Below are positions 1 to 43,263 of a DNA stretch of 43,263 nt, in pieces. The translations under genes and the position numbers were made by a program. Numbering within the stretch: position 1 is the stretch's first letter; every line of letters starts with the position of its first letter. The stretch is from positions 1 to 43,263 of the IMG/VR virus record IMGVR_UViG_3300037584_003690; one strand, 5' to 3'. The notes beneath the pieces are model-generated. The model had not been told where the DNA came from. It made no database searches and saw only the letters and a program-made list of their open reading frames with translations. Origin of the DNA: a virus.

Positions 1-57
1 AAAAAAAAGACTAATTAATCAAATGTTACATTCATATGAGGGTATAATTAATTAGTC
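1..57 (-). terminator. Intrinsic terminator ending the leftward transcript
   Basis: GACTAATTAAT at 9-19 and ATTAATTAGTC at 47-57 form a perfect 11-bp inverted repeat with a 27-nt loop. On the minus strand the stem is followed directly by a run of eight T (plus-strand A at 1-8). It lies downstream of the 26-codon leftward ORF, which fits a rho-independent terminator. The stem is AT-rich and the loop long, so efficiency is uncertain. Confidence 0.6.
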
Positions 58-98
58 GTCTCTAACCAAAGAGTTTTAGATTGAGCCAGAAACAGACA

Positions 99-179
99 TT
101 AGAAGCCTGTTTCATAGCTATCTTTATCAGCATAAAGTTCTTCAATAAGATCTTCATAAGTTAATTCTTTATCATTCAT
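99..179 (-). CDS. Small acidic leftward protein, 26 aa, function unknown
   Basis: Reading leftward from ATG at 179 gives MNDKELTYEDLIEELYADKD followed by SYETGF and TAA at 99-101. The product is a short acidic peptide, probably helical. I do not recognise it. Support for its being real is indirect: it has an upstream leader element (207-230) nearly identical to that of the next leftward gene, and a hairpin plus T-run terminator follows it (1-57). Its length alone would not justify a call. It could be an early-expressed phage peptide or a remnant. Confidence 0.4.
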   Translation of the reverse strand: MNDKELTYEDLIEELYADKDSYETGF

Positions 180-206
180 GATCAGTTAGATATTAGTTAC
201 CAAAGT

Positions 207-230
207 TTAGTGAAGGTCATGGATCTAATA
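207..230 (-). promoter_or_regulatory. Leader repeat copy A upstream of the 26-aa leftward gene
   Basis: The plus strand reads TTAGTGAAGGTCATGGATCTA, starting at 207. The same 21-nt element with two substitutions occurs at 585-605, upstream of the other leftward gene. In the direction of transcription it reads TAGATCYATSACCTTCACTAA and ends 10 to 30 nt before each ATG. A shared leader in front of two otherwise unrelated genes suggests a promoter, an operator or an RNA-level control element. It does not match the TTG / TAnnTTTG promoters of the rightward genes. Confidence 0.45.
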
Positions 231-288
231 AAAAAAACACAATGAAACCCCTAAGGGCCTGCACTGAGTAAGAGAGTGTGCAGGAACT
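228..288 (-). terminator. Intrinsic terminator after the 80-aa leftward gene
   Basis: CCTGCAC at 258-264 pairs perfectly with GTGCAGG at 278-284 around a 13-nt loop. In the leftward direction this is followed by a small CCCTTAGGG self-complementary element and then a T-run (plus-strand A at 229-237). It sits about 50 nt past the stop codon of the gene at 334-576, as expected for its terminator. Confidence 0.6.
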
Positions 289-333
289 CCCCAAGCTATT
301 GTCTTGCTGGACTGTTGCTTGCTACTCTAACGC

Positions 334-576
334 TTACTTGAGGATCACATAGCCCTTATCAGCCATGATCTTCATGATAGCCTCATGCACCTCTTTAGTG
401 TACATGATGAACTCAGTCTTGTTAGCAACTGTGATCTCACCTGTTGTTGTATCAACATTGGTTACTTCACTTGATTGCTCAAGAACTAAGATCTCACCAC
501 CACCATTCTCAGCCTTACGTGTGTAAGGACCACGAACTGTAGTGAAAGCGTTAGATGGAAGATTAGTATCTTTCAT
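334..576 (-). CDS. Leftward hypothetical protein, 80 aa
   Basis: An 80-aa protein read leftward from ATG at 576. The N-terminal part is basic and glycine-rich (PYTRKAENGGGE), followed by a beta-like stretch with two similar TT-type turns and a C-terminal helix (MYTKEVHEAIMKIMADKGY). It has no membrane segment or signal peptide, and I do not recognise the family. Its own terminator, a leader element shared with the 26-aa gene, and its position opposite the late operon suggest a separately controlled transcript, possibly early. Base composition is less AT-rich than the rightward neighbours. Confidence 0.65.
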   Translation of the reverse strand: MKDTNLPSNAFTTVRGPYTRKAENGGGEILVLEQSSEVTNVDTTTGEITVANKTEFIMYTKEVHEAIMKIMADKGYVILK

Positions 577-584
577 ATCTAATA

Positions 585-605
585 TTAGTGAAGGTGATAG
601 ATCTA
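585..605 (-). promoter_or_regulatory. Leader repeat copy B upstream of the 80-aa leftward gene
   Basis: Second copy of the 21-nt element, plus strand TTAGTGAAGGTGATAGATCTA. It differs from copy A (207-227) at two positions. It lies just upstream of the ATG at 576 and next to the G-rich patch at 618-649. Confidence 0.45.
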
Positions 606-617
606 TTTTCGACCCAC

Positions 618-649
618 GGGGGGTTTGATTGCGCGTTGGGGCCGGGGGG
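618..649. other. Isolated G-rich patch in the divergent intergenic region
   Basis: Three G-runs, of 6, 4 and 6 bases, lie at 618-623, 638-641 and 644-649 in an otherwise strongly AT-rich genome. The patch sits between the leftward genes and the rightward operon. Three runs are one short of a standard four-run quadruplex, although the longer runs might supply an extra tract. It could be a replication or packaging signal, a transcription control site or an assembly junction; nothing here decides among these. Confidence 0.4.
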
Positions 650-731
650 AGTTTTCAATAATGGTCTGCATCTATGAATACTTACCATGAAAAAAATATT
701 ATAGAAAATTATTTTTTTTAATTTATTTTAT

Positions 732-739
732 TATATTTG
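732..739 (+). promoter_or_regulatory. Possible -7 element (TATATTTG) of a rightward promoter
   Basis: TATATTTG matches the flavobacterial -7 consensus TAnnTTTG and lies 30 nt before the first rightward ATG at 769. No TTG occurs at the expected 17-23 nt upstream, so this is half a promoter at best. Confidence 0.3.
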
Positions 740-768
740 AAATCTAATAACTAATAAACTATAGCGAA

Positions 769-945
769 ATGAATTTTATAAATAGTTGGAGAAAAGGAAA
801 TAAAAAGAATAAGATAGATATATCATTAAGATTTGGAACATTAACTATTCTGGAATTTTATATGTGTTTTTCATCAATGTGTGAAAAAGATTGTAAATGT
901 CCAAAAGCAAGACTAATGTTATTTAATTTTGGAATAGAGATATAA
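769..945 (+). CDS. Small hypothetical protein, 58 aa
   Basis: ATG at 769 opens a 58-codon frame ending with TAA at 943-945. The N-terminus is basic (WRKGNKKNK). The middle is hydrophobic, and a cluster of four cysteines follows (MCFSSMCEKDCKC) that could bind a metal. I do not recognise it. It follows a TATATTTG element and precedes the next gene by 11 nt, which fits the first gene of the rightward operon. The call rests on position and open frame only. Confidence 0.45.
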   Translation: MNFINSWRKGNKKNKIDISLRFGTLTILEFYMCFSSMCEKDCKCPKARLMLFNFGIEI

Positions 946-956
946 AAATATGATTA

Positions 957-1331
957 ATGGAAAGCTTACATGAAAAAAGAAAAAAGAGAAGAGAGGCTTG
1001 GGAGAAATTAACTGACAAGCAAAAAAAAGATCACGATAAAGATTTTTATCAATGTACTCATACAGAATTTAAAGCTGCTTCTTTTGTAGATAGAAGTGAA
1101 GCTTTAAAAATATTTACTGATAATAAATTTAAAGCGGAGTATACTAATTTAATAAAAGATGGTACAAATAGATGGATGTGGACAGTTAGAGATAAGGATT
1201 ATAATAAGATAGGATTTATATTAGGTACACCTAGTAAAGATCAAAAACAAGGTAATCATGCACATAATGATCCATTTAAATCAGAGTTTGATTATATGGA
1301 GATTAATAAACATGAAAGTATAGCGGGTTAG
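957..1331 (+). CDS. Hypothetical protein, 124 aa, highly charged
   Basis: The N-terminal 30 residues are strongly charged and helical (EKRKKRREAWEKLTDKQKKD). A probable mixed fold follows, rich in aromatic residues (MWTVRDKDYNKIGFILG), and the tail has several histidines. There is no signal peptide or membrane segment, and I do not recognise a family. Its last three codons (GCG GGT TAG) lie inside the 5' acceptor strand of the tRNA that follows, so CDS and tRNA overlap by about 10 nt. Confidence 0.6.
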   Translation: MESLHEKRKKRREAWEKLTDKQKKDHDKDFYQCTHTEFKAASFVDRSEALKIFTDNKFKAEYTNLIKDGTNRWMWTVRDKDYNKIGFILGTPSKDQKQGNHAHNDPFKSEFDYMEINKHESIAG

Positions 1332-1393
1332 AGTAGTGGTTACTCACGGGTTTCATTAGCCCGTCTAGGTTGGTTCGATTCCAGCACCCGCAA
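1322..1393 (+). tRNA. tRNA with CAT anticodon (Met-like)
   Basis: A cloverleaf can be drawn. The acceptor AGCGGGT pairs with ACCCGCA, except for an A1-A72 mismatch. The D arm is GAG...CTC with GTGG in the loop. The anticodon stem is CGGGT/GCCCG (last pair U-G) around loop TTCATTA, giving CAT at positions 34-36. The variable loop is TCTAG. The T stem is GTTGG/CCAGC with the canonical loop TTCGATT. CCA is not encoded. Oddities are U at position 37, where a purine is nearly universal, and a D arm about one base short. CAT could mean elongator Met, initiator Met or lysidine-modified Ile. The anticodon stem lacks the exact initiator GGG/CCC placement. Confidence 0.75.
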
Positions 1394-1423
1394 CTAGAGT
1401 TAATAATAAATAAAAAAATAATA

Positions 1424-1750
1424 ATGGCAAGAACAGAATTTAGTATATTAAATGAGTCTGTACGTTTAAACGATAAGAAAGAGTTTGGTCAGGGTGTAGT
1501 AACATACATTAAACCTGCAAAAAGACACGTAGGACCATTCTATGCATTATACGCATTATCAGAATCTGTAATAGATACAACAGGATGCTGGCAAGGAGAT
1601 AACCTACCATGGGGATGTGATGGTAATTTACCTGGTACTATTACTGTACCTGCGGGTACAATGTTATATGGAAATTATAATGATATAGAATTAGATAGTG
1701 GAATAATGATAGGATATTCACTAGGACCAGTAACAATAGATGACGCGTAA
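1424..1750 (+). CDS. Small beta-rich virion-type protein, 108 aa
   Basis: I chose ATG 1424 (MARTEFSILNESVRL). The open frame extends upstream to 1370, but that part runs through the 3' half of the tRNA, and 1424 is preceded by an AT-rich AATAATA leader typical of this genome. The sequence is beta-rich with aromatic and glycine turns (VGPFYALYALSES, VPAGTMLYGNYNDIEL). It has no signal peptide or membrane segment. The style resembles small surface or decoration proteins, but I recognise no family. Its stop overlaps the next start (TAATG). Confidence 0.6.
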   Translation: MARTEFSILNESVRLNDKKEFGQGVVTYIKPAKRHVGPFYALYALSESVIDTTGCWQGDNLPWGCDGNLPGTITVPAGTMLYGNYNDIELDSGIMIGYSLGPVTIDDA

Positions 1751-2328
1751 TGGGAGGTATAGGAATAGGTATGGGAGTACACTTTGTAACAGAACCTATA
1801 GCAGAGGTTGTGCCAGATGTTGGTTGGTTAAAAGGTACGTTTACTGCTAATCCGTCTAGTGTTACTCTTTCTGGTATGAGTAATAATCTAACCACTTCTT
1901 ATACAAAAACTGCGGGAGATTATCATCAAACCTCTATGAAAATATATTTACAAAATACAACAGGAGGTAATTGGGATGGTACGGATGGCGAGGGAGATCC
2001 AGTTGTAACGTCTGTTGTTTATGGTGGATATGGGACTAATAATGATCAGATTGCTCAAGATACATTAACTGAACTGGTTACACCAAATTCTACTCCTATA
2101 GCTAGTGCTTCTTATAGTAGTGTTTTTAGAATTTATTGGCCTGTTGCTTTTGATAAACCTTCAGTCGGTGCAGTATTTTGGGTTAAAGATATTGTTATGA
2201 GAGTATACAATGCATCAGGGGTTTTATTGTTTACTTATACTAGTGACTTTAGTAGTGGTTTAGATGGATGGATGCCTACTACCGCAAGTGTAGTAACATT
2301 AGAGTATAACCAAGAATTCTTAACCTAA
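1750..2328 (+). CDS. Beta-rich putative structural protein, 192 aa
   Basis: Starts at the TAATG overlap with the previous gene. The N-terminus is glycine-rich (MGGIGIGMGV). The rest alternates short polar beta-strands with Ser/Thr/Asn/Gly loops. Its last 50 residues (VMRVYNASGVLLFTYTSDF, then SGLDGWMP) resemble the edge strands of jelly-roll carbohydrate-binding modules. It is probably a virion surface or fibre-associated protein translated together with the gene before it. The family is not recognised. Confidence 0.55.
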   Translation: MGGIGIGMGVHFVTEPIAEVVPDVGWLKGTFTANPSSVTLSGMSNNLTTSYTKTAGDYHQTSMKIYLQNTTGGNWDGTDGEGDPVVTSVVYGGYGTNNDQIAQDTLTELVTPNSTPIASASYSSVFRIYWPVAFDKPSVGAVFWVKDIVMRVYNASGVLLFTYTSDFSSGLDGWMPTTASVVTLEYNQEFLT

Positions 2329-2331
2329 TGT

Positions 2332-2532
2332 ATGAAGGATATAATAAAACAATTAGCTAAAGAATATGATTTACCTCCTTTTGTAATAGAAAGTATAGTT
2401 AGATCAGAGTTTAAGTTTGTTAAAGATTGTATGGAAACAGATGAATGTGTAAAAATAAGACTCCATCATTTTGGGGTCTTTAAGGTTAAACCAAAAAGAT
2501 TATATATAATAAATGGCGAGACAGAAGAATAA
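2332..2532 (+). CDS. Small HU/IHF-like DNA-binding protein
   Basis: A 66-aa protein laid out like a short HU/IHF subunit. An N-terminal helical pair (residues 1-38, IIKQLAKEYDLPPFVIESIV) leads to a strand with the conserved VKIRLHHFGVFKVKPKR pattern, which matches the family's V-x-I-x-x-F-G-x-F core. The DNA-embracing arm found in the 90-aa bacterial proteins is shortened. HU/IHF proteins bend DNA and assist replication, recombination or packaging. Small IHF-like subunits are a recurring component of crAss-like phages. It overlaps the next gene by 20 nt. Confidence 0.65.
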   Translation: MKDIIKQLAKEYDLPPFVIESIVRSEFKFVKDCMETDECVKIRLHHFGVFKVKPKRLYIINGETEE

Positions 2533-2779
2533 TTATAGTGATAAATTAACAGTTTTAAGAAGAGTGTATGAAGACGGAATACGTGAGTATAAACAGCGTC
2601 AGGTAATAGAAACAAATAAAACAGAACCTGATCAAACAAAGTTAGGTATATGGCAGGCTAAAATAGATTACTATGAAAAGAATTTAGAAGAGGCTCCTAA
2701 AAGAATAGAAGATTCTGAAAAACTAACTCAAAAGGAAATAGATAATATAGAATATAAAATTAGTAGTAATGAACTTTAA
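2513..2779 (+). CDS. Hypothetical coiled-coil protein, 88 aa
   Basis: Overlaps the 3' end of the HU/IHF-like gene by 20 nt. The protein is entirely charged and helical (DKLTVLRRVYEDGIREY, KIDYYEKNLEEAPKRIED) and probably forms a helical hairpin or coiled coil. No membrane segment, metal site or family signature is visible. Overlaps at both ends place it in a tightly translated operon. Confidence 0.6.
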   Translation: MARQKNNYSDKLTVLRRVYEDGIREYKQRQVIETNKTEPDQTKLGIWQAKIDYYEKNLEEAPKRIEDSEKLTQKEIDNIEYKISSNEL

Positions 2780-3083
2780 TAGAATAGTATCTAGTTTAAG
2801 AAAAGAATTAAAGAAACCTAATGGTAATACATCTGGGCGCTCTTTTATAGCTGCTTGGGATACTAAAAAAATAACTACTTATTCTAAAGAAGTTGTAAAT
2901 ACTAAACTAGATCCTAAGTTAAAAGGGGGACAAGAGTATGGGAAGCCTGTTAGGTTTTTGACTGATAAAGAAATAAAAGACTTAAAACAAACAAATAATT
3001 TAGAAGGATCAAGAAATCCAGGGCTTTTAAATAAAAGTAAAAAAGTTCAAGATTATATGGATCGTAAAAATAGACAGATATGA
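2769..3083 (+). CDS. Hypothetical basic protein, 104 aa
   Basis: Overlaps the previous gene by 11 nt. It is lysine-rich throughout, with the segments SFIAAWDTKKITTYSKEVVN and GGQEYGKPVRFLTDKEIK, and has a basic C-terminus (DYMDRKNRQI). I do not recognise it. Its small size, net positive charge and position before a conserved phage gene would fit a nucleic-acid- or capsid-associated protein, but that is inference only. Confidence 0.55.
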   Translation: MNFNRIVSSLRKELKKPNGNTSGRSFIAAWDTKKITTYSKEVVNTKLDPKLKGGQEYGKPVRFLTDKEIKDLKQTNNLEGSRNPGLLNKSKKVQDYMDRKNRQI

Positions 3084-3208
3084 TAGAATTTATAGAACAT
3101 ATGTTAGGACTGTGTGGGGAATCCCATCCTAATTTAATAACAATTATTCCTATAGTAGGATTAGTAATATATACAATTAAAAGAGTATGGCGTCATTATT
3201 CGATCTAA
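3080..3208 (+). CDS. 42-aa single-pass membrane microprotein
   Basis: ATG at 3080 overlaps the previous stop (ATGA). The frame runs 42 codons to TAA at 3206-3208, overlapping the next gene by 22 nt. The product begins MIEFIEHMLGLCGESHPN, continues into one hydrophobic segment (LITIIPIVGLVIYTI) and ends with a basic tail (KRVWRHYSI). The layout suggests a one-helix inner-membrane protein with its C-terminus in the cytoplasm. The CGESHPNL motif looks like small conserved proteins I associate with Bacteroidota phages, but I cannot verify this. Overlaps with both neighbours and a coherent membrane topology support a real gene. Confidence 0.55.
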   Translation: MIEFIEHMLGLCGESHPNLITIIPIVGLVIYTIKRVWRHYSI

Positions 3209-3729
3209 GAGATGGTCAAGTAGTATTAAATGCGGAATCATTAGCTATTCCAATATTTAATAAAATATGGAAGCGGGATAAAACAAAGTCTAAAGAAAAG
3301 GCTAATAAAGAAATAGCATATATATTTTTTATGTGTGATTTTAATAGCCCTTATATGGCTTACCCTAATACAAAAAGAAGGGAAGTTGTATTAAATGATT
3401 TTATGAAAGATCCTAAATGGAAAGAGGATGAAGATATTAAAGAGGCCATGGGTAAGTATTTAGAATTTCAAGAAACTCATACAATGAGGTTAATGAAGTC
3501 CGCCAAAGGAGCTGTAGATAAGCTTACTTCTTATTTTGAAAATATAGATTTTTTAGAAAAAGGAGAGAATGGTAAACCTTTATACAATGCTAAAGACGTA
3601 GCTATTAATTTAGAAAAGGTTGGTAGTATTGTTGAAAGTCTAGATAAACTAGAGAATAAAATTAAAAAAGAAATTAAAACTGATTCACGCGTCAGAGGTG
3701 GCGGTGATATAGGATTATATGAACGTTAA
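3187..3729 (+). CDS. Conserved-looking phage protein, 180 aa, possible packaging or head protein
   Basis: The N-terminal domain begins MASLFDLRDGQVVLNAESLA and continues into a helical region with aromatic motifs (AYIFFMCDFNSPYMAYP). The C-terminal half is a long helix with heptad character (residues 95-165), ending in a Gly/Arg tail. It resembles conserved proteins of Bacteroidota phages that lie in the structural module. A small-terminase or head-assembly role is possible, since no other small terminase candidate is obvious, but no helix-turn-helix is clear. Soluble, with no signal peptide. Confidence 0.6.
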   Translation: MASLFDLRDGQVVLNAESLAIPIFNKIWKRDKTKSKEKANKEIAYIFFMCDFNSPYMAYPNTKRREVVLNDFMKDPKWKEDEDIKEAMGKYLEFQETHTMRLMKSAKGAVDKLTSYFENIDFLEKGENGKPLYNAKDVAINLEKVGSIVESLDKLENKIKKEIKTDSRVRGGGDIGLYER

Positions 3730-3740
3730 AATTATATACT

Positions 3741-4073
3741 ATGGGATGCGGATGTAATAAAAAGAAACCACAACAAGAAGGAGCAAATAAACATAATCAG
3801 GTTACTAATAATCAAATACCTAAGATGCCTAGTTTAACTAAAAGAGCGTTTAATTTTGCTAAATCAGCAACTGAATATGTTAGAAGTGGTATGCAAAATG
3901 TTTCAGAAACTCAGTATGAAACTAGATTAAAAATATGTGAAGTTTGTCCTTTTAGAAAAGATACGAAATGTTCAAAGTGTGGATGTTATATAGAAGTAAA
4001 AGCAAAATGGTCCACCTCAACGTGTCCAGATAATAGATGGCCATTGACTTTGGCAAATCAAAAAAATAAATGA
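3741..4073 (+). CDS. Zinc-ribbon protein, 110 aa
   Basis: The N-terminus is MGCGCNKKK. The C-terminal half has the treble cysteine pattern C-x2-C (ICEVCPF), C-x2-C-x-C (CSKCGCY) and a last Cys (STCPDNRWP), consistent with one zinc-binding ribbon at about residues 71-102. The linker is basic and polar. Such small ribbon proteins are common in Bacteroidota phages and usually unassigned; protein or nucleic-acid contacts are plausible. It ends 1 nt before the next ATG, in the same operon as its neighbours. Confidence 0.65.
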   Translation: MGCGCNKKKPQQEGANKHNQVTNNQIPKMPSLTKRAFNFAKSATEYVRSGMQNVSETQYETRLKICEVCPFRKDTKCSKCGCYIEVKAKWSTSTCPDNRWPLTLANQKNK

Positions 4074-4074
4074 T

Positions 4075-4326
4075 ATGGCAATAACTAGAAAAATATTAAA
4101 AGATAAATACAATTTTAAAACTATAAAAGATAATAAAAAAGTATTAGTACGCAAAATAGGCGGAGCAGAAACTTTAGATTTACATGGCAGTGCTCTATGT
4201 TTTAGAGGTGAAGTAATGATGACTTTAGAATGTATGTCAATAAAAAGTTTTGAGGGTTATTTGGAAAAATTAATAAGAAGTATAAAAAAAAGAAATGAAA
4301 TTAAAAGTAATAAGAATAAGCAGTGA
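4075..4326 (+). CDS. Hypothetical basic protein, 83 aa
   Basis: A compact lysine-rich protein with alternating short strands (KVLVRKIGGAETLDLHGSAL) and a C-terminal helix ending in a polybasic tail. I recognise no family. It overlaps the next gene by 32 nt, so the polybasic tail codons also encode the start of the DUF5675-like protein. No signal peptide or membrane segment. Confidence 0.5.
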   Translation: MAITRKILKDKYNFKTIKDNKKVLVRKIGGAETLDLHGSALCFRGEVMMTLECMSIKSFEGYLEKLIRSIKKRNEIKSNKNKQ

Positions 4327-4774
4327 AGCGGACTCAACATCGGGAGTGTTGTTTGATGTTACGGATCCTGATAATAAAAAATTTTTAGCATATACATTAG
4401 AAGATGAATATAGAGATGCAAAAAACGAAAAAGTCATGCACGAGACAAGAATCCCGGCTGGCGAGTATAAAATTATACTTAGAACACATGGTGGAACGCA
4501 TCCGAGGTATGCTAAAAGATTTCCTGATATTCATCGGGGCATGCTTCATGTTATTGATGTTCCTAATTTTAAGTATATTCTCATTCATTGTGGCAATGAT
4601 GATGAGGACACGAGTGGGTGTTTACTTGTGGGGGACACACAGAAAAACAACCAAGTCGAGAAGAACGGTTATATAGGAAGCTCTTCTAAAAATTATGCAA
4701 GAATTTATCCTGCTATTGCAGCTGCATTAGAAGCAGGAGAGGAAGTTACAATTAAATATGTAGATTATGCCTAG
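4295..4774 (+). CDS. DUF5675-like protein, candidate peptidoglycan-active lysis protein
   Basis: This 159-aa protein shows the DUF5675 pattern in order: an N-terminal strand with TSGVLFDV, a LEDEYRDAK segment, IPAGEYKIIL (about residues 54-63), HPRYAKRFPDIHRGMLHVID, then ILIHCGNDDEDTSGCLLVGDT with conserved His, Cys, Gly, Asn and a second Cys near residues 98-114. The arrangement recalls L,D-transpeptidase-like folds, and the family is frequent near phage lysis genes. An endolysin or wall-modifying role is inference. It overlaps both neighbours (32 and 8 nt). Base composition is more GC-rich over the conserved core than in adjacent genes. Confidence 0.75.
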   Translation: MKLKVIRISSEADSTSGVLFDVTDPDNKKFLAYTLEDEYRDAKNEKVMHETRIPAGEYKIILRTHGGTHPRYAKRFPDIHRGMLHVIDVPNFKYILIHCGNDDEDTSGCLLVGDTQKNNQVEKNGYIGSSSKNYARIYPAIAAALEAGEEVTIKYVDYA

Positions 4775-5012
4775 AGAAAAATATGATCATGAAATATTAG
4801 CAGAAGCAATGAATTATGCTTATTTAATTGTAACAAAAAAAGCTACATTTGAAGATCTTGTAGATAAAGAAGATGAGGTAATGTTACCTTATAATATATT
4901 AGAAGAAGAAGACGTAAATTTTGAAATGCTTATACAGTACTTTGAAGAAGAGGAAGAGTATGAAAAATGCGCAGATTTAATGAAAATAAAAAAAAGTAAA
5001 GAAAATAAATAA
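4767..5012 (+). CDS. Acidic hypothetical protein, 81 aa
   Basis: Overlaps the DUF5675-like gene by 8 nt and ends with TAATG shared with the next start. It is strongly acidic with runs of Glu (NILEEEDVNFEMLIQYFEEE) and is helical throughout. No family is recognised. Its charge and length recall small anti-host or DNA-mimic proteins, but equally any small accessory phage protein. Confidence 0.5.
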   Translation: MPREKYDHEILAEAMNYAYLIVTKKATFEDLVDKEDEVMLPYNILEEEDVNFEMLIQYFEEEEEYEKCADLMKIKKSKENK

Positions 5013-6058
5013 TGAAAAATATAATAATTTTAATATTATTTTGTGTAAATATTTTATCTGCACAAAATAATTTTTTTAAGTATTCCACCTTTTATACATC
5101 GATGTCTACAGGTACATCTTATATAGAAGATCAGGATTATACAGCGGTAGATAAAGGTTATACTGAAGTAACAGATGTTAATCCCTATGACTATAATTTA
5201 ACTATAGGGCTAAGAAAAATAGCAAGATTTGATTATGAATATAAAGTTAAAACATGGTATTATGGTACTGAAGACAATATTGCAGATAATGTTACTATTG
5301 GTAATTCTGTTGGTTGGGAGTATCTTTTTAATTATTCGTTTATACGTAATCGTGGTGATAAGTTTACTGAGCAAAATTTCTGGCTTAGATACTTGGGAAA
5401 TAGCTGCGTAACTAAAGTACAATATACAAATAACCAAAGAATAGATTTAAAATATACTTCCTTTGATACAAGATATAGAGTAACTAAAGGAAACTGGGAT
5501 TTTACATTAGGTGGGGTTTTGCGTATACATCCTGTATACGGATTTTCACCAATAGATGATTTTTGGGTTCCAGGAGAGAATACATTCCAAGATCTAGCGG
5601 AGGATTTTGGTTATGCTTCAGAACAGTGGGTCCAAGGATTTTACGTCAACCAAAACTGGTATGACGTCAGTGGTGGGGATTCATTATTGATCGCTACCTC
5701 CAATGATGAATTCTACCACCACTTTTTTGGGGACGCGGTTGCCAGATTTAATGAACAAGAGTTAGAAAAACTAGGAGATCAAAAAGAGCTTAGTGTTGTA
5801 TTTGGTTTAGCTTACTATAAACATACACCTAAGTTTTGGTTACATGCTTGGACTAATGTAATGCCATATCATTATGGCTTAGATGAATATTCTTATGTTT
5901 ATGAGGATGGTAAAGATATGCTTGAATGGGATGCTGGAATGGTTCTGGGTGCTAGAATTACGAAAAATTTAGGTATATTTGTGGAAGGCACCCATCAAAA
6001 GTATTGGGGTAAACCAATCTTTGATGTTAAATTTGGGTTTAACTATTTAATATTTTAA
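5012..6058 (+). CDS. Secreted outer-membrane beta-barrel candidate, 348 aa
   Basis: A clear Sec signal peptide (MKNIIILILFCVNILSAQ) cleaves after residue 18. The remainder alternates aromatic strands with polar turns: YDYNLTIGLRKIARFDYEYK, then FWLRYLG, then WDFTLGGVLRI. It closes with the strand FDVKFGFNYLIF, whose terminal Phe is typical of outer-membrane barrels assembled by BAM. It is therefore likely placed in the host outer membrane. It directly precedes a second secreted protein (3-nt gap). Possible roles are receptor masking (superinfection exclusion), envelope change during lysis, or a virion protein exported through the envelope; the sequence does not decide. Confidence 0.6.
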   Translation: MKNIIILILFCVNILSAQNNFFKYSTFYTSMSTGTSYIEDQDYTAVDKGYTEVTDVNPYDYNLTIGLRKIARFDYEYKVKTWYYGTEDNIADNVTIGNSVGWEYLFNYSFIRNRGDKFTEQNFWLRYLGNSCVTKVQYTNNQRIDLKYTSFDTRYRVTKGNWDFTLGGVLRIHPVYGFSPIDDFWVPGENTFQDLAEDFGYASEQWVQGFYVNQNWYDVSGGDSLLIATSNDEFYHHFFGDAVARFNEQELEKLGDQKELSVVFGLAYYKHTPKFWLHAWTNVMPYHYGLDEYSYVYEDGKDMLEWDAGMVLGARITKNLGIFVEGTHQKYWGKPIFDVKFGFNYLIF

Positions 6059-6061
6059 AGA

Positions 6062-6769
6062 ATGAAAAGAATTATATATATATTACTTGTGTTTATTGGC
6101 TCGTTCGTCAATGCACAAGGTTACGATTTCCAGGAATTATGTTTAAACTGTGCTGATCAAAATGGATATTATTGTGGAGATGATCCAGCTAACTGGACAC
6201 AATATGCTCCATTAGGATGTGTACAAACCTCTTGGTTAAATGATGGATGGGAAGATTGTGTGGATGCAGGAGATGAAAATGGCGCAGTACCAACTTTACC
6301 TATAAATTGTCAACCACCTATAGAACCATGTGATACAGTATATGTAGATGTACCAGTATTTATAACAGATACATTATACATAGATAACTTTATTTTTGAT
6401 ACTATTGTACAAACAGAGTATATAACACAGATAGTTATAGATACATTAGAAGTAGAAGTGTTTGTTCCTGAGTACATATATGTTACAGATACACTATGGA
6501 TGGAAGGAGCTTTAGATACTTTATTTGTAGATGTTATTGAATATGTAGAAGTTACTGTATTTGATACAATAATAGAAACAGAGTATGTAGAATTTTTCGT
6601 AGTTGAGTATATAGACTGCGATACAAATGAGCCATGTGGTAATTCACAAATTATAGAAATAATGAAAGGATCTTTTGGATCTGATATTATGTATAATTTA
6701 AATGGACAGGTTATAAGAAAACCAGAAGGAATATATATCCAAAATGGCGAGGTAAAATATAAATTCTAA
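6062..6769 (+). CDS. Secreted repeat protein with a T9SS-like C-terminal signal, 235 aa
   Basis: The signal peptide is MKRIIYILLVFIGSFVNAQ. A mature domain with six cysteines (residues 20-95, CLNCADQNGYYCGDDP) is followed by a repeat region (residues 95-190). That region is built of alternating aspartate-aromatic strands such as DTLYIDNFIFDTIVQTEYI, likely an extended beta stalk. The last 26 residues, MYNLNGQVIRKPEGIYIQNG plus EVKYKF, closely match the YDLxGRxVxxPxkGiYIxNGKKxxx ending of Bacteroidota type A T9SS cargo. The protein thus looks equipped for Sec export followed by T9SS delivery to the cell surface. Its neighbours are an outer-membrane barrel candidate upstream and a tail fibre downstream. 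Confidence 0.65.
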   Translation: MKRIIYILLVFIGSFVNAQGYDFQELCLNCADQNGYYCGDDPANWTQYAPLGCVQTSWLNDGWEDCVDAGDENGAVPTLPINCQPPIEPCDTVYVDVPVFITDTLYIDNFIFDTIVQTEYITQIVIDTLEVEVFVPEYIYVTDTLWMEGALDTLFVDVIEYVEVTVFDTIIETEYVEFFVVEYIDCDTNEPCGNSQIIEIMKGSFGSDIMYNLNGQVIRKPEGIYIQNGEVKYKF

Positions 6770-6770
6770 A

Positions 6771-8972
6771 GTGGAGTATTTAGGCAGAAATACCGAAAGA
6801 TTTAAAACAGTACAAGTTTTAAATGATTTAACTGTAGAGAAGGTGTTGTTTGTAAGTAATATAAATGACACCAGACCTACAGCAGGTCAAGTATTGACTT
6901 GGGATGGTAGAGTTATAACATGGAAAGATGATACTAATACTACATATTTACCTGCTACATCAAGTGTTTTAGGTTTATTAAAAATAGAAGATGATACAGA
7001 ACAAAGTGTAGCAGCAAATGCAGTTACTGCTACTGCCAGTAGAACTTATGGTATACAGTTTAATTCTAATGATCAAGCTGTAGTAAATGTACCGTGGGTA
7101 GATACTGATACTACTTATTCTATGATGACTGATTCAGTGTTAGGATTAGGAAAATTAGAAGATAATACTACACAAACAACAGCAGCTAATACAGTAACAA
7201 CAACTGCTCTTAGAACCTATGGGATACAAAAAAATTCATCTAATCAATTAGTAGTAAATGTACCATGGACTGATACTGCTTATACTTTACCACTTGCAAC
7301 TACATCAGTTCGTGGTGGTGTAGAACTTGGTTCTGATACGGATTTAACACAAAGTTATGAAACAGGAGGTACAGGTACAGCTAGTAGAACATATCCAGTT
7401 CAACTCAATTCAGCTGACCAAATGGGGGTTAGTGTTCCGTGGACTGACACTACATATACTCTACCACAAGCTACAGCAACTGCAAGAGGAGGTGTTGAAT
7501 TATTTAGTAATACAGTACAAGTAGCACCTGGTGCAGCGGTAAGTGCTACAGCATTCAGAACATATGGTGTACAATTAAACTCTGCTGATCAAATGGTGGT
7601 TAATGTGCCATGGACAGATACAGATACAAAGGTTACATTAAATGGTACAACAGCTAATGGTGTAGCAACATATGGAGGTGTTGATACTTTAGATATTGAA
7701 TCTACATTAACATATAATAGTAATGTTCTTACTATAGGATCCACTACTTCAAGTCCTGTAACTGTAACTACTCCTGTAAACGCTCCAGGTCAACCTGGTG
7801 ATCGTTTATATTTCCAATGTGGTGAATCAGGAACAGGAACTAATATAGCAGGAGGTCAACAATTTTTTTGGTCTGGTTTAGGTACAGGAGATAAAGCTGC
7901 TGGAATGTATACTTTTCTTGGGGCACCTGCTATACAATTAGCGGGGGGTACACTTAGATCAAGAGAGAATCTTTTATTTCAAATTTTTGCATATGCTGGT
8001 GCAGCTAATTCATCTGTTACAGTACAATATGATGTAAATGACATAAGAAATTATTTTGCTACAGAAGTTAAAGCAAATGGTCAAACTAATTTAACAACCG
8101 TTGACAATGCTTCACATAATGCAGATCTTGCTATTACAGCAGATGGTGCAGTAGATATTATTTCAACTGATGCATCTAATGATATAACACTAAATTCAGC
8201 AGGAGAAATAGAATTAAATGCTGATGGTGGTAATGTAGATTTTAAAAATAATACAGCACATTTTGCTAAATTAGAAAATCTATCAAATGGTAGAGGACGG
8301 TTAGAACTTTATGGTGGATCTTGTGGTTCTGGAAACTGTGGTAGTGAAATAAATCTTTATGAGGATACTGGAGCAGGTAGTAATCACATTACATTAAAAG
8401 GTGCTTGGACATCTGGTGGATTAGGATCAGATAAAGCAATTAACTTACCAAATGCTGATGGAACTGTTGCTTTAACTGATGATTCAGCTGGTGGACAATA
8501 TTGGCATCAAATAGTTCCTGGTTATAGACAAAACAACACAAGTACAACTTTTTACTATACATTTTATAGAAATTGGTATGAGAATTGGAGTAATGGAGAT
8601 AGTAGTCCTACTAGTATATCATATACTGATTCATTTAGTAATTTTATGATAGCACCAAGAGCTGGAAAAATAACAAATATAAAAATACAAGGAACTGCTG
8701 CAGATACAGGAGCAACAGATCCTTTTAAATTCTATTTAATGAAAGGAGCAATGTCAAATGGTTCAGCTAGTGTTAGTCTTACTCATATGTTTAATACTTC
8801 AGCAATAACACCTCCTGCAGTAAATCAAACATGGAGTCATACAGAAGATTTTACTTCAAGTAATACATTTGCAGAAGATGACATGTTATTTATTTGGTTA
8901 AAGAAAGATAGTAATAGTGGTAATCAAGATTTATTTTTTAATATTAATATTAATGGAGTTTATACAAATTAG
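6771..8972 (+). CDS. Tail fibre protein with four 57-aa repeats, 733 aa
   Basis: The start is GTG (6771), one base after the previous stop; no in-frame ATG is close. The N-terminal part (residues 1-60) carries a TRPTAGQVLTWDG segment typical of marine phage fibres. Four repeats follow, each with a RTYGIQxNSxxQxVVNVPWxDT core, at about nt 7041, 7212, 7386 and 7557 (57-58 codons apart). A middle region of Asn/Ser/Thr-rich strands (LAITADGAVDIISTDASNDI) looks like a fibrous beta-helix. The C-terminus (residues 580-733) looks like a globular receptor-binding head. The likely role is adsorption; no catalytic motif is seen. Confidence 0.8.
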   Translation: MEYLGRNTERFKTVQVLNDLTVEKVLFVSNINDTRPTAGQVLTWDGRVITWKDDTNTTYLPATSSVLGLLKIEDDTEQSVAANAVTATASRTYGIQFNSNDQAVVNVPWVDTDTTYSMMTDSVLGLGKLEDNTTQTTAANTVTTTALRTYGIQKNSSNQLVVNVPWTDTAYTLPLATTSVRGGVELGSDTDLTQSYETGGTGTASRTYPVQLNSADQMGVSVPWTDTTYTLPQATATARGGVELFSNTVQVAPGAAVSATAFRTYGVQLNSADQMVVNVPWTDTDTKVTLNGTTANGVATYGGVDTLDIESTLTYNSNVLTIGSTTSSPVTVTTPVNAPGQPGDRLYFQCGESGTGTNIAGGQQFFWSGLGTGDKAAGMYTFLGAPAIQLAGGTLRSRENLLFQIFAYAGAANSSVTVQYDVNDIRNYFATEVKANGQTNLTTVDNASHNADLAITADGAVDIISTDASNDITLNSAGEIELNADGGNVDFKNNTAHFAKLENLSNGRGRLELYGGSCGSGNCGSEINLYEDTGAGSNHITLKGAWTSGGLGSDKAINLPNADGTVALTDDSAGGQYWHQIVPGYRQNNTSTTFYYTFYRNWYENWSNGDSSPTSISYTDSFSNFMIAPRAGKITNIKIQGTAADTGATDPFKFYLMKGAMSNGSASVSLTHMFNTSAITPPAVNQTWSHTEDFTSSNTFAEDDMLFIWLKKDSNSGNQDLFFNININGVYTN

Positions 8973-8978
8973 ATAATA

Positions 8979-9479
8979 ATGGCAATAACAAAATTTACAG
9001 ATGTAGCAAATTCGGGATATGATATTGCTATAAATAAAGATACTTCTCATCAAACTGAACGTGATAAGTTTTTACAAGGACTAGTAACTAAGATAGATGA
9101 GTTGACAGATTTATTAAATAATCATATAACTGATATGGCAGCTAATAATGCTAAAACTGGAATAACAACAGCACAAGCAAATGCTATTACAACTAATACT
9201 GCAAAAGATAGTATGGTGTTAGGGACAACTAATAAAACAGCACTAGCTGGTGATACAGCTTTATTGCAATTAGGAACTACAAATACTACAGCATTAAAAG
9301 GTAATACATATATACCACCTATTCAGGTACACATAGGAATAGGACTTATTTTAAATTTAGAAATAAGAATAGTACCTCCACAAAAAGGACAAAAACAAGG
9401 AACAGCTCAATTAGGATGGATCCTTGAAGATACAATTAATAGAGTAGCTTATAAAGGAACTCCTCAAACACTAGTATAA
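8979..9479 (+). CDS. Tail fibre accessory protein, 166 aa
   Basis: The N-terminus contains a helical trimer-like segment (FLQGLVTKIDELTDLLNNHI). It is followed by a low-complexity linker with TTAQANAITTNTAK, common in phage tail fibres of marine origin, and by a beta-rich C-terminal domain (PIQVHIGIGLILNLEIRIVP). It probably sits on or trims the fibre encoded just upstream (6-nt gap). It ends in a TAATG overlap with the next gene. Confidence 0.6.
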   Translation: MAITKFTDVANSGYDIAINKDTSHQTERDKFLQGLVTKIDELTDLLNNHITDMAANNAKTGITTAQANAITTNTAKDSMVLGTTNKTALAGDTALLQLGTTNTTALKGNTYIPPIQVHIGIGLILNLEIRIVPPQKGQKQGTAQLGWILEDTINRVAYKGTPQTLV

Positions 9480-9769
9480 TGGAAAATTACGTATATAAAC
9501 AAATATCAGCACCAAACTCAGTAAGATTAAAAGCGGGAGCAAATAATATAAAGAGTTTGATAATTACAAATACTACAGATAGTGAAATTGTAATTAGTAT
9601 ATATTTAAGCAAAACCTATGAAAAATATCATATATCGAAATCATTGCGTATTATAGCTAATGAATCTTTAAATGTCTTTCAACAGGGGTATAGTTTTGAT
9701 CCTAATTATACTCTGAATATAACATTAGAATCAGGTTCTGCAGATGTTTTATTAATATTGGATCAGTAA
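9479..9769 (+). CDS. Small beta-sandwich virion protein, 96 aa
   Basis: Starts in the TAATG overlap with the previous gene. The strand pattern (VYKQISAPNSVRLKAG, IKSLIITNTTDSEIVISIYL, YTLNITLESGSADVLLILDQ) fits one small beta-sandwich, like phage fibre-tip or decoration domains. No signal peptide, membrane segment or catalytic residue is visible. It lies at the end of the fibre gene group. Confidence 0.55.
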   Translation: MENYVYKQISAPNSVRLKAGANNIKSLIITNTTDSEIVISIYLSKTYEKYHISKSLRIIANESLNVFQQGYSFDPNYTLNITLESGSADVLLILDQ

Positions 9770-9781
9770 AATTTATGAATA

Positions 9782-10126
9782 ATGACAAAAGAATTATCGG
9801 AAAATAGCAAATTTCAAGTTAGTATAAAAACTCTAATAAGTATAGTAGCAGCAGTTATTACTGTTGTTTCTTCTTATTTTGGTTTAATGAGTACTATTAA
9901 TTCTAAGTTTTCAGAGCTTGAAGATAAAGTAGAAAAAGCATTAGAAATGCCTAAACCAGGAACAGGTACTTATACAATAGATATGGGTGATCCTGCTGCT
10001 ACTAATACATGGCCACCGACTCGTATGGAGTTTAATATGAAAGATCAAATGGCTCGTAATAAAATAGATCAAGTAATTAAAGATCTAGAAGATTTAGAAG
10101 AAGAATTAAAAGAATTAAAAAAATGA
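9782..10126 (+). CDS. Membrane-anchored coiled-coil protein, 114 aa, possible lysis accessory
   Basis: A short polar N-terminus is followed by one transmembrane helix (residues 16-36, IKTLISIVAAVITVVSSYFG). Then come a short coiled coil (KFSELEDKVEKALEMP), a Pro/Gly linker and a second strongly charged helix (residues 80-114, DQVIKDLEDLEEELKELKK). This is the layout of inner-membrane spanin or holin-associated proteins. The secreted thioredoxin-like protein follows with a 4-nt overlap, and a holin-like gene lies 750 nt downstream. A lysis role is inferred from topology and neighbours. Confidence 0.6.
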   Translation: MTKELSENSKFQVSIKTLISIVAAVITVVSSYFGLMSTINSKFSELEDKVEKALEMPKPGTGTYTIDMGDPAATNTWPPTRMEFNMKDQMARNKIDQVIKDLEDLEEELKELKK

Positions 10127-10500
10127 AAAAATTAATATTAATACTGCTAATAGTGTGTTTAGCAAATATAGGTTACGCACAAGAAGTAATTAACAAAAAT
10201 AATTTTAAGAATAAGGTAGCTAAAGATATAGTAGTAGTTGAGTTTTGGGCTGCATGGAATGCTTCAAATGAATTTAAAGAATTAATAAAGTTAAAAGAAT
10301 GTAATGTTTATAGAATAGATATAACATCTGATATGGATTTACAAATGGATTATAGTGTTGAGGCTATACCCACTGTAATTATCTTTGAGAATGGAACAGA
10401 AAAAGAAAGGTTTAAACCTAATATTATGTTTCAATTAGATGCTGATAAAAAGACAGTTCAAAATTCTATAGATACATTACTATTAAATAAATTTCAATAA
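10123..10500 (+). CDS. Secreted thioredoxin-fold protein lacking the redox cysteines, 125 aa
   Basis: A signal peptide (MKKLILILLIVCLANIGYAQ) precedes a compact thioredoxin fold. The strand VVVEFWAAW leads to the active-site loop, and the cis-proline strand AIPTVIIFENG (Pro83) is intact. At the catalytic site the usual WCxxC reads W45-N46-A47-S48-N49: both cysteines are asparagine. The protein cannot do dithiol exchange by the standard mechanism, so a binding or chaperone role in the periplasm is more likely. The only other cysteine in the mature part (Cys60) is far from the loop. It overlaps the upstream membrane protein by 4 nt. Confidence 0.7.
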   Translation: MKKLILILLIVCLANIGYAQEVINKNNFKNKVAKDIVVVEFWAAWNASNEFKELIKLKECNVYRIDITSDMDLQMDYSVEAIPTVIIFENGTEKERFKPNIMFQLDADKKTVQNSIDTLLLNKFQ

Positions 10501-10501
10501 T

Positions 10502-10858
10502 ATGTATACATACAAAGCAAAATTAGATAGAGTAGTTGATGGTGATACTATCGATGTTAATATAGATCTAGGATTTGATATTAGTGTTCACAAAAGAGTA
10601 AGACTGGCTGGTATAAATGCGCCAGAATCTAGAACAAGAAATCTAGAAGAAAAGAAAAAAGGTTTAGCTGCAAAAGCTAGATTAATAGAATTATTAGATA
10701 AAGGAAGTCTTGTTGTAGAGAGTAAAGAACTGGGTAAATATGGTAGAGTAATAGGTACTTTAATTATATATCCAGATGACTTAAACTTACCTATTAATGT
10801 TAATGAAGCATTAGTAAGTGAGGGACATGCTGTCGAGTACGATGGTGGGAAACGTTAA
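10502..10858 (+). CDS. Staphylococcal-nuclease-like (SNase) protein, 118 aa
   Basis: Shows the SNase OB-fold signature: RVVDGDTIDVNID with the two metal-binding aspartates, RVRLAGINAPES with the catalytic Arg and Glu, and KYGRVIGTL with the second catalytic Arg, ending in a HAVEYDGGKR segment close to the family consensus. The expected activity is calcium-dependent cleavage of DNA or RNA at the 5' side of phosphate. It has no signal peptide, although it is encoded beside exported proteins. It could degrade host DNA or process phage DNA. At 118 aa it is a minimal single domain. Confidence 0.85.
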   Translation: MYTYKAKLDRVVDGDTIDVNIDLGFDISVHKRVRLAGINAPESRTRNLEEKKKGLAAKARLIELLDKGSLVVESKELGKYGRVIGTLIIYPDDLNLPINVNEALVSEGHAVEYDGGKR

Positions 10859-10873
10859 TTTAAAAATTAGTAT

Positions 10874-11089
10874 ATGATGAAAATATTTAAAGATTCCAAT
10901 GATTGGAATGAAAAAGCGATAATAGGTTTTGTTGCTTTTGTAATAATGTGTTTAGTTATGATGCTAGATCTAATAACAGGATGGGCTGGTTATGATTTAG
11001 TAATTAATGAATTTGTATATGACTCATTTGTATGGGTTGTATTAGGCTGCTTTGGTATAAGCGGTGTTGAAAAATTTGCCAAAAAATAA
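10874..11089 (+). CDS. Holin-like protein, 71 aa, two membrane helices
   Basis: Two hydrophobic helices (AIIGFVAFVIMCLVMMLDLI, and FVWVVLGCFGISGVEKFA) are separated by a short acidic loop, with a charged N-terminus and a basic C-terminal tail. This is the size and topology of class II holins. The LGCFGISGVEKF ending resembles small holin-like proteins of Bacteroidota phages. A second in-frame ATG follows at 10877, so a dual start as used by lambda-type holins is conceivable. It ends in a TAATG overlap with TerL. Confidence 0.6.
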   Translation: MMKIFKDSNDWNEKAIIGFVAFVIMCLVMMLDLITGWAGYDLVINEFVYDSFVWVVLGCFGISGVEKFAKK

Positions 11090-13104
11090 TGAATCATTTT
11101 AGATTACAACCTTCTTTTGTCAATACTAGAGAGTTTTCTTGTGAAGCAAGAAGCTTTCTAAGGAATGGCTACTACACTAATTCTCCCCCTGGCACTTATG
11201 CCTACAAAGAATATTGGGATGAACAGACTAGAAGATGTTTAGAAGGTTTTGAAGTAGGTGGGGTCCGTATCACAGGACCTCACTATTTTTATTTAAACTT
11301 TACTCAGATTAAGGCTACAGTAAAACAGGGAAAGTTAGAAAGAAAAATACTAACATTTCCTAGCTTTCTTGATATGGATTATTATTACTTCGATGAATGT
11401 GAATTAGCACGTAATAATGGTCAAGGTATGATTGTAGCTAAAGCTAGACGTAAAGGTTTTTCATACAAAAATGGTGCCTTATGTGTTCATCAGTATAATT
11501 TTTTTAGAGATTCTACAAGTATTATTGGTGCATATTTAAATGAATATGGTAATGCTACTATGGCTATGGCATTAGAAATGATTAATTTTATTAATAAACA
11601 TACAGCATGGGCTAAACGTAGAAATCCAGATCGTAGAGATTTTGTTAAAGCTAGGTTCAAGGAAGTAAAAGATGGTAAAGAAGTATGGAATGGTTATAAT
11701 AGTGAGATATTTACTTTAACATTTAAAGATAATTTCTCTGCAGCTATTGGTAAAACAGCTGATCTCATGTTATGGGAAGAGGCTGGTAAGTTTCCTAATC
11801 TTATAAATGCATATATGATTACAGCACCTGTATTTAGAGATGGTAATGTAATGATTGGTATGCCATTAATATTTGGAACAGGTGGTGATATGGATGGAGG
11901 ATCAAATGATTTTGCTGAAATGTTTTATAATCCAGATAAATATTGGTTAAGACCTTTTGAGAATATATGGGACGAAGGTGGGGCTGGAACTAATTGTGGT
12001 TTTTTTATAGATGACATGTGGTATAAACCAGGTAAAGTAACATTGTCAAATGGCGATGTTGTTAGTATGGTTGATGATCAAGGAAATTCTATGAGAGATG
12101 CTGCAGAAGAGTTTTTAGATCAAGAAAGAAAGATTGTAAAAACTACAGATTCTAGAACTACATGGGAAAAATATATTACACAATCTCCTAAAACTCCAAG
12201 AGAAGCATTCTTAAAAAGTACTGGTAATATATTTCCAACTATAGAATTAAATGCTTGGTTAGGAGAACTTGAAGTAACTAAGCTTGCTAAGGATATGGCT
12301 ATGATTGGAGATTTATGGTGGGATAAAGATCAGGTAAAATGGATGCCTAATGATAATTTAAATCCTATAAATAAATTTCCTATTAAAAATACAGATGATA
12401 GAACAGGGTGTGTTGTAATATGGGAACACCCCTATAGAGATGAGTCTGGTCATATTCCTTATGGATTATATATAGCGGGTACTGACCCCTATGATCAAGA
12501 TGATTCTACTACTAGTTCATTAGGTAGTACTTTTATATATAAAACTTTTCAAAAGTTTGATAATACTTATAATATTCCAGTAGCAGAATATACAGGTAGA
12601 CCTGATACAGCTAAAGAATATTATGAAACAGTAAGAAAATTACTTACTTATTACAACGCTCAAACGTTATATGAAAATAATTTAAAAGGATTAAAGATTT
12701 ATTTTGAGCAAAAGAAGTCTTTACATTTATTAAAAGAGCAACCAAATATTTTAAAAGATATAGTTAATAGAACTACAGTAAGTAGAGGATATGGTGTTCA
12801 CATGAGTGAACCTATTAAAGTGCAATGTGAATTATATTTAAGGGATTGGTTATTAGAAAAAAGAGCAGATGGTCAAGGAGGAGATCAACTTAATCTTCAT
12901 ACAATTTATTCTATTCCATTAATACAAGAATTAATAGCGTATGATCATAAAGAAGGTAACTTTGATAGGGCTATATCATTCATGTTATGTATACTTCATA
13001 GTCATGAAAATTATAATGTTGATTTAGAAGGTAAGTATGATTTTAATATGGGAGATAAGTTTTGGAGTTCTTCTTTATTTAAGAAAAGAAAAAAATCTTT
13101 CTAA
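11089..13104 (+). CDS. terL: Terminase large subunit (TerL), 671 aa
   Basis: The packaging motor ATPase and nuclease. The N-terminal ATPase domain carries a variant Walker A at residues 117-125 (AKARRKGFS) and a Walker B, LMLWEEAG (residues 226-233, Glu230/Glu231). The C-terminal RNase H-like nuclease domain has YIAGTDPYDQDD (Asp466), then the ENN segment of strand 2 (TLYENNLKGLKIYFEQ), then a late NFDRAISFML Asp. Length is normal for the large terminases of crAss-like and related phages. It overlaps the holin-like gene and is followed 54 nt later by the portal gene, behind its own promoter. This is one of the safest calls in the window. Confidence 0.9.
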   Translation: MNHFRLQPSFVNTREFSCEARSFLRNGYYTNSPPGTYAYKEYWDEQTRRCLEGFEVGGVRITGPHYFYLNFTQIKATVKQGKLERKILTFPSFLDMDYYYFDECELARNNGQGMIVAKARRKGFSYKNGALCVHQYNFFRDSTSIIGAYLNEYGNATMAMALEMINFINKHTAWAKRRNPDRRDFVKARFKEVKDGKEVWNGYNSEIFTLTFKDNFSAAIGKTADLMLWEEAGKFPNLINAYMITAPVFRDGNVMIGMPLIFGTGGDMDGGSNDFAEMFYNPDKYWLRPFENIWDEGGAGTNCGFFIDDMWYKPGKVTLSNGDVVSMVDDQGNSMRDAAEEFLDQERKIVKTTDSRTTWEKYITQSPKTPREAFLKSTGNIFPTIELNAWLGELEVTKLAKDMAMIGDLWWDKDQVKWMPNDNLNPINKFPIKNTDDRTGCVVIWEHPYRDESGHIPYGLYIAGTDPYDQDDSTTSSLGSTFIYKTFQKFDNTYNIPVAEYTGRPDTAKEYYETVRKLLTYYNAQTLYENNLKGLKIYFEQKKSLHLLKEQPNILKDIVNRTTVSRGYGVHMSEPIKVQCELYLRDWLLEKRADGQGGDQLNLHTIYSIPLIQELIAYDHKEGNFDRAISFMLCILHSHENYNVDLEGKYDFNMGDKFWSSSLFKKRKKSF

Positions 13105-13108
13105 TCAT

Positions 13109-13138
13109 TTGGAAATTAGATAAAAATTAATATTTTTG
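13109..13138 (+). promoter_or_regulatory. Late promoter P1 (portal)
   Basis: TTG at 13109-13111 (in TTGGAAAT) and TATTTTTG at 13131-13138 are 19 nt apart. This matches the flavobacterial housekeeping promoter consensus TTG-N17-23-TAnnTTTG. It lies 20 nt before the portal ATG and has a near-identical twin at 16902-16931. Confidence 0.65.
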
Positions 13139-13158
13139 TAAGTTAGAAATATACTATA

Positions 13159-15672
13159 ATGGAAGGAATAAATACTGATTACGTTTTAGAGGATTTACCT
13201 CAACAAAAATTACCTAGAAAAAGGAAAGGTAAAAAGTGGGGAAAATCTTGTATAGATGAGCTAGAAAAAGTTACATATAGTGACGCAAGTTATAATGGAA
13301 GATCGTCTAGATACAGAAAACAAATTAATTATGATTTATATAATGGTGTACTAGACCAAAAAGATTTTGAATATGTAGTAAGTCCTTATGGACATTCTGC
13401 TGATGAGTTCCCAGCATCCTTACAACATTATGATATAATATCTCCTAAGTTACAATTATTAATGGGAGAAGAAATTAAAAGACCATTTAATTTTAGAGTA
13501 GTATCTCATGATCCTGCTTCTATTTCTCAGATAGAAGAAACTCGTAAAAAATTATTAATGGAGTTTTTATACTCAGTAGTAGTTCCGCCAGAAGTAAGAA
13601 TGCAACAAGAACAACAAGCACAAGAAGGTGCTATGCAACAAGCTTCAGGTCAACAACCTTCTCCAGAAGAGCAGCAAATGCAACAACCTCAAACTCCTGC
13701 ACAAATTGAAAAATATATTAGCTATGAGTATCAGGATGTAAGAGAAAAGCAAGGACAGAATATATTAGAATATTTAACAAGAGAAGAAAATTTAATCAAT
13801 AAATTTAATCAAGGTTTTAAAGATGCTTTGATAGCAGGAGAAGAAATATATTGGGTAGGAGAAATTGCAGGGGAACCTGTAGTTAGAGTTTGTAATCCAT
13901 TAGATATTCGTATAATTCTTGATCCTGATTCTCCGTGGATCGATGATGCTCAATCTATAGTAGAAGAAAGATGGTTAACATTATCTACAGTTATAGATGA
14001 ATTCCATGATGTATTATTACCAAAAGATATAGATACATTAGAAAGAGGAACTGGGAGAGCTGGAGATATGGATAATGGTCAAGTTAATTATCCTTATTCA
14101 GAATTTAGTATAATTAATTATGATGCAGGTGGTACGTTTGATCCTAATCATATAAGACAATATAGAAGAGATGGTATGATTCGAGTTATTCAATGTGAAT
14201 GGAAATCAATGAGAAAAGTTGGTTTTATGAAAATGATGGATGAAAATGGATTTGAACAACAAGATATTGTAGATGAAATATTTGAAGTTCCAGATTATGC
14301 TGAAAAAGATAAAGAAACCGGTGAGTGGATATTTGATGGTGTATCTTTAAAATGGGAATGGATAAGTGAGTATTGGGAAGGTACTAAAATAGCAGAAAAT
14401 ATATATGTTAATATTAGACCTAAAGAAAACCAAAGACGAGACATGGATAACAATAGTATAGTTAAGTCAGGTTATGTGGGATATATTTACAATGAAAGAA
14501 ATTCAGAATCTATTTCTTTAATTGATAGAATGAAACCATATCAATATTTATATAATATTGTTTATTACAGAACTGAATTAGCTTTAGCAAAATCTAAAGG
14601 TAAAGTAGCGTTAATGGATATAGCTCAGATACCATCTTCAGAAGGATGGGATGTTTCTAAATGGATGTACTATTTAGATTCAGTGGGTGTTATGTTTATT
14701 AACTCCAGAGAGGAAGGTAATAGATCCCAGCAAGCTGCCCCTTTTAATCAATTCCAATCCATTGATCTTTCTATGGGTAATTACATAAATACTCATGTTC
14801 AGCTATTAGATCAGATTAAAACAGAAGTGGGCGAACTCTCTGGAGTTTCTAGACAACGTCAAGGACAAGTACAAACTTCAGAACTTGTAGGTAATACTGA
14901 AAGAGCGGTAACACAATCTTCACATATTACTGAATATTGGTTTTATAATCATAGTGAGGTAAAAAGAAAAGTTCTACAAGCTCTTATTGATGTAACTAAA
15001 ATGGCATGGCGTAATGGTAAGAAGATACAATATATTATGGATGACATGAGTAAAGTATTTATGAATATTGAAGGAGATGATTTTTCAAGTACTAATTATG
15101 GTGTATTTGTTTCTAACTCTTCTAAAGATGATAGAACAATAGATCAACTTAGAAATCTTGCTCAATCAGCATTACAATCAGGGGTTACTACATTTTCAGA
15201 TATTGCAGACATTATGCAGGATGAATCTATTACTTCTATACAAAGAAAATTAAAAGAAGCTCAAGCTAATGTAGATCAAAGAACTCAAGAAGCTCAACAA
15301 GCTGAACAACAATCTCAACAACAGATAGCACAGATGCAGCAGCAACAAGAAGAAATGAAGCAACAAAGAGAGGATGCAAGAGCTCAGTTAGAAGCGGATA
15401 CTAAAATAAAAGTTGCTGAAATTAATGCAGAAGCTAGGTTAGCAGATAAAGATGATAACAACGATGGTTATTTAGATAATAAAAATAATGAAGTTAAGTT
15501 AGAATTTGATAGACAAAAAGAGCAAGCTAAATTAGATATGCAGATGCAAAAAAATCAACAAGACTTAGGATTAAAACAGCAAGAGTTTGAGGAAAAGAAA
15601 AGATCTAATATGGAAAATGAAAAAATAAAACGTACAGCAGCTAATAATAAACCTACAACTTCAAGTAAATAA
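13159..15672 (+). CDS. Portal protein, 837 aa
   Basis: The dodecameric head-vertex channel. The N-terminal clip/stem pattern SSRYRKQINYDLYNGVLDQK, then FPASLQHYDIISPKLQLLMG and EEIKRPF, is typical of large portals of crAss-like phages. A Gln-rich insertion (residues 150-185) interrupts the N-terminal domain. Residues 700-830 form a long coiled coil rich in Gln, Glu and Lys, with DDNNDGYLDNKNNEVKLEFD inside it that looks like a calcium-binding loop. Its own promoter lies just upstream (13109-13138). It ends in a TAATG overlap with the lysozyme-like gene. Length agrees with portals of about 800 aa in this phage group. Confidence 0.85.
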   Translation: MEGINTDYVLEDLPQQKLPRKRKGKKWGKSCIDELEKVTYSDASYNGRSSRYRKQINYDLYNGVLDQKDFEYVVSPYGHSADEFPASLQHYDIISPKLQLLMGEEIKRPFNFRVVSHDPASISQIEETRKKLLMEFLYSVVVPPEVRMQQEQQAQEGAMQQASGQQPSPEEQQMQQPQTPAQIEKYISYEYQDVREKQGQNILEYLTREENLINKFNQGFKDALIAGEEIYWVGEIAGEPVVRVCNPLDIRIILDPDSPWIDDAQSIVEERWLTLSTVIDEFHDVLLPKDIDTLERGTGRAGDMDNGQVNYPYSEFSIINYDAGGTFDPNHIRQYRRDGMIRVIQCEWKSMRKVGFMKMMDENGFEQQDIVDEIFEVPDYAEKDKETGEWIFDGVSLKWEWISEYWEGTKIAENIYVNIRPKENQRRDMDNNSIVKSGYVGYIYNERNSESISLIDRMKPYQYLYNIVYYRTELALAKSKGKVALMDIAQIPSSEGWDVSKWMYYLDSVGVMFINSREEGNRSQQAAPFNQFQSIDLSMGNYINTHVQLLDQIKTEVGELSGVSRQRQGQVQTSELVGNTERAVTQSSHITEYWFYNHSEVKRKVLQALIDVTKMAWRNGKKIQYIMDDMSKVFMNIEGDDFSSTNYGVFVSNSSKDDRTIDQLRNLAQSALQSGVTTFSDIADIMQDESITSIQRKLKEAQANVDQRTQEAQQAEQQSQQQIAQMQQQQEEMKQQREDARAQLEADTKIKVAEINAEARLADKDDNNDGYLDNKNNEVKLEFDRQKEQAKLDMQMQKNQQDLGLKQQEFEEKKRSNMENEKIKRTAANNKPTTSSK

Positions 15673-16886
15673 TGAGATTAGATAGATCTTTTAATAAAAA
15701 TTTTAAGAAGGAAGAAGCTAAGAGCACTAAGAAATTAGAGCATGGGGGTATTCCATATATGGGACATACGGCTGGTAAGATAAGAGATTCGTGGAATCTT
15801 AATAGAAGGTTTAAAAAATTACCTAGAGCAGAATTTGGATTATCTAAAGATGAGGTTAAAGATAACCCCTATTCAGAATCAAATCCAGCAGATAGAAAAC
15901 CTCAATATGAGTTAAATAGATTTATAGTTAAATATGTTATGCCTGAATATGGGGGTACTATAGAAGGGTGGAAACAAATATTAAATGAAATATCATATCA
16001 TGAAAGCGGACCTCATCAAAGGTTTGATTCCGATATGGCACAAAGAAAAGGACCTGGAAGAGGTTTGGGATCTACAGAACCTAATTCAGCTAAAACAGCT
16101 ATTAAAAAATTGTTTGGATCAGATACAGATGGTGCTGGAAACTATCATTTTAGATATGAAAAATATTATGATTCACATATAAAAAATAAAAATCCACAGT
16201 TTAAAAACGAAAGAGGAGATACAATAACGCATACTGAATTTCCAGAATTAGAAAAATTATATTTAAGTATGGTAAATGTAAAACTTGATGATGAAGGAAA
16301 TATGAAAGGATGGACAGGAGATCACTCACCTTTTGATGTAAGACAGCTTAGTGATCAGTCTCAAGGTATAATAATGTTAATGGAATTGATGGGTAACTAT
16401 GAAAAAACAAAAGATCCTAATTTAAAACTTTCATCCTATTTTGAAGGAGATGAACTTGCAGATAATGTAACACGTGCTGAATTATGGGGAGCTTATTATA
16501 ATAGAGATATGACTAATCATAAGCGTAGATTATTTCTTAAGGATATAAATGATTTTTCTGAATACGATGATGAAAAAGGTATAGAAACAAAATGGTCTTG
16601 GAAAGATGGTTATGGGGGAGATAAAACTAAGAATGCACCTGTAATAAATTATGCTCCATTTTATACTACTGAACATGATGTTATTGATATAGATGCTATA
16701 ACAAAAAATTTACGAGATAGTTTTGAAAAAACTTATGGTAAAGATTTTATACCAGATGATCAAAATTTTGAGCAAATGACCAATCCTAACATAATGAAAA
16801 ATGCTCAAGTAGATAATACATATGTGCATCCTAGAGCAAGAGACATAAATATAAACCGCTATAATAAACAAGAAAAAACTGAGTAA
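15672..16886 (+). CDS. Virion protein with a lysozyme/transglycosylase-like domain, 404 aa
   Basis: The middle section (residues 85-150) reads WKQILNEISYHESGPHQRFD followed by a GPGRGLGSTEPNSAKTAIKK stretch. This is the HESG...GxGRGxxQ-like core of transglycosylase/lysozyme folds in which the Glu is catalytic. Later segments (ELWGAYYNRDMTNHKRRLF) fit the helical C-terminal lobe. The N-terminus is basic and probably unstructured. Its place between portal and scaffold indicates an internal or portal-associated virion protein, perhaps ejected to open the peptidoglycan. The usual Gln after the glycines is Ser here, so activity is uncertain. Confidence 0.6.
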   Translation: MRLDRSFNKNFKKEEAKSTKKLEHGGIPYMGHTAGKIRDSWNLNRRFKKLPRAEFGLSKDEVKDNPYSESNPADRKPQYELNRFIVKYVMPEYGGTIEGWKQILNEISYHESGPHQRFDSDMAQRKGPGRGLGSTEPNSAKTAIKKLFGSDTDGAGNYHFRYEKYYDSHIKNKNPQFKNERGDTITHTEFPELEKLYLSMVNVKLDDEGNMKGWTGDHSPFDVRQLSDQSQGIIMLMELMGNYEKTKDPNLKLSSYFEGDELADNVTRAELWGAYYNRDMTNHKRRLFLKDINDFSEYDDEKGIETKWSWKDGYGGDKTKNAPVINYAPFYTTEHDVIDIDAITKNLRDSFEKTYGKDFIPDDQNFEQMTNPNIMKNAQVDNTYVHPRARDININRYNKQEKTE

Positions 16887-16901
16887 TAATAATAATAACT
16901 A

Positions 16902-16931
16902 TTGGAAATATAAAATATAATTATATTTTTG
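16902..16931 (+). promoter_or_regulatory. Late promoter P2 (scaffold/capsid)
   Basis: TTG at 16902-16904 (in TTGGAAAT) and TATTTTTG at 16924-16931, again 19 nt apart and followed by TAA as in P1. It lies 25 nt before the scaffold ATG. P1 and P2 share both elements, the flanking AAAT and the exact spacing. Confidence 0.65.
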
Positions 16932-16956
16932 TAAAATTGATAAATAATATTTAATT

Positions 16957-18138
16957 ATGAGTGATAAGAAAGAACTTAATCCTTTTGAAGGATTTAAATC
17001 ATTAGAGGGTGATACAATAGCACCTGATAATGTAGAAATACAAGAAGTTGCAGAAGTTGAAGCTTTGGCTGAAGATACAGGCATAGTAGATAAAACTGAT
17101 GAGACTAAAGAAAAAGAAACACCTGTTGCTAAAGAAAGTAAAAAAGAAGAGCTTTCTGTAGACAATTTAGAAATAGAATATAGAGAAACTATAGAAGAAG
17201 AAGAAGAGGAAGAAGAAGATGTGTCTTCAGAGCCTAAAACAGAAAAACAAGAAGAGGCTGACACAGAAGAAGAAGAACTATCTCAAATAGGTGTACTTGC
17301 TAATCATTTAAAAGAAGAAGGAGTTATAGAATTTGACGATGAAGAATTTGAAGACTCTGAGGATGGTTTAGCAAAAGTTGTAAAAAAACAAATTGAAAAA
17401 GGAGTATCAGAATATAAAGAAAATTTAGATCCTGTTGCTCAACAATTTTTAGAGTTTATTGAGGATGGAGGAGATCCTCAACATTTTACTAAAGCATATG
17501 CTACTGTTGATTTTTCAAGAATTGACAATAATAATTTAAAAGGTAAAAGTGATTTACAAAAACAAATAGTAGCCGAACTTATGAGACGTGAGGGCTATAA
17601 TAGAGAAGAGATTGTTGATGAAATTCAAGATCTTTTAAATGGTAATGTTTTAGCCGGTAGAGCTAATCGTTCTTTAAGAAAATTACAAGGTATTCAAAAG
17701 AAAGAACGAGCACAATTACTGGAAACACAGAAAAAACAAGCTGTGATAAAACAAGAAAAACAAGAAACTTTTTTAACAGAGTTAAAAGAGAATATCGATG
17801 GGAAAGAAGATATTGCTGGCTTTCCTATAAGTAAAAAGCAAAAAAAGGCTTTTTATGAATATATTACTAAACCAGATCGTAAGACCGGTAAAACCAAGTT
17901 GGTTATGGATTCAGAAGCTGACAAAGATTCGCAACTGAAAATGGCTTGGTTATATTTTAATAATTTTGATTTTGGGAAAGTTGAAAAGAAAGCAAGAACA
18001 AAGGCTGCATCAAATCTAAGAGCTAATCTAGAAAGAGCTTCTGGGATTTCTAGAAAGAAATTAAAAAGCAAATCTAGAACAAAAGTATCTGGAGATGATA
18101 TGGACTTTAGTCTGTTTTCAAAGGCAATGAAATTATAA
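16957..18138 (+). CDS. Capsid scaffolding protein candidate, 393 aa
   Basis: The N-terminal 110 residues are extremely acidic (IEEEEEEEEDVSSEPK and similar) and probably disordered. The centre and C-terminus are helical and basic, ending in KKLKSKSRTKVSGDDMDFSL. An acidic-to-basic, mostly helical protein directly before the major capsid gene is the standard arrangement of phage scaffolds, whose basic C-terminus binds the capsid protein. It starts behind promoter P2. No protease motif is visible, so how it leaves the capsid is not clear. Confidence 0.7.
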   Translation: MSDKKELNPFEGFKSLEGDTIAPDNVEIQEVAEVEALAEDTGIVDKTDETKEKETPVAKESKKEELSVDNLEIEYRETIEEEEEEEEDVSSEPKTEKQEEADTEEEELSQIGVLANHLKEEGVIEFDDEEFEDSEDGLAKVVKKQIEKGVSEYKENLDPVAQQFLEFIEDGGDPQHFTKAYATVDFSRIDNNNLKGKSDLQKQIVAELMRREGYNREEIVDEIQDLLNGNVLAGRANRSLRKLQGIQKKERAQLLETQKKQAVIKQEKQETFLTELKENIDGKEDIAGFPISKKQKKAFYEYITKPDRKTGKTKLVMDSEADKDSQLKMAWLYFNNFDFGKVEKKARTKAASNLRANLERASGISRKKLKSKSRTKVSGDDMDFSLFSKAMKL

Positions 18139-18144
18139 TAAAAA

Positions 18145-18152
18145 TGTTTAAT
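18145..18152 (+). promoter_or_regulatory. TGTTTAAT motif before the capsid gene
   Basis: TGTTTAAT lies 27 nt before the major capsid ATG (18172). Copies lie 25-27 nt before four other virion genes: 21169-21176, 22187-22194, 36268-36275 and 36665-36672. Confidence 0.45.
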
Positions 18153-18171
18153 TTAATAAAAATTTAAGTGA

Positions 18172-19605
18172 ATGGCTATAAATGGATTACAACTATACAG
18201 AACGAAATGGCATTCTGGGTTGACACAGCAAAATCACTTATCATCCGCATATTTAACGGAGCCAGAAGTTATGAGTACTTTAGTTACTCGTATCTTTGGA
18301 ATGCAGGGTTCTAACCCTATCCAATACTTGACATCAGGTATGGGACGTTCTACAGAGATTGGTAACAGAGAATATGATTGGCATTTACAAGGAGATGATG
18401 AGAAAGCTGTTGCGATCGCAGGAAACTTCGGCGAGTATGGAGCAAATAGAACTAACTTTAGAGTAAAGTTTAAAGAAAAATGGTTCGCAAATCAAGAAGT
18501 ATTAGTTCTTGATGACAGAGATTATCGAGTTAGAGTAATGGAAGACCCATATTTTGATGGGAATGCATGGATATATACTATGCGTCAAGTGGGTACTGCA
18601 ACAGCAGCTATACCATCAGCATTACTTGAAGCTGGAAAAGAAATGTCGAAAGAATATACTACAGTACCAGAATTTTCTACGGGAGGTAACACTACTTTTA
18701 GTGCGCCTTTTAAAATGAGAAATCATTTAAGTACGTTGAGAAAATCATACACAGTAACAAGAAGCGCTGCTACAGATGCACTTGTTATTCAGTTGGCTGA
18801 CCCTAATAACCCAGGGAAAAAATCAACAGTATGGACTCGATATGCTGAGTGGGAAGCAATGGCACAGTGGTACAGAGAAATAGAAAGATCTTATTGGTAC
18901 TCAACATTCTCATCTGACGCTAATGGCGTTACTGATATGTTAGGTAACAATGGTCTTCCAGTATATGAAGGTGCTGGTATTAGAGAGCAAATAGCTCCAG
19001 CTAATATTAGAAACTACACTGAATTATCTGAGAATATCATCCGTGATTTCTTAATTGATCTATCTTACAATGTAATGCCTGAATCATCTAGAGAGTTTGT
19101 TGCATTTACTGGTGAATATGGATTTGCTGAGTTTGACAAAGCTATGAAAACAGCTGCGTCTAATTGGACTTTAGTAGATTCTAAATTTGTTACTGGTAGT
19201 GGACAAAACCTAGCATTAGGTGGTCAGTTTAAAACATATATGGGATTAAATGGTACAAAGATTACTCTTAAGCATTTACCTTTATATGATAATACTATCA
19301 TCAACAGAAAATTACATGCAGAAACAGGTAGACCTCTTGAGTCTTACAGATTTACATTCCTTGACTTTGGAATGGCAGGTGGAGAATCAAACATCCAAGC
19401 TGTACATAAAAAAGGTTCTAAGGACATGATGTGGCATACAGCGGGTTCCGTTGATCCATTTGGTAACACAGCAAAATCAGTAAACACTATGCGTTCTGAT
19501 AACCTTGACGGTTATTCAGTACACATGTTAACTGAATGTGGTATCATGATCAAAAACCCAATGGCATGTGGTGAGTTAATCTGTACTAATGCGGCTGCTA
19601 ATTAA
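18172..19605 (+). CDS. Major capsid protein, HK97-fold type, 477 aa
   Basis: Builds the icosahedral shell. It follows the scaffold gene directly and is the right size. The sequence (LTEPEVMSTLVTRIFGMQGS, then MGRSTEIGNREYDWHLQGDD, then a long central helix region) matches the capsid proteins of crAss-like phages in style. The C-terminal part (SVHMLTECGIMIKNPMACGE) supplies the final domain strands. Codon choice is more varied and GC-richer than in neighbouring genes, as expected for a highly expressed gene. No cleavable N-terminal prohead domain is obvious. Confidence 0.85.
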   Translation: MAINGLQLYRTKWHSGLTQQNHLSSAYLTEPEVMSTLVTRIFGMQGSNPIQYLTSGMGRSTEIGNREYDWHLQGDDEKAVAIAGNFGEYGANRTNFRVKFKEKWFANQEVLVLDDRDYRVRVMEDPYFDGNAWIYTMRQVGTATAAIPSALLEAGKEMSKEYTTVPEFSTGGNTTFSAPFKMRNHLSTLRKSYTVTRSAATDALVIQLADPNNPGKKSTVWTRYAEWEAMAQWYREIERSYWYSTFSSDANGVTDMLGNNGLPVYEGAGIREQIAPANIRNYTELSENIIRDFLIDLSYNVMPESSREFVAFTGEYGFAEFDKAMKTAASNWTLVDSKFVTGSGQNLALGGQFKTYMGLNGTKITLKHLPLYDNTIINRKLHAETGRPLESYRFTFLDFGMAGGESNIQAVHKKGSKDMMWHTAGSVDPFGNTAKSVNTMRSDNLDGYSVHMLTECGIMIKNPMACGELICTNAAAN

Positions 19606-19630
19606 TAATTAATAATTTAAAGTTTAAAGC

Positions 19631-20464
19631 ATGACAGAAGGAACTGTAATTGTGAAAGCGCATAAAAAACACGCTTGGTCAGGATTTCATAGATTCCCTA
19701 AATGTAAAGACACGGTCATAGCTACCTACGGAAGAGGTGGCTATGATACCGGTCTTACACCAGAGGAAGAAACGAGACTTGAAGGTGTGTTAAATTTATC
19801 CGCTGGCACGTTAAATAAATTTTCAGAATATTGGCAAGATTACGCTGTTATATTAACTGATAAAGAAAAAGTTTTAAAACTAGATCGTCCTAGAGATTTT
19901 CTAGATTATAAACTCTTAACTAGAAGTGAAAAAGTAGCGAACTCCGTAAATGAAACTGAAGATTGGCCCAAAGCAATATATGTATTATATGATGCTGAGG
20001 AAGACGCCAAAAAAGATAATTTAAAAGTTAAAGAGAAAAGAAAAGCATATAAGCAATTTAATTCGATGACTATTAGCGAGATGAAAAATGTATTAAAAAT
20101 AATGGGTAAAAGAGCAGATAATGCTTCAGATGCACTTATTGAAAATACATTAGCAGACATCGTTGAACAAGAGTCTGAAAAATTTAATGAAACTATGGCT
20201 CTTCCAGACTTTAAGACTAGGGTTTTGATAGAGAATTTAGTTAATAATAATGCTCTTAGAATTAGAGGTGGACATTATATGTTCGGTGATGATCCTATAG
20301 GACATGATTTACAATCTGCAATTATCTATTTAAAGGATCCAAAAAATCAGGATATTGTATTATCGCTAAAAGCGAGACTACAGGGAACAACTAGTAGTGT
20401 CAAGGACATTGCTACCGATGATACCAAAATGCCTAAGAAGGCCAAAAAAGTGAAACAGAAGTAA
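19631..20464 (+). CDS. Post-capsid conserved-looking protein, 277 aa
   Basis: Lies 25 nt after the major capsid gene and overlaps the connector gene (TAATG). The N-terminal domain (EGTVIVKAHKKHAWSGFHRF, IATYGRGGYDTGLTPEEE) is followed by a helical middle. The C-terminus (RIRGGHYMFGDDPIGHDLQS) contains an aromatic-glycine turn, then a polybasic tail (KMPKKAKKVKQK). I recognise no named family. Position suggests a head-completion or capsid-associated protein. Confidence 0.6.
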   Translation: MTEGTVIVKAHKKHAWSGFHRFPKCKDTVIATYGRGGYDTGLTPEEETRLEGVLNLSAGTLNKFSEYWQDYAVILTDKEKVLKLDRPRDFLDYKLLTRSEKVANSVNETEDWPKAIYVLYDAEEDAKKDNLKVKEKRKAYKQFNSMTISEMKNVLKIMGKRADNASDALIENTLADIVEQESEKFNETMALPDFKTRVLIENLVNNNALRIRGGHYMFGDDPIGHDLQSAIIYLKDPKNQDIVLSLKARLQGTTSSVKDIATDDTKMPKKAKKVKQK

Positions 20465-21162
20465 TGACTGTAGCGGAAATGCATATACAATTCAAGGTGG
20501 GGTTAGATAAGACTGATAGTCTTAACTACCCTAACTTTGAACCTGAAGAAGTTGATCTTTGGCTTAATAAAGCCCAAGAAAAATTTGTAAAAACACGATA
20601 TTCACATGATGTCAAAAGAGAAACTTTTGAAGAAACTCAAAAAAGAACTGATGATTTACGTGAAGTTGTGCAGGAAGTTACATTAATTCCTGCTGCCACA
20701 CAAACCCCGGTAAAGCCAAATGGAGTATTATTTACTTTACCCGATGGTACGTTTGGTGGATTTCCTATATATTGGTTTGCAGTTAATGAAGAATGTGAAG
20801 TTAGCTGGCAAAATTGTGATAACAATACAGTATATAAAAGGAAAAACGTAAAACCCATTCAACACGATGATTATAATAAAATCATTGGGGATCCGTTTAA
20901 TAAGCCTGACAAAAATAAAATTGTTAGACTTATGCACGGAGGAAATGTTGAGTTAATAGGAGATGGTACTTATGATATTAATAGGTATCTGTTGAGATAT
21001 ATAAAGAGACCAGAACAGATAAATCTAGTTAACAATAATGATTGCGAATTAGCTGATCATACTCATGATGAAATTGTAACCATGGCGGTTGGAATGGCAT
21101 TAGAAAATACAGCTAACCCTAGATTTCAAACTCATATGGTTGAAGCTATATCTCAAGAATAA
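20464..21162 (+). CDS. Head-tail connector/adaptor candidate, 232 aa
   Basis: Opens with helices typical of adaptor proteins: FKVGLDKTDSLNYPNF, then EVDLWLNKAQEKFVKTRY. This resembles ring proteins that dock under the portal in crAss-like phages. A central beta insertion (GVLFTLPDGTFGGFPIYWFA) and a C-terminal helix (DEIVTMAVGMALENTANPRF) follow. The final helix pattern of a conserved histidine and a long amphipathic stretch is common in head-tail joining proteins. It overlaps its upstream neighbour by 1 nt. Confidence 0.65.
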   Translation: MTVAEMHIQFKVGLDKTDSLNYPNFEPEEVDLWLNKAQEKFVKTRYSHDVKRETFEETQKRTDDLREVVQEVTLIPAATQTPVKPNGVLFTLPDGTFGGFPIYWFAVNEECEVSWQNCDNNTVYKRKNVKPIQHDDYNKIIGDPFNKPDKNKIVRLMHGGNVELIGDGTYDINRYLLRYIKRPEQINLVNNNDCELADHTHDEIVTMAVGMALENTANPRFQTHMVEAISQE

Positions 21163-21168
21163 ATTTAA

Positions 21169-21176
21169 TGTTTAAT
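21169..21176 (+). promoter_or_regulatory. TGTTTAAT motif before the 328-aa structural gene
   Basis: TGTTTAAT begins 26 nt before the ATG at 21195, the same placement as in front of the major capsid gene. Confidence 0.45.
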
Positions 21177-21194
21177 ATTTAAAAATGATTTATA

Positions 21195-22181
21195 ATGAGA
21201 CACGAAAATTATAAAATTTTAGTCGGTAAAAATGTAGCAGGAGGTGCTGCTAATATTGCCGGTTTAGCGATAGGAGAAATCGCAGCAGTAAAACCAGATA
21301 TGACTTTTTTGTTACCTGGTGAAACTATTGCTGATGCTCCTTATATATATTTAGTACAAGGTATTGATGGAGCTGGAAAAGTAAGATGGTCTTCAAAAAT
21401 AGAAGGTGCTAATGTACAAAAATACACAGGTCAATCTTATGTTGGCGCTACTCAACAAGCTGTAGCTGTTGGGTATAATACAGCTTCAGGCTCTATTTTA
21501 CTTAACAATTCAGCTGAATATAGACTTAGTATTATATTCAAGTTTGATAAAGTACAAGGATCAGAAAGACAATTTGTACGAAGATTTAGTTATACTTCAG
21601 ATGCTACTGCTACAGAAGCAGAAATAGCAGCTGATTTTAAAGCACAAATTGAAGCAGATTCTATCTGTAAAGATTTGTTAGATACTGTAACTATAAACAC
21701 TACTGGTACAAATAGAGGAATAACAATAACAGGTAAAGCGCAAACTTATAAAGTAATAGATGGTTACGAACAAGTTACATTTAAAGTTGTAGTAGATGGT
21801 GCATTCATTGATGGAGGTACTACATTAATTACAACTGATGGAACGGGTAACTCTGCTGTACCAATTTACGGTGTAGGTACGTATGAGCATGTATCTGATC
21901 TTGAAAGAGCACAACTTGGAATGGAGGGTATTAATAACTTAATGAAGTTTCCAGTACCATCTTATCCAGTATTTGCTGTTGCAGGAGATACATATGATAT
22001 GTATGCTATATCTTACACTGATGTACACGCATCGGCTAATCTTAATAAAGACATAGCTAGTCCAGAAATGACTATTGTAGCAATGGAAAATGGAGGTGCA
22101 GGTCAGCAAGCTCTTTTAGAAAATGTTCTAAATGGTTGGTTCGCATCATGTCCAGGTAGTTTTGCTCCTTTGGCACTTTAA
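21195..22181 (+). CDS. Putative structural protein, 328 aa, capsid or tail accessory
   Basis: A beta-rich soluble protein. The N-terminus is MRHENYKILVGKNVAGGAAN. A domain with YLVQGIDGAGKVRWSSKIEG follows, then a region with SERQFVRRFSYTSDATATEA that has the look of tube or sheath-like insertion domains. The C-terminal helix contains WFASCPGSFAP. It has no signal peptide. Its own leader with the TGTTTAAT motif and its position among head genes imply an abundant virion component. Whether it decorates the capsid or forms part of the tail cannot be decided here. Confidence 0.6.
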   Translation: MRHENYKILVGKNVAGGAANIAGLAIGEIAAVKPDMTFLLPGETIADAPYIYLVQGIDGAGKVRWSSKIEGANVQKYTGQSYVGATQQAVAVGYNTASGSILLNNSAEYRLSIIFKFDKVQGSERQFVRRFSYTSDATATEAEIAADFKAQIEADSICKDLLDTVTINTTGTNRGITITGKAQTYKVIDGYEQVTFKVVVDGAFIDGGTTLITTDGTGNSAVPIYGVGTYEHVSDLERAQLGMEGINNLMKFPVPSYPVFAVAGDTYDMYAISYTDVHASANLNKDIASPEMTIVAMENGGAGQQALLENVLNGWFASCPGSFAPLAL

Positions 22182-22186
22182 TTAAT

Positions 22187-22194
22187 TGTTTAAC
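22187..22194 (+). promoter_or_regulatory. TGTTTAAC motif before the 125-aa gene
   Basis: TGTTTAAC, one base different from the other copies, lies 27 nt before the ATG at 22214. Confidence 0.4.
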
Positions 22195-22213
22195 TTTTTA
22201 AAAATATAATATA

Positions 22214-22591
22214 ATGGCAGTAACAACAAAAACAGTAGGAGCTCAAGGAGAGATTAAATGTACTACAGCAAATGTATTACATTCAACTGGACTCCAAACA
22301 GCTTATACAACAGCAACATCTATACCAGCTAATGCTATAGTTACAGGATGCTTCATTCACGCTAAAGCGGGAAGTAGTGAATCTGTAAACGTAAGGGTAA
22401 AGGTTGGATCTGTAGAAATAACAGGTGATATTGCATCGGGATCACTATTAAATGCAGCTGATAAAATGGTATCAGTTCCACTAGTGGCAACAGCTATGGG
22501 TACTGGCGGAGGCTTAATTAATTTTACAGCGTCTGGTAGTGGTATTCAATCAGGAGAATATGATGTAACTATCTGTTACGTTTATGGGTAA
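22214..22591 (+). CDS. Small beta-rich decoration-type protein, 125 aa
   Basis: Alternating strands and glycine/serine turns (TKTVGAQGEIKCTTANVL, SVNVRVKVGSVEITGDIASG, YDVTICYVYG) suggest one small beta-sandwich. Charge is low and there is no membrane segment. It has the same leader type as the capsid gene and is followed by a strong hairpin, so it seems to close the head block. A capsid decoration or head-fibre base role is plausible. Confidence 0.55.
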   Translation: MAVTTKTVGAQGEIKCTTANVLHSTGLQTAYTTATSIPANAIVTGCFIHAKAGSSESVNVRVKVGSVEITGDIASGSLLNAADKMVSVPLVATAMGTGGGLINFTASGSGIQSGEYDVTICYVYG

Positions 22592-22609
22592 TAGATAAAT
22601 AATTTTATG

Positions 22610-22636
22610 GGTAAGGGGGGAGCAATCTCCCCTACC
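22610..22636 (+). terminator. GNRA-capped hairpin closing the head block
   Basis: GGTA (22610-22613) and GGGGGGA (22615-22621) pair with TCTCCCC (22626-22632) and TACC (22633-22636). There is one bulged A, one G-U pair and a GCAA tetraloop. This is one of the strongest visible hairpins in the window. It is followed by TATATTTAAATATA rather than a clean T-run, so it may be a terminator, a partial attenuator or an mRNA-stabilising 3' end. It separates the head genes from the fibre genes. Confidence 0.55.
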
Positions 22637-22659
22637 TATATTTAAATATAGTATAGTTA

Positions 22660-23265
22660 ATGGCAGCTTTACCAAAAATTAGTTTTTCGGCAAACGAATC
22701 TTGCGATTCACAAAACATAGTATTTACAGATACAACAGGTGCATATGATCCAGTTACAAATACAACAGGATGGGGTGATCCTAATTTTGCATTATCAGAT
22801 GTTCAGGATGTAGAAATAAATGTAATAGACCCATCAGGTACTAATTATAATTTAGATCTTCCTATAATAGGTAGTGCTTTACCTAATGCGAGTAATAATT
22901 CTTTTATGATTAATATGAGTATGTTAGGTGGTACTGCAAATACAACAATGACGCAGGGTTTATATGAAATAGAATATAGAGTTTTAGTAGCAGAACAGGG
23001 AGGTGCAGGTACTTGGTTAACAGCTCGTAAGTTTATATTTTGTTATAGTACAATTAAATGTTGTGTACATAAAATGTTAGCAGCATTAGACATGTGCGAA
23101 GATTGTCCGTGCGATTCAGAAAAACAAAATGCATTAGAAGCTTATACATTATATAAAGCTATGCTATATGCTTCATCTTGTGGGAGTATTACAAAAGCCG
23201 ACAAGATATTTAAGCAAGTTAGTAGATTGTGTAATTACAAGGGCCCGTGTAATACGTGCTCATAA
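22660..23265 (+). CDS. Cysteine-rich tail/fibre accessory protein, 201 aa
   Basis: The N-terminal half is an immunoglobulin-like beta domain (KISFSANESCDSQNIVFTDT through EIEYRVLVAE). The C-terminal half is helical with regularly placed cysteines (CVHKMLAALDMCEDCPCDSE, then ASSCGSITKADKIF, and a final CNTCS). The C-terminal CxC/CxxC arrangement recurs in Bacteroidota phage proteins next to fibres. It probably links fibre subunits or binds metal. The cysteine content marks the start of the cysteine-rich block that continues to 35824. Confidence 0.6.
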   Translation: MAALPKISFSANESCDSQNIVFTDTTGAYDPVTNTTGWGDPNFALSDVQDVEINVIDPSGTNYNLDLPIIGSALPNASNNSFMINMSMLGGTANTTMTQGLYEIEYRVLVAEQGGAGTWLTARKFIFCYSTIKCCVHKMLAALDMCEDCPCDSEKQNALEAYTLYKAMLYASSCGSITKADKIFKQVSRLCNYKGPCNTCS

Positions 23266-23276
23266 TATAAGTTTTA

Positions 23277-24266
23277 ATGGCATGTGAAAATTGTGAAAAT
23301 GGATGTGCAGATCCAAATCTGTGCGCATGTGATTGTCAATCATGTGCAGAATCTAATGGGTGTGATATACCCGTAGGTGATACAGGACCTCAAGGTCCAA
23401 CAGGTCCAATGGGTCCTGCAGGTGCTGATGGTGCACCTGGAACTAACGGTGAAGATGGTGTCAACGGATGTTCTATTTTAAATGTATACTTAGCAGAAGG
23501 AGGAGAAACTGTAGACAGTGGATTTGCAGTTGAAGGAGATATTGTTATAGAAACAGGTCCAGCTCCAAGTCCATGTAGTCAAACTTATATAGCAGGAAAC
23601 ATAACAAATATAATTGAAGAAGGGGGTGGTAATTCTGGTAGTCTTCCTCCAGGTATTATTGTTATGTGGTCAGGATCAATTAGTGATATAGATGGATTAC
23701 CTAACTGGGCTATATGTGATGGTACTAATGGTACTCCAGATCTTAGAGGTAGATTTATAGTTATGCCTGATCAAGCTGCGGGTGCTCCACCTGCACTAGA
23801 TGCAAATAATAATCCTTTATGGCCAAATGTAGGTGACGTAGGAGGATTTCCTTTTACATGTTTAGCTCCAAATAATATTCCAGCACATATCCATAGTTTA
23901 GATAATGTAGATATATCTCTTTCACAAGGAGGTGCTCATTATCATCACTGGGCTGCTGATTTTACAGCAAACGTTCCTGCAAATATATTTGGTGGAGGTT
24001 CTGAAGATTTTGCTGCAGCTAGTAACTGGAATTGTAGTGAATGTGGTGGTGTAAGTAATCCTACATTTAGAATTACATTAGATCCTAGTAGTGGTAGTGA
24101 ATGTACTGGAGATAATGATCCTAGATGTGGAGCTCATATTCATGATGTAAATATGGATGGGGATACAGGAGATGGACAACCAGATTTGGGTTCTCCTGAT
24201 TTTGGGGATTGTTTTAATAACATTCCTCCTTATTATGCACTTGCTTTTATAATGAAAATATCTTAA
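23277..24266 (+). CDS. Collagen-like tail-collar fibre protein, 329 aa
   Basis: The N-terminus has 12 cysteines in 36 residues. About eight Gly-X-Y triplets follow (GDTGPQGPTGPMGPAGADG, residues 34-60), a short collagen-like trimeric stalk. Residues 122-175 match the phage tail-collar domain: PPGIIVMWSGS, WAICDGTNGTPDLRGRFIVM. The C-terminal part is rich in histidine pairs (HIHS, HYHHW, HIHD), as in receptor-binding tips that bind iron or zinc. It overlaps the next gene by 1 nt. A receptor-contact role is likely. Confidence 0.8.
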   Translation: MACENCENGCADPNLCACDCQSCAESNGCDIPVGDTGPQGPTGPMGPAGADGAPGTNGEDGVNGCSILNVYLAEGGETVDSGFAVEGDIVIETGPAPSPCSQTYIAGNITNIIEEGGGNSGSLPPGIIVMWSGSISDIDGLPNWAICDGTNGTPDLRGRFIVMPDQAAGAPPALDANNNPLWPNVGDVGGFPFTCLAPNNIPAHIHSLDNVDISLSQGGAHYHHWAADFTANVPANIFGGGSEDFAAASNWNCSECGGVSNPTFRITLDPSSGSECTGDNDPRCGAHIHDVNMDGDTGDGQPDLGSPDFGDCFNNIPPYYALAFIMKIS

Positions 24267-25000
24267 TGAGTACTTTAGGTAAATATACGGTATATGATAT
24301 AAAACATAGGTTAAACAAACTTAAGTGTTGTTTTGCAGAAAAAACTGCTAAACTAGTAGATAAACAAAAGTATGGTAAACCTTGTGAAAATGAAAAATGT
24401 AATGTTCAATTATTAGGAGCATATATTGAAATGCTAGAATGTTTAGTAAGTGACGGATGTGATTGTGAAAATGAATGGGTAGCTTCAGGATCTTTAGTAT
24501 ATCATACCGATATACCTACATCAGGATTTACTTTTGATCAAGTTGTAAAAGTATATCCTAGATATGCAGCAATAGGAACTGATGAGTTTTTATATATGAG
24601 GTGGATGGATGCTAGTAATCCTAGTTTACAGAATGGTCTAGTAATAGATTGTGATACTTGTCAAGAAGTTTTAGGACAAACTTGTGAAGAATATGTTTTA
24701 AAGATACCATGTTGGGAAAATGCTATAGCTGTAAATGCTTGGAGCGTTTGTGGTAATACTAAAGTAGCATGGCAAGCAAGAGGTCAATTAATTTGGGCTC
24801 CTGGGTATACATATAATAGTGGAGATATAGTAAAATTTATGGGAGGTGGAAATGGTGTGGATCAATCAGGTACTGATAGATATTATATTTGTGCTGTTGG
24901 CTCAGACAATCAATCATATTTTCATGAAGCAACACAATCTCCAAATGGTATTACAGCAAAAGTATGGATAGAATTAACATGTTATGATTTAATAGGATAA
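24266..25000 (+). CDS. Cysteine-containing fibre-module protein, 244 aa
   Basis: The N-terminal helical part with cysteines (YDIKHRLNKLKCCFAEKTAK, then NEKCNVQLLGAYIEMLECLV) is followed by a beta domain holding WQARGQLIWAPGYTYNSGDI and VKFMGGGNG. That second part resembles a short carbohydrate-binding/fibre domain of the type found beside chitinases and tail proteins. It lies between the collar fibre and the giant adhesin with gaps of no more than a few bases, so all three are probably made together and assembled in one complex. Confidence 0.55.
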   Translation: MSTLGKYTVYDIKHRLNKLKCCFAEKTAKLVDKQKYGKPCENEKCNVQLLGAYIEMLECLVSDGCDCENEWVASGSLVYHTDIPTSGFTFDQVVKVYPRYAAIGTDEFLYMRWMDASNPSLQNGLVIDCDTCQEVLGQTCEEYVLKIPCWENAIAVNAWSVCGNTKVAWQARGQLIWAPGYTYNSGDIVKFMGGGNGVDQSGTDRYYICAVGSDNQSYFHEATQSPNGITAKVWIELTCYDLIG

Positions 25001-25003
25001 GAA

Positions 25004-28000
25004 ATGGCAGCAGAAAAGTGGAAAAAATTAGTATTAGGTAATAGTGTAAAACAAGATAACGATAGTTATCCTCCTGTTTTATCCAGTACTCCAGCAGCAT
25101 TTAGTGCTCCTGCGGGTACTGCGTCAGTAGCAACTGATGCGGCTTATAACCCTGGTGTATCTTATTCTGCAGGTGATTTATTATTCTATACAGATGGTAA
25201 AACTGTATATGATTCTACTGGTGCTATCATGAATGGTGGTACTTTAAATGGATTAAATGGTGATAATAAATCAGCTCAAACAGCTGTAATTCTTAAAAGT
25301 AGTGAAACTCATTATTGGTGGATACTAACACATAATCCTGCAAACGGAAAAATCTATGTGCATAATGTTCTCATGACTGGTAATAGTGGTCGTGGAACAG
25401 TAGCTCAGAATCAAACTATAACTAGTGGTGGTTCAGCTGCTGGTTTTGTAGCTGTATCAGGCGCAACTACTGATAGGTTTAATGCTTTCTATAGTTCAGT
25501 TACAAGTCAGTATGGTTTTATGACACATTTAAAAGGTTCTAATAGACATGAGGTCTTTTTAATAACAGGTGTATCTTCACATCTTCCTGTATTTGGTTCT
25601 TTAGTTACAACTGCTATAGGTAATGTTTATGCAAATAATGATGCAGCTAATCATGCTACCATTAAGTTTAATGGAGATAATACAAAAATGGCTACTGTTT
25701 ACCAAGCATCTGTTGGTACTTCAGGAACTCCTGTTACAACTGCTACAGTAGAAGTATATGATCTTAATCCTGCAACAGGTGTACTTTCTGCTTTTAATTC
25801 TTTTACGGTTCCAATTAAAGATGCAGGACCTGTATCTCCAGGAAAAGGAAATGATGGTAGATTAAAAGGTTATGATTTAGAATGGGACTTTGATACAAGT
25901 ACATTATATGTTCCAGTATATGATGCAAGTAATGGTTTAGGAGTTAATTGGTATACTTTAAATGCTAGTAATGTTGTTACAGCTCAAGGGACTGTAGGTA
26001 AATCTATGAGTTCTTTAGGAAATAATGTTGATAAAGCCATATTTGGTATGTATAAAGATCCATATGCTGATCGTATATATTTAACAAAACCAGCTGTTGT
26101 AGGAACTTCAGGTGGATATAGTTCTGACTATAATGATATTTATGCTACTAATTCATTATCTGTAATAAGAGATACATCAGATCCTACTAATTCAGAGTTT
26201 ACTGAAACTGTTGCAACAACTGTTGCGGGAGACACAATAGGTAAAGGTACACCTACTAGACCTCTGGCAGGTGAAGGAACAACAGCAACAACTTCTTATC
26301 ATAGATTAATTCCATGTGATACTCAGAAAGAGTATATAATGGATACACTAGGATCTATTTGGGTTCTAGACGGAGTACTAGATGCTACGAAAGTTGCAGA
26401 TGTAAGTTCTATTTCTAATAGAGTAAATATAGCAGTACAGAAAGAAACTAACTTTATTTACTTATTAGCAGGTACAGGAGCTACACCAAAGATATATAAA
26501 ATAGATCCTGTTACAGGAAATGTTGATGCAGGTACTACTGTAAGTGGTACATCTATTACAGGATTCAAATCTATATCTAGTAAAAATGGGGATCCTCTTA
26601 AATTATATGGAGTAGTTGAAATAACTGGTCCTCACTATAATTATGCAGAAATAGTAATTGCTACAGGAGTGGCTACTAAAACTGCAGGTAATACAGCACA
26701 TGTAGCAGTAGATACTGCTTATATAGGTAGTACTTTATATATGGCATCTGGTGATGATCTATATAAAAATACAGGTCCAGGTACATGGGCTACTGTAGGA
26801 GCAAACACTTTAAGTAAAGATTATGAAGGTTTAGCTACTGATGATACTACATTATATGGTTATATAGAAGGTAAAAGATATACTATTAATACATCTACAG
26901 GTGCAGCTACTGATGGTAAAAGTATTACAATTAACTCAAGTACAGGTACTTGGAACTATACTGCGCAAGGTGCTGGTATAGTTAACGTAGCATATATTGA
27001 TACAAATAATGCATTATTAAGTCCTCATGAGGGTGATGTTGTTACAGTTGCTAACTATGCGGGTTGTTTTACTGTTTGGTTTGCAGTATCTGGTTCTGCT
27101 ACAGTAGGTGATATACTATCTGTTTCACCTGATTGTGGGTCATGTTCTGAAATTGAATCAGATCATTATTGTAAATTATTAGTAAGTTGTTGTGATTCAG
27201 GTTATAAAGGATTAGGTTTTACAAGAGAAATAGTTGGAACTAGTGATGATTCAACATGTAAAGTAGGTAGTTATTATGAAATAACAGATAATGCTCAAAA
27301 CAATGATCAGTTAAATAGATGTGTAGAAGTACAGTCTTCTGATGATTCATTATATATAATAGGGGATTCTAATGGTTATAAAGTAGACTTAACTACTGGA
27401 ATATTAGATACTCAACCTATTATAGGTGGTACTGATATAGCTTTTAATAAACATGGTGTAGGATTTATACCTAGAGGATCTTCTTTGTATTACACAATAC
27501 CCGCGAATGGTGTTGTACCTGGTGGAAGTTCTACAACTATTACTGTACCTCAATCTACTACTGTTAGTTTTAATTATTCAGATGAGCTTATTACAGGAGG
27601 TGTTGTTAGTGGTGTAACTCAAGTATCTAGAAATTCTATTAATAAAAAAGGAGTATTAACTACTATAAATACTCTAACAAATACTAATGTTCAATTAACA
27701 GGAGATCTTGCAGTAGATAAAATTACAGGTGAATATTATTGTATAGGTGATAGTTCACCTACAGCCACACCTGTATATAATGATTTATTTAAATTAGATC
27801 CTTCTACTTTAACTCATACAGTTATTGCTGATTTAACATCTACATTATCTTTGAATGCAAATCAGACTGTTAAAGCTATAGAGATTGTTAAAGATTCTTG
27901 CTTTGTACTTGTTTGGGATTCTAATAATTTTGCTTCCACTCTTTACAAAATAGTTAAAGATACAGGTGCTTTAATTTCTACATTACCTGTTATAAAATCA

Positions 28001-31000
28001 GATGGTGATACAAAATTTAGATTCCCTCCTAGTGGATTAGGTTATAATAACCCATGTCTATACTGGGATTCAGGTGCTTTTAAATTAGTAAACTATTCAA
28101 GTTGTTCTACCTGCTTTGCTTCTACAACAAGTAAAAACTGCTGTTATGAATTAGTAGATTGTGCTACAGGTATTAGTACAATTACAAGAACAGATGTGTC
28201 TGCTTATTTAGGACAGGTGATTGTAACAGATACTCCAGGTAAATGTTATACAGTATATACATATGATAATTCAATTACATGTTCTGGTGTAGATGTAAAT
28301 GTTACCTCACAATATACTGATTGTGTTAGTTGTACAGGAGTACAAACTAAGTGTTATAGATTATTAAAATGTGGTGATCCTACATCAGATCCTAAATATA
28401 CTACAGAAGCTTTAACTAAAAATATTAAAGTTAAGAGAGGTAAGACAGTTCAATTAGAAGGAGAACTATTTTGTCGTAGTGTAGACGATCTAGGAAATGC
28501 AGTTGATTTAGTATCTGCATCAGCGCAGACAATCAAGACTACTAAAAAGTCTTGCAATACATGTAATTTTTATTTAAAATTAAAACAATGTAAAGCTCAG
28601 AATATTGTAAGGTATGTTGACTATGCAAGTAGTACAACACTACATGGACATATAGGAACAGGAGCAGTTAAAATTCAAGATCTTGGTAAAGGAGAGAATG
28701 GACATTGTTGGGAAATAGATTCTACTATTTATGGACCTACCCCAACATTAAGACCTACAGCTCAATTAGTTTTATCTGCACCAGATTGTATAACTTGTAA
28801 TGCACAAAATAATGAAGCAGTTGCTCCAGCATTTGTTAAAATAAATGGGTGTTGTAGTGATTTAAATCCAGGTCAAGATTTTGGTATACAAGAATATTAT
28901 ACTACAGATAGTAATCTGCTTGCTGCTCTTCTATCAGGAGATTTAGTTTTTTGGGGAAACCTTACAGATCCTAATGGAAATCTACTTGAAGCACAGTGTT
29001 TTAAAATAGAAATGTCACCTTTCCCAATAGCAACTAACCAACTATCACAAGTACAAATTGATGGAACTAGTAGTGATGCTGATAAGTGTTTGTCTTGTGA
29101 TCCTTTTTATGTAGCAAATTGCCAGACTGTAACTTCTACTAACTCTACTATGATGTTAAGTTGTTTTGCTGATCAACCAGTTTCAGTATTTAATAGTACA
29201 TTTAGTTCTGTTGATGATGATGCTAATAGAGCATTTAATTTTGTTGAAACAGATCTTATAACAGGTTGCTGGAAAAGATGTGTCACAGCAGATTATATTC
29301 ATGGGGCTAATTGGCTTTGGGGAAAGAGTAGTCTTTTAACATGGCAAAATAGTATGGGTATAGCCACTCCAAGTACAGCTATATCGCCTACTAATATGGG
29401 TACAATAGATGCAAATTTAAATGATAATAATTTCTTTACTAAATTTGGAAGTACAGTACATAGTGCTCATGAACCTGTTACTATAGGAGGTAAAGAGTAT
29501 ACTAGAGGTGCTATAATGTTTTATTCGGATGGTAGATTTGTATACAATTCTAGTCATCTAACAATGACGGGTAGTACTAGTGGTGGAAGTCAATTATTAA
29601 ATGGAGGTGTTTCTCCTGGTGGGAATTTGCAATACGCTTCCCAACAATGTATAACGGTTCCAAAACCTGATAGTGATAGATTTCCAGGTAGTACAACATA
29701 TAAACAATATTATTTAATATATCAAAGACCAGGAAATCTTCGTCCTCAATATGCTGTTATAAATATGGATACAGCAGATGGATTAGGAGAAATAATTTCT
29801 TATAATCAAGAGTTACCTTATCTTCCTGGTTCAACTATGTATTCGACTGAAAGATTAACAGTAACATCAAGACCTGCAATAGCAGATAGTGATGAAGATT
29901 TTTATTGGGTTTTAGATGTAATACCATATGATCCTCCAACAGGACTTGTTATGGTACCTTCACCTCCGGGTAAAATACGTGCACGAAGAGTAGATTCTAC
30001 TGGAATAGGGCAACCTGTAATTACTAGCATGAGTGGTAGTATAAATGATTTACCAGGGAAAATAGATGGAGATAGACAAAATTTAAGTGAGTGGGCGCGT
30101 ATTAAAGTTTCTCCTAATAATAGTCATATAGCTATTACAGGTAATAAGTTAGGAATAGGATGGACTCAGTTATATACTTTTGATGAAAATACTGGAGAGT
30201 GTGTTGCTATTTGGCAAGACATAGTTGCTGAAGGAATGAGTACTTGTGGGGGAGACTTACCCCCAGGTGAAGGGAATGAAGGTTTTTTACCATTTACTCA
30301 TGGAGTTGAATTTGGTGATAATGCTTTATTTACTTATAAGTCTGGTATGTCTTTTACACATGCTTATCAATGTAATGAATATATGGGTGATCTGTTTGGA
30401 GAACTAGGAATGACCTGGGTTAATAATGGTGGGATATGGGAAAGTCAAACTAGTGTTAATACACTAGGAATGGGACTTCCAGCTACAAGTAAGCCTATTT
30501 TATCATGGGTTAATTTAGATACTTTAGCAGAAGGACAACAAACTCAAGACATAGATCAGTATTTACCATCGGTTGGATCTACTTTATTTAAAGTAAGTAA
30601 TCCATCTACAAGATTACAAAATCAAATTCCAGGTGACTTAGATTTTAATCCACAATGGTGTGCTGATGGATTCATTGAGAAACCTAATGTAATAAGACCT
30701 CTACTACAAGCTAGTATTGTAACAGATTTACATAGAGGTCCTGATGGAGCTTTATATGCAGGACTTGTATTAGGTAATTCTTCAGGTAGTATTTCAAATC
30801 AAGTAAATTGGAGACAAACATTTTTAGGTATAGGAGAATTAACTCCTGAGTATGATTTTACTTTTCAAGGAGCTGCTAATACTAGTGAGTGGAATCCTCA
30901 ATTAGACGGTAATAGTTCACAAAGAATTGCTTCTACTAGATGTTTAAGAAAATTTAATATTAGTAATATATTAAATGGTGATCTGATTACTCCAAGTATC

Positions 31001-34000
31001 AATGATGCTGAAATGGATGGGTATGTATTACCATCAGGAGACGCAGCTCATTTAATTAGAAGGCAAGTTCTTGCTAATGACTCTACAATAGATTTTGGAT
31101 TTCCTCAGTTTATAAAACGTAGATGTTTTTCAGATGATAATAATGCTCTTGCACTTACAATTCAAAATGATAATTTTAGTTGTGCTACCTCAAATCTTTT
31201 TGGAGAATGTTTTAATCTTCCAGATAATCCTGATGTATTTAAAATAGTTAATTGTGGCCAAAGCTCTGAAGGATGTGCGAGTGCAAATGATTGTCAAGAC
31301 TTTACGCCAGGTACAGCAATACAATTAGATGGAGAAAGCCAAAGATTTGGAATGACTGAATATTTAAATCAAGATATATGGGATGCAGTTCAGCAATTAG
31401 CCTCAGGACCTCAAGCTGTATACATGACTTACAGTTTTCCAAGAGAAGGTAGTATAACTCCTAGTAGTTATTATTCTTCAGCTTGTATAGGTGAGTCACC
31501 TGGAGCAGGTGATTTTGCTAGTGGTCAGTTTACTATACCTAAACATGAAAGTGGTCCTACTACAGATAATGCTCAAGGTAATGGTAGTAATGGTGTTATC
31601 TATGATAAAACTTATACAATAACAGAAGCTCAATTTAGAGCAGAAGTAGGTAAAGCTTTTGCTCAAGTTTCACAATTATTTGAAAGTACTTTTAGTCCTC
31701 AGAATGGTTACCCTAATCAGTTAACTTTACGATTTACAGATCTTGGAAAAGAAACAGGTACAGATTCGGCTTTGCCGACTTCTGATTTAGATAATTGGAG
31801 TACAAGTGCTCCAATAGGTTTTACAACTACAACGGGTGCTTCAGGTGTTGGAGATTTTAGAATATGGATGGGAAGAAGATCTGATTGGTGTTATACCAAT
31901 GGTGGTAATCCAGGAGGATTTCAAACTAGTGGATGTACCGGATGTAATTATACAGGATCGGCTAGTGGTGCTTTAGCTTGGGCTACTGGACCTAGTATGT
32001 TTAATGTTACTGCAGGTTATGATGGAACTTCTGGTACATATAATACAGATTCATCTACAGCATTTAGAACAAACGGGAGTCAAAATATAATATTTGACGT
32101 TAACGAAAATTGGAGAAAGACTACTGATACACAAGTATTTGGTACTATAGAAATATTAAGAGTTGGTATTCATGAAATCTTACATTCATTTGGATTTCAT
32201 CATGCTTATGAAAGTATGGCTTTACAACCTAATTGTCAAGGAACAACAGGTTCTGGAACAACAGGTTCTTTTGTAGCTCAGGGAGGTTTTACATGTTCTG
32301 AAAATGGTATATATAATACTGGGTGTAATGCAAACCCTGGTAGTTTTGGGGATCCTGATGCGATAATGGCCCCGACTGCAGATAGTACTAGCTTTACAAG
32401 TATTTATGCTCCTGGAGAAGATACTGCTTATGATCCAACTGCTTGTTATATGAGTGGTGGTTCTGCAGCTGCAATTCAAGATAGAACAATGGTTTGTCAG
32501 ATTTATGGATTTGGATTAGGAGATGCTCCAGATACTTTCTGCGAACCTTTTGATTGTCCTCTTTGTGTATCTCAATTTTATTATTCTGATGACGAATTAT
32601 TTTGGCCGTATGTTGGAGAAGCAGGTAACAATACTTCATTTACTTGGGATCCAGGAACTGGATTATCTTGTTGGTATGCGGAGCTTGCAGGTACATTACC
32701 AGAAGGCGAATCTCTTACTACAATAACTCCTGTTGCAGGTTATATAGATTGTGATGCTTGTAATGTACAATTTCAAGATCCTAGATGGAGATTAGTTTTA
32801 TGTGATGAGTGTCCAGAAAATGCTGGGAATGGAGCACCTGGTGAAATTATTACATCTACTAATATGAATGTTCATTGTACTCCTGGAGCTCTTGATGATG
32901 ACCCTTCAATTTCAGATGTACTTGAATTAGTAGGATATATAGGATGTTATAAAGTAGATTGTGAATACGATCCTTATTTAGATTATCAAACTGTTGCAGT
33001 ACCAGTAGTTGTATCACAAATACAAGATAATTGTGACACATGTTGTAATGCAACTGTTACACAATGTTATACAGTAACACAATGTGCTGATACAAATCCA
33101 ATAAGTTTTGTGATGATTGGAGATCAATATTGGGGAGGTATTTCTGATTTAGGAGATTATGTATTTAAGTTTGAACAATTACCTGCTGATGTTTTAGCAT
33201 TAGGTTTGACAAATGATGATTGCTTTACTGTTGCATATTGTGGGCAGTGTAATCAAACAACTTGTAATCCTTTAATAGGCCCAGGTCTTTTAACTGTAAT
33301 AGAATCGTGGCCAGGATGTTATAGTTGTTTATATGAAAATCCTAATCAAGATTGTTTTACATTAGTTTGTTGTGATAGTAGTGGAGATCAATTAATTAAT
33401 GTTTTACCAAATGCAGATTTAAATAGTGCATTTGCTTCAGGATCGGTTGTAAGAATAGATCAATATCCAGACAGTCAAGGTAATCCTAGATGTTGGAATA
33501 TTGAAACTCAAGATATATGTAATCCAGAAATAGCAGTAACAGTATCAGATATATTTGTTAACTGTGGATTTTGTACTGCGGGATCATCTATAGGTGGTTG
33601 TACTGATCCAAGCGCATTAAATTATTGTCCAGGATGTGTTACATGTTTATCACAAACAGGTGTTTTGAATGATTGTTGTATATATGAAGGATGTCCTTTA
33701 TCTTGTCAAGATCCAACTGCTACAAATTATAATCCTAACAATACATGTGATTGTAGTGGAGTAGAAGGTGGAAGTGACACTTCATGTTGTAGTTATCCTG
33801 GAGTAGTTATTCCACCAGATGGTATTGAAGTAACTTATGAAAAAGATTGTGTTAATTGTTTAGACTGGACAACTGTAGATAAAGTATTTACAAATGCTGG
33901 AGAATTATGTGGATCTTGTTTTCCTCCTAAAGGATTAACATTACGAGAATATGATTGTAATTTATCAAATGTAGAAACTATAATTCCTCCTATAGAAGTT

Positions 34001-35824
34001 CCTGGAGGATGTACTAATCCAGATGCATTAAATTATGATGCAGCAGCTGAATGGGATGATGGTTCTTGTTATTATACATCTGCATGTACAGATCCTAATG
34101 CATGTAACTTCGATCCTAGTGCAGTTGAAAATATACCAGGTGAATGTATATATCCAGGACAATGTGGATGTCAAGATTTTACAGACTCATGTGTTGGATG
34201 TCTGGATTTAACAGCCTGTAACTATTGTGCAGATTGTACTGTTGCTGATAACTCATTATGTGAATATGCATCTTGTTATGGGTGTACAGATCCGGAAGCA
34301 GAGAATTATTGTCCAGAATGTATAATGTGTCCAGATGCTGCTTGTTGTGCTAGCAATGTACAATCATGTCTTGATAATAGAAATATATATGTATTTTATG
34401 ATATGACGTCTATATATCCAAGTACCTCAGGAGAAGTAAAACTTCAAGCATGTGCAGATCTTAGAAATTTAGTAGAAGCTGCTATGGCACAAATATTGGA
34501 TGATAATAATATAACTAATTTTAGTGGTAATATTTATCATCTACCTGTAGGTTACTCGTGGTTTGGAAAAATAACAGTTACAAATTGGAAAAACAGTAGT
34601 ACTGATCCAGCAAATTGGGATGCTTATGAAACTCCTACTAGCGGAACTCAGGATAGTAACAGGAGTGCTTATTGGTGGCAGAATGTTTATACCGCATCTA
34701 CTTTTAGTATTGATTTTCCAGGAGCTAATGATGTTTTAGCTAATTATGACAATCAGATGGGTCAACTTCTTACTGGAGGTAGTGAAAGATGGATAAAATG
34801 GATGATGTACCCAATACATGGTAATTCTCCATCTTTACATCCTAATTTAAGAATACCTTTCTCTACTGTAAATGATGTTTATAAAACTACAGGAGAGGAG
34901 ACTCCCGATCTAACTGACTCAGCACGTCTTCTTATTAAGTCTATGAATTCTAATGGCTTAGATCAAAATGGTAATTATGTAAATAATTTACCTGGTACAC
35001 AACTTAATCCATTTAATGATCCACCAGGCGAAGAAGGGTTTAGTGATGTATATCATGCATTTGAAGGTGGGGATACTAATGCTATTTGTCTTATGTTTGT
35101 AGATGAATCTAATCCTGTGTATCATACACAAGAGAATTTGGAATTTAATAGTAGTACTCTCCAGACCTGGCAGAACGAGTGTGGTCCTGGTATATTAAAT
35201 AATTCTACTGGAAGTTCTGGTAATGCATCGTGGTATGGCACAGGAGATGCTGTAGATGTTTATGATACTTATATTACTACACCTTTATGTATTGATCATA
35301 CTAGATTTACTGAGGCTTGGAATTATGGGTATGATACGAATGGAGCAGCTTCTATGACTATTAAACACGCTAATGGACCAATAGGTACTGGTTATGCAAA
35401 TGGTAATTTTAATGCTATTATATTCCCTACTAAAATGTCAGGCACGCCTGGAGGTTTAAATAATCAAATGTTTTGCTCAACTTTATATGGTGTTGTAGGA
35501 CAAGGAAATCCTTCAGAGTTAGGTCATATCAGTTGTGCAGACTTTATAGATTTACCTTGGACTAGCGCATGCGCAAGTATGGCTCCTTATACAGATACGA
35601 ATTTTCCTAATCCTTACTCATGGTTAGGTAATTCTAATGTAACTACTGCTTTACATGATGGTTCAACTATTCCTCCTGGTAGATATAGTTCTCAAGGATT
35701 TAGTTTAGCTAATTATGGAGTAACTTTTAAAATACCGGGAGCAGGTCAAGAATTCCTTACAATAAGTCAAGATGATTTAGCAGACGCAATACTACAAGGA
35801 TTATTGTGTAATAATGAGGGATAA
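25004..35824 (+). CDS. Giant cysteine-rich adhesin with metzincin protease motif, 3606 aa
   Basis: One uninterrupted frame. Residues 1-480 and about 1440-2060 look like beta-propellers of Bacteroidota surface proteins, with LLFYTDGKTVYDSTG near residue 55 and IMFYSDGRFVYNSSH near 1501. CxxC-bounded modules of the form CYxLxxC...CWxV recur at about 710-760, 1030-1370 and 2515-2855. A zinc-protease domain lies at about 2080-2510, with HEILHSFGFHH (His2390, Glu2391, His2394, His2400) and a later Met-turn, DAIMAP (Met2455). GCTDPxAxNY repeats fill about 2865-3117. A C-terminal domain opens NIYVFYDMTSIY (about 3126). No signal peptide, so it is probably a virion tail adhesin rather than an exported protein. 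Confidence 0.8.
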   Translation: MAAEKWKKLVLGNSVKQDNDSYPPVLSSTPAAFSAPAGTASVATDAAYNPGVSYSAGDLLFYTDGKTVYDSTGAIMNGGTLNGLNGDNKSAQTAVILKSSETHYWWILTHNPANGKIYVHNVLMTGNSGRGTVAQNQTITSGGSAAGFVAVSGATTDRFNAFYSSVTSQYGFMTHLKGSNRHEVFLITGVSSHLPVFGSLVTTAIGNVYANNDAANHATIKFNGDNTKMATVYQASVGTSGTPVTTATVEVYDLNPATGVLSAFNSFTVPIKDAGPVSPGKGNDGRLKGYDLEWDFDTSTLYVPVYDASNGLGVNWYTLNASNVVTAQGTVGKSMSSLGNNVDKAIFGMYKDPYADRIYLTKPAVVGTSGGYSSDYNDIYATNSLSVIRDTSDPTNSEFTETVATTVAGDTIGKGTPTRPLAGEGTTATTSYHRLIPCDTQKEYIMDTLGSIWVLDGVLDATKVADVSSISNRVNIAVQKETNFIYLLAGTGATPKIYKIDPVTGNVDAGTTVSGTSITGFKSISSKNGDPLKLYGVVEITGPHYNYAEIVIATGVATKTAGNTAHVAVDTAYIGSTLYMASGDDLYKNTGPGTWATVGANTLSKDYEGLATDDTTLYGYIEGKRYTINTSTGAATDGKSITINSSTGTWNYTAQGAGIVNVAYIDTNNALLSPHEGDVVTVANYAGCFTVWFAVSGSATVGDILSVSPDCGSCSEIESDHYCKLLVSCCDSGYKGLGFTREIVGTSDDSTCKVGSYYEITDNAQNNDQLNRCVEVQSSDDSLYIIGDSNGYKVDLTTGILDTQPIIGGTDIAFNKHGVGFIPRGSSLYYTIPANGVVPGGSSTTITVPQSTTVSFNYSDELITGGVVSGVTQVSRNSINKKGVLTTINTLTNTNVQLTGDLAVDKITGEYYCIGDSSPTATPVYNDLFKLDPSTLTHTVIADLTSTLSLNANQTVKAIEIVKDSCFVLVWDSNNFASTLYKIVKDTGALISTLPVIKSDGDTKFRFPPSGLGYNNPCLYWDSGAFKLVNYSSCSTCFASTTSKNCCYELVDCATGISTITRTDVSAYLGQVIVTDTPGKCYTVYTYDNSITCSGVDVNVTSQYTDCVSCTGVQTKCYRLLKCGDPTSDPKYTTEALTKNIKVKRGKTVQLEGELFCRSVDDLGNAVDLVSASAQTIKTTKKSCNTCNFYLKLKQCKAQNIVRYVDYASSTTLHGHIGTGAVKIQDLGKGENGHCWEIDSTIYGPTPTLRPTAQLVLSAPDCITCNAQNNEAVAPAFVKINGCCSDLNPGQDFGIQEYYTTDSNLLAALLSGDLVFWGNLTDPNGNLLEAQCFKIEMSPFPIATNQLSQVQIDGTSSDADKCLSCDPFYVANCQTVTSTNSTMMLSCFADQPVSVFNSTFSSVDDDANRAFNFVETDLITGCWKRCVTADYIHGANWLWGKSSLLTWQNSMGIATPSTAISPTNMGTIDANLNDNNFFTKFGSTVHSAHEPVTIGGKEYTRGAIMFYSDGRFVYNSSHLTMTGSTSGGSQLLNGGVSPGGNLQYASQQCITVPKPDSDRFPGSTTYKQYYLIYQRPGNLRPQYAVINMDTADGLGEIISYNQELPYLPGSTMYSTERLTVTSRPAIADSDEDFYWVLDVIPYDPPTGLVMVPSPPGKIRARRVDSTGIGQPVITSMSGSINDLPGKIDGDRQNLSEWARIKVSPNNSHIAITGNKLGIGWTQLYTFDENTGECVAIWQDIVAEGMSTCGGDLPPGEGNEGFLPFTHGVEFGDNALFTYKSGMSFTHAYQCNEYMGDLFGELGMTWVNNGGIWESQTSVNTLGMGLPATSKPILSWVNLDTLAEGQQTQDIDQYLPSVGSTLFKVSNPSTRLQNQIPGDLDFNPQWCADGFIEKPNVIRPLLQASIVTDLHRGPDGALYAGLVLGNSSGSISNQVNWRQTFLGIGELTPEYDFTFQGAANTSEWNPQLDGNSSQRIASTRCLRKFNISNILNGDLITPSINDAEMDGYVLPSGDAAHLIRRQVLANDSTIDFGFPQFIKRRCFSDDNNALALTIQNDNFSCATSNLFGECFNLPDNPDVFKIVNCGQSSEGCASANDCQDFTPGTAIQLDGESQRFGMTEYLNQDIWDAVQQLASGPQAVYMTYSFPREGSITPSSYYSSACIGESPGAGDFASGQFTIPKHESGPTTDNAQGNGSNGVIYDKTYTITEAQFRAEVGKAFAQVSQLFESTFSPQNGYPNQLTLRFTDLGKETGTDSALPTSDLDNWSTSAPIGFTTTTGASGVGDFRIWMGRRSDWCYTNGGNPGGFQTSGCTGCNYTGSASGALAWATGPSMFNVTAGYDGTSGTYNTDSSTAFRTNGSQNIIFDVNENWRKTTDTQVFGTIEILRVGIHEILHSFGFHHAYESMALQPNCQGTTGSGTTGSFVAQGGFTCSENGIYNTGCNANPGSFGDPDAIMAPTADSTSFTSIYAPGEDTAYDPTACYMSGGSAAAIQDRTMVCQIYGFGLGDAPDTFCEPFDCPLCVSQFYYSDDELFWPYVGEAGNNTSFTWDPGTGLSCWYAELAGTLPEGESLTTITPVAGYIDCDACNVQFQDPRWRLVLCDECPENAGNGAPGEIITSTNMNVHCTPGALDDDPSISDVLELVGYIGCYKVDCEYDPYLDYQTVAVPVVVSQIQDNCDTCCNATVTQCYTVTQCADTNPISFVMIGDQYWGGISDLGDYVFKFEQLPADVLALGLTNDDCFTVAYCGQCNQTTCNPLIGPGLLTVIESWPGCYSCLYENPNQDCFTLVCCDSSGDQLINVLPNADLNSAFASGSVVRIDQYPDSQGNPRCWNIETQDICNPEIAVTVSDIFVNCGFCTAGSSIGGCTDPSALNYCPGCVTCLSQTGVLNDCCIYEGCPLSCQDPTATNYNPNNTCDCSGVEGGSDTSCCSYPGVVIPPDGIEVTYEKDCVNCLDWTTVDKVFTNAGELCGSCFPPKGLTLREYDCNLSNVETIIPPIEVPGGCTNPDALNYDAAAEWDDGSCYYTSACTDPNACNFDPSAVENIPGECIYPGQCGCQDFTDSCVGCLDLTACNYCADCTVADNSLCEYASCYGCTDPEAENYCPECIMCPDAACCASNVQSCLDNRNIYVFYDMTSIYPSTSGEVKLQACADLRNLVEAAMAQILDDNNITNFSGNIYHLPVGYSWFGKITVTNWKNSSTDPANWDAYETPTSGTQDSNRSAYWWQNVYTASTFSIDFPGANDVLANYDNQMGQLLTGGSERWIKWMMYPIHGNSPSLHPNLRIPFSTVNDVYKTTGEETPDLTDSARLLIKSMNSNGLDQNGNYVNNLPGTQLNPFNDPPGEEGFSDVYHAFEGGDTNAICLMFVDESNPVYHTQENLEFNSSTLQTWQNECGPGILNNSTGSSGNASWYGTGDAVDVYDTYITTPLCIDHTRFTEAWNYGYDTNGAASMTIKHANGPIGTGYANGNFNAIIFPTKMSGTPGGLNNQMFCSTLYGVVGQGNPSELGHISCADFIDLPWTSACASMAPYTDTNFPNPYSWLGNSNVTTALHDGSTIPPGRYSSQGFSLANYGVTFKIPGAGQEFLTISQDDLADAILQGLLCNNEG

Positions 35825-35827
35825 CAT

Positions 35828-35858
35828 TTGGAAAAACAAAATATATATAATATATTTG
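35828..35858 (+). promoter_or_regulatory. Late promoter P3 (decoration genes)
   Basis: TTG at 35828-35830 (in TTTGGAAAA) and TATATTTG at 35851-35858, 20 nt apart. The pattern matches TTG-N17-23-TAnnTTTG. It lies in the first true gap after the giant gene and 35 nt before the ATG at 35894. Confidence 0.6.
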
Positions 35859-35893
35859 GAAAATTGAAATAATAATTTAAAAATAAAATAATA

Positions 35894-36262
35894 ATGGCGA
35901 CTTTATCACAACAATTAGTTTTGACAAGTACTACAACAAGTACTGATGCGTTGAGTATATCAACAACAGACAGTCTTAGTGTAACTGAGCCATCTATAAA
36001 CGTAGCTCGTAAATCAATAGCAACGGGAGGATCAACCGCTGTATTAGCAGCTGTTGCATCAAAAATAACTTACTTATATATAAAAGTAATAAGTGGTGTT
36101 ACTGCTACTGATGTAGTCGAAGTTGATCTTGGAGGAGCTGGAATTATGAAAATGGGAATTGGAGAATGTTGTTTTTTACCTTTGAAAGATGGTAAAGCAG
36201 TGGCAGCTCAAGCTATTGGAAATGCGTGTGTTATAGAATATGGTCAGTGGGCTAAGAGTTAA
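35894..36262 (+). CDS. Small surface/decoration protein, paralogue 1, 122 aa
   Basis: Paralogue of the next gene: same length and the same N-terminal core (STTTSTDALSIS then TDSLSV). Both share ITYxYIK in the middle and a C-terminal IEYGQWAKS / VEYGLWTKG ending. Beta-rich, no membrane segment or signal peptide. The fold is likely a small jelly roll, as in phage decoration or fibre-tip proteins. It is first in the unit behind promoter P3. Confidence 0.65.
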   Translation: MATLSQQLVLTSTTTSTDALSISTTDSLSVTEPSINVARKSIATGGSTAVLAAVASKITYLYIKVISGVTATDVVEVDLGGAGIMKMGIGECCFLPLKDGKAVAAQAIGNACVIEYGQWAKS

Positions 36263-36267
36263 TAGAA

Positions 36268-36275
36268 TGTTTAAT
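36268..36275 (+). promoter_or_regulatory. TGTTTAAT motif before paralogue 2
   Basis: TGTTTAAT lies 25 nt before the ATG at 36293. It sits only a few bases after the previous stop codon. Confidence 0.45.
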
Positions 36276-36292
36276 ATAATAGAATAATAATA

Positions 36293-36661
36293 ATGGCAAC
36301 TTTATCAACAGCCTTAACAATAACAAGTACTACTACTTCAACTGATGCTTTAAGTATTAGTTTAACAGATAATTTAACTGTAGCTAATCCTATTGTGGAT
36401 TCTGCTAGAGTAGAAGTTACAACATTAGCTTACACAGAGTTAGTAGCTACTAGTATAAGTACCATTACATATGCATATATAAAGAACTTACATACTTCTA
36501 GTATGTTAGATGTGGCTACAGGAGCAGGATCTCCAGTTCTATTTGGAAGTTTAGGACCGGGAGAATTTATGATGTACCCGATAGATGCAAGTAAAGGACT
36601 AAAACTAAAAGCTAACACTACTAATATAAAAGTAGAGTATGGTTTATGGACAAAAGGTTAA
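36293..36661 (+). CDS. Small surface/decoration protein, paralogue 2, 122 aa
   Basis: Exactly the same length as the gene before it and similar along its full length, most strongly at the N-terminus (LTITSTTTSTDALSISLTDN) and C-terminus (IKVEYGLWTKG). The middle has diverged; for example GIGECCFLPL corresponds to GPGEFMMYPI. This is a tandem duplication followed by divergence, as when two related subunits make a mixed surface complex. Role inferred as decoration or short fibre. Confidence 0.65.
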   Translation: MATLSTALTITSTTTSTDALSISLTDNLTVANPIVDSARVEVTTLAYTELVATSISTITYAYIKNLHTSSMLDVATGAGSPVLFGSLGPGEFMMYPIDASKGLKLKANTTNIKVEYGLWTKG

Positions 36662-36664
36662 TAG

Positions 36665-36672
36665 TGTTTAAT
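36665..36672 (+). promoter_or_regulatory. TGTTTAAT motif before the 101-aa gene
   Basis: TGTTTAAT lies 25 nt before the ATG at 36690, the same distance as before paralogue 2. Confidence 0.45.
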
Positions 36673-36689
36673 AATAAAATTTAATAATA

Positions 36690-36995
36690 ATGGCAAAAGC
36701 AGATGGTGCAGTACCAGTGATCGCTAGAAAGAAATCATTAGGTGCTGAGTTAAAAACAAGATACGCTACTGTAAAAGATGTAGATCGAATTGTAAAAGAT
36801 CTTAACTTCTTTTATATTAAGTGTGCAAACGCATCCACAACAACAGATTTTGGGGCTTTAGAAGTAGGGGATTTAGTAATTCAAATTCCTGATGCAGCAG
36901 CAACTATGCATTATATGACAGTCGCAACTGCAGGAACTTTACCTGAAACACAAGTCGTGGATGACTTGTATATAGTATTACGACCTAGTGCGTAA
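36690..36995 (+). CDS. Small beta-rich virion protein, 101 aa
   Basis: Beta-rich and soluble, with a basic N-terminus (MAKADGAVPVIARKKSLGAE) and strands ending VVDDLYIVLRPSA. It has a similar size and leader to the two paralogues before it but no clear sequence match to them. It is grouped with them as a probable surface component of the virion; family not recognised. Confidence 0.5.
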   Translation: MAKADGAVPVIARKKSLGAELKTRYATVKDVDRIVKDLNFFYIKCANASTTTDFGALEVGDLVIQIPDAAATMHYMTVATAGTLPETQVVDDLYIVLRPSA

Positions 36996-37028
36996 TTTAA
37001 TTAATTTAATAATTTTAAAATTTTTAAT

Positions 37029-37424
37029 ATGGCTAAGAATAGCAAAAAACAAAAGATGACTAATAAAGACTTACTAGCAATAAGTCAAGGTATCGCATAT
37101 ATAAATAGCAAAGAAACTAAAGTATGGCATACACTGTCTAAAAATCTAGATCTTATTTCACCTATTGTAAATAGTGTGAATACAAGACATAAGGAATTAA
37201 CCGATGAGTTAGCTCCTAAAGATGACAAAGGAGAAGTGTTAAGAAATCCACAAAATCAAATTGACTTTGGGGATAACTTAGAAAAAGCTAATGAAAGATG
37301 GGAAAAAGTTATGGCAGAGGAAGTAGAAGTAGAAATTATTTCTATTCCACTAGATGACTTAAAAGATTATGGTTTAGATGCAAATATGATGAAACCTTTA
37401 CTTGGAAAGTTGGTAGTTGAATAA
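37029..37424 (+). CDS. Helical protein, 131 aa, possible DUF1617-like or chaperone-like
   Basis: The basic N-terminus leads into helices with ISQGIAYINSKETKVWHTLS, SVNTRHKELTDELAPKDDKG and a C-terminal VEVEIISIPLDDLKDYG. This layout (helical, ELxx-charged, then a VEVxIxxIPLDDL tail) is reminiscent of DUF1617, a phage family of unknown role found beside tail genes. The match is weak and made by eye. It is probably cytoplasmic and could be an assembly chaperone. Confidence 0.45.
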   Translation: MAKNSKKQKMTNKDLLAISQGIAYINSKETKVWHTLSKNLDLISPIVNSVNTRHKELTDELAPKDDKGEVLRNPQNQIDFGDNLEKANERWEKVMAEEVEVEIISIPLDDLKDYGLDANMMKPLLGKLVVE

Positions 37425-37434
37425 ACTATAGCTA

Positions 37435-37653
37435 ATGGCAAATAGACGTATTTCAAATTCAGAGTTACATGAAGATATTCTAGAAATCAAACAGGATGTG
37501 AGCGATCTTAAAAAAAGATTGCTCGATCCTGATTTTGGTATCGTATCTCGTGTAAATAGAAATACTTCTTTTAGACATAATGCTAATAAAGTTTTATGGT
37601 CAATCTGGGTGGCAATAGTTGGTATAGTAGCCAAATTAATGTTTTGGAATTAA
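37435..37653 (+). CDS. Holin/XhlA-like membrane protein, 72 aa
   Basis: An amphipathic charged helix (residues 8-35, SELHEDILEIKQDVSDLKKR) precedes a basic turn and one C-terminal transmembrane helix (VLWSIWVAIVGIVAKLMFW). This order, a coiled coil and then a terminal membrane helix, is that of haemolysin XhlA-type proteins and some phage holin partners. It is followed by a second membrane-anchored protein 12 nt later, forming a possible lysis pair. It is distinct from the two-helix holin-like protein at 10874-11089. Confidence 0.55.
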   Translation: MANRRISNSELHEDILEIKQDVSDLKKRLLDPDFGIVSRVNRNTSFRHNANKVLWSIWVAIVGIVAKLMFWN

Positions 37654-37665
37654 ATACATTTAAGT

Positions 37666-38268
37666 ATGAAATTAGATCCTAAGTGGATAGTAATAGCGGG
37701 TTTATTATTATATATATTATTCTTACAGGAATGTGGAAGTAATATTAATAATGGATCTACAATAGAATCAGAAGTGACTACAATACAGACAGATACTATT
37801 TATAAAACAAGAATAGATACTGTTAAGTTTGTAGAAACTGTAGAAAGAATTGTAGAAGTAGAAATACTAAAACCTGTTAAAATAGAAGTACCAGATGATG
37901 TATGGGATGAACTTAATATTAATGAATATAACAATCCATACTCTGATAGTTTAATAGATGGTACTATTTACACAAGAGTAAATGGTGCATTATTAGAACA
38001 GAGTTTAAGTTATGTTCCTAAGTTTCCTCAATACATTTTGAAGATAGATACTGTTATAGTTAGTACTATAGCTAATACAGTACAGACATTAAAACCTCCT
38101 TTTACACTTGATGTAGGAGCAGAGGTTGGGGGAAATAAAGAGATGTTTAACTTCTCTCCTAAGATTGGATTTACTAGTAGGAATGGATTTTCATATTCTT
38201 ATAGATATGGTATATTAGATAAAACCCATAGCGTAGGAATAATGTATAAACTTAAATTTAATAAATAG
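37666..38268 (+). CDS. Membrane-anchored spanin-like protein, 200 aa
   Basis: One N-terminal membrane helix (WIVIAGLLLYILFLQECGS) without a convincing lipobox. A periplasmic stalk follows with DT-aromatic repeats (IQTDTIYKTRIDTVKFVETV), like the stalk of the secreted protein at 6062-6769. The C-terminus has amphipathic strands (FTLDVGAEVGG, FNFSPKIGFTSRNGFSYSYR, VGIMYKLKFNK) that could engage the outer membrane. An inner-membrane anchor, periplasm-spanning stalk and outer-membrane-type end fit a unimolecular spanin. The TAG stop overlaps the GTG start of the next gene. Confidence 0.5.
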   Translation: MKLDPKWIVIAGLLLYILFLQECGSNINNGSTIESEVTTIQTDTIYKTRIDTVKFVETVERIVEVEILKPVKIEVPDDVWDELNINEYNNPYSDSLIDGTIYTRVNGALLEQSLSYVPKFPQYILKIDTVIVSTIANTVQTLKPPFTLDVGAEVGGNKEMFNFSPKIGFTSRNGFSYSYRYGILDKTHSVGIMYKLKFNK

Positions 38269-39401
38269 TGATATTACAATATACAATGCAGGGACAACTG
38301 GTTGGTCGGTACCAAGATGTTTCTGAAGCTTCAAGTAAAACTGATATAGATAATGGAAGTATACATAAAACACTTCGAGGAGATAGAGCTACAGCAGGTG
38401 GTTTTATGTGGAGACGGGAAGATGAAGTAAGTGAGAATGTTAGTTCTAATGAACTTAAAGAGGCCATACATGCGCAAGGATTAAGTGAAGATGAGGTCAA
38501 GTCAGTTAAGATCTGGCAAACAATGGGAGGTGAAACTAGATACTCTATAGTAACTAGAGATGGTGGTAAAGCTTCTCAGAAATTTAAAGATGAGTTCTTT
38601 GAAAAATTGAAAACAATAGCTCCGGCTAAAAAAGATCGTCAGTATACAAAAACGGATGACAATCCAATAGTATACGAAATATCTTTACCTGATATACATT
38701 ATGGTAAAGAAACTGATGAGAATGTAAAAACAGGTGAAATGCATTTTATGGATTCTGTTAAAGAGTTACATGCAAGAGCATCAGGATTAAATATACAGAG
38801 GTTTTTATTACCAATAGGAAACGATGGTATGAACTCTGAAGGTATGAGAAAGACTACAACTAAAGGAACACCACAAAGTGATTCAATAGATTGGCAAAAA
38901 TCTTTCATTGGATATACCAAATTAATAATTGACGCAGCTAATTATTTAGCTGAATATGCTCCGGTAGATATTGTTATAGTACAGGGGAATCATGACTTTG
39001 AGCGTATGTTTTATGCGGGAGAAGTTTTATCAGCTTGGTTTAAAAACGACCAAAACGTGTTAGTTGATAATGGTTTAGATAGTAGAAAGTACTATGAGTA
39101 TGGTGTAAATATGTTAATGTTTACGCATGGAGATAAAGAGAAAGCTGCTGAGATGCCACTTATAATGGCAACTGAGCAACCATTGATGTTCTCAAGGACT
39201 AAATTTAGAGAAGTTCATTGTGGACATTTGCATAAAGAAATGGTAAATGAATATAGAGGAATTAAAGTAAGATTTATTCCTTCTATATGTGCAAATGATT
39301 CATGGCACAAATTAATGGGTTATCAATCTTTGCGATGCGCACAAGCGTATATATGGAATAAGGAAAAGGGTTGTGAAGGTTACTTACAAGTTAATATATA
39401 A
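38268..39401 (+). CDS. NUMOD1-fused calcineurin-like metallophosphoesterase, 377 aa
   Basis: The GTG start overlaps the previous stop; it is favoured because the NUMOD1 pattern begins immediately. Residues 1-50 match NUMOD1 (ILQYTMQGQLVGRYQDVSEA ... GSIHKTLRGDRATAGGFMWR), a DNA-binding module usual in homing endonucleases. Residues 135-360 carry the metallophosphoesterase motifs: LPDIHYG (Asp142, His144), GNDG, GNHDFE (Asn241, His242), FTHGDK (His287) and CGHLHKE (His320, His322). The dimetal site looks complete. Likely a DNA phosphodiesterase, nuclease or repair-type enzyme. It lies between membrane proteins and ring proteins, an unusual place for an enzyme. Confidence 0.8.
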   Translation: MILQYTMQGQLVGRYQDVSEASSKTDIDNGSIHKTLRGDRATAGGFMWRREDEVSENVSSNELKEAIHAQGLSEDEVKSVKIWQTMGGETRYSIVTRDGGKASQKFKDEFFEKLKTIAPAKKDRQYTKTDDNPIVYEISLPDIHYGKETDENVKTGEMHFMDSVKELHARASGLNIQRFLLPIGNDGMNSEGMRKTTTKGTPQSDSIDWQKSFIGYTKLIIDAANYLAEYAPVDIVIVQGNHDFERMFYAGEVLSAWFKNDQNVLVDNGLDSRKYYEYGVNMLMFTHGDKEKAAEMPLIMATEQPLMFSRTKFREVHCGHLHKEMVNEYRGIKVRFIPSICANDSWHKLMGYQSLRCAQAYIWNKEKGCEGYLQVNI

Positions 39402-39404
39402 ATA

Positions 39405-40157
39405 ATGGCATTAACGTTAAATAAATTGGTTTATGATATTAAGAATATCGCTTATGGTGGTATAACGTCTGATGATGCAAAAATAAGTGATAGACAGATT
39501 GCATACTGGGTAATGCAAGAGAGATCTATGCTATTGTCGCAGATTATGGGTAGAAAGATGCGTGTTGCAGCATCGTGTATAGAGACGTTAGAAAGGGTAT
39601 TTTTAGAACCGGTTGATGCTGCTGAAGCTTGTGAGGTGGATTTAGGAATTCATGTACTAAAATCTGTTAAACCTATTCCAAGAACTGTACAACGAAATGA
39701 ACGGGATAGTATATTAGCTGTAGAATCTTTGGACGGACAGAGAGCTTTTTCTGAGACTACTGCGTTTAGGAAAAAGTGGAACAAGTATAATAAGTATACT
39801 GGTTCTAAGAACAGATGGTATATTAAAGATAGTTATCTATATGTTATATGTGACTTATTAATTGATGCCGTTAAGGTCACTGGAGTCTATGAAGACGCTG
39901 AAGAAGTATGGATGCATAATAGATGCTTAGATGAAATGGGAGAACAGGATCCAGAAACTGGACCTTATGATACCGAATATTTTGATTGCCAGTATTCTTG
40001 GGATGAACCTTTTCCGATTTCCATGACGCTGGCAGAAAATGTTACAAGTATTGTTTTACAAAAAAGAATGCAGATAACATTAACTTTACCAAATGATGAA
40101 ACTAATAACGCTAAAGGAGATGGAGAGCAAAACATGCAAGTCCCTGCAGGTAAATAG
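39405..40157 (+). CDS. Tail ring/adaptor protein, 250 aa
   Basis: The N-terminal helices (LVYDIKNIAYGGITSDDAKI, SDRQIAYWVMQERSML) match conserved neck proteins of crAss-like phages that stack below the portal. The middle has AEACEVDLGIHVLKSVKPIP, and an aromatic strand region (NRWYIKDSYLYVICD) follows. The C-terminus has a Trp/Phe/Pro-rich turn and a helix ending near IVLQKRMQITLTLP. It begins 3 nt after the metallophosphoesterase stop; its 3' end overlaps the next gene by 65 nt. Confidence 0.7.
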   Translation: MALTLNKLVYDIKNIAYGGITSDDAKISDRQIAYWVMQERSMLLSQIMGRKMRVAASCIETLERVFLEPVDAAEACEVDLGIHVLKSVKPIPRTVQRNERDSILAVESLDGQRAFSETTAFRKKWNKYNKYTGSKNRWYIKDSYLYVICDLLIDAVKVTGVYEDAEEVWMHNRCLDEMGEQDPETGPYDTEYFDCQYSWDEPFPISMTLAENVTSIVLQKRMQITLTLPNDETNNAKGDGEQNMQVPAGK

Positions 40158-40566
40158 TTGCACTTTAAAAAGTGCTTATAAAAGTTATGATGACTTTTAT
40201 GATGTAGGTTATAAAAAATACAGAGCAATCTGTGAAGACTTTAATAAGAAGATTATAGAAGATATTCTTATGAAAGCAAAAGAGTTTAAAATGCCTTATA
40301 GATTAGGTACTCTTAGAATAAAAAAGAAGAAGATGAATTATTCTAAGAAAAATAAATTAAAGATTAATTGGCTAGAAACCAATAAACATAAGAAAGTTAT
40401 TTATCACTTAAATGATCATACAGACGGTTTTAATTATAGATGGTTTTGGTCAAAGATAAACGCGGTAATAAAGAATAAAAGTGTATATAGCTTTCAAGCT
40501 ACTCGTACTAATAAAAGACGATTAGCCGGATTATTAAAAAAGAAAAAAGTAGACTATTTTGAATGA
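40093..40566 (+). CDS. Conserved basic phage protein between ring proteins, 157 aa
   Basis: The conserved core starts at about residue 25 (LKSAYKSYDDFYDVGYKKYR) and continues with ICEDFNKKIIEDIL, the PYRLGTLRIKKKK motif, a KVIYHLNDHTDGFNYRWFW motif and an ATRTNKRRLAGLL tail. It is basic, with many aromatics. I associate this pattern with a protein found in many Bacteroidota phages at the same place before the hub gene. An assembly or cargo role is possible but unproven. ATG 40093 overlaps the previous gene by 65 nt; ATG 40120 is an equally possible start. It overlaps the next gene by 4 nt. Confidence 0.7.
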   Translation: MMKLITLKEMESKTCKSLQVNSCTLKSAYKSYDDFYDVGYKKYRAICEDFNKKIIEDILMKAKEFKMPYRLGTLRIKKKKMNYSKKNKLKINWLETNKHKKVIYHLNDHTDGFNYRWFWSKINAVIKNKSVYSFQATRTNKRRLAGLLKKKKVDYFE

Positions 40567-41315
40567 TTTATAAATATGTATCAGTATATGAAATAATAGA
40601 AGGAGTATATAGAGACTCAGGTATCCAAGAAGAGCTTGACATTTGGGATGTAATTGAATGGGCAGGTGAAGCTTTAGAACTTATAGGAGCTGGGGTATCT
40701 TATGTAGAGTTAATAGGAGAGTTATGTGTCTCAGGACATAAAGTAAAATTACCTTGCAACTTCCATTCTTTAGAACAAATTTCATATAACGGAATACCAC
40801 TACCTCTATGCTCTGGAACATTCGGGGCTATATCTACAAACTCTGGAAACGCTACAAAGAATGTGATTGATGGTAAGGAAGTAGATGCTACTAACTTTCC
40901 TTTAACAGATTCTGAAAATAAAAATGGTAATTGTTATTATATTAATGATAATTTTATTGTTACGTCTTTTGATAAAGGATGTTTGTTAGTATCTTTTAGA
41001 GGTATAAACGTAGACAAAGAAGGTTTTCCTATGATACCTGATAATGTTAGTTATAAGAAAGCTGTAAAAGCTTATATACAAACTATGGTTGATAGAATAT
41101 GGTGGAGAAGAGGATCATTGCAAGAGGCTGTATTTAGAGATAGCCAACGAGATTGGGAATGGTATGTAAAACAAGCGCGAGGATCGGCAAGTATGCCTAA
41201 TCTAGATCAAATGGAAAATATTAAGAATCAATGGGTTAAATTAAAACCTAATATGAATTCATCAAGGACATTCTTTACTGATCTAGCTAGTCCTGGTCGA
41301 AGGAAACTTAAGTAA
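40563..41315 (+). CDS. Second tail ring/adaptor protein, 250 aa
   Basis: Overlaps the previous gene by 4 nt (ATGA). The N-terminal helix set (VYEIIEGVYRDSGIQEELDI, WDVIEWAGEALELIGAG) is followed by a beta domain with an insertion (ISYNGIPLPLCSGTF to NFIVTSFDKGCLLVSFRGIN) and C-terminal helices (IQTMVDRIWWRRGSLQEAVF). This is the fold order of ring proteins in crAss-like neck assemblies. It has the same length as the gene at 39405-40157, suggesting distant relatives that stack in one tail. It ends in a TAATG overlap with the hub gene. Confidence 0.7.
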   Translation: MIYKYVSVYEIIEGVYRDSGIQEELDIWDVIEWAGEALELIGAGVSYVELIGELCVSGHKVKLPCNFHSLEQISYNGIPLPLCSGTFGAISTNSGNATKNVIDGKEVDATNFPLTDSENKNGNCYYINDNFIVTSFDKGCLLVSFRGINVDKEGFPMIPDNVSYKKAVKAYIQTMVDRIWWRRGSLQEAVFRDSQRDWEWYVKQARGSASMPNLDQMENIKNQWVKLKPNMNSSRTFFTDLASPGRRKLK

Positions 41316-43263
41316 TGGCAGAAAAAAAACAACAACAAGGACCACCATCTACATCTATTAATACCTTCTTAAAAGGTATGAATAAAGATGTGGCTAAGTA
41401 TGTACTTCCTCCAGATACATATTACGATGGTAGTAATATTCGTATTGCTCCTCACCATTCTAAAGAGGGTGCAGCTGTTGTTAATGTAGAAGGTAATGAG
41501 TTTTTAGCAGAAATACCATGCGCTCCTAAAGTATTAGCACTTGAAATGAAAGATCAAGTAGTATTAGGGGCTTATTGGGAAGGTACTTTATGGAATGTTA
41601 TTTGTAATATTTATACAGATGGTGCAACTTATAGTAGAAGTTTTACTGCAACGGGTGGTAATATAGTTTCTGTTATATATCAAGCATTAATAAGTGATTT
41701 TCCAGGTTTTACAACAAATGGTGTTTTAATAGGTAATGGATCATTACCAGATAATATAAACTTTGCTTATGATAATAGTAGATTTCGTTTAACTTTTTGG
41801 TCAGAAGATGAAAACGATATACAGATTACAAATGTTATAGTTTCTAATAACTATACAAATACAATTAATATTGGAGGTAAAGACTGTGATTTAGAGATTA
41901 TAGGATACACTACAATTCGAGATGATATTTATTTATTTACTACTAGCCACGATGGCGGTACCCCAGAAGCAATAGGAGGCTCTGGGCAAATATGGAGATT
42001 AAGGTATGATCCTTCTACATATGAAGTAAATTGGAAATGTGTATATAATAATAATCTTGTTAATTTTACAAAACAACATCCTATACAGGCTATAGGAAGG
42101 TATGAAAATAAAGATGAACAAGGAGTTTATTGGACCGATAACTTTAATCCCCCTAGAAAACTAAATGTTGCTGCAGAAGATTCAATAGCAATAGATGCTA
42201 GATTTTTAGATTTAGCTCCAGTTACTGAATTTCAAATACCTACACTACATGAGATAACTATAGGAGGAACACTTCCAGCAGGAACTTACCAAATAGCTTA
42301 TAGATATAAAAGTTTTGAAGGATTAACTTCTAACTGGTCTCCTTTAAGTAATAAAGTATCTTTATATGGAGATGAAGAAACTGATCCATTTTGTAATATA
42401 GAGGGAGGAGAAATAGATTTAGATACAGCAGATCTAATGGGAACACTCACAAGTAAACGAATTGAGTGGCAACTTAAAGATCTAGATACTACATATGATT
42501 TAATAGAATTTGGAGCTGTCTATATGAAAACTAGTGGATATGATCCGTTATTACATCAGTATTATATGTTTAAAGTAGCTCCTAATATATTAGAAGATAT
42601 ATCTGTGGAGTTAACAGGTAGTGAACAAAAGATACAATTATCTCCTACAGAATTCCAAGAAGGTATTGGTGCAACTTTTGAAAGAGTAAAGACTATAGCC
42701 TCAAGAGATAATAAACTCTTTATGGGGAATATAACTAATACATCTTTTTTTGTTGATTTTGATTCAAGGGTCTATAGATTCGATCATAAACTTAACCAAT
42801 GTAGATTAGATTCAGAGTCAGATGTTACTGTTTTTATAGATGGTAATAATTTATATACAGAACAACCTGGAACTCAGTTTACAACTATTGATAAAATACC
42901 CGAAACACATGACTGTATTAATCCTTATAATGATGAAAATCCAGAAACAAATGCAGATTGGTATAGCGATGATCAATATATGTGGCAATCTAATGGAGTA
43001 ATTATAGGAGGTACCGGTCCTAATATTTCTTATAAATTTATTACACAACCTTTAAAAGGAGATGATGCTCAATTAACTAATACACAATTTTCAAACTTTA
43101 TTGGAGATGTTTCAGGTTATAATTCAAACGCGACATTTATAGAGGATTGGTTTTTAAATCTGGGTAACTGTAACTGGTATCAACCCCCTCCATTAGATTC
43201 TTGTTTGGTAAATCCAAATGAAACATCAAGTGTTACAGAATTCTTAGGTGTTCCTGGTCAAAC
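41315..43263 (+). CDS. Tail hub/stabilisation protein, N-terminal 649 residues (runs off the window)
   Basis: The frame opens at 41315 (TAATG overlap) and stays open to the last base, so the 3' end is missing. The N-terminus (STSINTFLKGMNKDVAKYVL, PPDTYYDGSNIRI) matches the crAss-like/P22-type stabilisation or hub proteins, whose start often reads FLKGMNKDVSP...YxDAxN. Propeller-like strands follow (EIIGYTTIRDDIYLFTTS, IWRLRYDPSTYEVNWK), then GTYQIAYRYKSFEGLTSNWS and the TIASRDNKLFMGNITN motif. It is expected to plug the neck under the ring proteins and lead into tail assembly. Confidence 0.75.
   Translation, partial: MAEKKQQQGPPSTSINTFLKGMNKDVAKYVLPPDTYYDGSNIRIAPHHSKEGAAVVNVEGNEFLAEIPCAPKVLALEMKDQVVLGAYWEGTLWNVICNIYTDGATYSRSFTATGGNIVSVIYQALISDFPGFTTNGVLIGNGSLPDNINFAYDNSRFRLTFWSEDENDIQITNVIVSNNYTNTINIGGKDCDLEIIGYTTIRDDIYLFTTSHDGGTPEAIGGSGQIWRLRYDPSTYEVNWKCVYNNNLVNFTKQHPIQAIGRYENKDEQGVYWTDNFNPPRKLNVAAEDSIAIDARFLDLAPVTEFQIPTLHEITIGGTLPAGTYQIAYRYKSFEGLTSNWSPLSNKVSLYGDEETDPFCNIEGGEIDLDTADLMGTLTSKRIEWQLKDLDTTYDLIEFGAVYMKTSGYDPLLHQYYMFKVAPNILEDISVELTGSEQKIQLSPTEFQEGIGATFERVKTIASRDNKLFMGNITNTSFFVDFDSRVYRFDHKLNQCRLDSESDVTVFIDGNNLYTEQPGTQFTTIDKIPETHDCINPYNDENPETNADWYSDDQYMWQSNGVIIGGTGPNISYKFITQPLKGDDAQLTNTQFSNFIGDVSGYNSNATFIEDWFLNLGNCNWYQPPPLDSCLVNPNETSSVTEFLGVPGQ

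Follow-up and report, generated by a model that had tools for sequence, protein, structure and literature searches.

How a phage protein that carries both an export signal and a C-terminus resembling that of type IX secretion system (T9SS) cargo is put to use, and whether it acts alone, are the questions raised by the open reading frame at 6062–6769 on the plus strand of a 43,263-base virus record, the whole of which is called the window here. The window is part of the genome of a crAss-like phage (Crassvirales). It has matches to the crAss-type ring proteins PF25710, PF25702, and PF24228, families of terminase, portal, and head proteins are matched as well, and its TerL is ~41% identical to that of human-gut crAss-like records; the 6062 gene is co-oriented with the terminase, portal, and head genes. 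A terminase check of 50 of the 88 loci at which a gene of the 6062 type was collected, mostly on long contigs, found phrog_6681, the crass-type TerL, in 47 of the 50. Judging from record names (e.g., a Neomarinimicrobiota MAG), these phages and the related genomes are probably marine. The window also contains a single ORF of 3606 aa at 25004–35824, which has a weak matrixin-peptidase match below the cut-off (E 9.3e-5) and is without a PHROG match.

The gene starts with ATG and encodes an exported protein of 235 aa with a T9SS-like C-terminal tail. Its signal peptide (6062–6115; MKRIIYILLVFIGSFVNA) is followed by Gln19, which cleavage would expose as in the Q rule; next come a Cys-rich head with an LDLR-A-like acidic motif (6116–6331; NDGWEDCVDAGDE) and a stalk in which I, V, T, E, Y, and D are abundant (EY/DT-rich; 6332–6604) and for which model confidence is low. 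The C-terminal module (6605–6766) consists of EYIDCDT..PC followed by GNSQIIEIMKGSFGSDIMYNLNGQVIRKPEGIYIQNGEVKYKF, and includes a short helix and the tail MYNLNGQVIRKPEGIYIQNGEVKYKF. Signal peptides were called by a simple rule of our own rather than by SignalP, and among the 43 window genes tested the rule was passed by four, namely 5012, 6062, 10123, and 9782; the N-terminus of 9782 is more probably a membrane anchor than a signal peptide. The structural model of the 6062 product has a mean pLDDT of 50.8, with most of the head at ~73–85 and the tail region at ~60; the C-terminal part, at that confidence of ~60, contains only a helix and short strands and no Ig sandwich, and a hairpin of strands 223–227 and 230–234 is predicted in the low-confidence part. 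A fold search with this model gave nothing usable.

Relatives of the protein were collected in two scans of viral contigs, the first yielding 28 relatives and the second the best 80 of 227, which form the set of 88 loci; none was found among 50,697 phage records. A signal peptide is present in 87 of the 88, the remaining one being cut by the contig end, and Gln19 is invariant in 22 of 22 aligned relatives; as this is the residue that cleavage would expose, its invariance fits the Bacteroidetes Q rule described in PMC10367356. The tail follows a strict pattern in 83 of the 88 loci and a visible variant of it in 4, with 1 cut by the contig end, and a looser test (Y/F-x-x-x-G, an IYI-like strand, and Lys within the last 8 residues) is passed by 87/87 uncut tails. 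Since it is kept across the viral relatives, the tail is more than a chance resemblance. In the 82 relatives measured, the stalk is between 41 and 167 residues long, and the number of Cys residues among 87 relatives is nine in 82 and ten in 4, the last being a fragment. The preliminary description had reported this ORF with an AQ-ending signal peptide, with which the present data agree, and had named two observations that would speak against its T9SS reading, namely the lack of a profile match and homologues that are virion proteins without signal peptides; the relatives, with their signal peptides, are not of the latter sort.

A constant partner of this gene, located at 5012–6058 on the plus strand, was overlooked in that description. 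It encodes a signal peptide (MKNIIILILFCVNILSAQ) and a predicted 12-strand outer-membrane beta-barrel that ends in FGFNYLIF; the AlphaFold2 model has a mean pLDDT of 69.5 and a pTM of 0.67. In the structure search, nearly all matches listed were outer-membrane or designed beta-barrels, the best being Tsx (Z 15.3, rmsd 3.6, 184 residues aligned), and the structural neighbours also included NanC, KdgM, autotransporters, OMPLA, and FapF. Because these neighbours span many functions, no function of the 5012 product is drawn from them. The structural matches listed do not include PorV or PorP, and the barrel may still share their fold. NCBIfam and Pfam hold models for the PorP/SprF and PorV families, and the 5012 sequence gave no match in these collections at E up to 10, those families included; nor did it match the sequences of solved structures at E up to 10. 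A match among the 50,697 phage records (E 5) was at chance level and was set aside. The last residue is F in 76 of 87 barrel homologues, and the barrel is more conserved than the 6062 protein, with a mean column identity of 78% (18 members) against 55% (22 members).

The barrel and 6062 pair is near-constant in a broad set of crAss-like phages. A barrel homologue lies upstream of the 6062-type gene in 87 of the 88 loci, and the exception (L025) is a contig that starts inside the 6062-type gene, at base 2, and carries a barrel at its other end (L166), an arrangement that is consistent with a circular genome. In the reverse direction, 80 of 80 barrel loci have a 6062 relative downstream, at a distance of up to 1.3 kb in 79 cases and of 1.5 kb in the other; the two linkage sets share contigs and are not independent samples.

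The claim that the C-terminus is T9SS-like was to be checked by profiles of the TIGR04183 type, and on this point the outcome formally counts against it. At E up to 10, TIGR04183 had no match in the window protein or in the 22 relatives scanned, the host protein L089 serving as a positive control (7e-9); PF18962 and the type B model TIGR04131 likewise found nothing in these proteins at E up to 10, and motif A, the P[NV]P of a PNP-type domain start, was present in the last 100 residues of 0/88 relatives. Other elements of the domain are present. Motif B, the loop L-beta3-beta4 with its conserved Gly, occurs in 87/87 uncut tails, as do, by a loose pattern, the last two strands with a conserved Lys (motifs D and E/C-t.). 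When a profile of the phage tails was compared with 28 host type A domains, hhalign gave a score of 19.3 with the alignment placed at the strand 3–4 loop, and 0 of 200 column shuffles in either direction reached this score, the highest being 19.0. In type A signals of P. gingivalis, the C-terminal strand and the Gly-containing strand 3–4 loop have been reported as essential, and an intact Ig-like sandwich as important too (PMC11285876); the last 22 residues of HBP35 have been reported to be enough for the export of GFP in this species (PMC4804311). The phage tail retains the loop and last-strand pieces reported to be essential and shows no sign of the remainder of the Ig-like domain. The earlier claim holds as far as likeness is concerned, through the conservation of the tail and the hhalign score, and fails at TIGR04183 membership; formally, the 6062 tail lies outside the type A sorting domain, and it would nevertheless be of that kind.

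Searches of host genomes with the tail gave a similar picture. In 249 genomes of the order of genome G001, the three best matches of the tail profile lay at the extreme C-terminus of exported host proteins (E 1.5e-4, 6.9e-4, and 3.7e-3); the tail-only profile matched 42 of the 249 at E up to 0.1, and among 30 loci that were read, 16 had C-terminal tails, either type A or short, and 14 were attributed to chance. Across 395 genomes of the phylum, a limit of E 0.01 left 8 matches, and 1 of these was accepted as a T9SS-type tail; in such broad searches the tail by itself discriminates weakly, which counts against the T9SS reading. In the PDB, 2 of the 8 sequences listed were matched near their ends, an arabinanase at E 0.043 and a beta-helix protein at 0.78, which we take to be Bacteroidota-like enzymes; since the unrelated HSH49 scores as well as the arabinanase (E 0.053), this line of evidence is weak. 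Short tails of the type YDLLGRE...LYIQNGKK were seen on exported host proteins (L097, L098, L099, L108, L263, L264, and L265). Four of the short-tailed host proteins (L097, L098, L099, and L108) have no TIGR04183 match, and a fifth, from a related group, reaches E 0.13, below the cut-off. As exported host proteins with such tails escape it, TIGR04183 has a blind spot, and for this reason the missing match of the phage tail is not fatal. Tails of this type possibly form an uncatalogued class of short sorting tails.

The strongest line of evidence that the tail is of the T9SS kind is the stalk and tail shared with proteins of a SprA-positive bacterial family. Twelve genomes of this family, to which G002 (a MAG with the name Flavobacteriales bacterium) belongs, were searched. 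A profile built from phage sequences only finds four chromosomal C-termini in it, with E values of 6e-35, 2e-23, 8e-23, and 2e-22, one per genome and in four genomes only. The proteins concerned (L255, 5379–6836; L256, 7908–9812; L257, 3895–5031; and L258, at the start) end in a phage-type tail preceded by a larger or smaller part of the stalk, and their fronts differ, being leucine-rich-repeat-like, composed of GCTDPxACNY repeats, or of another sort. A signal peptide is present in three of them, the fourth being cut by the contig start. Their neighbours, read from translations alone and with no database search, appear to be ordinary chromosomal genes, for instance those of lysyl-tRNA synthetase, Rpi, DXP reductoisomerase, and methionyl-tRNA synthetase. 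No homologue of the phage barrel was found near the four genes, and at E up to 0.1 none was found in the 12 genomes of the family, a search that had no positive control and shows little. A tree of 83 tails joins the four chromosomal ones (support 0.80, midpoint root) and is built on tails too short for the direction of transfer to be read from it. When these four tails were included in the profile, 7 of 395 genomes were matched at E up to 0.001; four of the seven match by construction and the other three matches are C-termini of exported proteins. With the full-length profile, the 249 genomes of the G001 order yielded nothing beyond the genome known before, and in the family of that genome 1 of 114 was matched.

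The T9SS translocon protein SprA was found in 12/12 genomes of the G002 family, and 39 of 40 genomes of the G001 order encode proteins with TIGR04183 domains. The chromosomal proteins with a phage-type tail are putative T9SS cargo and could follow the same display route as the phage protein or be its rivals. The proposal that the phage uses the host T9SS is accordingly upheld in part: export, a tail of the type of host surface-protein signals, and SprA in all 12 genomes of the family that shares the tail speak for it, and the absence of TIGR04183 speaks against it.

The head has counterparts of its own. PF00057 matches the window head at 16.8 bits against a cut-off of 24.1 (E 0.0081), and 20 of the 22 family members match it weakly, also below the cut-off, the best at E 7e-4. 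Residues N60, D61, D65, D68, D71, and E72 are invariant; acidic residues of this sort bind calcium in LDLR-A domains. Among chromosomal proteins, L089 combines two copies of the head with a signal peptide and the TIGR04183 tail used above as the control, L090 has a phage-type head and a TIGR04183 score below the cut-off (0.0026), and L091 also carries a Cys-rich head. The head domain was found in 4 of the 12 genomes of the G002 family (G002, G646, G651, and G653). A further match in G654 (E 4e-4, profile residues 1–56) was taken as chance. With an export signal, head, stalk, and tail that are all of host type, the 6062 product resembles a host surface protein in miniature.

Taken together, the 6062 protein is probably one half of a phage-encoded surface pair, made up of an outer-membrane barrel and a cargo exported by the host T9SS. 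Both proteins would leave the cytoplasm by Sec, and the 5012 product would fold as an outer-membrane beta-barrel, steps that are strongly supported by sequence. The 6062 product would then, as seems likely, cross the outer membrane by way of the host T9SS, which would read the short tail. The stalk may hold the Cys-rich, possibly calcium-binding head out from the cell, on the phage barrel or close to it. Our guess, held with clearly less than even confidence, is that the head masks or occupies the phage receptor, so that other phages are repelled or new virions are kept off spent cells; the block of further adsorption given as an example in the preliminary description is likewise a guess. For the latter function, T5 Llp provides a comparison, and a late role of this kind might suit the co-orientation with head genes and the lysis-like neighbours. 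Somewhat more tentatively, the barrel, as a phage-only protein, may be a dedicated dock for a stalked, T9SS-exported partner with a minimal sorting signal, that is, a counterpart of type B cargo and PorP/SprF.

The genes surrounding the pair bear on what else it could do. A protein encoded at 9782–10126 (plus strand) has an N-terminal membrane segment and a charged, coiled-coil-like C-terminus, a small protein of i-spanin-like layout without relatives in the 50,697 phage records. It is followed at 10123–10500 (plus strand) by a signal peptide and a thioredoxin fold without CxxC (PF00085, E 2.2e-10), in which WAAWNASN replaces the usual WCxxC site. A phrog_452 nuclease (E 2e-38) is encoded at 10502–10858, in a variable region, with a like gene in 21 of the 88 loci, and a further gene of the neighbourhood, 10874, encodes a protein with two TM segments. 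The DUF5675 protein at 4295–4774 (E 2.6e-23) has a weak Tlde1 match (E 0.026) and an H...SGC arrangement that resembles L,D-transpeptidases, and it is possibly a peptidoglycan enzyme.

With such holin-like, peptidoglycan-enzyme, and i-spanin-like neighbours, the barrel and the 6062 protein might be the outer-membrane parts of a lysis module, the tail serving only to target the outer membrane. The recurrence of the neighbours in the 88 loci (9782 type in 74, 10123 type in 76, 10874 type in 46, and DUF5675 in 38) and the L,D-transpeptidase-like features of the DUF5675 protein are in line with this, but no lysis family matched the neighbour or pair proteins convincingly, a stalk with an LDLR-A-like head, found also on chromosomal surface-type proteins, is not known as an outer-membrane disruptor, and the neighbours vary whereas the barrel and 6062 were not found apart; we consider a lysis function unlikely. 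An equally doubtful account keeps the 6062 protein in the periplasm after Sec export, bound to the barrel from inside by a tail that is an adaptor and merely resembles T9SS signals. The lack of a formal sorting-domain match, the lack of an Ig fold in the model, and the constant pairing with the barrel would all suit it. The same tail, however, ends chromosomal proteins of a family in which 0/12 genomes gave a barrel homologue, albeit without a positive control, and the head and repeats are of the surface-protein sort, L089 being a chromosomal head protein with a TIGR04183 tail. A virion fibre or spike whose signal-peptide-like N-terminus is incidental is very improbable: the tail-fibre-like gene 6771 lies directly 3' of 6062 in the window, but a like gene is present in only 15 of the 88 loci, and the Q-rule signal peptide is kept in 87.

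If the surface-pair reading is true, a large uncultured group of crAss-like phages uses the secretion machine of the host to remodel the surface of infected cells, through a pair that stays together wherever both sides of the locus are visible. The pair would then be a concrete candidate for the control of re-infection by such phages, the small sorting signal would bear on what the T9SS minimally reads, and a family of small-genome Flavobacteriales-type bacteria would become candidate hosts. On the more tentative reading, in which the dock and its stalked partner form a two-part surface coat carried by a broad set of crAss-like phages, the few chromosomal proteins that end in this tail would also reach the surface in this way, perhaps as competitors of the phage protein.

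Phage-encoded T9SS cargo has already been published. It has been reported that Cryophage encodes T9SS type A cargo, for which hijacking of the host T9SS was proposed, with superinfection exclusion as one option; this cargo, described in 2020, consists of a PA14 protein and two glycoside hydrolases, all with type A domains that are recognised as such, and differs between variants (PMC7468147). The 6062 protein is similar in being a phage protein with a host secretion tail, whereas it has a non-enzymatic head, a short tail missed by TIGR04183, a fixed barrel partner, and a distribution over many crAss-like contigs. In addition, ORFs with sorting domains near BACON ORFs have been described in a phage cluster (PMC6949934), and Q-rule proteins of P. 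gingivalis phages likewise have host-type signal peptides and are thought to modify the host envelope; unlike the case of the 6062 tail, the T9SS does not appear in the main text of that report (PMC10367356). The literature search, which covered few subscription journals, gave no description of a short tail of T9SS type that has a phage barrel as its partner. Compared with the type A domain, the 6062 protein shares the Y-[ND]-x-x-G loop, the G-x-Y strand, the terminal Lys-bearing strand, and the signal peptide, and differs in that it matches no profile, has no PNP start, and shows no sign of the seven-strand Ig-like domain. Barrels encoded alongside are required by type B cargo (PMC12618676, PMC9143113, PMC10202324), and the adjacency of a cargo gene to an outer-membrane barrel gene is common to type B cargo with PorP/SprF and to the present locus; in contrast to these pairs, the 6062 tail is without TIGR04131, and its barrel lies upstream, has 12 predicted strands, and matched no listed family. 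Within the literature searched, the short tail module shared with chromosomal proteins, the fixed barrel, and the crAss-like breadth look new.

Follow-up and report, generated by a model that had tools for sequence, protein, structure and literature searches.

The window analysed here, the whole 43,263-nucleotide stretch of virus DNA in IMG/VR record IMGVR_UViG_3300037584_003690 (positions 1 to 43,263, one strand), contains a giant open reading frame (ORF) of 3606 amino acids (aa) in which a matrixin-like metzincin domain can be recognized. Our best explanation, to which we assign a probability of roughly 0.5, is that the virus is an uncultured crAss-like phage and that the ORF specifies an appendage protein of its tail, within which an active zinc endopeptidase of matrixin type most likely cuts a protein layer on the outer surface of the host. 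This explanation carries reservations: the structural models are of modest confidence, the Foldseek E-values are marginal, the spacing from the third His to the Met is not classical, and there is a homologous family in which most of the members compared have lost the zinc ligands.

The initial annotation of this DNA described an intact metzincin motif, HEILHSFGFHH, at residues 2390-2400 and, 55 residues past its third His (His2400), the sequence DAIMAP with Met2455. Both were confirmed in the 3606-aa ORF, and their positions are given with those of the other features in Table 1. The pattern HExxH occurs once in the giant protein, at the aa 2390 motif, compared with 0.016 occurrences expected from composition. 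The full pattern HExxHxxGxx[H/D] occurs once in the six frames of the whole window, with 1.7e-5 occurrences expected by chance in the giant protein; this expectation, together with conservation in relatives, rules out a chance motif.

Table 1. Coordinates of the protease domain, of its neighbours in the window and of stand-alone homologues on other phage contigs.
Feature	Position (nt)	Strand	Basis
Homologue of crAss001 tail ring proteins R3/R4	20464..21162	+	Profile search: gp34 4.6e-13, gp35 4.4e-11
Collagen-like / tail-collar protein, upstream of giant ORF	23277..24266	+	PHROG tail and tail-collar families, best 2.1e-10
Giant ORF, 3606 aa, probable tail-appendage protein containing the protease domain	25004..35824	+	Open frame, homologues, gene position
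Predicted matrixin-type metzincin domain, about aa 2120-2509	31361..32530	+	Pfam PF00413, relatives, Foldseek
FDVNENWR strand, aa 2364-2371	32093..32116	+	Aligned with HFDGDENW of karilysin; replaced in L015
Putative zinc-binding motif HEILHSFGFHH, aa 2390-2400	32171..32203	+	H, E, H, G, H invariant in alignment A3
Met-turn candidate PDAIMAP around Met2455 (Met codon 32366-32368)	32354..32374	+	Met invariant in alignment A3
Phosphoesterase-like gene, directly upstream of R2 homologue	38268-39401		
Homologue of crAss001 tail ring protein R2	39405..40157	+	gp40 1e-12; phi14:2 g074 9.4e-21
Homologue of crAss001 tail ring protein R1	40563..41315	+	gp43 2.6e-23
Stand-alone matrixin-like ORF, contig L111	5794-6882		
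Stand-alone matrixin-like ORF, contigs L121-L123	6001-7089		
Stand-alone matrixin-like ORF, contig L124	6007-7104		

Several types of comparison place the domain close to the matrixins. The Pfam Matrixin model (Peptidase_M10, PF00413; cut-off 24) matched the segment with 30.5 bits (E 3.9e-7), and scoring the whole 3606-aa protein gave 22.8 bits, just under that cut-off. All ten members of A3, an alignment of the domain in the crAss group, matched the same model with E-values of up to 0.1, and fewer of them were matched by reprolysin models; the relative L104 was the only one with a reprolysin score exceeding its matrixin score, with both below cut-off. A search of the PDB with the single domain sequence gave no meaningful match. 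With the A3 profile, karilysin of Tannerella forsythia came first (E 0.014), followed by meprin and many matrix metalloproteases (MMPs), E-values that are marginal when taken alone; the karilysin alignment spans both its FDGDENW strand and the zinc motif. Astacin, reprolysin and pappalysin families (M12, M43) were considered and were weaker than matrixin, with astacin/meprin and PAPP-A appearing as weak PDB matches only.

Comparisons of predicted structures gave a similar picture. Two AlphaFold models of the domain, built from 10 and 14 sequences, were of modest confidence overall (pTM 0.66 and 0.69, mean pLDDT 53 and 58), with pLDDT of roughly 75-93 in the helix-strand core and active-site helix. 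When these modest-confidence models were compared with the PDB by Foldseek, almost only MMP catalytic domains were listed (best E 0.0026 and 0.0039), and karilysin was among the matches of the second model. These matches had E-values of about 0.003-0.2, probabilities of up to 1.0, and target-normalised TM-scores of about 0.4-0.58. In a library of viral structures (BFVD), the domain model matched the second part of an unnamed viral protein, A0A516LFR9 (E 3.5e-17, 27% identity), and granulovirus MMPs came next with weak matches (E 0.007-0.025).

Taken with the Pfam and PDB-profile results, the fold comparison supports the metzincin reading of the initial annotation and narrows it to a predicted matrixin-like metzincin. 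The consensus HExxHxxGxxH/D is invariant in A3, and the candidate Met-turn methionine that follows the third ligand, Met2455, corresponds to the invariant column M378. The short matrixin spacing between third His and Met is absent, with 55 residues here compared with the classical 8 in stand-alone homologues, and because of this the domain is classed as matrixin-like and not as a classical matrixin. Like known matrixins (MEROPS M10A, PF00413, with karilysin nearest by profile), it has HExxHxxGxxH, an upstream FDxxENW-type strand and a Met-turn candidate of the form [AS][IL]M, and its modest-confidence models match MMP folds with marginal E-values; unlike them, it is embedded in a 3606-aa phage protein and has its unusually long His-to-Met interval.

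The motif is conserved throughout the crAss group. HExxHxxGxxH was kept in 13 of 13 distinct contigs, all of which also have a Met-turn candidate, ambiguous in L004. The interval from third His to Met is 41-59 residues in this group, longer in L004, and is Cys-rich in most relatives. Searching with the motif itself could bias such a result, and this was checked with motif-free patterns and a neighbouring gene. Peptide patterns without the zinc motif found L002, L003 and L004, and a later pattern search that again left it out found the contigs behind L104, L105 and L107 and re-found others. The conserved phosphoesterase neighbour gene led to L015 and L022, and to further re-finds. Two relatives (L007 and L009) were first found by patterns that included the zinc motif and were re-found by patterns without it. 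All 13 contigs were thereby found without selecting on the motif. The ten sequences of A3 are invariant at 26 of 439 positions, and all six metzincin residues are among these (hypergeometric 2.4e-8, with positions treated as independent). A simple dN/dS estimate gave dN < dS in three pairs and was otherwise too unstable.

Giant ORFs were also examined on contigs that are more distantly related but share the phosphoesterase neighbour, and these yielded neither the domain nor a Pfam match. Cultured phages searched by tblastn gave no match for the domain, for the remainder of the giant protein or for relatives, and an annotated phage collection gave no match to the domain. Pattern scans of bacterial genomes yielded no confirmed relative, and a cellular origin was not found in them.

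A homologous domain occurs in phages of another type (L111 and L120-L125), where it makes up a matrixin-like ORF of its own, 362-365 aa long and lacking any extended partner region. It is homologous to the crAss-group domain by hhalign (E 1e-17 over 217 columns), and it adjoins a gene of collagen-like KGQKGEK repeats. In L124 the sequence (HEIGHALGAPHETNERSVMY) has its zinc ligands intact and spaced as in textbook matrixins, and stromelysin-1 is a match (E 0.0078). In the other four of five members compared (L111, L121, L122, and L123), the motif reads REIGNALGxPN and the zinc ligands are lost; L111 nevertheless scores above the Pfam Matrixin cut-off. The initial annotation had named loss of the motif in close homologues as one finding that would refute its reading. 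The loss was not seen there, since every close relative keeps the catalytic residues, and the loss in this distant family has to be set beside that conservation.

The homologues that lost their zinc ligands persist, so in the second lineage the fold can outlast catalysis. They lend some weight to the proposal that the metzincin fold of the giant protein serves adhesion, or structure through zinc stabilisation, as a binding module without proteolysis. We consider this unlikely, since the crAss-group sequences have diverged strongly and yet all keep the catalytic Glu and the three His, including L015, where the FDxNExW strand is changed. The two lineages provide a natural contrast at the level of sequence, with the zinc ligands lost in four of the five members compared in one and the catalytic set kept throughout the other.

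The position of the gene provides evidence on where the protein might act. The window is crAss-like and carries a structural module of Crassvirales type, with homologues of TerL (1.4e-61 in profile search), portal (8.3e-138), gp31 (weak), MCP (2.8e-43), gp33, R3/R4, R2, gp42, and R1 in the order of crAss001. The giant gene sits between the R3/R4 and R2 homologues. In crAss001, this interval includes the genes for the tail-fibre docking hub, gp38 and gp39 (PMC10172136). In Cellulophaga phage phi14:2, it holds virion proteins verified by mass spectrometry, including a pectate lyase of 1275 aa. Gene position and synteny with phi14:2 favour a tail-appendage role for the giant protein. The initial annotation proposed a surface protease on the phage particle, and a location on the tail is supported by this gene position and by the contents of the phi14:2 slot; its term for the giant protein, an adhesin, is best read as an interpretation. 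For the phosphoesterase-like gene of this region, identity between phages is 90-92%, against only 39-73% for their giant proteins. A metallophosphatase gene likewise adjoins R2 in phage phi14:2, and profile search did not link the window phosphoesterase to it.

An enzyme working away from the virion, either inside the cell or after release, at lysis or on host physiology, has a precedent in Mtz of Listeria monocytogenes, a secreted metzincin of phage origin that is not part of the virion and affects lysis (PMC8235301). Mtz resembles the domain described here in that it, too, combines a metzincin motif with a Met-turn and is encoded by a gene derived from a phage, and differs in having a signal peptide and in being paired with a TIMP-like lipoprotein (PMC8235301). 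No signal peptide is evident in the giant protein, its gene lies in a structural module between tail-ring genes, and the same slot in phi14:2 encodes virion proteins. These points make such a role very improbable, the least probable of those that we considered.

Family assignment, fold resemblance and conservation of the catalytic set were computed, and we infer that the domain binds zinc, is proteolytic and sits on the virion, and what kind of substrate it cuts. His2390, His2394, and His2400 would hold the zinc, Glu2391 would act as general base, and Met2455 would form the floor of the Met-turn. Displayed on the tail, the domain would work extracellularly at adsorption. Its target would most likely be the outer-surface protein layer of the host, such as an adhesin, a secreted surface protein, or a glycoprotein. 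Trimming of a host surface protein may then allow the tail to reach its receptor, as a protein-cutting counterpart of a capsule depolymerase. A host surface protein as substrate is only favoured over the receptor or the giant protein itself.

The main rival is that the substrate of an active domain is its own giant protein, or else a neighbouring fibre protein, cut either in assembly or after binding, leading to maturation or to release of the distal part. The domain is embedded, with about 1100 residues of the giant protein downstream, as could be the case for a processing domain. This arrangement is kept in homologues over the full length of the giant protein (L002 with 73% identity, L004 with 39%, and L003 with 30%). 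The second-lineage homologue stands alone, with no long partner, which suits a role acting in trans. Self-processing is a less likely reading, to which we give considerably less credence than to cleavage of host surface protein.

Sugar-cutting enzymes are common on phage tails. The retention of catalytic residues in every relative found within the phage group suggests that this virus may cut proteins, whereas sugars are the target of most phage tail enzymes known. A direct comparison is provided by the pectate lyase g086 of phi14:2, also a virion-associated enzyme encoded in the R3/R4-R2 interval; it differs in being annotated as cutting polysaccharide, and no sequence relation to the giant protein was found. 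Granulovirus MMPs, likewise of viral origin, match the domain model too; they differ in being insect-virus proteins, and their matches are weak. Matrixins are already known, as is the phage-derived secreted metzincin in Listeria (PMC8235301); the present case is a matrixin-like domain in a crAss-like giant protein. Literature searches, which covered open-licence papers, found no description of a virion-borne matrixin in a crAss-like phage. We put forward tentatively, at somewhat less than even odds, that a crAss-like clade has a dedicated tail-appendage matrixin-type protease where its relatives carry a polysaccharide-cutting enzyme, providing virion-borne proteolysis through a protein coat, and that a related pseudo-protease serves for binding in the other lineage. 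If the domain is active, it would provide a testable entry mechanism for environmental crassviruses and a marker for the clade. It would also offer a natural pair of homologous domains, one active and one inactive, with which to ask under what circumstances catalysis is required.

Other parts of the giant protein have features of their own. From reading of the sequence it appears to be internally duplicated, with GDLLFYTDGKTVYDS at about aa 57 and GAIMFYSDGRFVYNSSH at about aa 1502, and the duplicated parts could possibly be two propeller-like halves. A PDB search with the C-terminal part identified no relative. Repeats of the types GCTDPxALNYxP and CTDPxACNFDP are found at aa about 2968-3190; repeats of this type occur in secreted Bacteroidetes proteins, and those of the giant protein are possibly shared with surface proteins of the host.
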